Of a stretch of DNA of 39,340 bases, positions 1 to 39,340 are shown one piece after another (positions within the stretch are counted from its first letter, which is position 1; each line of letters begins with the position of its first letter). Source of the DNA: Lutibacter sp. HS1-25 (GTDB lineage: Bacteria > Bacteroidota > Bacteroidia > Flavobacteriales > Flavobacteriaceae). The DNA is taken from contig NZ_RHLN01000025.1 in NCBI RefSeq assembly GCF_004121075.1, positions 1-39,340 on the forward strand, written 5' to 3'. The position numbers and the translations under genes were made by a program. The notes under the pieces were generated by a model. The model did not search any database. It had not been told where the DNA came from and was given only the letters and a program-made list of their open reading frames with translations.

Positions 1-2
1 TT

Positions 3-650
3 ATGGGAGATGTTAGATCAACTGATATTGAAACTGGATATGTTTCAACACTTTCAACTGCTACACCAAACGGTAAAAAAATGAGTATGTATATTGAAAA
101 AACTTCAGTAGTTAAAATAAACGGAATGTCTATGGTTACAAATGCAGACAATGTAGTAGACAATGGTGTTATTCACTTAGTTGATAAAGTTATTGGTTTA
201 CCAACAGTTGTAACTTTTGCAACTTCAAATGCTAATTTTTCAACTTTAGTTGCTGCATTAACAAGAAATGACCAACCAAATTTTGTTGCAACATTATCTA
301 CTGCAAACGGAACAAATCCAGCACCTTTTACAGTATTTGCTCCAACAAATGAAGCTTTTGGTAATTTACTAACAGAATTAAATGCTCCTAATTTAGCAGC
401 TATTGATGCAGCTACTTTAACAGCAACATTAAATTCTCACGTAGTTGCAGGAGCTAACGTAATTGCCAGCCAATTATCAGACAATATGACTGTAACAACT
501 TTAGGTGGCAATATTACAGCAAATGTTACTGGTGGTGCAAAATTAACAGACGCCAATAACAGAAATAGCAATATAATAGCATATGATGTACAAGCATCAA
601 ACGGTGTTGTACACGTAATTGACAAAGTTATTTTACCAGCTCTTAATTAA
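3..650 (+). CDS. Fasciclin (FAS1) domain protein, 5' truncated by window edge
   Basis: The reading frame is open to the first base of the window, so the ATG at position 3 is probably internal and the gene starts outside. The visible 215 residues hold the C-terminal half of one FAS1 domain, ending in NGVIHLVDKVIGLP (about residues 54-67), followed by a complete second FAS1 domain (about 70-215). The second domain shows the family hallmarks: TVFAPTNEAF (about 109-118) and the closing NGVVHVIDKVILP. FAS1 proteins are usually secreted or surface-attached adhesion proteins; here that is family knowledge, because any signal peptide lies outside the window. A good rho-independent terminator follows about 50 bp after the stop. 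Confidence 0.88.
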   Translation: MGDVRSTDIETGYVSTLSTATPNGKKMSMYIEKTSVVKINGMSMVTNADNVVDNGVIHLVDKVIGLPTVVTFATSNANFSTLVAALTRNDQPNFVATLSTANGTNPAPFTVFAPTNEAFGNLLTELNAPNLAAIDAATLTATLNSHVVAGANVIASQLSDNMTVTTLGGNITANVTGGAKLTDANNRNSNIIAYDVQASNGVVHVIDKVILPALN

Positions 651-698
651 AATATTTACTAAATATTGGTTTGAGTTTAGTTTAAATTTGGTTAATGG

Positions 699-733
699 AA
701 AAGCATTCTAGTTATTTAGAATGCTTTTTTTAT
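699..733 (+). terminator. Rho-independent terminator of the fasciclin gene
   Basis: A perfect 10-bp stem (AAGCATTCTA / TAGAATGCTT) with a 6-nt loop is followed by a run of T. It lies between convergent genes. The opposite side also has a short T run, so it may stop the minus-strand operon weakly as well. Confidence 0.8.
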
Positions 734-761
734 GTTTTTATGTTGAAGCAGAAATTCTGTC

Positions 762-1250
762 TTACGATTCTATTAATAATTTAAGTGATTTAATTTTATA
801 AGAAATTTTATAAATCGCAAAGCTTACAATGGCAAAAACCACTAACTGAAAAGCAATTACAAACAATATAGCATGTAAAAACGTAAAACCAATTTCCTGA
901 AAATAAACACCAATTGCCAATGAAATTAATACCCAAAAAATGATGAAAATGGTAAAAAGTACGCCAAATAAAATAATGAGTATAAAATAAGATTTAAGTT
1001 CTTTTCTAATTAAACCAATAACCTCTTTTTTTATGTATTGTTGAATTAGTTCGAAAGGTGATTTTATAACACTTACAAAAAAGGATATCAGCAAATCAAA
1101 AATTGCTTTAACGGGTCCTTTTCTACGTGATTTTTTTCTTTTTCTTTTTGAAAGTTCTTCAGAGTCAACTTCATCATCTGAAACGGTCTCAAAACTTATA
1201 CTGTTTTTTAAAATTTTCTCAATTTCACTTAAAATCTTTACTTGTTTCAT
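762..1250 (-). CDS. Small membrane protein with two hydrophobic segments, possibly holin-superfamily-III-like
   Basis: A 162-residue protein of unknown function. The N-terminal third is charged: an acidic stretch (about 23-31) and then a strongly basic cluster KRKRKKSRRK (about 35-44), which suggests a cytoplasmic, possibly nucleic-acid- or lipid-contacting tail. After an amphipathic region come two long hydrophobic segments (about 88-118 and 123-150). This layout resembles small proteins filed under the phage_holin_3_6 superfamily in Bacteroidetes, but nothing here points to a prophage, so the holin label would be structural only. It is the last gene of a four-gene minus-strand operon, 51 bp after the sulfurtransferase gene. 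Confidence 0.65.
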   Translation of the reverse strand: MKQVKILSEIEKILKNSISFETVSDDEVDSEELSKRKRKKSRRKGPVKAIFDLLISFFVSVIKSPFELIQQYIKKEVIGLIRKELKSYFILIILFGVLFTIFIIFWVLISLAIGVYFQEIGFTFLHAILFVIAFQLVVFAIVSFAIYKISYKIKSLKLLIES

Positions 1251-1301
1251 ATGCTTATTTTAGTCTGATATCTTAAATTTCTTTATCAAATATATTAAAA
1301 T

Positions 1302-2138
1302 CTAATTTGCTTCAACAGGAAATTTCCCCATTTGACCCCATTCAGACCAAGAACCGTCGTATAACGACTTTGGATTGTCGGCAACCAATTCACTTGCCAA
1401 TAAAATAATACAAGCTGTAATACCAGATCCACAGGTAAAAATAAGTTGTTTTTCATTGGCATTAAAAGACTTAAACAATGCTGCCAATTTAGATTTTGAC
1501 AACATTTTACCATTTTCCAAAACCTTTTTATAAGGAAAGTTTTTAGCGCCAGGCATATGTCCACTTGCCATATTTTCTCTAGGTTCCGGTACACTTCCAT
1601 CAAAACGGGTTTCGCCCCTAGCATCTAAAATCAATACATTTTCGTTGTTTAAATTTGCCAAAATTTGTTGCGCATCAACTACCATTTCCGATTGATAATT
1701 AGCTTCAAAGTCGCCTTTTTTAAATGTTGTTTTTACAGGTTCTTCACAAGGCAATCCTGCTTTTTTCCAAGCAGACAAACCACCATCTAAAACAGCAACA
1801 TAAGGATGCCCCATTGCTTTAAACATCCACCAGGCACGTGGACTTGTATAAATACCTAAGTTATCGTAAACAACAATAATGCTATTTTTATTGATTCCTA
1901 GTTTTTGACATTCTTTGGTGAAAGTTTCAGCATTGGGCATCATATTTGGAATTGCATTGTTTTTATCAAAAAACACATTTTCCATATCAAAATAACGAGC
2001 ACCTTTAATTTGAAGATTTGGAAACTCAGCCACTAAGCCCGAAACATTGTTTTTAACACTTGCATCTAAAATAACCAAATTTGGAATGTCTAAATTTTTA
2101 GAAAGCCAGTTTACAGATACTAAAGGATTTAAAGTCAT
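1302..2138 (-). CDS. sseA: 3-mercaptopyruvate / thiosulfate sulfurtransferase (two rhodanese domains)
   Basis: A 278-residue protein, the normal length for SseA-type sulfurtransferases, which move sulfane sulfur from 3-mercaptopyruvate (or thiosulfate) onto an acceptor such as cyanide or a thiol. The first, inactive rhodanese domain spans about 1-140 (VSVNWLSKNL near the start, then a GARYFDMENVFF-type segment). The second, catalytic domain is about 155-278. It carries the active-site loop CGSGITA with the catalytic Cys at residue 236. CGSG(I/V)TA is typical of mercaptopyruvate sulfurtransferases, whereas thiosulfate enzymes usually have CRxGx[R/T]. The gene starts 5 bp after the upstream MORN-like gene, so they are co-transcribed. 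Confidence 0.9.
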   Translation of the reverse strand: MTLNPLVSVNWLSKNLDIPNLVILDASVKNNVSGLVAEFPNLQIKGARYFDMENVFFDKNNAIPNMMPNAETFTKECQKLGINKNSIIVVYDNLGIYTSPRAWWMFKAMGHPYVAVLDGGLSAWKKAGLPCEEPVKTTFKKGDFEANYQSEMVVDAQQILANLNNENVLILDARGETRFDGSVPEPRENMASGHMPGAKNFPYKKVLENGKMLSKSKLAALFKSFNANEKQLIFTCGSGITACIILLASELVADNPKSLYDGSWSEWGQMGKFPVEAN

Positions 2139-2143
2139 ATCAT

Positions 2144-2821
2144 TTATTTTTGTTTAACATCTTCTTCTTTTGCCGGTTTGCCATTTTCAAAATAATTCCA
2201 TTCACCTATTCTTTCATTGTTTTCGTAATAACCAGTCATAGTTAATTCACCCGCCGTATTGTAATATTTTGCCAAGCCACTTAATTTACCATTTTTATAG
2301 TTCAAATCATCTAACAAAATACCTTCATCAGAAAAGCGTTTTAAATTACCTTCTAAAACACCATTTTTATAAAACATAGTCTCTGTTATTTTTCCGTTTC
2401 GGTAATACGTTTTTGATTCACCATCAAGCAATCCATTTTTATAATTTTCTTCGGAAACAATTGTTTTACCATCTTTATGATAAAAAACCCATAAACCAAC
2501 CCGATTTTCACCATCCATTTCACCATTACTTTCTAAAACACCTTCTGTAGAATAAAATGCAACTTTAGCAATATTTGAAGCTGTTGAAAAAGTTTTGATA
2601 ATAATAGGTTCACTATTGCTTATCATACTGTAAAACTTAAAAACACCAACTTCTTTTCCGTTTTCAAATTGTCCGCGATAACGCACATTACCATTGTCGT
2701 AATATTTTACCCATTCGCCAGTTCGTTCTCCATTTTTGTTGAATTGATTGACTTTTTCTTGCGCATTAACGGCGCTCAATCCAATTATAAAAAACGTGAA
2801 AATTACAGTCAATCCTTTCAT
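2144..2821 (-). CDS. Secreted MORN-like repeat protein (YwqK-type)
   Basis: A 225-residue protein with a clear Sec signal peptide (hydrophobic residues 4-18, cleavage near VNAQ at about 21). The rest is a series of short repeats of the type YKNGxLxGxxxxY or YxNGxxxGxW, for example NGERTGEWVKYYDNG and NYKNGLLDGESKTYY, with about eight repeat units. Such MORN-like arrays are common in exported Bacteroidetes proteins and are sometimes labelled YwqK-family antitoxin; nothing here suggests a toxin-antitoxin role. The start codon directly abuts the stop of the upstream haem-binding-domain gene, which points to translational coupling in one operon. Confidence 0.8.
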   Translation of the reverse strand: MKGLTVIFTFFIIGLSAVNAQEKVNQFNKNGERTGEWVKYYDNGNVRYRGQFENGKEVGVFKFYSMISNSEPIIIKTFSTASNIAKVAFYSTEGVLESNGEMDGENRVGLWVFYHKDGKTIVSEENYKNGLLDGESKTYYRNGKITETMFYKNGVLEGNLKRFSDEGILLDDLNYKNGKLSGLAKYYNTAGELTMTGYYENNERIGEWNYFENGKPAKEEDVKQK

Positions 2822-3259
2822 TTATTCAACTTCAATAGATTCAACCCAATTTAACAACAACTTGTATTGCTCTGGAGTCATTGCTGCATCTTTATGAATT
2901 AACAAATAACTTTTTAAAGGCATACCTTGACCTTCTAAAACTTCCTCCAAATCGTTTGCAATATGTTCCTGCTGATTTTTATTGTAAACAGTCCATTCTG
3001 AAAAATTTAAATGCTCTTTACCTTCGTTAATGTGCTGTGCTAAAAACCAAGAAACTGGTGCAATTTCGCTGTACCAAGGATAAACCGTATTATTTGAATG
3101 ACAATCGTAACAAGAAGTAGTTAAAATTTTATCAACTTCAGCAGGAATAGGCATTACTGTTGAAATGTGATTGACATCGTTTTTAGAATCATTTTTAGTA
3201 GGACGAACCATTTGAATCAATATAAATAGGACTAAAATTCCCAAAAGCACTTTTTTCAT
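2822..3259 (-). CDS. Membrane-anchored haem-binding domain protein with a CxxCH motif
   Basis: A 145-residue protein with an N-terminal hydrophobic segment (about 3-18) serving as signal anchor. A single c-type haem motif CYDCH (Cys50, Cys53, His54) follows, then the NNTVYPWYSEIAPVSWFL stretch (about 56-73) typical of the Haem_bd (PF14376) family of small periplasmic proteins in Bacteroidetes. Family knowledge predicts one covalently bound haem and a role in periplasmic electron transfer or peroxide handling; the actual partner is unknown. It is the first gene of the minus-strand operon that continues with the MORN-like protein, sseA and a membrane protein. No convincing TAnnTTTG box was found upstream. 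Confidence 0.85.
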   Translation of the reverse strand: MKKVLLGILVLFILIQMVRPTKNDSKNDVNHISTVMPIPAEVDKILTTSCYDCHSNNTVYPWYSEIAPVSWFLAQHINEGKEHLNFSEWTVYNKNQQEHIANDLEEVLEGQGMPLKSYLLIHKDAAMTPEQYKLLLNWVESIEVE

Positions 3260-3395
3260 TTATCTATTTTTTTGTTGTTTATAATCTATAAAATTAGCAC
3301 AATTATCAAAATTATACACAAAGCTCAACTTATTATTTTGTTAATAATATTACAAGGTGTTATTTTGTTTTTTAAATTTAACCTAAATTTAAATT

Positions 3396-3551
3396 ATGGG
3401 CATCTCAAATTTTTGGTTTTTTACCATTATGACAGTTATTATACTGCACGTTTTAGTGGCTTTTATTTATTTGATGTATAAATTAATGCCTAAAAAAAAG
3501 GATGAAAATTTAAAAAAATCAAAAGTTAAAAATACCGAAGATGAAAAATAA
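3396..3551 (+). CDS. Small single-pass membrane protein, 51 residues
   Basis: An ATG at 3396 opens a 51-codon frame ending in TAA at 3549-3551. The product has one strongly hydrophobic segment (about residues 6-28, beginning ISNFWFFTIMTVII) followed by a highly charged Lys/Glu/Asp-rich tail (about 32-51). This bitopic layout with a polar cytoplasmic tail is typical of small Bacteroidetes membrane proteins, but no family is recognised. There is no clear ribosome binding site, which is usual in this phylum. Part of a longer overlapping frame here looks like random AT-rich sequence, so the short frame is preferred on composition only. Confidence 0.45.
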   Translation: MGISNFWFFTIMTVIILHVLVAFIYLMYKLMPKKKDENLKKSKVKNTEDEK

Positions 3552-3659
3552 ATTAAGAGCTACTTAAAAAACTACATACCAACTATTTATTGTTTTTTAT
3601 TGTATCGAATTTAATCAAATAAAAAAATACAAACAACTGTATTTCAATATTTTATAAAA

Positions 3660-4229
3660 GTGACTAAAACCTATTTAATAACACAATTAGAGCAAATTGA
3701 AAATGCAAAACGAGAAAACCGTATGCGAGTTACCAATTTGGTACTTAAAAACAAGGAATTGTTTCCTTTTTTAATAGAAATTGTTTTTGAATTAAAAGGC
3801 AAAACAGCCATAAAAGCAGCCTGGATATTGGAATTGGTTTGTGCTGAAAATATTGAATTATTAGCCCCTCACCTTCACTTTTTTGTAGAAAATATAAAAA
3901 AATTAAAGCACGATAGCGCTGTTAGACCAGCATCTAAAATTTGTATGTTTTTGGCGCAAAAACAAGCTTCAAAAATTGATATCATTATTAAAAATTATTT
4001 AACAAAAGCACAAATAGATACCATTATTGAAACTAGTTTTGACTGGTTAATTGGCAAACACAAAGTGGCAACAAAAGCCTATGCAATGACAAGTCTTTAT
4101 TTATTAGGAAAAAATACAGACTGGGTACATCACGAATTAAAATTAATCATTCTACAAAATATGGTTACAGAAAGTGCCGCTTATAAAGCACGAGGAAAGA
4201 TGACTTTAGCACTGATAAACAAGAAATAA
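3660..4229 (+). CDS. Helical protein of unknown function upstream of purB
   Basis: A 189-residue protein starting at GTG; no ATG exists before residue 22. It is predicted almost entirely alpha-helical, with alternating segments such as IKAAWILELVC and KAYAMTSLYLLGK that resemble HEAT/ARM-type helical pairs. There is no signal peptide or membrane segment, so it is cytoplasmic. It ends 58 bp before purB on the same strand, a neighbourhood I associate with flavobacteria, but a -7-like box for purB lies in the gap, so they may be separate units. Function is not recognised. Confidence 0.7.
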   Translation: MTKTYLITQLEQIENAKRENRMRVTNLVLKNKELFPFLIEIVFELKGKTAIKAAWILELVCAENIELLAPHLHFFVENIKKLKHDSAVRPASKICMFLAQKQASKIDIIIKNYLTKAQIDTIIETSFDWLIGKHKVATKAYAMTSLYLLGKNTDWVHHELKLIILQNMVTESAAYKARGKMTLALINKK

Positions 4230-4255
4230 ATGCGTAAAATATGGGTTAAATTCAT

Positions 4256-4263
4256 TAATTTCG
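4256..4263 (+). promoter_or_regulatory. Possible -7 box upstream of purB
   Basis: TAATTTCG differs from the Bacteroidetes -7 consensus TAnnTTTG at one base and ends 24 bp before the purB ATG. No good TTTG -33 element sits 19-21 bp upstream, so the call is weak. Confidence 0.3.
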
Positions 4264-4287
4264 CATTTTTCAACATAAAAACAACAT

Positions 4288-5631
4288 ATGTCCTTAACAA
4301 GTTTAAACGCCATATCACCAATAGATGGTAGATACAGAAGTAAAGTAGCAAATTTAGCACCGTTTTTTTCGGAAGAAGCTTTGATAAAATACAGAGTAAA
4401 AGTAGAAGTTGAATACTTTATTGCTTTATGTGAGATTCCATTACCACAATTAGCAGATTTTGATGCTTCATTATATCCAGCATTGAGAAATATTTATATC
4501 GAATTTTCTTCAGAAGATGCTCAAAAAATAAAAGATATTGAGTCTATTACCAATCACGATGTAAAAGCTGTAGAATACTTTATCAAAGAAAAATTTGATG
4601 CTTTAAATCTTCAAAAATACAAAGAGTTTATCCATTTTGGATTGACCTCACAAGATATCAACAACACTTCAATTCCGTTATCTATAAATGATGCTTGTGA
4701 TATTGTTTATTATCCTGAATTGGCTGAATTGGTTCAAAAATTAAGAGAATTGGCTACAGAATGGGCTAACATTCCTATGTTGGCACGTACCCACGGTCAA
4801 CCAGCTTCTCCAACACGTTTAGGCAAAGAAATCTATGTTTTTGTTGAACGTATTGAGCAACAAATAAAACTATTACAAAACATACCTTATGCTGCTAAAT
4901 TTGGTGGTGCAACTGGTAATTACAATGCGCACAAAGTTGCATATCCAACTATAGATTGGAAAGCTTTTGGAACTCATTTTGTTGAAAATATTTTGGGCTT
5001 ACACCACTCATTTCCAACAACACAAATTGAACATTACGATCATTTAGCTGCTATTTTTGATGCTCAAAAACGTATCAACAATATTTTAATTGACTTTAAC
5101 AGAGACATTTGGACGTATGTTTCTATGGATTATTTTAAACAAAAAATTAAAAAAGGTGAAGTTGGTTCATCGGCAATGCCTCACAAAGTAAATCCGATTG
5201 ATTTTGAAAATTCAGAAGGAAACTTAGGTATCGCAAATGCATTATACGAACATTTATCTGCTAAATTACCAATCTCTCGTTTACAACGCGATTTAACAGA
5301 TTCTACTGTTTTAAGAAATGTAGGTGTGCCACTTGCGCATACTATTATTGGTTTTTCTTCAACTTTAAAAGGCTTGAATAAATTATTGATTAATGAAGCT
5401 AAATTTGCTGAAGATTTAGAAAATCACTGGGCGGTAGTTGCAGAAGCAATTCAAACAATTTTAAGAAGAGAAGCATACCCTAATCCGTATGAAGCTTTAA
5501 AAGGATTGACTAGAACCAACGAAAAAATTACCCAAAAATCTATGGCTGATTTTATTGATAGCTTAGAAATTTCAAACGAAATTAAAGCCGAATTAAAAGC
5601 CATTACACCAAGTAATTACACTGGTATTTAA
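4288..5631 (+). CDS. purB: Adenylosuccinate lyase
   Basis: A 447-residue enzyme, close to the usual length of the long (E. coli-like) PurB. It splits SAICAR to AICAR plus fumarate in IMP synthesis and adenylosuccinate to AMP plus fumarate. Visible family marks are SPIDGRY near the N-terminus, the TSQDINNT segment, ARTHGQPASPT with the general-acid His at residue 169, and the fumarase/aspartase signature VGSSAMPHKVNP (residues 292-303), where Ser295 is the catalytic serine of the flexible loop. The ATG at 4288 gives the standard N-terminus. It is followed 12 bp later by a lipoprotein gene and then terC-like, so the three probably form one transcript ended by the hairpin at 6846-6876. Confidence 0.97.
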   Translation: MSLTSLNAISPIDGRYRSKVANLAPFFSEEALIKYRVKVEVEYFIALCEIPLPQLADFDASLYPALRNIYIEFSSEDAQKIKDIESITNHDVKAVEYFIKEKFDALNLQKYKEFIHFGLTSQDINNTSIPLSINDACDIVYYPELAELVQKLRELATEWANIPMLARTHGQPASPTRLGKEIYVFVERIEQQIKLLQNIPYAAKFGGATGNYNAHKVAYPTIDWKAFGTHFVENILGLHHSFPTTQIEHYDHLAAIFDAQKRINNILIDFNRDIWTYVSMDYFKQKIKKGEVGSSAMPHKVNPIDFENSEGNLGIANALYEHLSAKLPISRLQRDLTDSTVLRNVGVPLAHTIIGFSSTLKGLNKLLINEAKFAEDLENHWAVVAEAIQTILRREAYPNPYEALKGLTRTNEKITQKSMADFIDSLEISNEIKAELKAITPSNYTGI

Positions 5632-5643
5632 TAAAATAAGACT

Positions 5644-6015
5644 ATGAAAAAAATTGTTTTACTATTTTCATTTTTTGCACTATTAATTGGTTGTAAAGAA
5701 AAAACACCAAGTCCTGATAGATTTAAATCGGGTACTTTTGAAATTCCTGCTGATAAAAGTTATTCAAAAACAATTATCACGCGTATCGATTCTTTGCAAA
5801 TTGAACAATATGAGCAAAAAATTGACACATTTTCTATTTCATGGAAAAACAATTTTAATTATACCTTAGTAATGATCAATCCTAAATCTGTTATTGATGA
5901 AGATCCGATTTATGTAAAAATTACAAATATCGAAAATGATTCGTACGATTTTGAAGCAGTTATTGGTCATTCCAATTTTGTACAAAAAGGTAGCATAACA
6001 AAAATAGCCGATTAA
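5644..6015 (+). CDS. Small lipoprotein of unknown function
   Basis: A 123-residue protein with a lipoprotein signal peptide: a Lys-Lys start, a hydrophobic core, and the lipobox LLIGC with the acylated Cys at residue 17. The mature part is small, beta-rich and acidic. Homologues next to purB and terC in flavobacterial genomes are, as I remember it, sometimes mislabelled as a DNA topoisomerase IV subunit; this sequence has no topoisomerase features. It sits 12 bp after purB and 2 bp before the TerC-family gene, so it is part of that operon. Function unknown. Confidence 0.75.
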   Translation: MKKIVLLFSFFALLIGCKEKTPSPDRFKSGTFEIPADKSYSKTIITRIDSLQIEQYEQKIDTFSISWKNNFNYTLVMINPKSVIDEDPIYVKITNIENDSYDFEAVIGHSNFVQKGSITKIAD

Positions 6016-6017
6016 TT

Positions 6018-6791
6018 GTGGAAATATTTTTACATGCAGATGCTTGGATTGCGCTGCTAACACTAACGTTTTTAGAAATTATTTTAGGAATAGATAATAT
6101 TATTTTTATTTCTATAACTGCTGGTAAATTACCCAAAGAAAAAATTAAAAAAGCCACAAGATTGGGATTGCTCCTGGCATTGGTTTTTAGAATTATATTG
6201 TTAATGGGTGTTTCGTATTTAATTTCTATGAAAGCTCCATTTTTAAATTTTGACCTTTCTTGGTTTAAAGCAGGTATTACTGGCCAAAGTGTTATTTTAA
6301 TTTTAGGAGGTATCTTTTTACTATACAAAAGCACCAAAGAAATTCACCATAAAGTTGAAGGCATTGAAGAAGAACACAATACAAATTCAACAAAAAGTAA
6401 AGTTGCCGCCACATTTGGTATGGTTATTTTACAAATTGTTATGATTGACATTGTTTTTTCATTTGACTCTGTTTTAACAGCTGTTGGTATGACCAATGGT
6501 GTTCCGGGTGCATTATTAATCATGATAACTGCCGTTATAGTTTCTATGATTATTATGATGATTTTTGCGGTTCCTGTGGGTGATTTTGTAAACAAACATC
6601 CAACCATTCAAATGTTGGCACTGTCATTTTTAATTTTAATTGGCTTTATGCTAATTACTGAAGGTGCTCACTTATCTCATGTTGAAATATTTGACAAACA
6701 AGTTGGTGCAATTCCTAAAGGGTATTTGTACTTTGCCATAGCATTTTCACTGGGTGTTGAAGCTCTAAACATGAAGGTTCGAAAAAAGTAA
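6018..6791 (+). CDS. TerC-family integral membrane protein
   Basis: A 257-residue polytopic protein that starts at GTG only 2 bp after the lipoprotein stop. It has about seven hydrophobic segments and the two family motifs: LEIILGIDNIIFIS (about 14-27) and, in the second half, DIVFSFDSVLTAVGM (about 143-157), each with the paired acidic residues typical of TerC (PF03741). Members are linked to tellurite resistance or to metal (manganese) export during protein secretion; the substrate here cannot be told from sequence. It is the last gene before a strong terminator. Confidence 0.9.
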   Translation: MEIFLHADAWIALLTLTFLEIILGIDNIIFISITAGKLPKEKIKKATRLGLLLALVFRIILLMGVSYLISMKAPFLNFDLSWFKAGITGQSVILILGGIFLLYKSTKEIHHKVEGIEEEHNTNSTKSKVAATFGMVILQIVMIDIVFSFDSVLTAVGMTNGVPGALLIMITAVIVSMIIMMIFAVPVGDFVNKHPTIQMLALSFLILIGFMLITEGAHLSHVEIFDKQVGAIPKGYLYFAIAFSLGVEALNMKVRKK

Positions 6792-6845
6792 CTAGCTTTT
6801 GTAAAAATTATAAAATAGCTATAAAATTTATATTTACAGTATTTA

Positions 6846-6876
6846 AAAAAATCCCGCCAAACGCGGGATTTTTCTT
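6846..6876 (+). terminator. Rho-independent terminator after the purB-terC unit
   Basis: An 8-bp GC-rich stem AATCCCGC / GCGGGATT, extended by A-T pairs, with a 5-nt loop and a T tract. The A-rich 5' side makes it potentially bidirectional. Confidence 0.88.
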
Positions 6877-6878
6877 TG

Positions 6879-6886
6879 TAACTTTG
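6879..6886 (+). promoter_or_regulatory. -7 box (TAACTTTG) of the AI-2E-family transporter gene
   Basis: An exact match to TAnnTTTG, right after the terminator and 21 bp before the ATG at 6908. It overlaps the upstream in-frame TTG (6884), which supports choosing the ATG as start. No -33 TTTG is visible because the terminator stem occupies that place. Confidence 0.5.
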
Positions 6887-6907
6887 CTCTCATTAATTTT
6901 TAAATCT

Positions 6908-7966
6908 ATGAACGAGCGTAAAACAACAAATATTTTATTACTGGTAATCGTAGTTCCACTCATTTTTTATTTACTAAAAATATTGAGTTTTATACTTATC
7001 CCTTTGATATCGTCATTGTTTATTGCCTTGTTATTTTTACCATTAATGAGATGGTTAACAAAACGAAACATTCCTAATTTTTTAAGCATCATTATTGTTT
7101 TATCCATTTTTGCAGTTTCATTTTTACTGGGTGCCGAAATTATAAAACTAGCTGGTCGAGAAATTGTACAAACTCAAGATGCTTTTTTAGCAAAAGCCCA
7201 GATAAAATTAACCGATTTAACTTTTTTAATTGAAGATTCTCTTGGCATACAATTGCTAAATGACGGCAATTTTTTAAATAAAATTGTTAACAACGACGAT
7301 TTTGGAAAGAATTTTGGAAACACAATTGGGTTAATTATCAATACCGTTACCATGTTATTAATGACCGCCTTTTTTGTTGTTTTATGGTTGGCTGAATCTA
7401 TTAATTTTTACAAAATTTTTAGTGGCGCAATATTCAAACAAAAATATGCTTCGGCAAAAATCTTTATGAAAATTGAAGATGATTTGATACAATTTGTAAA
7501 AGTAAAGTTTTTTGTAAGCGCCTTAACAGGCATAGGATTTGGATTGGCTTGTTACTTTTTTAATGTCAGTTTCCCAATATTTTGGGGCTTGGTTGCCTTC
7601 TTTTTAAATTTTGTACAAATGATTGGTTCCATAGTTTCTGTGATTTTATTGGCAATATTTGCTTTTGTAGAATTAGACCCAACAAGTACCCTGTTTTTCT
7701 TTATTTTATCAATCACACTGGTTCAAGTAGTATTTGGTAGCATTTTAGAACCTATTTTTATGGGTAAATCATTTTCAATAAATGTCATTGCTATTTTGGT
7801 ATCTTTAATGCTTTGGGGCTATATTTGGGGCGTACCTGGTTTAATTATGTCTATTCCAATAACTGTATTCTTAAAAATTATTTTTGAACAATTTCCACAA
7901 ACAAAACTTTTTTCATCACTACTATCAGGAAAATCGGGAGAAATTCATTTTTCTAAATTAAAATAA
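6908..7966 (+). CDS. AI-2E family transporter (YdiK/PerM-type membrane protein)
   Basis: A 352-residue polytopic membrane protein of the AI-2E_transport / UPF0118 family (PF01594). It shows the usual order: two or three N-terminal membrane helices, an amphipathic extracytoplasmic domain (about 85-145), and a C-terminal bundle with the conserved run GSILEPIFMGKSFSINVIAI (about 279-298), matching the family motif G..leP.l.G....l.p. Members export AI-2 or other small molecules or act as Na+/H+ antiporters; the substrate here is open. The start was moved from an upstream TTG to ATG 6908 because the promoter box overlaps the TTG. It is a single-gene unit. Confidence 0.88.
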   Translation: MNERKTTNILLLVIVVPLIFYLLKILSFILIPLISSLFIALLFLPLMRWLTKRNIPNFLSIIIVLSIFAVSFLLGAEIIKLAGREIVQTQDAFLAKAQIKLTDLTFLIEDSLGIQLLNDGNFLNKIVNNDDFGKNFGNTIGLIINTVTMLLMTAFFVVLWLAESINFYKIFSGAIFKQKYASAKIFMKIEDDLIQFVKVKFFVSALTGIGFGLACYFFNVSFPIFWGLVAFFLNFVQMIGSIVSVILLAIFAFVELDPTSTLFFFILSITLVQVVFGSILEPIFMGKSFSINVIAILVSLMLWGYIWGVPGLIMSIPITVFLKIIFEQFPQTKLFSSLLSGKSGEIHFSKLK

Positions 7967-8102
7967 TCGTTCTTTTATCATTTTTCAATATATTTGATTG
8001 ATTTTAACAATCCTATATCAGTTGATTCTTTAAATGCAGGTTTACAACTATGAATGTAAACAAAGAATAAATCGCATATAGAAATTATTAAAAAAATTGA
8101 AA

Positions 8103-9050
8103 ATGAAAAAAAGCATCAACTATTTAATAGCTTTATTGTCTATTGCATTAATTTGTAAAACTTCTTACGCTCAAAACAACAACATCACCATCGAAATTAC
8201 AAGACACGATGATAAAAGTGTTGATTTAACTTATAAAAAGCTATTACCCGGAAGTTATTATTTAGAACTCGAATTAAACGACTTAACAAATTGTAATTCT
8301 GGAGATTTTAAAGGTGTTATTAATAATTATACAGGGGTATTATTAAGGTTAAAACCAAATAACGATAAACAACATATTAATTTTTCTTATTCATATAGGT
8401 ATATGATTGGTGTACCAAATCCTAATATTGATAGTTCATTTACCTATATCCTTCCTTTTAAAAATGGTAAAAAATTTAAAATTGGTGAATCATCTCATGT
8501 AGGTGAAAAATATTTAGGACACGAAAGACCTATAAATTGGAAATCGTATTCATTAAATTCAAAAAATCCTGATACAGTTTGTAGTATGCGTAAAGGAATT
8601 GTTGTGAAAATAATTGATGACTTTGAAAATAATGAAACTAAAGGTACATTTTTTACCAACAAAACAAATGAGATCTTAATTGAACATGCTGACGGAACTT
8701 ATGCGCGCTATATTAATTTAAAACACAAATCAATGTTTGTAAAATTAGGTCAAACTGTTTATCCTCAAACTGCATTGGGTATTATGAATGAATATGGAGC
8801 TGAAAATTACAGACTAAGTTTCCAAATATATTCTTATTACTATACAAACTTTAAAGAAAAAGACAAGCAATTAAAAGAAAATGAGAGTTCTTTAAAATTT
8901 ATAGCACCTAAGTTTATAACACAAAATGGTATTGTTAACATTAAATCTGGACAAGAATATATGGCTGGTTTTAATGAAACCGTTATGTTTAAAGAATTTA
9001 GAAAATCTGAACAAAAAAAATACAAAAAAGACCCTACGCTGTTCAACTAA
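8103..9050 (+). CDS. Secreted degenerate M23/LytM-type protein
   Basis: A 315-residue protein with a signal peptide (hydrophobic about 7-17, cleavage after SYAQ near 24). The N-terminal part (25-135) is a beta-rich domain of unknown family. The C-terminal part (about 140-255) follows the LytM/peptidase M23 fold: a short beta hairpin around MRKGIVVKI, then EHADGTYARYINLKH, VKLGQTVYPQTALGIM and YRLSFQIY. The catalytic HxH is replaced by RLSF and the first zinc ligands are missing, so a metallo-endopeptidase activity is unlikely. Non-catalytic LytM proteins usually bind or regulate other cell-wall hydrolases. ATG 8103 is chosen over the TTG two codons earlier. Confidence 0.75.
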   Translation: MKKSINYLIALLSIALICKTSYAQNNNITIEITRHDDKSVDLTYKKLLPGSYYLELELNDLTNCNSGDFKGVINNYTGVLLRLKPNNDKQHINFSYSYRYMIGVPNPNIDSSFTYILPFKNGKKFKIGESSHVGEKYLGHERPINWKSYSLNSKNPDTVCSMRKGIVVKIIDDFENNETKGTFFTNKTNEILIEHADGTYARYINLKHKSMFVKLGQTVYPQTALGIMNEYGAENYRLSFQIYSYYYTNFKEKDKQLKENESSLKFIAPKFITQNGIVNIKSGQEYMAGFNETVMFKEFRKSEQKKYKKDPTLFN

Positions 9051-9120
9051 ATTTAAGATTCTGTTATAAATGTTACATAAGTTTGTAATGTTTATTACGG
9101 TTCACGCATTATGCCTCAAC

Positions 9121-9128
9121 TACTTTTG
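9121..9128 (+). promoter_or_regulatory. -7 box (TACTTTTG) of the RND efflux operon
   Basis: An exact TAnnTTTG match, followed by CA, ending 14 bp before the TolC-like gene start. No clear -33 element was found at the right spacing. Confidence 0.5.
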
Positions 9129-9142
9129 CATTGAACTAAAAA

Positions 9143-10465
9143 ATGCAAAAAATTATGAGAGGCAAAAACAAAATCTTATTTATATTTTTTCTAACTAACT
9201 TTTTAATATTACATGCCCAACAAGAAGTCATTATTTCTTTGGATGAAATATTATCAAAAGCCGCAGAAAATAACTACACGATTAAAATTTCTGAAGAAGA
9301 TGTAAATGCAGCCAAAGCTGAATACAATCAGACTAAATCTGTTTTTTTACCAAATATAAATGCATCCTATTCAGGAATTGCAACAACCAATCCGTTAATG
9401 GCATTTGGTTCTAAATTAAATCAGGGAATTTTAACACCTGGCGATTTTGATCCAGCTTTGTTAAACGACCCAGACAATACTACAAACTTTGCAACCAAAT
9501 TTGAAATTCAGCAACCTATATTTAATATGGATGGTTTTCAAATGCGAAAAGCTGCAAAATCTAAATTAAATGCTGTTGAATTGCAATCGGCTCGTACGGC
9601 AGATTATATGAAATTGGAAATTACCAAAGCATATATGCAATTGCAATTGGCTTACAAAGCTGTTGAAGTTTTAGAAAGTGCAAAACAAGCTGCTTTGGCA
9701 AACAAAAAAATAGCCGACGACAATTTTAACCAAGGCTATATGCAAAAAGCCGATGTTTTATTGGTTGATATTTATGCAACTGAAGTCGAAAATCAATTAC
9801 AAAATGCAAAAAGCAATATTAAAAACGCATCTGATTATGTACTTTTTTTAATAGGTGAAACAAGTGAAATTGCTTTAAAACCAACAAAAACTTTAGAAGC
9901 TGAATTAGATTTAAATCTGTACACAACTGCTTTTTCTATTAACAGGGCTGATATTGAAGCTATGGAAGAAAGCACCAATGCTTACGAGCATATGTACAAA
10001 GCTTCAAAAATGAGCTATGTACCAAGCTTAAATGCTTTTGGAAGTTATGAAATGTACAATAAAGACATTTTTGAAGGAAATTCTGGTGGCTATTTGGTAG
10101 GCGCTCAATTAAAATGGAATGTGTTTGAAGGTTTTAAACGTGTTGGTGAAACTCAAAAAACAAAAGCCGAATTTAACAAAGCTAACTTACAATTAGATGA
10201 GTATAAAAGCAAAAGCGAATTGGAATTTAACAAAGCTAAGCGCGATTTAAAAGATGCTGAAAATAGCTTACACCTTAATAGTTTAGCTTTAGAACAATCA
10301 AGTGAATCTTTACGTATTAGAACCAACCGTTTTAAAGAAGGATTGGAAAAATCTTCGGATTTATTGATTTCTGAAACACAGTATTTACAAAAACAACTAG
10401 CCTACTTACAAACCGTTTTTAATTACAATTATACAAAAGCGTACGTAAACTTTTTAACTAAATAA
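9143..10465 (+). CDS. TolC-family outer membrane efflux protein
   Basis: A 440-residue protein with a signal peptide ending near LHAQQ (about 25). Two outer-membrane efflux repeats (PF02321) follow, at about 32-230 and 255-440, made of long alpha-helical hairpins interrupted by beta-strand segments. The family-typical features are a long Ala/Lys/Gln-rich coiled coil (RTADYMKLEITKAYMQLQLA) and VGAQLKWNVFEG near the second beta region. It forms the outer-membrane tunnel of a tripartite pump. It is the first gene of the operon, 25 bp before the adaptor gene. An alternative ATG four codons later would keep the signal peptide. Confidence 0.9.
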   Translation: MQKIMRGKNKILFIFFLTNFLILHAQQEVIISLDEILSKAAENNYTIKISEEDVNAAKAEYNQTKSVFLPNINASYSGIATTNPLMAFGSKLNQGILTPGDFDPALLNDPDNTTNFATKFEIQQPIFNMDGFQMRKAAKSKLNAVELQSARTADYMKLEITKAYMQLQLAYKAVEVLESAKQAALANKKIADDNFNQGYMQKADVLLVDIYATEVENQLQNAKSNIKNASDYVLFLIGETSEIALKPTKTLEAELDLNLYTTAFSINRADIEAMEESTNAYEHMYKASKMSYVPSLNAFGSYEMYNKDIFEGNSGGYLVGAQLKWNVFEGFKRVGETQKTKAEFNKANLQLDEYKSKSELEFNKAKRDLKDAENSLHLNSLALEQSSESLRIRTNRFKEGLEKSSDLLISETQYLQKQLAYLQTVFNYNYTKAYVNFLTK

Positions 10466-10490
10466 AATCAAGACTTTAAAATTTTATAAA

Positions 10491-11558
10491 ATGAAAAATA
10501 CACTAAAAATAGCAGCCATTTTAACTTTGTTTTTTGTCGCAAGTTGCGGAAATGACAAAAAGGCAAATATTGACAATAGACCTGCAGTTAATGTAAAAGT
10601 TAGTACACCAGCAACAAATGGCGGTACATTTGTTACTGCAAGTGGTAAAATTGAAGCAGTACAAAATGCCAATATTAGTACCCGAATGATGGGTTATGTA
10701 AACAATGTACTTGTAAATGTTGGCGACAAAGTTGCTAAAGGACAATTGTTAATTAACATAAACAGTGCAGATATTTCGGCACAAAAAGCACAGGTAAACG
10801 CAGGAATTGTTGAAGCTACTGTAGCTTTAAACAATGCTGAAAAAGATTACCAAAGATACAAAAGCTTATTTGCGCAAAACAGTGCATCGCAAAAAGAAAT
10901 GGATGATATGACTACCAACTACGAAATGGCAAAAGCACGATTAGAGTCGGCAAAACAAATGAAAAACCAGGTAAATGCACAGTTGTCTTATTCAAATATT
11001 ACAGCACCATTTAGCGGTATTGTTACCGGAAAATACATTAATAAAGGCGATATGGCAAACCCAGGAATGCCTTTGTTAAGTATAGAAACACCTGGAGCAT
11101 TTCAGGTAATGGCAATGGTGCCTGAATCTCAAATTGCTGAAATTAATGAAAATAGCACGGTACAAGTTTTGGTAAAATCGTTGAACAAAATGGTTGACGG
11201 AAAAGTAACTGAAATTAGCACATCGGCTAAAAATACAGGCGGACAATATTTGGTAAAAATTATATTGGACAAAACGGATACTTCTATTTTATCGGGCATG
11301 TTTGCTATTGCAAAATTTACTGTAAAAAATGAAGGTGAAGGAACTATTTTAATTCCAACATCGGCAGTTGTTACCAACGGAAGTTTAAAAGGTATTTATA
11401 CGGTTAGTGAACAAAATACAGCCATTTTACGTTGGTTGCGTTTTGGTAACGTACAAGGTGATCAAATAGAAGTACTTTCTGGCTTAAATGCTGATGAATC
11501 TTACATTGTTGAGGCAGATGGAAAGTTATCTAACGGTGTAAAAGTAAACATTCAATAA
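10491..11558 (+). CDS. RND efflux periplasmic adaptor (membrane fusion lipoprotein)
   Basis: A 355-residue lipoprotein: signal peptide with lipobox VASC (acylated Cys19). It has the MFP order: N-terminal beta strand, first half of the lipoyl domain (GYVNNVLVNVGDKVAKGQ, about 65-82), an alpha-helical hairpin (about 95-155), second lipoyl half (YSNITAPFSGIVTGKYINKG, about 166-185), a beta-barrel domain (about 200-265) and a membrane-proximal domain ending at 355. It links the inner-membrane pump to the TolC-like tunnel. The pump gene follows after a structured RNA element rather than directly. Confidence 0.92.
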   Translation: MKNTLKIAAILTLFFVASCGNDKKANIDNRPAVNVKVSTPATNGGTFVTASGKIEAVQNANISTRMMGYVNNVLVNVGDKVAKGQLLININSADISAQKAQVNAGIVEATVALNNAEKDYQRYKSLFAQNSASQKEMDDMTTNYEMAKARLESAKQMKNQVNAQLSYSNITAPFSGIVTGKYINKGDMANPGMPLLSIETPGAFQVMAMVPESQIAEINENSTVQVLVKSLNKMVDGKVTEISTSAKNTGGQYLVKIILDKTDTSILSGMFAIAKFTVKNEGEGTILIPTSAVVTNGSLKGIYTVSEQNTAILRWLRFGNVQGDQIEVLSGLNADESYIVEADGKLSNGVKVNIQ

Positions 11559-11567
11559 ACTAAACTT

Positions 11568-11656
11568 GCGTTAGGGATAGCAGTGAAAATCCTTTTTTTT
11601 GATAAAAAAAAAGATTGAAACGAATAGCCCGACACCGTTTTTACGGTGTAACGCCC
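11568..11656 (+). ncRNA. Structured intercistronic RNA, Flavo-1-like
   Basis: The sequence between the adaptor and pump genes folds into a closed multi-branch structure. An outer stem GCGTTA (11568-11573) pairs with TAACGC near the 3' end. Just inside it, GGG can pair with the CCC of AGCCCGAC. One internal hairpin is a T8 / A9 stem flanked by AATC and GATT, and another is ACACCGT / ACGGTGT with a TTTT loop. The conserved-looking blocks GCGTTAGGGATAGCAGTG and AACGAATAGCCCGAC match what I remember of an abundant flavobacterial element, which I believe is the Flavo-1 motif (Rfam RF01705). The structure is read from sequence; the family name is from memory. Confidence 0.65.
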
Positions 11657-11671
11657 AAAAAATATAAAAAA

Positions 11672-14600
11672 ATGAACGAAGGAATATCAGGTAAAATAGC
11701 CAGTGCCTTTATCAATTCTAAGTTAACTGTTTTGTTAATGGTTGCTTTGATGATTATTGGTGTGTATAGTTCTTTTTTAATACCTAGAGAAGAAGAACCG
11801 CAAATTATTGTACCAATGGCCGATGTAATGGTTGGCTATCCGGGTGCGAGTCCGAAAGAAGTTGAAAACAGGGTTGTAAAACCTTTGGAAAAAATAATTT
11901 CGAACATTAAAGGTGTAGAACACGTTCACGCAATGGCAATGAACGGTCAGGCAATGATTATTGTGCAGTTTTATGTAGGTGAAGATACTGAAAACTCGTA
12001 CGTTAAATTGTACGACGAGTTGATGAAACACAGAGATCTATTTGTAAATGGCATTTATGAACCTTTGGTAAAAACACGCTCTATAGACGATGTGCCTATG
12101 CTGGGAATTACACTTTGGAGCGAAAATTACAATGATTTTGAGCTGAAACAAATTGCCGGTGAACTGGAAAATGAAGTTAAGAAAATTAAAGATGTTTCTA
12201 TTACAAAAACAATTGGTGGAAGAAATCGTGTGCTAAAAATTAATCTTGACAAAGCAAAAATGGCCGAAAACGGGGTTGATGCTATTGAGATTATGCAAAT
12301 GATACAAGCCAACAACCAACAGATGCAAAGTGGTAGTTTTGTAAAAAACGACACTGAATTTTTAGTAACTACTGGTAATTTTTTAAAATCGGATGACGAT
12401 GTTAAAAATATTGTTGTTGGGGTAAATCAAAACTTACCTGTTTACCTAAAACAAGTAGCAAGTATAGAAGACGGACCTGCAACACCGGCAAATTACGTAT
12501 CGTTTGGTTATGGTCAAAACAATGAGAATTTTGCCAAAAATTCGTCTGAATATGCAGCAGTTACAGTATCGGTTGCAAAAGTAAAAGGTGCTGATGCTAT
12601 GAAAATTTCGGAAAAGATATTGACCAAAGTTGAAACATTGAAACAAAATTTGATTCCGGATGATGTACATGTTGAAATTAGCAGAAACTACGGCGAAACA
12701 GCGTCTCACAAAGTGGGCGAATTGTTATTGCACTTAGGTGTTGCCATTATTGCAGTAACACTTTTGGTAATGTTGGCTATGGGCTGGCGCGGTGGTTTGG
12801 TGGTATTTTTATCTGTTCCGCTTACATTTGCCCTGACTTTGTTTAGCTATTATATGCTAGATTATACCCTAAACCGTATTACATTATTTGCCTTGGTTTT
12901 TGTGGTTGGTATTGTGGTTGATGATAGTATTATTATTGCCGAAAATATGCACAGACACTTTAAAATGAAGCGTTTACCATTTAAACAAGCCGCTATATTT
13001 GCTATTAATGAAGTTGGAAACCCTACTATTTTAGCCACATTTACGGTAATTGCAGCTATTTTACCAATGGCGTTTGTATCGGGTATGATGGGACCTTATA
13101 TGAGTCCGATGCCAATTGGAGCTTCTATTGCTATGATGTTGTCTTTATTTATTGCTTTAACGGTAACGCCTTATTTAGGTTATCATTTATTGCGCGAAAA
13201 AGACAATGAAGAGCACAAAGAAGAGGAAGGTTTAGAAACCGGAATGATTTATAAATTTTACAAAAAAATAGAACAACCTTTATTAGACAATAAAAAGAAA
13301 CGTTGGGGATTTTTAGCCGTAACATTGGTTCTTTTAATAGGCTCTGTACTTTTATTTTTCACCAAAACGGTGGTTGTAAAAATGTTGCCTTTTGACAATA
13401 AAAATGAGTTTCAGATTGTGATAGATATGCCCGAAGGCACTACTTTAGAGCGAACTGCAATTGTTACAAAAGAAATTTCGCAGTATTTGGCTACCATACC
13501 AGAAGTGGTTAATTATCAAAATTATGTGGGTACCTCTGCTCCTATTACTTTTAACGGTTTGGTGCGTCATTACGATTTACGTGGTGGAAGTAATATGGCT
13601 GATATTCAGGTAAATTTATTGCACAAAGCCGATAGAGATTTACAAAGTCACGACATTGCTAAAATTGTGCGTCCTATGGTTCAAAAAATTGGTGCAAAAT
13701 ACGGTGCCAATATCAAAGTAGTTGAAGTTCCGCCAGGACCGCCAGTATTGTCTACCATTGTTGCTGAAATATACGGACCTGATTATGATGAACAAATTAA
13801 AATTGCGCATCAGGTAAAAGGCATTTTAGAAAACACAGATGATATTGTAGATATTGATTGGATGGTTGAAGCCGATCAAACAGAATACAAATTAGAAGTT
13901 GACAAAGAAAAAGCAATGTTAAATGGTATTGCACCTCAACAAGTTGTTGCAACGCTTACAAGCATTTTAAGAGAACACCCGGTGTCTGCTTTATACAACG
14001 AAACCGCCAATGAAAGCATTGGTATTGTATTGGCTTTAGAAGACAATGAAAAAAGTTCGTTAGATGCCATTCAAAATATCAAAATAAAATCGAGTCAAGG
14101 ATTTACAATTCCTATCAGTGATTTGGTTTCAATTAAAAAAGATACTTTGAAAAAAACCATTTACCGAAAAGATCAAAAAAGTGTGGTTTACATAACTGCA
14201 GATATGGCTGGTGCTTTGGAAAGTCCGGTATATGCAATTTTAGGAATGGAAGAAAAATTGCAAAATATAAAACTGCCAACTGGTTATAAAATTAACGAGT
14301 TGTATATGGAACAACCATCAGACGAGTCGGATTTTACCGTAAAATGGGATGGTGAATGGCAAATAACTTTGGAAGTTTTTAGAGACTTAGGAGCTGCCTT
14401 TTTAATTGTAATTGTTATTATTTATATGTTGATTGTTGGATGGTTTCAAAACTTTAAAACTCCAATTGTAATGATGGTTGCCATACCACTGTCGTTGATA
14501 GGAATTGTATTAGGACATTTAATTTTTGATGCATTTTTTACAGCAACATCTTTTATTGGAATGATTGCTTTGGCTGGGGTTATGGTTAGAAACTCGGTTT

Positions 14601-14863
14601 TAATAATTGATTTTATTGAAATTAGATTGAATGATGGCATTCCGTTAAAACAAGCTATTATTGATGCTGGAGCAGTAAGAACCACGCCAATTTTATTAAC
14701 AACAGGTGCGGTGGTAATTGGAGCATCTATCATATTGTTCGACCCAATTTTCCAAGGATTGGCAATCTCGTTAGTGGCTGGTGCAATTGTATCAACCGTA
14801 CTAACTTTAATTGTTGTGCCTTTACTTTATTATATGACTGAAAAACACAAATACGAAAAATAA
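11672..14863 (+). CDS. RND efflux pump inner-membrane permease
   Basis: A 1063-residue RND pump with the classic duplicated plan: membrane helix 1 (about 15-36), first large periplasmic loop (about 37-340), helices 2-6, a second large loop (about 565-880) and helices 8-12. The proton-relay pair is visible in helix 4 as VVGIVVDDSIIIAENMHRH (two adjacent Asp), which is HAE-like rather than the heavy-metal (HME) pattern. It therefore more likely exports organic compounds or toxic hydrophobic molecules than metal ions. ATG 11672 (MNEGISGKIA) is chosen as start because the frame upstream of it runs through the structured RNA. Confidence 0.93.
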   Translation: MNEGISGKIASAFINSKLTVLLMVALMIIGVYSSFLIPREEEPQIIVPMADVMVGYPGASPKEVENRVVKPLEKIISNIKGVEHVHAMAMNGQAMIIVQFYVGEDTENSYVKLYDELMKHRDLFVNGIYEPLVKTRSIDDVPMLGITLWSENYNDFELKQIAGELENEVKKIKDVSITKTIGGRNRVLKINLDKAKMAENGVDAIEIMQMIQANNQQMQSGSFVKNDTEFLVTTGNFLKSDDDVKNIVVGVNQNLPVYLKQVASIEDGPATPANYVSFGYGQNNENFAKNSSEYAAVTVSVAKVKGADAMKISEKILTKVETLKQNLIPDDVHVEISRNYGETASHKVGELLLHLGVAIIAVTLLVMLAMGWRGGLVVFLSVPLTFALTLFSYYMLDYTLNRITLFALVFVVGIVVDDSIIIAENMHRHFKMKRLPFKQAAIFAINEVGNPTILATFTVIAAILPMAFVSGMMGPYMSPMPIGASIAMMLSLFIALTVTPYLGYHLLREKDNEEHKEEEGLETGMIYKFYKKIEQPLLDNKKKRWGFLAVTLVLLIGSVLLFFTKTVVVKMLPFDNKNEFQIVIDMPEGTTLERTAIVTKEISQYLATIPEVVNYQNYVGTSAPITFNGLVRHYDLRGGSNMADIQVNLLHKADRDLQSHDIAKIVRPMVQKIGAKYGANIKVVEVPPGPPVLSTIVAEIYGPDYDEQIKIAHQVKGILENTDDIVDIDWMVEADQTEYKLEVDKEKAMLNGIAPQQVVATLTSILREHPVSALYNETANESIGIVLALEDNEKSSLDAIQNIKIKSSQGFTIPISDLVSIKKDTLKKTIYRKDQKSVVYITADMAGALESPVYAILGMEEKLQNIKLPTGYKINELYMEQPSDESDFTVKWDGEWQITLEVFRDLGAAFLIVIVIIYMLIVGWFQNFKTPIVMMVAIPLSLIGIVLGHLIFDAFFTATSFIGMIALAGVMVRNSVLIIDFIEIRLNDGIPLKQAIIDAGAVRTTPILLTTGAVVIGASIILFDPIFQGLAISLVAGAIVSTVLTLIVVPLLYYMTEKHKYEK

Positions 14864-14869
14864 AATATT

Positions 14870-15175
14870 ATGAAACTATTGATAATAACCGCTATTAGAG
14901 GTTTTAAAAAAGAAATTAAAACCATTCTTAAAAAAGCGAATGTAAAAAATTACTCGTACAAAGATGTGATTGGTTATAGAGATGCTTCAGAATTGGCAGT
15001 GAATGAAAACTGGTTTTCTAATGAAATGAATGAAGGTGAAGCTGTCTTTTTCTACGCATTTGTACAAAAAGAAAATGTTGATCAGGTTTTTGAATTGGTA
15101 AAAGATTTTAACAATAAACAAGAAACAGCATCAAACATACATTTGGCTGAATTGAATATTGAAAGAACAAATTAG
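14870..15175 (+). CDS. Small PII-like (ferredoxin-fold) protein of the RND operon
   Basis: A 101-residue soluble protein starting 7 bp after the pump stop. The pattern of strand MKLLIITAIRG, helix KKEIKTILKKANV, strand NYSYKDVIGYRD, a loop, strand AVFFYAFVQKE and helix VDQVFELVKDFNNK matches the beta-alpha-beta-beta-alpha-beta order of PII-like signalling proteins. The middle loop is acidic (SNEMNEGE, about 50-57) and lacks the uridylylated Tyr region of GlnB, so it is a PII-like rather than a nitrogen PII protein. DUF3240 proteins of this type accompany some RND pumps. The ligand is unknown. Confidence 0.6.
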   Translation: MKLLIITAIRGFKKEIKTILKKANVKNYSYKDVIGYRDASELAVNENWFSNEMNEGEAVFFYAFVQKENVDQVFELVKDFNNKQETASNIHLAELNIERTN

Positions 15176-15247
15176 TGTAATGGTTGAATGGTGTAACGGT
15201 TTAATAGATTTCAATATTTAACTAAAATCTATCAATGTAAATACCAA

Positions 15248-15299
15248 TGAAGTGGCTGTCTGTTTAATTTCAAACAGATTGCTTCACTTCATTGCTTTT
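15248..15299 (+). terminator. Imperfect terminator-like hairpin after the RND operon
   Basis: TGAAGTG / CACTTCA at the base and TCTGTTT / AAACAGA at the tip, with an internal mismatch and a 6-nt loop; a weak T-rich run (TTGCTTTTC) follows. The inner GGCTGTCTGT matches the strong palindromic terminator at 19605-19643, so this may be a worn copy. Confidence 0.45.
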
Positions 15300-15348
15300 C
15301 GTTCGCAAAAACGTAATTAAAATTTTAAATAACTAAAACTAAATAAAA

Positions 15349-15534
15349 ATGAAAAACAGAATTATACATATTGTTGCAGGAAGCTTTATCTTAATAAGCT
15401 TATTATTAGCTGTTAAAGTAAATATCAACTGGTTGTGGTTTACCGCTTTTGTTGGTGCAAATTTATTTCAATCGGGCATTACAAAATGGTGTTTAATGGG
15501 TACAATTTTAGGTAAATTAGGTGTAAAAGATTAA
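15349..15534 (+). CDS. DUF2892 / YgaP-type two-helix membrane protein
   Basis: A 61-residue protein with two hydrophobic segments (about 5-22 and 27-45) and the terminal ITKWCLMGTILGKLG. This matches the DUF2892 membrane module found alone or fused to rhodanese in YgaP; the family has CP(L/M) where this protein has WCLM. The role of stand-alone copies is not established. It is separated from the RND operon by a terminator-like hairpin and from the next gene by about 38 bp, so it could lead a unit with the metal-related genes downstream. Confidence 0.75.
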   Translation: MKNRIIHIVAGSFILISLLLAVKVNINWLWFTAFVGANLFQSGITKWCLMGTILGKLGVKD

Positions 15535-15572
15535 AATGCTTTTTGTAATTTCGTAATCTAAATTAAAACGAA

Positions 15573-15896
15573 ATTAAAAAAGCATTTAAACATATAGTTT
15601 CTTATCTATTGATTTCAGTGGTATTGCTGCCTTTGGCAATACAAACTGTACATGCTTTTAAAAAACACGAATACTCAGCTACAAGCAAACAGGTTTCAAT
15701 AAATTTGTTTGATAATGAAATTGATTGTTCGTGTTTTCATTTTAAATCAAATCATCATGCAATTGTTTTTTCTCCTGAAGAAATTGAAATTACAAATAGT
15801 ATTTCAACAAAAAACTTTTGCAATTTTGAAGTTCAAATAGCTTCAAAAACCTTTCATTTTAAAACATCAAGAGCACCCCCTATTTTATTGTCATAA
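15573..15896 (+). CDS. Small exported protein with a Cys/His cluster, probable ATT start
   Basis: No ATG opens this frame. The first candidate after the in-frame stop at 15564 is ATT at 15573, giving a 107-residue product whose first residues (KKAFKH) plus the hydrophobic run VSYLLISVVLLPLAIQTVHA make a textbook signal peptide. The only later candidate, TTG 15609, would remove the positive n-region. The mature protein contains DCSCFHF (about 58-64) and SNHH (about 66-69), a possible metal-binding cluster, and no family is recognised. It ends 42 bp before a His-rich TonB receptor gene, so a role in metal sensing or handover is inferred, not shown. Confidence 0.6.
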   Translation: MKKAFKHIVSYLLISVVLLPLAIQTVHAFKKHEYSATSKQVSINLFDNEIDCSCFHFKSNHHAIVFSPEEIEITNSISTKNFCNFEVQIASKTFHFKTSRAPPILLS

Positions 15897-15938
15897 TTCG
15901 TTTTTTAACAACTAATAATAACAATAAAACATACATTT

Positions 15939-18194
15939 ATGAAAAAGTTTATGACGCTAGTATTTATAGCAGTATCCTATATTTCAATAGCTCAACAAAA
16001 AATTTCGGGTATCATTACCGATGCAAATAACAATCCAATAGCTAATGCAGCTGTTTATATTGAAGAAATTCAAAAAGGAACTTCAACCAACGACAAAGGT
16101 TTTTATGAAATTTCAAACTTACCCAGTCAACCAATTCATCTTACTGTTGAATATATTGGTTTTGAAACCCAAGCAAGAACCATTAAACTACAACAACCCG
16201 AAACTGTTTTAAATTTTATTTTAAAAGAATCGGTTTTTAAAATGGAAGAAATCATTATTTCTACCCCATTTAACAAACTGCAAAATGAAAACGTGATGAA
16301 AGTTGAAAAGGCAACAATTCAACAATTAAAAAATAAAGGCGCTGCAACCTTGGCCGATGGTATTACTACAATTCCTGGAGTTTCGCAGGTTTCAACAGGT
16401 ACTGGCATAGGAAAACCAGTAATTAGAGGTTTGCGTGGCAACCGCGTTTTGGTATATGCACAAGGAATAAGACTTGAAAATCAGCAATTTGGAGACGAAC
16501 ATGGCTTAGGAATTGACGAATCGAGTATTGAGAGTGTGGAAGTTATAAAAGGACCAGCATCACTTTTATATGGTTCTGATGCTTTGGGTGGTGTACTGTA
16601 TTTTAAACCTTTACAATTTGCCGATCAAAATACCATGAACGTAAGTGCTGGCCATACTTTTTTATCAAATACCTTAGGAAACAGCACTTTTTTTGGTGCT
16701 AAAAATTCTTATAAAAAATGGAAATTTTTAGCCAACGGTTCTTTTAGTTCTAATGCAGATTATGAAATTCCTTCAGCAGAAAAAGTGACCAATACCCGTT
16801 TTAATGAAAATGTTTTTAACGCAGCTATGGGGTATAGCGACGATTTTATGTCGAGCTCTATACGTTTTAACTACAACCAAGCTAGTGTTGGAATTCCTGA
16901 AGAAATTGGTATTCAAAACAGCAACAAAACACCCCTTTTACCCTATCAGGATTTAACAACTAAAATGTTGAGTTTAAATAATATTTTCTTTTTAAACAAT
17001 TCGAAAATTACAACAGTTTTTGGATACACTCAAAACGACAGAAAAGAATTTGAAGAACATGACCACGATGATCATGCTGCAGATTTAGATGAAGACGAAG
17101 TTGAACATCCTTCATTATTTTTAAAATTAAACACATTTAGTTACGATATTAAATGGAAATTACCTAACATAAAAAATTACGAATCTATTGTTGGTGTTCA
17201 AGGTATGTGGCAAAAAAACAGCAATTTTGGTGAAGAAATTTTAATACCAAATGCCAAAACAAACGACATTGGAATTTTATATACAGGTACCTACGATTGG
17301 GAAAACAACAACAGCATTCAGGGTGGAATTCGTTTTGATTTTAGAGATTTAAAAACGGAAGAACATGAGGTTGCGCACGAAGATGAAATTCATATTTATG
17401 AAGCCTTGGATAAAAACTTTAAAAACATCTCCGCTTCATTGGGGTATAAAACCAATATTTTTAAACACATTGTAAGTCGTTTTAATGTTGCCACTGGGTT
17501 TAAAGCACCTAATTTAGCTGAATTAACTTCAAACGGCGTGCATCACGGTTCTAATCGTTTTGAAGTAGGAAACCCAGATTTAACAAGTGAGCAAAATGTA
17601 CAATTAGATATTGCACTTGAATATGACAAGGATCATTTAGAAATATTTGCCAACGGATTTTACAATAAAATTTATGAATATATTTTTATTTCGCCTACTG
17701 GTGAAGTTGAAGATAATTATGATGTTTATAAATATGTTCAGGAAAATGCAGCTTTGTATGGTGGCGAATTTGGTTTTCACTTACACCCACACCCATTAGA
17801 TTGGTTGCATTTACAAAGTAGTTTTGAAATTGTGATAGGCAAACAAGACAATGGAAATTATTTACCATTGATACCTGCAAATCAATTTACAAATACTTTG
17901 AGAGCTGAGTACAGTATCAAAAAATGGTTAAGCAGTGGTTTTGCCAGTGTAACTTTACAAAATGTTTTAGCTCAAAATAACGTGAGTGAATTTGAGACAG
18001 CTTCAAAAGGATATAACTTGTTAAATTTTGGTGTTGGCGGAACATTTAATGTTTCAAAAGTGCATTTTAATCTTGGTTTAAACTTAAATAACGCACTTAA
18101 TAAAACTTACATTTCGCATTTATCACGTTTAAAAGGTGATGAAATTCCTAATATTGGACGTAATTTTATTGTGAGTTTGAAGTTTGATTTTTAA
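15939..18194 (+). CDS. TonB-dependent receptor with His/Asp-rich loops, probable metal receptor
   Basis: A 751-residue outer-membrane receptor: signal peptide (1-18, ending ISIAQ), CarboxypepD_reg-like beta-sandwich (about 21-95: ISGIITDANNNPIANAAVYI), plug (about 115-225: LADGITTIPGVSQVS, IRGLRGNRVLVYAQG, VEVIKGPASLLYGSDALGGV) and a 22-strand-type barrel ending in the C-terminal Phe (VSLKFDF). Extracellular-loop candidates are rich in His and acidic residues: EEHDHDDHAADLDEDEVEH (about 369-387) and EEHEVAHEDEIHIYE (about 470-484). His-rich loops of this kind occur in zinc receptors such as ZnuD. A divalent metal (zinc most likely) is therefore a better guess than a siderophore. A terminator follows. 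Confidence 0.92.
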   Translation: MKKFMTLVFIAVSYISIAQQKISGIITDANNNPIANAAVYIEEIQKGTSTNDKGFYEISNLPSQPIHLTVEYIGFETQARTIKLQQPETVLNFILKESVFKMEEIIISTPFNKLQNENVMKVEKATIQQLKNKGAATLADGITTIPGVSQVSTGTGIGKPVIRGLRGNRVLVYAQGIRLENQQFGDEHGLGIDESSIESVEVIKGPASLLYGSDALGGVLYFKPLQFADQNTMNVSAGHTFLSNTLGNSTFFGAKNSYKKWKFLANGSFSSNADYEIPSAEKVTNTRFNENVFNAAMGYSDDFMSSSIRFNYNQASVGIPEEIGIQNSNKTPLLPYQDLTTKMLSLNNIFFLNNSKITTVFGYTQNDRKEFEEHDHDDHAADLDEDEVEHPSLFLKLNTFSYDIKWKLPNIKNYESIVGVQGMWQKNSNFGEEILIPNAKTNDIGILYTGTYDWENNNSIQGGIRFDFRDLKTEEHEVAHEDEIHIYEALDKNFKNISASLGYKTNIFKHIVSRFNVATGFKAPNLAELTSNGVHHGSNRFEVGNPDLTSEQNVQLDIALEYDKDHLEIFANGFYNKIYEYIFISPTGEVEDNYDVYKYVQENAALYGGEFGFHLHPHPLDWLHLQSSFEIVIGKQDNGNYLPLIPANQFTNTLRAEYSIKKWLSSGFASVTLQNVLAQNNVSEFETASKGYNLLNFGVGGTFNVSKVHFNLGLNLNNALNKTYISHLSRLKGDEIPNIGRNFIVSLKFDF

Positions 18195-18218
18195 CAATTT
18201 AGAATCAATATAAATTTA

Positions 18219-18257
18219 AAAACAATCTAAGCGTCATGTTTAGATTGTTTTGTTTTT
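18219..18257 (+). terminator. Rho-independent terminator after the TonB receptor gene
   Basis: A 10-bp stem AACAATCTAA / TTAGATTGTT with a 9-nt loop and a T-rich tail. It runs into the first in-frame ATG of the next gene (18258), an argument for the later start at 18297. Confidence 0.8.
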
Positions 18258-18296
18258 ATGCCTATTTTTAAACGTTTTAAAAATGAACCTCAACTT

Positions 18297-19514
18297 ATGT
18301 CAAACAACAAAAATTTAGACCCACACAATTTAGCAAATCCAGCAAAACGAATCGTTGTTGGTATTCAATTTTTATTTGTAGCCTTTGGCGCTACAGTTTT
18401 AGTCCCGCTTTTAATTGATATTGATCCTGCAATAGCTTTATTTACTGCTGGTGTTGGAACGCTTATTTTTCACTTTATAACCAATGGAAAAGTACCTGTT
18501 TTTTTAGGCAGTAGTTTTGCATTTATTGCACCTATTATTGCCGCAACAAAACTATATGGCTATGCTGGTACTTTGGGCGGAATTATAGCGGTAGGATTGG
18601 TTTATGGTATTGTTTCGGCAGTTATTAAATTATGGGGATTGAGTGTTATTGAAAAAATATTTCCAAAAGTAGTTGTTGGACCTGTAATTATGATTATTGG
18701 TTTGTCACTGGCTTCTGTTGGTGTAGATATGGCAAAAACCAATTGGCTTATTGCATTGGTAGTTTTAGCAACAGCAATTGCAATTGTTACTTTTGGAAAA
18801 GGTTTGCTAAAATTAATTCCAATTTTTATTGCAATTATTGTCGGTTATGTTTTTTCAATATTTGCTGATTTGGTAGATTTTTCATCGGTAAATGATGCCG
18901 CTTGGTTTGCCTTACCAAAATTTATCACTCCCCAATTTAATTGGGCAGCCATATTGTATATGATACCCGTTGCTGTTGCTCCTATTATTGAACATATTGG
19001 CGATATGTATGCCATTGGCGGTGTTGCTGAAAAAGAATTTGTAAAAGATCCAGGATTGCACAAAACATTGCTTGGAGACGGTATTGCAACTGCTTTTGCC
19101 GGATTTTTAGGAGGACCACCAAACACTACCTATTCAGAAGTTACTGGTGCGGTTGCTTTGACAAAAATTACCGATCCAAGAGTTTTACGCATTGCAGCAG
19201 TTACAGCCATTGTATTTTCGTTGATTGGAAAAATAAGCGCCGTATTAAAAACAATTCCACAGGCAGTTTTGGGTGGTATAATGTTGTTGCTTTTTGGTAT
19301 GATAGCAAGTATTGGTATCAAAACTTTGGTAGATGCCAAAACCGATTTTTCTATCACCCGAAATCAGGTAATTGTTTCTATTATTTTAACAATTGGTATT
19401 GGTGGCGCTCAAATTAGCTACGGAAACTTTTCGTTAGCAGGAATTGGTTTGGCTTCAATTGTTGGGGTTATATTGAACTTGATTTTACCTAAAGATTCAA
19501 AAAACGTTAAATAA
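18297..19514 (+). CDS. uraA: Uracil-xanthine permease (UraA-type NCS2)
   Basis: A 405-residue inner-membrane protein of the NCS2 nucleobase:cation symporter family, with about 12-14 hydrophobic segments. Marks include AKRIVVGIQFLFVAFGATVLVP at the first helix, PVFLGSSFAFIAPI (the half-helix of the substrate site), APIIEHIGDM with the conserved Glu/His/Asp of UraA, and GGPPNTTYSEVTGAVALT. Those residues point to uracil/pyrimidine rather than purine transport. ATG 18297 is preferred because the in-frame ATG at 18258 overlaps the previous gene's terminator; a TATTTTTA -7-like box sits between the two. It converges on the purine permease gene, sharing a terminator. Confidence 0.9.
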   Translation: MSNNKNLDPHNLANPAKRIVVGIQFLFVAFGATVLVPLLIDIDPAIALFTAGVGTLIFHFITNGKVPVFLGSSFAFIAPIIAATKLYGYAGTLGGIIAVGLVYGIVSAVIKLWGLSVIEKIFPKVVVGPVIMIIGLSLASVGVDMAKTNWLIALVVLATAIAIVTFGKGLLKLIPIFIAIIVGYVFSIFADLVDFSSVNDAAWFALPKFITPQFNWAAILYMIPVAVAPIIEHIGDMYAIGGVAEKEFVKDPGLHKTLLGDGIATAFAGFLGGPPNTTYSEVTGAVALTKITDPRVLRIAAVTAIVFSLIGKISAVLKTIPQAVLGGIMLLLFGMIASIGIKTLVDAKTDFSITRNQVIVSIILTIGIGGAQISYGNFSLAGIGLASIVGVILNLILPKDSKNVK

Positions 19515-19604
19515 GTTTGTTTAAGAAGCATTAAATGGTTGGCTACAACCAGTTTCTAACAATTATTTTTTGTCTGATGCCTCGAACCAACGTTTTTAAC
19601 ATAT

Positions 19605-19643
19605 AAAAAAGGCTGTCTGTAAAATTTTACAGACAGCCTTTTT
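19605..19643. terminator. Bidirectional terminator between uraA and the purine permease gene
   Basis: An almost perfect 38-bp palindrome, AAAAAGGCTGTCTGTAAAA followed by its reverse complement, giving A and T tracts on both strands. It serves both convergent genes. Confidence 0.92.
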
Positions 19644-19662
19644 ACTTTATTTTTTAATTTTT

Positions 19663-20961
19663 TTAAAAGAAAAACTTAATCACAAATAAAACTGTAATTA
19701 GGTACATAATTGGTTTGATCTCTTTTGCTTTTCCGGTTAATAATTTAAGCAATACATAAGCCAGCATACCAAATACAATTCCTTCAGCAATACTGTAAGT
19801 TAAAGGCATCATAATAATTGTAAAAAATGCAGGAATCGCTTCTGTATAATCATCCAAATTTACTTTTGTAATAGGAGTTATCATCATTAAACCAACAATA
19901 ATTAACGCAGGAGCAGTTGCAGCCGCAGGAATAATCATAAATAATGGCGCAAAAAACAAAGACAATGCAAACATAACAGCAACTGTTAAAGCAGTCATAC
20001 CAGTTTTTCCACCTTCAGCAACACCAGCAGCACTTTCAACATACGTTGTAACTGTTGAAGTTCCTAACATTGCACCTACAAATGTTCCTATTGAATCGGC
20101 AAATAAAGCTTGTTTTACTCTTGGTACTCTACCTTCTTCATCTAACATACCCGACTTTGACGAAACACCAACCAGCGTTCCAACGGTATCAAACATATCA
20201 ACAAATAAAAAGGTAAACAACACAATGGCCATATCAATTGTAAACACCTGTGAAAAATCGAATTTGAAAAAAATTGGCTCTATTGATGGCGGTAAACTTA
20301 CAAAAGTAAATCCTTCAGGAATAATAGTTACACCAACCATTAAACCAATTAATGTTGAAACTAAAATCCCAATTAAAATAGCACCTTTAATTTGCTTCAC
20401 CAATAAAACACCAATAATTATAACACCGGCTAAACCAACCCAAACAGCCGGATTTTTCATACTTCCTAAACTTACCAAAGTTGCAGGATTGTCTACAATT
20501 AAGCCAGTACCTTTTAAACCAATAAAAGCAATAAACAATCCAATACCAACAGACACAGCGTGTTTTAAATTTAACGGAATAGAATTTACAATTAATTCGC
20601 GCACATTAAATGCCGTTAAAATTAAAAATATGATACCTTCTAAAAATACAGCCGTTAAGGCAAATTTCCACGAATAACCCATTCCTAAAACTACGGTAAA
20701 AGCAAAAAATGCGTTTAATCCCATACCTGGTGCCAATGCAAAAGGCAATTTAGCAACCAATGCCATAACTAAAGTTGCAATTACTGCAGACAAAGCAGTG
20801 GCTGTAAAAACAGCATCTTTATCCATTCCTGCAGCACTTAAAATACTTGGATTTACCGCTAAAATGTAGACCATAGTCATAAAAGTGGTAATACCAGCAA
20901 TAATTTCCGTTCGCAGGGTTGATTTGTTTTCGGTTATTTTAAAATATTTATCTAACATCAT
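19663..20961 (-). CDS. Purine base permease (AzgA/PbuG-type NCS2)
   Basis: A 432-residue membrane protein of the AzgA-like branch of NCS2. The N-terminus DKYFKITENKSTLRTEIIAG and ITTFMTMVYILAVNPSILS are typical, as is FVDMFDTVGTLVGVSSKSGM (about 249-268), where the Asp/Glu binding positions lie. Members import adenine, guanine or hypoxanthine with protons. It starts 14 bp after the outer-membrane channel gene on the same strand, so purine bases could be passed from channel to permease. No purine riboswitch is visible upstream of the operon. The start is the first of two adjacent ATG codons. Confidence 0.92.
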   Translation of the reverse strand: MMLDKYFKITENKSTLRTEIIAGITTFMTMVYILAVNPSILSAAGMDKDAVFTATALSAVIATLVMALVAKLPFALAPGMGLNAFFAFTVVLGMGYSWKFALTAVFLEGIIFLILTAFNVRELIVNSIPLNLKHAVSVGIGLFIAFIGLKGTGLIVDNPATLVSLGSMKNPAVWVGLAGVIIIGVLLVKQIKGAILIGILVSTLIGLMVGVTIIPEGFTFVSLPPSIEPIFFKFDFSQVFTIDMAIVLFTFLFVDMFDTVGTLVGVSSKSGMLDEEGRVPRVKQALFADSIGTFVGAMLGTSTVTTYVESAAGVAEGGKTGMTALTVAVMFALSLFFAPLFMIIPAAATAPALIIVGLMMITPITKVNLDDYTEAIPAFFTIIMMPLTYSIAEGIVFGMLAYVLLKLLTGKAKEIKPIMYLITVLFVIKFFF

Positions 20962-20975
20962 TTTTTATTTTTTAA

Positions 20976-21638
20976 TTAAATATTCCATTTAATAGCTACA
21001 GTTGGTCTCACTTTAAAATCGTCATAACCAGCAAAATTATTAGAAATTTCAACTTCACCACCTAAAGAAAATGATTTGTTTAAATGAAACCAAAATTGTG
21101 GTTCGGTTAAAAATATTGTTTTTTCACTCAACCCATTTTCCGACCATAAGTCGGCAAAGCCTATAAACGTTAATTTATTGGCTATAATATTCCAATACCA
21201 AGTACCCGTAACTTGGTAGTTAGCTTTACCAGCGTCTTTAAATGCTTTGTAACCCGCATATGCTGAAAACCCCCAAACAGCATTTGATTTGCTGTAGTTT
21301 GCACCAAATATCCAAGCATTGTTTAAAGTATATCCATCTAAGCCTCCATCACCATCAAAATCACCGTTACCCAAACCACCATTAAATTCTACGTGCAAAC
21401 CAACAGGCATTTTTTCAGTTTTTAAAACACGTGCCAATTCAAAATAAGTCTGGCTAATTCCTGCATCTGCATTAAAATCAAAATCAACAAAAGTAAATGT
21501 ATTACCATATTTATCTGGCTTAAACATTTCAAAAGTTAAAGTTGGGTGTTCTCTTACAAAATCATAATGAAATTGAAAATTTTGAGCACTAAGGTTAAAA
21601 GCAGCTAAAAAAACCACCATTGTAATTATTTTTTTCAT
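20976..21638 (-). CDS. Outer-membrane Tsx-like channel (DUF5020-type)
   Basis: A 220-residue protein with a signal peptide (KKIITMVVFLAAFNLSAQ) and alternating beta strands rich in aromatic residues, such as FQFHYDFVR, FTFVDFDFNAD, GLHVEFNGGLG and the closing VRPTVAIKWNI. It matches the DUF5020 group of Bacteroidetes outer-membrane proteins, which resemble the nucleoside channel Tsx. Its place directly in front of a purine permease supports nucleobase or nucleoside passage across the outer membrane. Start ATG 21638 is chosen; a longer in-frame start would put 13 residues before the signal peptide. A TACTTTTA -7-like box lies about 28 bp upstream (21666-21673, minus strand). Confidence 0.8.
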   Translation of the reverse strand: MKKIITMVVFLAAFNLSAQNFQFHYDFVREHPTLTFEMFKPDKYGNTFTFVDFDFNADAGISQTYFELARVLKTEKMPVGLHVEFNGGLGNGDFDGDGGLDGYTLNNAWIFGANYSKSNAVWGFSAYAGYKAFKDAGKANYQVTGTWYWNIIANKLTFIGFADLWSENGLSEKTIFLTEPQFWFHLNKSFSLGGEVEISNNFAGYDDFKVRPTVAIKWNI

Positions 21639-21677
21639 GAAATAAAGTTTAAAAAAATTAAGCGTTAAAAGTAACAA

Positions 21678-22134
21678 AAAAAGACAATCTAATCTCTATT
21701 AAATTTATTCAATTATTAACATCTAATTTTAGATACATTTACCAATTATCCCTTTATAATATAGCCCCTCACCCATCACATTAAAGTTTTATTATACAAT
21801 AAGTTGACCTTTGTTAATAATTAATTTAGCAATCATTTTATTTTTATGTTGAAAATAAAAAATCTCTTCATTTTTTTTATAAATCCTAATAATTAAACCA
21901 TTTCAAAATACGCTTGATTTAACATCTCAATTCAGTTTCAAAAGAAAAAATAGGATAAAAAATATAAAAACCTTGTTAGCAAATGTATTTCCTTTTTTAA
22001 TTAACCATAAAAAACAGGATTCTGCTAAATAAATCTCAAATAAATTGATTTACAACATATAATATTCAACCCATACTTATAAACGTTACAGATTTAATAA
22101 TTCGGACAAAACAGACTTATTTTAATTAATTTTT
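21678..22134. other. Long non-coding stretch between divergent operons
   Basis: About 460 bp of very AT-rich sequence without a credible gene; the longest short frames are 16-20 codons. It separates the minus-strand purine-uptake pair from the plus-strand hydrogenase operon and probably holds both promoters. I see no riboswitch, tRNA or strong hairpin. The length may hint at regulator binding sites for the hydrogenase operon, but no clear inverted repeat stands out. Confidence 0.6.
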
Positions 22135-22135
22135 A

Positions 22136-22166
22136 TTGATTATCAACTACTTATCTCGTAACTTTA
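22136..22166 (+). promoter_or_regulatory. Candidate promoter of the hydrogenase operon
   Basis: TTG (22136-22138), a 20-bp spacer, then TAACTTTA (22159-22166), one base off TAnnTTTG. The box ends 27 bp before the hoxF ATG. Spacing fits Bacteroidetes sigma-A promoters. Confidence 0.45.
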
Positions 22167-22193
22167 AGTATTAATTTAACATTCATTAGTATT

Positions 22194-23918
22194 ATGAAAC
22201 GGTCAAAGCTATTAACCCGGCTTTGGGAGTTACAAAACAATGAAGGTTATATCTCTGATAAAGCCGTTTTAGAACTTTCCAAACAATTAGGGGTTTCAAA
22301 AAATGAAATTGAAGGCGTGGTTACATTTTATCACTTTTTTCACAGGCAACCAACAGGTAAATACATTATTTATTTAAACAACAGCATTCTTTCTGAATTT
22401 AAAGGATTTAAAAAAGTAAAAGCTGCTTTTGAATTTGAAACAGGATGTACTTTTGGAAAATATGGTCAAAGCAACCTATTTTCTCTTTTTGAAACTTCGT
22501 GCATCGGTTTAAGCGATCAGGAATGTGCTGCGCTAATCAACTTTCAGCCTGTTACACATTTAACTCCACAAAGCGTTAAAAAAATAATTAACCAACTAAA
22601 AAAAGGTGTAAATCCGCGTTCAATTGCCCATAATGTTACTAGTAAAATTCAATTTACTCCAAAACCTTCCAAAACCGTTTTCTTTAAAAAATATGAGCTT
22701 GGAAATGCTTTAAATAAATTAAAAAGCAATACTTCCGAAACTATTTTACAGGAACTAAAAAAAGTGGAATTGGCAGGAAAAGGTGGTGCATTTTTTCCTA
22801 CAGCTCAAAAATGGGAAATTAGCAAAAATGCTTCCAATAGTGAAAAAGTAATTATTTGCAATGCTGATGAAGGCGAACCAGGTACTTTTAAAGACAAATC
22901 AATTATTGAAAATCTGCCAGGCTTAATTATTGAAGGTATGATTATCGCCGCATTTGTTACTGGTGCAACCAACGGATTTATTTATTTAAGAGCTGAATAC
23001 AGCTATTTAAAGTCTAAATTAGAAAATACTTTGATTGATTTTTACCATCATAAATTGTTGGGCGAAAATTGCTGTGGCATTGCCAATTTTAATTTCAATA
23101 TTCAAATTCAGTTAGGTGCTGGCGCTTATGTTTGTGGTGCAGAAACAGCCTTGATAGAATCTTTAGAAGGTTTTAGAGGCGAGCCACGTTTACGTATTCA
23201 ATATCCTACAGAAAATGGTTATTTGGGTAGCTCAAGCATTGTTAACAATGTAGAAACTTTTGCAAAAGCAGCTAGAATTATTGAATTAGGCTCTGAATAT
23301 ATTTTAAAAATTGGAACAGCAAAAAGCAAAGGCACAAAAATTATTTGCATTGCCGGTGATGTTGCAAAACCTGGAATTTATGAAGTTGAATGGGGAACTT
23401 CACTTAAAAAATTATTAGAAATAAGTCAGGCAACAGCACCTTATTACGTGCAAAGCAGCGGCCCGTCTGGCGATTGTTTAAATGAAAGTGATTTTAATCG
23501 TAAAATTTGTAAAGAAGATTTATTGTGTGGTGGCTCGCTTATGGTTTTTAACAGAAATAGAAATTTACTCAAAATTCTTAAAAATTACACCAAATTCTTT
23601 TTAACAGAATCTTGTGGTTCATGTACACCTTGCAGGGCTGGAAATCAAATAATTTACGCTAAAATAAAAAAGTTAAAACAAGGTATTTGCACTTCGCAAG
23701 ATTTAAAAGAAATTGTTGAATGGAGTGCTATTATGCAAAAAGGAAGTCGTTGTGGCTTGGGTCAATATGCAACAAATACATTTGTACAATCACTTGCTAA
23801 ATTTGAAAAATACTTTGACGGAATTGTAACCACCTGTGCTGAAAATTGCGATGTTGAGTTTGATATGGAAAAAGCCGTTTACGATTATAATTTGTTGATT
23901 AAAAATACCCAGAATTAG
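22194..23918 (+). CDS. hoxF: NAD-reducing hydrogenase diaphorase subunit HoxF (with cluster-less HoxE-like domain)
   Basis: A 574-residue flavoprotein that passes electrons between the iron-sulfur chain and NAD+. Residues about 1-140 are a NuoE/HoxE-like domain: NNEGYISDKAVLELSKQLGV, VVTFYHFF. Its [2Fe-2S] Cys pattern is lost: the first pair reads LNNSILSEF and only Cys103 remains of the second, as in the Cupriavidus necator HoxF front domain. Residues about 165-570 are NuoF-like: GKGGAFFPTAQKW (195-207), ICNADEGEPGTFKD (221-234, FMN site), GAGAYVCGAETALIES (308-323) and a [4Fe-4S] site CGSCTPC (474-480) with Cys520. The glycine-rich loops carry changes (GGAGF to GGAFF, GEETAL to GAETAL). First gene of the operon; 16 bp to the next. 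Confidence 0.93.
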   Translation: MKRSKLLTRLWELQNNEGYISDKAVLELSKQLGVSKNEIEGVVTFYHFFHRQPTGKYIIYLNNSILSEFKGFKKVKAAFEFETGCTFGKYGQSNLFSLFETSCIGLSDQECAALINFQPVTHLTPQSVKKIINQLKKGVNPRSIAHNVTSKIQFTPKPSKTVFFKKYELGNALNKLKSNTSETILQELKKVELAGKGGAFFPTAQKWEISKNASNSEKVIICNADEGEPGTFKDKSIIENLPGLIIEGMIIAAFVTGATNGFIYLRAEYSYLKSKLENTLIDFYHHKLLGENCCGIANFNFNIQIQLGAGAYVCGAETALIESLEGFRGEPRLRIQYPTENGYLGSSSIVNNVETFAKAARIIELGSEYILKIGTAKSKGTKIICIAGDVAKPGIYEVEWGTSLKKLLEISQATAPYYVQSSGPSGDCLNESDFNRKICKEDLLCGGSLMVFNRNRNLLKILKNYTKFFLTESCGSCTPCRAGNQIIYAKIKKLKQGICTSQDLKEIVEWSAIMQKGSRCGLGQYATNTFVQSLAKFEKYFDGIVTTCAENCDVEFDMEKAVYDYNLLIKNTQN

Positions 23919-23934
23919 TTTAAAATCCATTTCT

Positions 23935-25188
23935 ATGAAAAATATTTCATTTAATATAGACGGAAGAATTTGTTCAGCTACAAAAGGTGAAAACTTAATT
24001 GAAGCTGCCAAACAAAATGGTATTTTTATACCTACACTTTGCCATTTTAAACATTTAAATCCTTTAGGAAGTTGCAGGGTTTGTATTGTAAATTTAAACG
24101 GACACGCCATTGCTGGCTGTTCTGTTTTTGTTGAAGAAGGTATGCAAATTGAAGTGAATACACCCGAACTTTTGGATACCCGAAAAGCCATTTTAGAAAT
24201 GATGTTTGTTGAAGGCAATCACTTTTGCCCTTCCTGCGAAAAAAGTGGCGATTGCCAAATGCAAAATTTAGCTTACGAAACCGGCATTAGATATACCCGA
24301 TTTCCACATTTATTTGTTGATAGAATTGTAGATGCAAGACCTGAACGCATTGTAGTTAATCAAAACAGGTGTATTAAATGCAAACGTTGTTTTGAAGAAG
24401 TTGAAACCAACGATGGTTACAAAGTATTTAATTTTTCAAACAAAGGAAATAAAACCATTGTTTCTATAGACTACGAACAAGAAGCAAAACTCTCTGAAAC
24501 ACAAGCTGAGTATGCCATGAAAATTTGCCCAACAGGATCTATTTTAGTAAAAGGAAAAACCTTTAGCAAACCATTTGGCGATAGAATTTTTGACCAAGTT
24601 TCAGAGGGTAAAGCCATTGCTTTTGATAAAATAAACAAAAAAGGTCGTAAAATGCGCATTGCAACTACCTCACTTGCAGGTTGTTTTGGTTGTCATATGT
24701 CTTTATTAGATATAGATTTGGGTATTTTAGATGTTATTGAACTGGTTGAATTTAACAAATCACCTTTAACTGATATTAAAAAATTTACACAACATTGCGA
24801 TATTGGTTTGGTTGAAGGTGGCTGTTGTAACACAGATAATATTGAGGTTTTAAGAACTTTTAGAGAAAATTGCGACGTCTTAATTTCAGTTGGCGAATGT
24901 GCCATTTGGGGCGGTGTACCTGCAATTAGAAACACCATACCTGTAGAAGATTGTTTAAGAGAAGCTTATTTAGAATCTTTAACCAGCGAAGAAAATGAAA
25001 CTGTAATCCCATACCACGAAGACATTCCGAAAATATTAAATAAAGTATATCCTAATCACGAAATTGTAAAAATTGATTATCACATTCCTGGTTGTCCGCC
25101 AAATGCAAATCATATTTGGAATGTGGTTAAAAATATATTATTTGAAGAAGAATTTTCAGTGGTTTATCCAGAATTTAAGTACGATTAA
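23935..25188 (+). CDS. hoxUY: Fused HoxU-HoxY: diaphorase small subunit joined to hydrogenase small subunit
   Basis: One uninterrupted 417-residue frame combines two proteins that are separate in Cupriavidus. Residues 1-about 215 are HoxU: [2Fe-2S] ligands Cys36, 47, 50, 62; a His/Cys3 [4Fe-4S] site His96, Cys98, 101, 107; and CIKCKRC (146-152) with Cys198 for a second [4Fe-4S]. A short linker (about 216-239) leads to HoxY: RIATTSLAGCFGC (241-253), VEGGCC (293-298), VGECAIWGG (319-327) and PGCPPN (385-390). The proximal [4Fe-4S] ligands are Cys250, 253, 322, 387. Electrons from HoxH would thus run through one polypeptide to HoxF. Met240 is in frame at the join, so internal initiation is possible. 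The Cys297-Cys298 pair replaces VS of Cupriavidus. Confidence 0.92.
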   Translation: MKNISFNIDGRICSATKGENLIEAAKQNGIFIPTLCHFKHLNPLGSCRVCIVNLNGHAIAGCSVFVEEGMQIEVNTPELLDTRKAILEMMFVEGNHFCPSCEKSGDCQMQNLAYETGIRYTRFPHLFVDRIVDARPERIVVNQNRCIKCKRCFEEVETNDGYKVFNFSNKGNKTIVSIDYEQEAKLSETQAEYAMKICPTGSILVKGKTFSKPFGDRIFDQVSEGKAIAFDKINKKGRKMRIATTSLAGCFGCHMSLLDIDLGILDVIELVEFNKSPLTDIKKFTQHCDIGLVEGGCCNTDNIEVLRTFRENCDVLISVGECAIWGGVPAIRNTIPVEDCLREAYLESLTSEENETVIPYHEDIPKILNKVYPNHEIVKIDYHIPGCPPNANHIWNVVKNILFEEEFSVVYPEFKYD

Positions 25189-25264
25189 TATTCCATATTT
25201 CTATAGCAAAAACAATGAAGCAAGTCAATTCTGGTAGGTCAAATCAACAAAAAAAATTAAAACT

Positions 25265-26719
25265 ATGAATCCAAGAAAAATAATTATAGAACCTGTTACA
25301 CGTGTTGAAGGACATGGAAAAGTAACCATTAAATTAGATGAAAACGGAAAAGTAAGTGATGCGTATTTACATATTGTTGAATTTAGAGGTTTCGAAAAAT
25401 TTATTCAGGGTCACCCCTATTGGGAAGCACCTGTGTTGGTTCAAAGGCTTTGCGGTATTTGTCCGGTTAGTCATCATTTAGCAGCTGCAAAAGCCATAGA
25501 TCAATTGGTGGGTATTGATCCGGAGAACCTCTCGCCAACAGCCACTAAATTACGCAGGTTATTACATTACGGACAAGTTTTTCAATCTCATGCGCTGCAC
25601 TTTTTTTATTTGGCTTCACCCGATTTATTGTTTGGAATTAATGCGCCTGCTGAAAAAAGGAACATAGTTGCTGTAGCTTCAGAAAATATGGAATTGGCTA
25701 AAAAAGGTATTTTAATGCGAAAATTTGGGCAGGAAATCATCAAAGCTTTGGCTGGAAAAAAAATTCACGGAATTTTAGCTGTTCCTGGCGGTGTTCATAA
25801 AACCTTCACAAAAGAAGAACGTGCCTATTTTTTAGATGGTATCAAAATTCCGAATATAGATACAATGATTGACTGGTCTAAAGAAATTATAGACTTTATG
25901 AAAAATTACCATCTTGAAAATGCGCAATGGATAGACAATTTTGCTGCTTATCCATCAAATCATTTAAGTTTGGTTGATAAAGAAACGGGCGCTTTAGAAT
26001 TGTATAACGGCCGACTTAGATCTGTTGATTTTGAAGGCAATGAATTGTTAAATATTGAAGATATTGAATACCGTTATCATTTTAAAGAAGCAGTTAAACC
26101 TTGGTCGTATCTAAAATTTCCGTATATGACCAAATATGGCAGTGCAAATGGTTGGAACCGGGTTGGACCTTTAGCACGTTTAAATACTTGTAAATATATC
26201 ACAACACCTTTGGCTGAAATTGAGCGTCGGATTTTTAAATCAACTACTCAAAACAAACCAAACAATATGACTATGCACACGCATTGGGCACGTTTAATTG
26301 AAATGTTGCATTGTGCAGAATTAATGAAAGAATTGCTTTTAGACAATGAATTAATGGCTACAACCGATTTGGTTAGAAAAGGAACGCCCAGAACCAAAGG
26401 AATTGGCATTATAGAAGCGCCAAGAGGTACGCTAATACATGAATACCATACCGATGATAAAGGCTTAATTACAAAATGCAATTTAATAGTATCTACAACA
26501 CATAATAACGAAGCTATGAACCGTGGTGTACGTGTGGTGGCAAATGAAATTTTAAGCGAAAAACCTGAAATTACAGAACCTATGTTAAACCAAATTGAAA
26601 TTGCCATTAGAGCCTACGACCCTTGCTTAAGTTGTGCCACACACGCTTTGGGCGAAATGCCTTTAATTGTACAGTTAAAAGATTACCAAGGAAACTTAAT
26701 TGATGAAAAAATTAGATAA
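25265..26719 (+). CDS. hoxH: NAD-reducing hydrogenase large subunit HoxH, [NiFe] catalytic
   Basis: A 484-residue large subunit of group 3d hydrogenase carrying the Ni-Fe(CN)2CO centre that splits or forms H2. N-terminal metal motif RLCGICPVSHH gives ligands Cys63 and Cys66; the C-terminal motif DPCLSCATH gives Cys454 and Cys457 with His460. A 24-residue extension after His460 is the peptide removed by the maturation endopeptidase, the same length as in Cupriavidus HoxH as I recall it. RVEGHGKVTI (13-22) is also canonical. The 76-bp gap before it holds a 17-codon frame whose TGA overlaps this ATG. The 3' end overlaps hoxW by 17 bp. Confidence 0.96.
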   Translation: MNPRKIIIEPVTRVEGHGKVTIKLDENGKVSDAYLHIVEFRGFEKFIQGHPYWEAPVLVQRLCGICPVSHHLAAAKAIDQLVGIDPENLSPTATKLRRLLHYGQVFQSHALHFFYLASPDLLFGINAPAEKRNIVAVASENMELAKKGILMRKFGQEIIKALAGKKIHGILAVPGGVHKTFTKEERAYFLDGIKIPNIDTMIDWSKEIIDFMKNYHLENAQWIDNFAAYPSNHLSLVDKETGALELYNGRLRSVDFEGNELLNIEDIEYRYHFKEAVKPWSYLKFPYMTKYGSANGWNRVGPLARLNTCKYITTPLAEIERRIFKSTTQNKPNNMTMHTHWARLIEMLHCAELMKELLLDNELMATTDLVRKGTPRTKGIGIIEAPRGTLIHEYHTDDKGLITKCNLIVSTTHNNEAMNRGVRVVANEILSEKPEITEPMLNQIEIAIRAYDPCLSCATHALGEMPLIVQLKDYQGNLIDEKIR

Positions 26720-27143
26720 CACATTGATTATAGGTATAGGAAATAACACCCGTCAGGATGATGGTCTTGGCTGGTGTTTTTTAGATGCTTTGGTAAAAAA
26801 TGGTTTTAATGAAGAAAAGCTGTTGTATAAATATCAATTAATGGTTGAAGATACCGATTTAATTGCAAAATACAAAACTGTTTTTTTTGTTGATGCCAAT
26901 AAAACTGCTTTAAACGAAGGTTTTTTAATAGAAAAATTGACTCCTTCTAAAAAAGTTTCATTTTCTACACACGCTGTTCCTCCAAATCAAATATTAAATT
27001 TATGTGAAACTATTTATCATAAAAAACCTACAGCCTACTTAATTAAAATTGAAGGTTATGAATGGGATTTTAAAATTGAATTGTCAAAAAAAGCTTCAGA
27101 AAATTTAAAGAATGCAATTAAAGCCTTCATTAAAGAATTTTAA
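26703..27143 (+). CDS. hoxW: Hydrogenase maturation endopeptidase HoxW (HycI/HupD family)
   Basis: A 146-residue protease that cuts the C-terminal extension of the large subunit once nickel is in place. The M52-family motif IIGIGNNTRQDDGLGW (about 9-24) has the Asp (19/20) that binds nickel in HycI; VFFVDANK (about 62-69) provides the second Asp and STHAVPP (about 90-96) the His. The start ATG 26703 lies inside the hoxH 3' end in another frame, giving a 17-bp overlap and probable translational coupling. The preceding in-frame TTG is less likely. No hypA-F or other accessory genes follow, so cofactor assembly genes must lie elsewhere. Confidence 0.9.
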   Translation: MKKLDNTLIIGIGNNTRQDDGLGWCFLDALVKNGFNEEKLLYKYQLMVEDTDLIAKYKTVFFVDANKTALNEGFLIEKLTPSKKVSFSTHAVPPNQILNLCETIYHKKPTAYLIKIEGYEWDFKIELSKKASENLKNAIKAFIKEF

Positions 27144-27308
27144 ACTTATTTTTTATTTCTACTTTCTAATAAAATTATATTCAATGGAGACTTTGCCAAT
27201 GCACAGCGACTGATATTTTGAAAGGCGTTTAAAATTGTATGTTGATTGTTTGTTGTTTATACTTCTTTAAATTTAAGTATCAATTTTTTGAAGTGCTGTG
27301 TAACATTT

Positions 27309-27608
27309 TTATTCAGATATTCTTTTACTTAAATCCATTTTCTCATGAAGAATTCTTGTAATTTCCACATAATTTTCATTTAGAGTTCTATAAAATATTA
27401 TGTGGCGATTGGTTTTCATTCCTAACAGACTTTCAGCAATACCCTCATAGCTTTTTCCTAAAACTGGATTATTTGCAATATCTTGACAAGCTGAAATCAA
27501 TATCTCATAATATTTATCGGCTTGATGCTCAGACCAAACATCAAAAGTATAATCCCAAATTTTAGATAAATCCTCAACCGCTTTTTTGGTCAATTTAAAT
27601 TTAGCCAT
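27309..27608 (-). CDS. parE: ParE/RelE-superfamily toxin
   Basis: A 99-residue protein of the ParE toxin family (PF05016): LTKKAVEDLSKIWDYTFDVW (about 6-25), QADKYYEILISACQDIANNP (about 29-48), then a beta-hairpin region around GMKTNRHIIFYRTLNEN and ITRILHEKMDLSKR near the end. ParE members poison DNA gyrase; RelE cousins cut mRNA, but the RelE catalytic triad is absent here and ParE fits better. Its start overlaps the end of the upstream parD gene by 8 bp, the usual coupling that keeps antitoxin in excess. Confidence 0.9.
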   Translation of the reverse strand: MAKFKLTKKAVEDLSKIWDYTFDVWSEHQADKYYEILISACQDIANNPVLGKSYEGIAESLLGMKTNRHIIFYRTLNENYVEITRILHEKMDLSKRISE

Positions 27609-27852
27609 TTGGGTGCTTTTTTGCTTTTAGAGCTTCAAGATGTTTTTTTGGGTCAAAATCTTCAGCAATACCGCTATCAATTCCATCCTGAATGGCATTT
27701 TTCAATGCAATTACTTTACATTCTTCTTCCTCTAAAAGTCTTAATCCTGCACGTATAACTTCGCTAACATTTTTAAATCGTCCTTCTCTTATTCGACTTT
27801 GAATGAATTCATCAAAATAATTTCCAAGTGATATTGATGTGTTTTTATTCAT
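27601..27852 (-). CDS. parD: ParD-family antitoxin
   Basis: An 83-residue antitoxin. Residues 1-45 form a ribbon-helix-helix DNA-binding domain (NTSISLGNYFDEFIQSRIRE then FKNVSEVIRAGLRLLEEEE), and the acidic/helical C-terminal part (about 46-83) wraps the toxin. ATG 27852 (MNKNTS) is chosen: it gives the standard ParD N-terminus, and an upstream in-frame ATG would lie inside the operator and promoter. The pair is autoregulated through the palindrome at 27872-27894. Confidence 0.9.
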   Translation of the reverse strand: MNKNTSISLGNYFDEFIQSRIREGRFKNVSEVIRAGLRLLEEEECKVIALKNAIQDGIDSGIAEDFDPKKHLEALKAKKHPNG

Positions 27853-27869
27853 TTTGATAACATTTAAAT

Positions 27870-27901
27870 CAAATATACCAATAATTGGTATATTATCCAA
27901 A
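27870..27901 (-). promoter_or_regulatory. parDE promoter (TTTG-N20-TATATTTG)
   Basis: On the minus strand TTTG (27901-27898) is followed after 20 bp by TATATTTG (27877-27870), an exact match to the Bacteroidetes -33/-7 consensus. The -7 box ends 17 bp before the parD ATG, so the leader is short. Confidence 0.7.
27872..27894. promoter_or_regulatory. parD operator: 11-bp perfect inverted repeat
   Basis: AATATACCAAT, one spacer base, ATTGGTATATT. The palindrome fills the spacer and half of the -7 box of the parDE promoter, the expected place for a ribbon-helix-helix repressor to block transcription. Confidence 0.75.
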
Positions 27902-27974
27902 TTCACAAATTTTCACAACATTCATTAAACTTATTTTTTATTCATTTATTCTTTCATATTAAAATACAAATAGT

Positions 27975-27982
27975 TAAATTTG
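27975..27982 (+). promoter_or_regulatory. -7 box (TAAATTTG) of the recombinase gene
   Basis: An exact TAnnTTTG match ending 7 bp before the ATG at 27990. Transcription would begin at or next to the start codon, so the mRNA may be leaderless. The -33 region has only CTTTC. Confidence 0.45.
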
Positions 27983-27989
27983 ATATGCT

Positions 27990-29174
27990 ATGAAAAACAC
28001 TACAAAACTCCCTTCGCTTTTATTAAAAAAGGTTACACACCGTAATCAGGTACAATTGTTATTGGTATTTTATTACAGCAATTATTTAAAAGATAAAATA
28101 AAATCTATTGGCGGTTATAGCTGGAGCAAAACTTTAAGAGGCTGGTACACTCCTTTTTCAGCAGAAAATATTCAAATTATTAAAGATGTTTTAAAAGATG
28201 ATGTTCGATTTCAAATAGATGCTTCAATTTACAAAGATGCTGCTTTAAAACCTATTCGACAAGAAAGAGTAATTTCCGAAGAAAATAAAGAAATTATAAG
28301 GTTATATGTTAAATATTTAAAAGGCAAATGTTATAGCGAAAGTACCGTAAAAACATACTTTACCTTTATTGCAGATTTTTTTGATTATTTAAAAGACACG
28401 CCTCTTGAAACCGTTACAAACCGTACTGTTGAAAAATTTATTGAAGATGTTTTTATACCAAGAAAGTACAGTGTTAGCAGTCACAGACAATTTATAAGTG
28501 CTGTTAAATTATTTTCGGCATTTTATCCTGAATGTAAAATTGAAGAAATAAAATTACAACGTCCAAAAAAAGATAAAATATTACCCACTGTTTTAAGTAA
28601 AGAAGAAATAATTGATTTGCTTAGATGTACTAAAAACCTAAAACACAGAGCAATACTAGCTATGATTTACAGTGCTGGTTTACGCATTAGTGAGTTGCTT
28701 AATTTAAAATTAAGACATATAGACATAGATCGCAGACAAATTATTGTTAAAAACAGCAAAGGTCGAAGAGATCGCAATATTATTTTAGCCGAAAGTTTTA
28801 TTCCGTTATTATTAAATTATTTAAACAGTTTTAACCCACAGGTATATTTTGTTGAAGGCAGTTTGGGCGATAAATATAGTGCTGAAAGTATTCGTGGCTT
28901 TTTAAAACGATCTTGCACATTTGCACAAATAAATAAAAGGGTTACACCACATACTTTACGACACAGTTACGCTACTCATTTACTAGAAAATGGTATAGAT
29001 TTACGTTATATTCAAGAACTTTTAGGGCACGCAAAACCCGAAACAACGATGATTTACACCCACGTAAGTAAAAAAGATTTATTAAATATTAAAAGTCCGT
29101 TAGATATTGCGTTAAAAAGCTTGGTAAATCCTAATGAAAACAACCCTATTCACAGACTATCGGGTAATTATTAA
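27990..29174 (+). CDS. Tyrosine recombinase with extra N-terminal domain and IntI-like C-terminal tail
   Basis: A 394-residue site-specific recombinase. Residues about 15-90 form an added N-terminal domain (HRNQVQLLLVFYYSNYLKDK, GGYSWSKTLRGWYTP) seen in a group of Bacteroidetes integrases. About 95-185 is the SAM-like core-binding domain, and 200-375 the catalytic domain. All catalytic residues are present: Arg232 (AGLRISELL), Lys257, His321 and Arg324 (PHTLRHSYATHLL), His347 (LLGHAKPETT) and Tyr356 (MIYTHV). The end, TTMIYTHV...IKSPLD, recalls integron integrases, but the roughly 20-residue IntI-specific insertion before HTLRH is missing. It may act on the attC-like array 7 kb downstream, but no site abuts the gene. 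Confidence 0.9.
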   Translation: MKNTTKLPSLLLKKVTHRNQVQLLLVFYYSNYLKDKIKSIGGYSWSKTLRGWYTPFSAENIQIIKDVLKDDVRFQIDASIYKDAALKPIRQERVISEENKEIIRLYVKYLKGKCYSESTVKTYFTFIADFFDYLKDTPLETVTNRTVEKFIEDVFIPRKYSVSSHRQFISAVKLFSAFYPECKIEEIKLQRPKKDKILPTVLSKEEIIDLLRCTKNLKHRAILAMIYSAGLRISELLNLKLRHIDIDRRQIIVKNSKGRRDRNIILAESFIPLLLNYLNSFNPQVYFVEGSLGDKYSAESIRGFLKRSCTFAQINKRVTPHTLRHSYATHLLENGIDLRYIQELLGHAKPETTMIYTHVSKKDLLNIKSPLDIALKSLVNPNENNPIHRLSGNY

Positions 29175-29322
29175 ACTGCTGTTAAACTGCTGATTTATTT
29201 ATTTTTACAAAAAAAACAGCTTAAAAGTTTAAATTTATTTTTAATTAAAAAAATAATTTACACTTTCAATTTAAATGTAAAATTTTCACTAAATTGTGCG
29301 TTTAAAATTGGCCAAGCTAGCA

Positions 29323-31383
29323 ATGAAAAACCGTTTTTTAACCCTATTCTTATTCCTAATTACTTTAATTGGTAATTTAAGTGCGCAATACCAAGTGCAG
29401 TTTAGCAACAATTACCCACCCTACAATTATATAAATGAGGAAGGTGAGTTGGTTGGTTTTAATATAGATATTTTAAAAGCCATTAATAATTTATATGATG
29501 ACAAGTCTATAAAAATAAATGCGGGAGATTGGCAAGCTATAAATAAGGCATTAGATAGTGGTTATGTTCAAGCAATTGGAGGCTATCAATACAATGGAAA
29601 TGGAGATGAGAAATTTTATTATTCACGATCTGCAATAAATACTTCTCACAGTTTTTTTTACAATTCAAAAAATCAAAATCAATTTTCATTAGAACATTTT
29701 AGAATTGCCAAAGAACCTTTGGTTGCTATTTGGAAAAACGATGTGCTTTTACATTATGTATTATCTATCAATCCTACTGCTAAATTTATATATGTAAAAG
29801 ATTACAAAGAATTTGTAAAAGCATTGGACAGAAAAGATGTAATGTGCAGTTTTGGACAACGTATTTCTGGTATGTATTATGCCTTAAAATCTGAAAAAAA
29901 TTATATTAAAACACTTGATCACAGGATTTTAGAACGCAATATGGGATTTAAGGTTTCTAAAAACAATCCTGAATTGGCTAAAATTTTAAACAATGGTTTG
30001 GAAGTAATTTTGGCAAATGGCACTTATCAAAAAATTTATGATCAATGGATTCTTGAATACGATCAACCGCAATTTAGCTGGCATAATTATTTAAAATACA
30101 TACTAATAGTAGCACTATTATTTATTTTTCTTATAATTTTAAATTGGATTTTACAAATACGGGTTCGTAAAAAAACAAAAGATTTACAACACCAAATTGA
30201 GGTAAATGCTGATATTATGCAAGAGCTTGAAATTCAGAAATACAAAGCTGAAGAAAGCGACAGAATGAAATCGGCTTTTTTAGCCAATATGAGCCATGAA
30301 ATAAGAACACCTATGAATGGTATTTTAGGCTTTACTGAATTATTAAAAAGCACTGAATATTCTTCAGAAAAACAAACACAATTTATCAATATTATTCAGC
30401 AAAGTGGTAACAGAATGTTAAATACCATTAACAATATAATTGATATTTCAAAGTTAGAATCGGGGCTAGAAAGCGTTCATATTAAAGCTGTAAATGTACC
30501 TATAATTGTAAATGAATTGGTCGCATTTTTTAATAATGAAGCCGTTTCAAAAGGATTGATTTTTAAATCATCTCAAATAAATTCAGAGGTAAATATTCCT
30601 TTTTATACAGATGAATATAAGTTAAATTCTATTTTAACAAATTTAATTAAAAACGCTTTAAAATTTACAAAAAAAGGCTCAATTGAAATACGCTATACCA
30701 TTAATTTAGAACACGTTGAGTTTTGGATAAAGGATACAGGAATAGGTATTCCTTTAGACAAACAAGCTACTATATTTAATGAATTTATACAGGCCGACAA
30801 CTCTCATTCAAGTGGTTATGAAGGTTCAGGTTTAGGATTGTCTATTTCAAAAGGCTATGTACATTTATTAAAAGGTATTATAGAATTTGAATCTACACAA
30901 AATATTGGAACCACATTTTACGTTCGTATCCCTAACTCATCAAATAAAGTAACACAAACAGCAGCAACACAAAAAATCACTACAACTACTCCAAATTTTA
31001 TACCTACAAACTTTAAAATTATAATTGCTGAAGATGATGTAATTACTTTTTACTTTTTAAAAGAAATTTTAAAAGATGTATCTGAATGTTTATACCATGC
31101 AAAAAATGGTTTTGAAGCCGTTGAACTAATGAAAGCACATCCAGAAGTAGATCTTATTTTAATGGATGTTAAAATGCCGCTTTTAAATGGTTTTGAAGCA
31201 ACACAACAAATTAGAACCTTTAATAAAGATGTTTATATTATTGCACAAACAGCATTTGTACAAGAAAGTTATAAAAGAAAAATAATTGAAGCTGGTTGCA
31301 ATACCTACATTTCAAAACCTATTAATCGTGAAAAATTATTTGATTTATTAAAAAAAATTACGGTTGAAACTGTTTTAGATTAA
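29323..31383 (+). CDS. Hybrid sensor histidine kinase with periplasmic SBP_bac_3 domain
   Basis: A 686-residue kinase. Signal peptide (1-22, ending NLSAQ), a periplasmic solute-binding-protein-type domain of the SBP_bac_3 family (about 24-242: FSNNYPPYNYINEEGELVGF is the family start), a membrane helix (about 253-274), a short coiled coil, HisKA with the phospho-His at 325 (FLANMSHEIRTPMNGILGF), HATPase (ILTNLIKNALKF, GSGLGLSISKG) and a receiver with phospho-Asp 615 (LILMDVKMPLLNGFEATQQ). It should sense an amino-acid-like or other small periplasmic ligand. It ends in a receiver with no DNA-binding output. ATG 29323 is chosen over GTG 29296, which would precede the signal peptide by nine residues. 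Confidence 0.93.
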   Translation: MKNRFLTLFLFLITLIGNLSAQYQVQFSNNYPPYNYINEEGELVGFNIDILKAINNLYDDKSIKINAGDWQAINKALDSGYVQAIGGYQYNGNGDEKFYYSRSAINTSHSFFYNSKNQNQFSLEHFRIAKEPLVAIWKNDVLLHYVLSINPTAKFIYVKDYKEFVKALDRKDVMCSFGQRISGMYYALKSEKNYIKTLDHRILERNMGFKVSKNNPELAKILNNGLEVILANGTYQKIYDQWILEYDQPQFSWHNYLKYILIVALLFIFLIILNWILQIRVRKKTKDLQHQIEVNADIMQELEIQKYKAEESDRMKSAFLANMSHEIRTPMNGILGFTELLKSTEYSSEKQTQFINIIQQSGNRMLNTINNIIDISKLESGLESVHIKAVNVPIIVNELVAFFNNEAVSKGLIFKSSQINSEVNIPFYTDEYKLNSILTNLIKNALKFTKKGSIEIRYTINLEHVEFWIKDTGIGIPLDKQATIFNEFIQADNSHSSGYEGSGLGLSISKGYVHLLKGIIEFESTQNIGTTFYVRIPNSSNKVTQTAATQKITTTTPNFIPTNFKIIIAEDDVITFYFLKEILKDVSECLYHAKNGFEAVELMKAHPEVDLILMDVKMPLLNGFEATQQIRTFNKDVYIIAQTAFVQESYKRKIIEAGCNTYISKPINREKLFDLLKKITVETVLD

Positions 31384-31546
31384 TCTTTTAAAATAACTAT
31401 ATTTTTTTTGTCTTTAAAAATTGTTTAAATTGTGATTAAAATTATCACGAACATTTAAAAAAAAACATTTAACATTTAGATTTAAGCTAATTGTTAAAAC
31501 ATTAAAATACCAATGTTCAAAATATAATTAAGCTAAGAAAACCAAG

Positions 31547-34500
31547 ATGAAAAAGGATCAAATTAAAAGTAAAGAAGCTCTTTTAGCTGAAAACATTCAG
31601 CTAAAAAAGAAAATTTCAATATTAGAACAATCTGAACTAACAAGGTTCAATTGGCTACAAAAATCTCCTGTTTGCACAAAAATAGTTGATCTTGATTTTA
31701 ATTTGAAGTACATGAGTAATTCTGGAGTTAATGATCTTAAAATTAAAGACATTACCCTTTATTACGGCAAACCTTATCCTTTAGATTTTTACCCCGATAC
31801 ATACAAAATTACCATGTCTGATAATTTAAAAAGGGCAAAAAAAACTGGTGAAACCATAACACTTGAAGCCTCAATTAAAGATTTATTAGGCAATAATATT
31901 TGGTATAGTTCAACAATTATACCTGTTTATAATGATCTAAAAGAACTTGATTGCATTATGATAGTTTCATATAAAACTACCAATCAAAAACAATCAGAAG
32001 AAACTTTAAATAAATACAAACACATTGTATCCTATTCAACTGATATGCTTGCTTTTATAGACAAAGATTACAATTATGTCTCGGCAAATAATGAATATTT
32101 AAAGGCTTTTAATTTAAGTTCTGATAAGCTAATTGGAAAATCGGTTATTGAAGTTTTTGGTGAAAAGTTTTTTAAAACAGTACTAAAGCCATATGCAGAT
32201 CGCTGTTTAAAAGGTGAACAAATAAATTATCAAGAATGGTTTGAATTTGCAAAAATTGGCAAACAATACATAGATTTTACCTATTATCCATACCATACAA
32301 ACGACAATTTAATTAGTGGTTTTGTAATAAAAGGAAAAAACATTACAAATAGAAAAGAAGCTGAAAATGCATTGTTACAAAGTGAAGCCACTGTTAGAAA
32401 CAAACTAAAAGCCATTACCGATCCAAAAGGAGATATTAGTACGCTTGAACTTTCTGATATTATTGATGTTGATATATTGCAATCATTAATGGATGATTTT
32501 TATAAACTAACAGGTATGTTAGGTGCTGTGGTTGATTTATCAGGCAAAGTTTTGGTTGCTGTTGGATGGCAAGATGTTTGCACAAAATTTCATAGATGCA
32601 ATCCTAACTCCCTAAAAAACTGCATAGAAAGTGACACTATATTAACCAAAGGTGTACCTGAAGGAACTTTTAAAGCGTACCACTGCAAAAACAATATGTG
32701 GGACATTGTTACCCCTATTATGGTTAGTGGCAGACATATTGGAAATGTTTTTATGGGGCAATATTTTTTAAAAGACGAAATACCTGATTTGGCGTTTTTT
32801 AAAGAGCAAGCCAAAAAATTTGGGTTTGATGAAAAAGAATATTTAGCCGCTGTTGAACGTACGCCACGTTTTACCAAAGAAGAGGTAAATACAGGCATGA
32901 AATTTTACTCAAAACTTGCCGGAATTATTTCATCACTAAGTTTTAGTGCCATTCAACAATCTAGAATGATTTCTGAACAAAAAATAACAGAACAAGCACT
33001 TCACGAAAGTAAAGAAAGGTTTGAGTTGGCAATGAATGCTTCAACAGATGGTATTTATGACTGGAATCTTGTAACCAATGAAATTTATTATTCTCCGGGA
33101 TGGAAAAGTATGTTAGGTTATAAAGACCATGAGCTTCCAAATAATTTTTTGGTATGGCAAAAATTAACAGATCCAGATGATGCTGCAAAATCTTGGAAAA
33201 TGCAGCAAGAATTAATTAACAATCAACGTGATCGTTTTGAAATAGAATTTAAAATGAAACACAAAAACGGGCATTGGGTTGATATTCTTTCTCGCGCAAA
33301 AATAGTTTTTGATGATCAGAAAAAAGCTATTAGAATGATTGGTACTCACGTAGATATTTCAGAAAGAAAGCATGAAGAAAAGATTTTAGATATTGAATTA
33401 AAATTATTTGAATACGCAATAAATCATTCAGAAGAAGAATTGCTTCAGAAAATTTTAGATGAAGCTGAATTACTTACAAACAGCAATATTGGTTTTTATC
33501 ATTATATAGATCCCAATCAAGAATCTATTTCACTTCAAACCTGGTCTACAAATACAATTCAAACTATGTGTAAACAGAATATTGAATCTAATACACATTA
33601 CCCTCTTTCACAAGCAGGTGTATGGTCTGATTGTATAAAAGAACGTAAACCAGTAATACATAACGATTATTTAAGTTTGTCTCATAAAAAAGGAATGCCT
33701 GAAGGTCATACACCTGTTACGCGTGAGTTGGTAGTACCTGTTATTAGAGCAAACCAAGTAGTTGCCGTACTTGGTGTTGGAAATAAAAAAACCGATTACA
33801 ACGAAATTGATATTAAAAGCGTTCAACGTTTGGCTGATATTGCCTGGGAAACTGCTGTTAGAAAACAAGTTGAAGAAAATCTTAAAAACACATTTGATTT
33901 ATCTCCTAGTATTATTTGTAAAGGAAACATTTTTACACAACACTTTATTGAAGCCAATAAAGCTGTAACACGAATTTTAGGTTATAGTGTTGAAGAATTT
34001 TTTTCAAGAAATTTTTTAGATTTTGTATACTTAGACGATAAGCGACGAACATTAAATGAAATGTTTAAACTTAGAGCAGGTGAAGAAATTACTTTTTTTG
34101 AAAATAGATGTATATGCAAAGATGGTACTTATAAATGGATGTCTTGGCATGCTACAAAAGCTGATAAAAATGGAATTGTAACTTTAGTAGGATCTGATAT
34201 TAGTGAGCGTAAAATAATAGAACATGAAATTATAAAAACCAAACATTTTTACGAAAACATAATTGAAGGTGTACAAGATGGTATTTGGGTAACCGATAAA
34301 AACGATGTTATTTTTTACGCAAACAAAGCTACTGAAAGAATTGCAGGCGTTTCAATAGATTTAATTAAAGGAAAAAACATATTAAACGATTTTCCTTTAG
34401 AAACTACAGGAGATTTAATTGAATTTTATCAACAAGCAAAAAAAGAAAAAAAACCAGTTTGGTACGATATTAAAATTAACACACTATCACATAAAGATAC

Positions 34501-36121
34501 CTGGCAAAACGGTTGGCTTATACCACAATACAGACATAAAAAATTTACAGGAATTATTTGTACAATTCGTGATATTACCCAAAGAAGACAAGCCGAAAGT
34601 GTTGTTAGAAAACTTTCTACAGCAGTACAACAAAGTCCGTCTACAATAACCATTACAAACACAGAAAAAATAATAGAATATGTAAATCCGAAATTTACAG
34701 AATTAACAGGCTATACAAGTTCTGACGCTATAGGTAAAGAGCTAACTATTTTAGAATCAGGAAAACAAGATGCAAATTTTTACAAAAAAATGTGGGAAAC
34801 AGTCGCATCTGAAAATGTTTGGAGAGGTCAATTTAAAAACAAAAAGAAAAATGGAGAAATATTTTGGGAAGCAGCATCCATCTCGGCAATTTTAAATGAA
34901 TCGGGTAACATAATTAATTACATTAAAATAGGTGAAGATATTACCGCCCAAAAACATACAGAAGCAAAACTAAAAATTGCGCTTGAAAAAGCATTAGAAA
35001 GTGACAGACTTAAAAGTGCATTTTTGGCAAATATGAGCCATGAAATAAGAACACCAATGAATGGTATCTTAGGATTTATAAATTTACTTAACGAACCAAA
35101 TTTAAGCAACTCTCAAATTGAAAAATACACCACAATTATAAATAAAAGTGGAGACAGACTATTAAAAACCATTAATGATATAATTGATATATCAAAAATT
35201 GAAGCTGGAGAAATAGTTGTATCAAGTACCGAAACCTGTATAAATACAGAATTTGAAGAACTATATTCATTCTTTTTACCTGAAGCAAATCAAAAAGGAG
35301 TATCGCTATTTTTAGATCCACCAAAATCTAAAGAACCCTTAAAAATAATAACAGATAGTCACAAACTTCATGGAATATTAATTAACCTTATAAAAAATGC
35401 CATTAAATTTACTGATGAAGGTTCTGTAACATTTGGTTTTAATTTAAGAGAAAATGCTATTGAATTTTATGTAAAAGATACAGGTATTGGCATACCTAAA
35501 GACAGAATTAATGCAATATTTAATCGTTTTGAACAAGCAGATATTGATGATAAAAGAGTATTTGAAGGATCGGGATTAGGACTGGCCATTTCAAAAGCAT
35601 ATATTGAAATGTTAGGCGGTAAAATATACGTAGAATCTGAAGAAGGAAAAGGATCTACATTTAAATTTACAATTCCTTATTTAAAAGACGAAAAAAATGA
35701 AATAAAAGAAACATTTGAAACTATAGAAAACGAAAACATAAGTACAAAAAATTTGAATTTACTTATAGTTGAAGATGATGAAATAAGCGCCGTATTTTTA
35801 GAAACTATACTAAAAAACGATTTTCGAAAAATATTTTTTGCTGAAAACGGAATAGAAGCCATTGAATTATGTAAAAACATACCTGATATTGATTTGGTAT
35901 TAATGGATATTAATATGCCCAAAATGAATGGTTACAATGCTACAAAAGAGATAAGAAAATTTAACAAAGACATTGTTATTATAGCACAAACAGCCTATGT
36001 TATGTCTGGTGATGAGCAAAAAGCCATTGAAGCAGGATGTAACGATTATATATCAAAACCAATAAACCGTAAAAAATTAATTAATTTATTAAAAAAAACA
36101 AAAAACAAATATTCACTTTAA
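31547..36121 (+). CDS. Soluble multi-PAS/PocR/GAF hybrid histidine kinase
   Basis: A 1524-residue cytoplasmic kinase without membrane helices. Order: coiled coil (1-30), PAS (about 35-148), PAS (about 157-272), PocR sensory domain (about 300-465: DIIDVDILQSLMDDFYKLTG, CNPNSLKNC), PAS (about 482-610), GAF (about 628-783), three more PAS (about 790-905, 912-1030, 1035-1152), HisKA with phospho-His 1165, HATPase (about 1275-1388) and receiver with phospho-Asp 1454 (LVLMDINMPKMNG). PocR domains bind small hydrocarbons or similar ligands in other proteins; PAS and GAF can add haem, flavin or cyclic-nucleotide sensing. The kinase-receiver end closely resembles the preceding kinase, so the two are related. 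No DNA-binding output. Confidence 0.93.
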   Translation: MKKDQIKSKEALLAENIQLKKKISILEQSELTRFNWLQKSPVCTKIVDLDFNLKYMSNSGVNDLKIKDITLYYGKPYPLDFYPDTYKITMSDNLKRAKKTGETITLEASIKDLLGNNIWYSSTIIPVYNDLKELDCIMIVSYKTTNQKQSEETLNKYKHIVSYSTDMLAFIDKDYNYVSANNEYLKAFNLSSDKLIGKSVIEVFGEKFFKTVLKPYADRCLKGEQINYQEWFEFAKIGKQYIDFTYYPYHTNDNLISGFVIKGKNITNRKEAENALLQSEATVRNKLKAITDPKGDISTLELSDIIDVDILQSLMDDFYKLTGMLGAVVDLSGKVLVAVGWQDVCTKFHRCNPNSLKNCIESDTILTKGVPEGTFKAYHCKNNMWDIVTPIMVSGRHIGNVFMGQYFLKDEIPDLAFFKEQAKKFGFDEKEYLAAVERTPRFTKEEVNTGMKFYSKLAGIISSLSFSAIQQSRMISEQKITEQALHESKERFELAMNASTDGIYDWNLVTNEIYYSPGWKSMLGYKDHELPNNFLVWQKLTDPDDAAKSWKMQQELINNQRDRFEIEFKMKHKNGHWVDILSRAKIVFDDQKKAIRMIGTHVDISERKHEEKILDIELKLFEYAINHSEEELLQKILDEAELLTNSNIGFYHYIDPNQESISLQTWSTNTIQTMCKQNIESNTHYPLSQAGVWSDCIKERKPVIHNDYLSLSHKKGMPEGHTPVTRELVVPVIRANQVVAVLGVGNKKTDYNEIDIKSVQRLADIAWETAVRKQVEENLKNTFDLSPSIICKGNIFTQHFIEANKAVTRILGYSVEEFFSRNFLDFVYLDDKRRTLNEMFKLRAGEEITFFENRCICKDGTYKWMSWHATKADKNGIVTLVGSDISERKIIEHEIIKTKHFYENIIEGVQDGIWVTDKNDVIFYANKATERIAGVSIDLIKGKNILNDFPLETTGDLIEFYQQAKKEKKPVWYDIKINTLSHKDTWQNGWLIPQYRHKKFTGIICTIRDITQRRQAESVVRKLSTAVQQSPSTITITNTEKIIEYVNPKFTELTGYTSSDAIGKELTILESGKQDANFYKKMWETVASENVWRGQFKNKKKNGEIFWEAASISAILNESGNIINYIKIGEDITAQKHTEAKLKIALEKALESDRLKSAFLANMSHEIRTPMNGILGFINLLNEPNLSNSQIEKYTTIINKSGDRLLKTINDIIDISKIEAGEIVVSSTETCINTEFEELYSFFLPEANQKGVSLFLDPPKSKEPLKIITDSHKLHGILINLIKNAIKFTDEGSVTFGFNLRENAIEFYVKDTGIGIPKDRINAIFNRFEQADIDDKRVFEGSGLGLAISKAYIEMLGGKIYVESEEGKGSTFKFTIPYLKDEKNEIKETFETIENENISTKNLNLLIVEDDEISAVFLETILKNDFRKIFFAENGIEAIELCKNIPDIDLVLMDINMPKMNGYNATKEIRKFNKDIVIIAQTAYVMSGDEQKAIEAGCNDYISKPINRKKLINLLKKTKNKYSL

Positions 36122-36209
36122 AATTAAAAAATTAAGTATCTATTTCTTTTGTAGTTACACTTAAATTTTTAAATTCGTAATAAATAAAAAGCTATTAAAA
36201 ACCATCCAC

Positions 36210-36278
36210 ACTAAACTGATAAAATTGAACAAACATACGTTTATCCGGAAAATATTACCTATAAACAGTTGGTTTAGT
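36210..36278. repeat. Dyad at the left edge of the cassette array (possible attC/attI remnant)
   Basis: ACTAAACTG (36210-36218) and CAGTTGGTTTAGT (36266-36278) are inverted copies apart from two extra G. The dyad lies just before the first cassette's GTTAGCACAC. It could be part of a degenerate attC or an attI-like entry site; there is no clear ...AAC partner box on its left. Confidence 0.3.
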
Positions 36279-36318
36279 TTGGATATAACAAGTTAGCACA
36301 CATAAAAAAACCGGAAAA

Positions 36319-37068
36319 ATGAGAATATATTTAATCATATTAATTTTAATTTCGACTATCGATTTATTCGGACAAAATAAAGAAACAAAACCCATTGAAC
36401 TTTCTGAAATAAAATTATGCGAATTAACATTATCTGAATTAAAGCAACAAGATGAAAACTTAAAAGAAGTTGAGTTAATTGAAATGGATTTATGTTCTGA
36501 TGGCTTTGTACAAGATGCAAGATATGAGAATAGAAAAGGTTATATATCAAAATATTACAAAGGAATAATATTTCAAAAAGATAATTACACTGAATTGATT
36601 TCTAAAATCAGATTAACAAAAGAGTTTAAAGGAAAATTACCCGACGGAAATTATATTGACCTTTCAAATTTAACAGCAGAGAATGTTCTTGAAAAATATC
36701 CTAAATTGAACACTTGGAACTCAAGAGGTTGTTCAGATTATTGGAGTTTGACTGATGAGCACTTTTATTTCTACGTAGGTATTGAGCAGGAAAAAGAACC
36801 TCGATATCCATTGGATGAAAAATACTATTTAACAAAGCCAATTGAGGGAATTGATATTATTACAAATTGTTCAGAATACACACAAAAAAATAAAATAAAA
36901 CAAGAACCTTTAATTATTCTAAACGGAAAAGAAGTTAGTAAGTCTGAAATTGAGAAATACAACCCTGAAGATATTGAATCTGTGACAGTTTTGAAAGAAA
37001 GTGCAGTTGAAAAATATGGAGAGAAAGGAAAAAACGGAGTGATAATAATTAAAACAAAATCCGAATAA
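36319..37068 (+). CDS. Secreted protein with C-terminal TonB-plug-like motif (cassette 1)
   Basis: A 249-residue protein with a signal peptide (MRIYLIILILISTIDLFGQ). The middle (20-195) is not recognised; it contains four Cys (about 34, 59, 138, 184) that could form disulfides. The last 55 residues, IILNGKEVSKSEIEKYNPED then ESVTVLKESAVEKYG and GKNGVIIIKTK, match the short plug-domain-like tail (TonB_plug / carboxypeptidase-regulated type) that Bacteroidetes attach to M56 peptidases and secreted proteins. It is the only gene in its segment, starting 27 bp after GTTAGCACAC (36292) and ending 4 bp before the closing attC-like site, the tight packing normal for integron cassettes. Confidence 0.8.
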   Translation: MRIYLIILILISTIDLFGQNKETKPIELSEIKLCELTLSELKQQDENLKEVELIEMDLCSDGFVQDARYENRKGYISKYYKGIIFQKDNYTELISKIRLTKEFKGKLPDGNYIDLSNLTAENVLEKYPKLNTWNSRGCSDYWSLTDEHFYFYVGIEQEKEPRYPLDEKYYLTKPIEGIDIITNCSEYTQKNKIKQEPLIILNGKEVSKSEIEKYNPEDIESVTVLKESAVEKYGEKGKNGVIIIKTKSE

Positions 37069-37072
37069 AAAC

Positions 37073-37207
37073 GTGTGCTAACACCTCATATAATTTATGC
37101 TTACATTCGAACTAACATTAACGACAAACATTCAACAAACGATTTGCTACGGCAGAAAAATCTCCGATTTTCCAGTCGCACAAATCATATAAAAACTCGT
37201 TGGCTAA
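37073..37207 (+). repeat. attC-like site 1 (135 bp)
   Basis: Starts GTGTGCTAAC and ends CGTTGGCTAA. Outer arms CTCATATAATTTATGC and GCACAAATCATATAAAAACTCG are imperfect complements, and a nested hairpin GATTTG...AAAAATC / GATTTTC...CAAATC occupies the right half. It is homologous over its full length to the sites at 37639 and 39190, but its variable boxes differ from theirs. Confidence 0.65.
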
Positions 37208-37638
37208 AATAGCTCGGATGAATTTTTTCCGGTCAGAAATAAAACAGATAAAATTGAGTTTAATAAAATAGATTTATAAGATAAAAACAGTCGGAGAATT
37301 GATTCTATTTAAAATTCAATAAAATGAGAAAATTGATTTTTTTTTTAATTAGTTCAATGACAAATTAAATAAAAATGATAAATTTGAGTTCACTTCTACT
37401 CTACCGATTTTGAGAGCTGAAACGTAAAAAACTTAATGAAACGGAGAAATTTAAAATCAGAGCGGATTTGAGCATCGAATCGGATTTTTTAGCATTGAAA
37501 CGGAGAATAATTGCAGAACGCTAAAAACAAGTAAAAAGATAAATTAATAACAAAAAAGATAAGGATTTTTATAAAAAACAAGAATGACAAATCTCGGAAA
37601 GTACTAAAATTCAATTATCAGCATAGCGTGTCGCTAAA
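37208..37638 (+). pseudogene. Cassette 2: no intact gene, possibly a decayed coding segment
   Basis: About 430 bp with no frame above 60 codons. An ATG at 37324 opens MRKLIFFLISSM, which looks like the beginning of a signal peptide, then stops after 14 codons. Phrases such as GACAAATCTCGG recur in the tandem-repeat segment 38829-39110. A worn-out cassette is the simplest reading. Confidence 0.35.
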
Positions 37639-37772
37639 TTAGCCAACAACTCATAAAATTTATGCTTAAATTTGATTTAGTACAAACGACAAACATTCAA
37701 CAAACAATTTGCTACGTCCGAAAAATCTCCGATTTTCCAGTCGCACAAATCTTATAAAAGCCCGTTGCAAAA
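37639..37772 (+). repeat. attC-like site 2 (134 bp)
   Basis: Starts TTAGCCAAC and ends CCGTTGCAAAA. The core from AACTCATAAAATTTATGC to GCACAAATCTTATAAAAGCCCG is near-identical to site 5, and the middle (TCCGATTTTCCAGTCGCACA) is identical to site 1. TTAGCCAAC is the exact reverse complement of GTTGGCTAA at the start of the segment it closes. Confidence 0.65.
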
Positions 37773-37862
37773 CATATTAGCGGAGGAGTTTGTCGTAATA
37801 ATGTTCCGTAATATGCCTTTTTATTTTTTTCCCTTGCCTTGTAACACTTAAAAATTGTAAAT

Positions 37863-38276
37863 ATGAATAAGCATCAGCAATTAGATTTAATTCTTAAATA
37901 TATGTCTGAAAATCTTGATTCAATACCAAGAAGACCAGATTCTATAATTAGACGTGCTAAATTGAATATTGATAATACAGAATCATATAGAATGTTTATA
38001 AAAATGTTATCAGACGGTTATGTTTATGAGCATATAAATGATAATAAAAAAACATTAACTTTCGGAATATCATATAATGGAATTATCTTTTTAGCTGATG
38101 GAGGTTATTCATCATATTATAGTAAAAATAAATTAAAAAATTTAGCATTAAAAATATCGAATATAACAGACATTATAATTAAACCTATTGGTGTTTTTAC
38201 TGCTATATTGATTAGTGCTTGGTATATTGTCAAGTTGCTTGAATTTTTCGGGATAATTAAGTCTTGCGTAAATTAA
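37863..38276 (+). CDS. Winged-helix-like small membrane protein of unknown function (cassette 3)
   Basis: A 137-residue protein. Residues 1-75 look like a small helix-turn-helix or winged-helix domain (HQQLDLILKYMSENL, then YRMFIKMLSDGYVYEHI and a beta-like KTLTFGISYNGIIFLADGGY). Residues 100-135 contain one long or two short hydrophobic helices (IIIKPIGVFTAILISAWYIV), so the domain is tethered to the membrane. No family recognised. It lies alone in the segment that starts at GTTGCAAAA (37764) and is closed by site 3. An opposing frame overlaps its 3' end; this one is preferred because it has the full-length domain pattern. Confidence 0.6.
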   Translation: MNKHQQLDLILKYMSENLDSIPRRPDSIIRRAKLNIDNTESYRMFIKMLSDGYVYEHINDNKKTLTFGISYNGIIFLADGGYSSYYSKNKLKNLALKISNITDIIIKPIGVFTAILISAWYIVKLLEFFGIIKSCVN

Positions 38277-38399
38277 AATTGATATAATAATTATTATAGA
38301 TATCCATAATACACTACCTAAAAAAAACATTACGTAATTTATTAATTTATCATAAAATAAGGCTTTTTCATATTCTGATTTATAAAATATATTTTCCAT
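38148..38399 (-). CDS. Possible antisense small membrane protein (cassette 3)
   Basis: An 83-residue frame with one strong hydrophobic helix (about 21-45, FFLGSVLWISIIIIISILIY) flanked by charged residues. Its first 41 codons lie outside the plus-strand gene and look protein-like; the last 43 codons are antisense to that gene. Integron-type cassettes sometimes carry minus-strand genes, but a low-complexity AT-rich accident is equally possible. Confidence 0.3.
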   Translation of the reverse strand: MENIFYKSEYEKALFYDKLINYVMFFLGSVLWISIIIIISILIYARLNYPEKFKQLDNIPSTNQYSSKNTNRFNYNVCYIRYF

Positions 38400-38477
38400 C
38401 GTTTCTAAATCTTTATTATAAAACGAGAGTAATATTTTTAAACCGCCAACTATTTGTTTTCTTTTGGCTTACCAGCC

Positions 38478-38558
38478 ATTTGCCAACGCTCAAAAAAAAT
38501 AAAAACTGTGGTCTTTGTCTTGGATTCAGTTTTCGAGCTTCCCTAATACGTTAGGCAA
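38478..38558 (+). repeat. attC-like site 3 (81 bp, unrelated sequence)
   Basis: Begins ATTTGCCAACGCTC and ends GAGCTTCCCTAATACGTTAGGCAA. Arms pair as AACG/CGTT, GCTC/GAGC and AAAACTG/CAGTTTT, with asymmetric internal loops and an 18-nt loop. Its right box GTTAGGC fits the integron consensus GTTRRRY exactly. Sequence is not homologous to sites 1, 2 and 5. Confidence 0.5.
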
Positions 38559-38621
38559 CTGTTAGCATATAAAAAATTACTTCTCTATTGTTAATACTAT
38601 ATTATTTTTCTTTAAATTTAC

Positions 38622-38687
38622 TTCCGTAACGCCTGAAAAGAAGTGTTTATTTACACGTAACTTTTCATATACACGCCGTTAGGTAAC
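38622..38687 (+). repeat. attC-like site 4 (66 bp, unrelated sequence)
   Basis: Begins TTCCGTAACG and ends CGCCGTTAGGTAAC. Arms pair as TAACG/CGTTA, GAAAAG/CTTTTC and GTGT/ACAC, with asymmetric internal loops and a 6-nt loop. The right box GTTAGGT fits GTTRRRY and is the exact complement of ACCTAAC at the start of site 5. The 128-bp segment between sites 3 and 4 has no gene. Confidence 0.5.
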
Positions 38688-38828
38688 ATGCCATCGGAAT
38701 TCTCTCTGAATTCCTTATTTTGAGTTATTTAATTAAAAATCATTTAATTGTATGAGAAATTACACAAAAAGCTCATTGAAATAAATAGAATTGAGCAACG
38801 AATTCTATAAATGTTTAAGATAAAATAA

Positions 38829-39110
38829 CAAATTTCAGATTTAAAAATGGCGGAGTTTGAGCGTTGGAATTTGAATGTTGGAATACTTAAGATTTCAGAA
38901 AAATATAAACTAAAAAGAGAAATCTCGGATTTTAAAATTATGGCGGAGTTTGAGCGTTGAAATCTATATGTTGGAATACTTAAGATTTCAGAAAAATATA
39001 GTTAAAATGACAAATCTCGGATTTTAAAATTATGGCGGAGTTTGAGCGTTGGAATTTGAATGTTGGAATATTTAAGATTTCAGAAAAATTCAACTAAAAT
39101 GAGAAATCGT
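38829..39110 (+). repeat. Tandem repeat, three units of 92-93 bp (cassette 5)
   Basis: Units can be anchored on ATGGCGGAGTTTGAGCGT at 38847, 38940 and 39032, with shared stretches AAATCTCGGATTTTAAAA and AAGATTTCAGAAAAAT. Each unit holds a short frame (MAEFERWNLNVGILKISEK...), the first reading through into the second for 37 codons before a TGA. Apart from this, the 500-bp segment 38688-39189 shows no gene. Units diverge by several bases, so the duplication is not recent. Confidence 0.8.
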
Positions 39111-39189
39111 CAAATTTGACAATTATGTAAAATGAGGTTTTGATACGTAGAAATTTAGGTCAGAAAGATTAATCCGAACTCAAAAGCAC

Positions 39190-39325
39190 GTTACCTAACA
39201 ACTCATAAAATTTATGCTATAATTCGAACTAATAGAAAATTTAAAATATTAAACAAACAATTTGCTACGGCTGAAAATTATCGTATTTTTAAACCGCACA
39301 AATCTTATAAAAGCCCGTTAGCAAA
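39190..39325 (+). repeat. attC-like site 5 (136 bp)
   Basis: Starts GTTACCTAAC and ends CCCGTTAGCAAAA. Arms AACTCATAAAATTTATGC and GCACAAATCTTATAAAAGCCCG match site 2; the centre is more diverged. Left box ACCTAAC fits RYYYAAC exactly. A further segment begins here and leaves the window. Confidence 0.65.
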
Positions 39326-39340
39326 AATAGCTCGACTGAG

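Follow-up and report, generated by a model that had tools for sequence, protein, structure and literature searches.

A probable integron-like cassette array linked to a non-IntI tyrosine recombinase in Lutibacter and other Flavobacteriaceae

The 39,340-nt stretch of Lutibacter sp. HS1-25 DNA analyzed here (the window) holds, at positions 36292-39340, the first four cassettes of an array that continues beyond the contig end. The array itself is real, and comparison of related sequences makes it probable (roughly 0.86) that it is a sedentary integron-like array, in which a flavobacterial non-IntI tyrosine recombinase recombines folded bottom-strand attC-like sites with an attI-like site. An integron-like cassette organization had been proposed for this region in the original prediction, and it is borne out by tandem cassettes with their own 3′ sites, complementary cassette ends, an attI-like site at the start and ORFs that run mostly one way. 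“Canonical integron” is not the right label, given a recombinase without the IntI-specific insertion, an R box of only GTTR and an apparently wobble-based strand choice.

The array in the window and its sites

27990..29174, + strand: tyrosine recombinase P0001 (394 aa), proposed cassette integrase
36214..36294, + strand: primary attI-like site with conserved TTATCCGGAAA ... ATATAACnAGTT; the insertion point lies in the GTT at 36292-36294
36292..37201, + strand: cassette 1 including its 3′ site, start GTTAGCACAC complementary to end GTGTGCTAAC (10/10)
36319..37068, + strand: 249-aa ORF of cassette 1, SusC/RagA-like in its C-terminal part, below cut-off
37080..37201, + strand: attC-like site 1, supported as a site
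37199..37766, + strand: cassette 2 including its 3′ site, no ORF of 60 aa
37645..37766, + strand: attC-like site 2, supported as a site
37764..38680, + strand: cassette 3, with non-complementary ends, either decayed or composite
37863..38276, + strand: 137-aa ORF of cassette 3, without a family match above cut-off
38485..38552, + strand: short dyad of 68 nt, unsupported as a site (no matching R arm, L-arm score 11.4)
38557..38680, + strand: attC-like site 3, L-arm score 14.8, wobbles at conserved places
38678..39319, + strand: cassette 4, carrying tandem repeats of 92 nt and lacking a 60-aa ORF, ends complementary (10/10)
39197..39319, + strand: attC-like site 4, 21 bases before the contig end, inside the array

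Five direct-oriented elements opening with AAC and closing with GTT had originally been described. The elements are present, as are the boxes GTTAGGC, GTTAGGT and ACCTAAC reported with them, and four are supported as sites, with L-arm scores of 14.4-14.8 out of 16, but the fifth (38485-38552) is not. The array start placed at 36292 is confirmed by a 10-base pairing between GTTAGCACAC at this position and GTGTGCTAAC at 37073-37082. Two of the four window cassettes (37199-37766 and 38678-39319) lack an ORF of at least 60 aa; the former has three homologues elsewhere, each with its own site 92-98% identical, and the latter a homologue in contig C70 whose own site is 97% identical. A Pfam search with the 249-aa ORF of cassette 1 returned no match, a VanW-like match of the 137-aa ORF of cassette 3 (21.5 bits, cut-off 365) was discounted, and an Rfam scan of 36000-39340 gave nothing relevant, only one snoRNA match that we judged to be chance.

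Matches to the site recur in this genome (44, some partial, on 14 contigs). Thirteen of them lie on contig C148, which looks misassembled, its near-identical sites being interspersed with N runs and broken cassettes, and the multiplicity there is likely an assembly artifact; C148 was excluded from the counts on 50 sites, 277 pairs and 248 matched cassettes and from the count of 243 for strand stability, and its internal pairs from the comparison of homologous cassettes, and it is still included in the 313-cassette end count. Across 1.68 Mb of array-bearing loci, a finder based on L arms returned 408 sites, compared to 11 in one shuffle, which, together with the 44 genome matches, argues that the site is not a chance pattern.

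Cassette ends, mobility and strand asymmetry

The cassettes start with GTT-N7 and end with N7′-AAC, N7′ being complementary to N7. Such complementary ends (6-7 of 7 pairs) were found in 242 of 313 cassettes, compared to about 8 with shuffled partners, and at least 6 of 7 end pairs were formed in 229 of 277 once C148, L121 and repeated ends had been removed; the result of a first test on 23 unique pairs was reached in 0 of 10,000 shuffles. Counting against such pairing, a good end match is missing in 71 of the 313 cassettes, likely due to missed sites between neighbors. On the + strand, 32 of 134 loci held chains of at least three cassettes, compared to 3 of 402 shuffles; the L165 chains look like chance. 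The longest ORF of the 248 matched cassettes lay on the + strand in 207 and on the − strand in 6, with 35 cassettes lacking an ORF of 60 aa. Position 4 of the R box is R in 309/313, and positions 5-7 depart from RRY.

Comparison shows the cassettes as units of a gene plus its own 3′ site, with breakpoints at GTT. Within 35 homologous cassette pairs (47 listed minus 12 with L121, which is the same contig as G024), the own 3′ site was 87-100% identical in 32 and the upstream site less than 60% identical in 21, with both being true in 19, and the downstream 150 bp were 18-57% identical in 32 measured pairs. Homologous cassettes in new contexts have thus mostly retained their own 3′ site, and the neighboring sequence switches at GTT, the exchange breakpoints being resolved to this triplet on comparative grounds only. 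Counting against this pattern, upstream sites were at least 70% alike in 14 of the 35 pairs, and in 3 no similar own site was kept. Exchange at GTT and a segment order that is not fixed had both been anticipated; breakpoints elsewhere were looked for between species and none occurred, and neighbors change between species where a fixed order was looked for.

The same comparison bears on the possibility that the sites are dispersed MITE-like repeats, whose neighbors were reshuffled by homologous recombination. Sites within one genome are abundant and often 88-100% identical, and a transposase could copy such repeats. However, the neighbor switch at GTT took place between sites of less than 60% identity in 21/35 pairs, the cassette ends are complementary, and the cassettes follow head to tail downstream of one attI, so that we regard this origin as extremely unlikely.

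Canonical attC sites comprise R and L stems, an unpaired spacer and a variable terminal part. This anatomy is shared by the Lutibacter-type sites, as is a predicted bottom-strand bias. The site arms covary, and in 50 sites picked by their R arms only, the L arms held 110 bottom-strand G·T versus 11 A·C in 800 cells; in 277 pairs picked by L arms only, the R arms held 380 versus 55 in 3,601 cells. Predicted folding was more stable for the bottom strand in 239 of 243 cases. Since 186 of 243 shuffles also lean to the bottom strand, base composition accounts for part of this bias, and bottom-strand wobbles are credited by the site finder. The conserved G·T wobbles are predicted to favor bottom-strand folding and seem, instead of bulged bases, to determine strand choice. 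The L arms pair without indels at a fixed 3/6 offset in most of the 50 sites, other offsets being required by some, and Lutibacter-type sites deprived of the cassette-end arms fold into an internal hairpin instead, which counts against the folding model.

Alternatively, the linked recombinase could be Xer-like and act on double-stranded sites, in which case the inverted arms would be its binding sites and the hairpin incidental. The sequence and structure of the recombinase, both closest to archaeal XerA, would fit, as would the missing insertion that is tied to IntI single-strand recombination. Yet the variable arms remain complementary within each cassette, which duplex recognition by a protein does not predict, and the non-Watson-Crick pairs are mostly G·T on the bottom strand, which together make this alternative unlikely.

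The recombinase and the attI-like site

P0001 combines an extra N-terminal domain (about residues 1-95) with SAM-like core-binding and catalytic domains, the catalytic tyrosine being Tyr356. The IntI-specific insertion (about 40 residues) was present in 6/6 IntI proteins of the phylum and in 0/8 P0001-family proteins, and this part spans 57-58 residues in 44/44 aligned rows. Against the IntI model TIGR02249, P0001 scores 192 bits (cut-off 265), and against the XerA model NF040815 212.6, below a cut-off of 220 that one of five relatives passed (224.2). Archaeal XerA is nearest to the recombinase in both sequence and structure. The core-binding and catalytic domains are shared with XerA/Xer, archaeal Xer proteins being the nearest solved structures, whereas the extra N-terminal domain, the linked cassette array and the attI set the P0001 family apart. 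In a tree of 41 recombinases, IntI formed a single, long-branched clade (100/100), and the P0001 family fell on one side of a branch in only 66% of bootstraps. Fold matches of the whole P0001 model span residues 96-367 only; residues 1-94, modeled apart (pLDDT 86.8), gave no clear match in a structure comparison, and this domain may faintly resemble the branched- or distorted-DNA domains of UvsW, XPB and SMARCAL1 (XPB/UvsW/HARP type).

Comparison across loci shows the recombinase, the putative attI and the array to be linked. As in IntI integrons, attI lies beside the recombinase gene: the motif occurs within 400 bp of the recombinase 3′ end in 63 of 74 related loci and upstream in 0 of 74. 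One locus set used in the comparison comprised the best 80 of 247. At 40 loci, 156 forward sites were located downstream, versus 9 reverse, 8 upstream and 2 shuffled. In this window, counting against the linkage, 7.1 kb that include two sensor-kinase genes separate the recombinase from attI. The motif, from a consensus built on 69 sequences, has a single + strand match in the window, which ends at the array start. Over 39 locus pairs, which are not independent, 34-40 of 40 bases were identical before the GTT and 9-25 of 40 after it. The Bacteroidetes −7 promoter element TAnnTTTG was found in 32 of the 69 attI-like sequences, compared to about 2 in shuffles, and is imperfect in that of this window. 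Seven loci lie outside Flavobacteriaceae; three of them (one genus) carry the attI motif, and the short flanks examined at the seven contained no cassette sites.

The P0001 family is found mainly in Flavobacteriaceae, where it occurs in 80 of 299 genomes. The original prediction had the array without an adjacent IntI; this genome indeed lacks an IntI over the TIGR02249 cut-off, but the same window contains an array-associated recombinase upstream, P0001. The array might still be an ordinary CALIN, whose attC sites were left over or are mobilized in trans, the canonical IntI being elsewhere in the cell or population. In common with a CALIN, these are attC-like arrays in genomes without IntI, no IntI lies beside the array, and the GTT/AAC boxes resemble those of integrons. 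Sites without a linked recombinase also occur in some genomes of the genus: among 37 with sites, six gave no match to the recombinase at E 1e-60 (G005, G006, G016, G022, G027 and G033), and in three further ones the match was weak or broken (G003, G019 and G034). Moreover, IntI1 recombined a Polaribacter phage site in the laboratory, as a passage of PMC9892861 reports. This phage carries high-scoring sites of the Lutibacter-array type at 14503-14624, 32798-32924 and 39123-39244 as well as, read by eye, short canonical-looking sites near methyltransferase genes, so that either type could have been the substrate. What makes a CALIN very unlikely is that canonical IntI was found in 0/299 Flavobacteriaceae, in a search whose controls also returned no match, whereas the same model matches 105 of 395 genomes in the phylum, and that, different from a CALIN, the arrays of relatives show linkage to attI and to a non-IntI recombinase.

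Proposed mechanism and relation to known integrons

We propose a sedentary integron-like array whose proximal end lies in the window, with a P0001-type recombinase as the enzyme that would move the cassettes. The recombinase (27990-29174) would act on attC-like sites of ~122 nt, whose bottom strand, folded and presumably single-stranded, it would join to the attI-like site, and cassettes would travel as a gene plus its own 3′ site, joined at the GTT of attI or of another site. The conserved G·T wobbles, perhaps with the extra N-terminal domain, may stand in for the I2 helix of IntI and for the bulged bases, and attI may carry a promoter for the first cassettes.

With IntI integrons (class 1, Vibrio chromosomal and archaeal), this system shares an attI heading a one-way array, cassettes with their own 3′ site, an AAC/GTT core and some toxin-antitoxin and defense cargo. 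In contrast, the Lutibacter-type recombinase lacks the IntI insertion, has the extra N-terminal domain and is encoded by a gene that points toward the array; the R box is GTTR only, compared to GTTRRRY, with arms of about 10 bp; and the L stem of 16 bp is bulge-free in most sites tested, conserved G·T wobbles being the strand mark.

Integrons have already been reported in Bacteroidota as a phylum, according to a passage of PMC8618304, and PMC9024848 names Salinibacter ruber M1 as the complete integron within Bacteroidetes. For this flavobacterial cassette system, titles, abstract openings and passages contained no prior description, most subscription papers and preprints being outside their scope. 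The integron-integrase searches outlined in passages of PMC2426708 and PMC9668308 require the IntI domain, and Flavobacteriaceae would therefore be scored as being without an integron integrase. A passage of PMC7790495 holds that acquisition of the I2 helix gave IntI its single-strand recombination and that I2 occurs in no other protein; a hairpin-site cassette system with an I2-less recombinase would be a natural test of this view. We lean toward a second, independently evolved integron class, in which a XerA-like recombinase without I2 would have gained folded-single-strand recombination via wobble-marked hairpins, perhaps with the N-terminal domain, and which would be common in Flavobacteriaceae and overlooked because searches require the IntI domain. 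The cassette system would also put large arrays for gene capture into a major bacterial family. Two relatives carry 64 sites in 97 kb and 53 sites in 62 kb.

Direct repeats and cassette ends

As the original prediction held, direct-oriented repeat elements occupy the end of the window, where the final 3 kb contain repeats of ~122 nt. Following the array beyond the window, which is the entire contig C25 of the HS1-25 genome (4.18 Mb, 164 contigs), we found 44 matches to the window site on 14 contigs, some partial and 13 on C148, a doubtful contig that is probably misassembled. The site occurs in 37 of the 38 same-genus genomes searched, with 64 copies in 97 kb in the complete genome G012 and 53 in 62 kb in genome G024, and matches are marginal in 2 of 62 genomes outside the genus. 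Over all loci, 408 forward sites were detected in 1.68 Mb, versus 11 after that DNA was shuffled once. The relevant features of the window are:

27990-29174 (+): P0001, 394-aa tyrosine recombinase other than IntI, proposed cassette integrase
29296-36121: two hybrid sensor kinase genes
36214-36294 (+): attI-like sequence, GTT at 36292-36294
36292-37201: cassette 1 (cassettes 1-4 each with a 3' attC-like site)
37199-37766: cassette 2
37764-38680: cassette 3
38678-39319: cassette 4

Comparison shows that these segments are cassette units, which start with GTT-N7 and usually end with N7'-AAC, with N7' the complement of N7. For 27 neighbouring sites listed by hand (23 unique, with C148 repeats and incomplete sites excluded), the pairing run past GTT/AAC was two-peaked, at 0-3 or 6-7, and averaged 4.0 versus 1.75 with shuffled partners, a mean of 4.0 being reached in 0 of 10,000 shuffles. 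When sites were chosen by L arms alone (each site having an R and an L stem), 242 of 313 cassettes showed 6-7 of 7 end pairs, with ~8 expected for shuffled partners; once C148, locus L121 (same contig as G024) and repeated ends were removed, at least 6 of 7 pairs were present in 229 of 277. A detector using complementary ends alone recovered chains of at least three cassettes on the + strand of 32 of 134 loci versus 3 of 402 shuffles. Within the window, the ends are complementary at 10/10 positions in cassettes 1 (36292 vs 37082) and 4 (38678 vs 39199), cassette 2 has 6 pairs beyond GTT followed by a mismatch, and comparing start with end revealed no complementarity in cassette 3. The longest ORF of 248 end-matched cassettes is forward in 207 and reverse in 6, with none of at least 60 aa in 35, and the ATG lies a median of 30 nt from GTT. 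The ORF-less cassette 4 holds three 92-nt tandem units (38818-39094); similar sequence is found in C148, and a homologous cassette in contig C70.

Covarying arms and strand asymmetry

Across genera, a common form of the site is AAC-acc-GTATATAATTTATTGC-variable-GCAACAAATCATATAC-aaacac-GTT. Comparison shows that the arms covary: the outer L arms differ (GTATAT, GTGTAT, GGCTAT, GTGCAT, GTACAT), and their partners change to match. Among 50 unique sites picked by R arms only, with fixed offsets and no L-arm filter, the 800 L-arm cells comprised 571 Watson-Crick pairs, 110 bottom-strand G.T and 11 A.C, with G.T at L position 7 in 36 sites and at L position 12 in 38. Where 277 pairs had been selected solely on their L arms, the 3601 R-arm cells included 380 G.T versus 55 A.C, R-arm position 8 being G.T in 222 pairs. 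Since G.T lies far above A.C in both arms, the G.T-capable strand is mostly the bottom one. This strand was also predicted to be more stable in 239 of the 243 circle-junction sites folded, which had been selected for having paired arms (mean folding energy -22.5 vs -17.6 kcal/mol for the top strand); shuffled letters favour it too (186/243), but by 1.2 kcal/mol.

Breakpoints and the linked recombinase

To judge from sequence comparison, homologous cassettes elsewhere mostly retain their own 3' site and not their neighbours. We compared 35 homologous cassette pairs (47 listed minus 12 with L121), 14 of them between genomes. The own 3' site is 87-100% identical in 32 pairs, a similar one not being kept in the other 3; homologues of window cassette 2 retain it at 92-98% and that of cassette 4 at 97%. 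The upstream site is <60% identical in 21 pairs and at least 70% in 14, and downstream flanks are 18-57% identical in the 32 pairs measured, so that segment order is not fixed, as had been anticipated. At attI, 39 non-independent locus pairs share 34-40 of 40 bases before GTT and 9-25 of 40 after it, and 54 different heptamers follow the attI GTT among 63 loci. The retention of own sites, the change of neighbours and the loss of attI identity after GTT therefore place the breakpoints at or in GTT, in agreement, between loci, with the original prediction.

The attI-like sequence is a conserved stretch of ~80 nt ending ATATAACnAGTT, and its sole forward match in the window lies at the array start. 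Comparison of loci shows that recombinase, attI and array are linked: in 63 of the 74 loci whose sequence was long enough, the motif is no more than 400 bp from the 3' end of a P0001-like gene match, versus 0 of 74 for a control region upstream, shorter in some loci. Judged by eye, the motif often overlaps the final codons of the gene. At least one site lies downstream of the recombinase in 39 of 40 loci, namely those with at least 3 kb downstream among 80 named loci (the best 80 of 247), where we counted 156 forward sites, 9 reverse, 8 upstream and 2 shuffled. In the window, recombinase and attI are 7.1 kb apart, with the kinase genes between them. The recombinase gene is oriented toward the array; class 1 integrons have a divergent intI, a Pc promoter and attC sites of canonical anatomy. 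A recombinase match at E 1e-60 is missing from 6 of the 37 same-genus genomes with sites, which counts against strict pairing, and is weak or broken in 3 more; integrase loss or incomplete assembly may explain sites without a recombinase. Just upstream of the window gene lies half a site (27232-27295, -; an 82% match to positions 7-66 of the 122-nt site used as query), and beside the gene two overlapping ORFs (27309-27906, -) that by eye form a putative RelE/ParE-type toxin-antitoxin pair.

The recombinase would most likely bind the hairpin folded by the bottom strand of a site, either in a cassette circle or in the array, cut it at the GTT/AAC core and join the cut site to attI; G.T wobbles may mark the strand to be used. 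We infer that the recombinase is the catalyst, that its substrate is single-stranded, and that the wobbles and the N-terminal domain have roles. In the excerpts available of the 2008 integron genomics (PMC2426708) and integrons-in-Archaea (PMC9668308) studies, integrase searches need an IntI domain. Integrase-less attC clusters are detected through an attC model. The partial texts of the literature searched yielded no published account of such a flavobacterial cassette system.

Mobile replicons, cargo and insertion elements

The Persicobacter plasmid pPP2 (order Cytophagales) carries eight sites of this type in tandem, and similar sites match on Tenacibaculum and Flagellimonas plasmid sequences and in a Tenacibaculum phage. 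The lytic Polaribacter phage P12002L carries same-type sites at 14503-14624, 32798-32924 and 39123-39244, accompanied by shorter canonical-looking attC sites.

For cargo, we scanned 63 of 71 cassette ORFs from G012, genome G032, the HS1-25 genome and the window, excluding six IS copies and two duplicates. Among the 25 of 42 Pfam families listed, ParE toxin occurred in 4 ORFs, AIPR in 2, and YoeB, PemK, RES, Mrr, DndB and Schlafen domains in 1 each; PADLOC assigned AbiU to 2 and a type IV restriction enzyme to 1. Ten IS481-like elements, ~99% identical, are inserted in the G012 array (L215-L220). It is as if they target recombination sites, for which IS1111-attC elements offer a parallel: all nine with an intact left end start 11-12 nt 3' of a site GTT.
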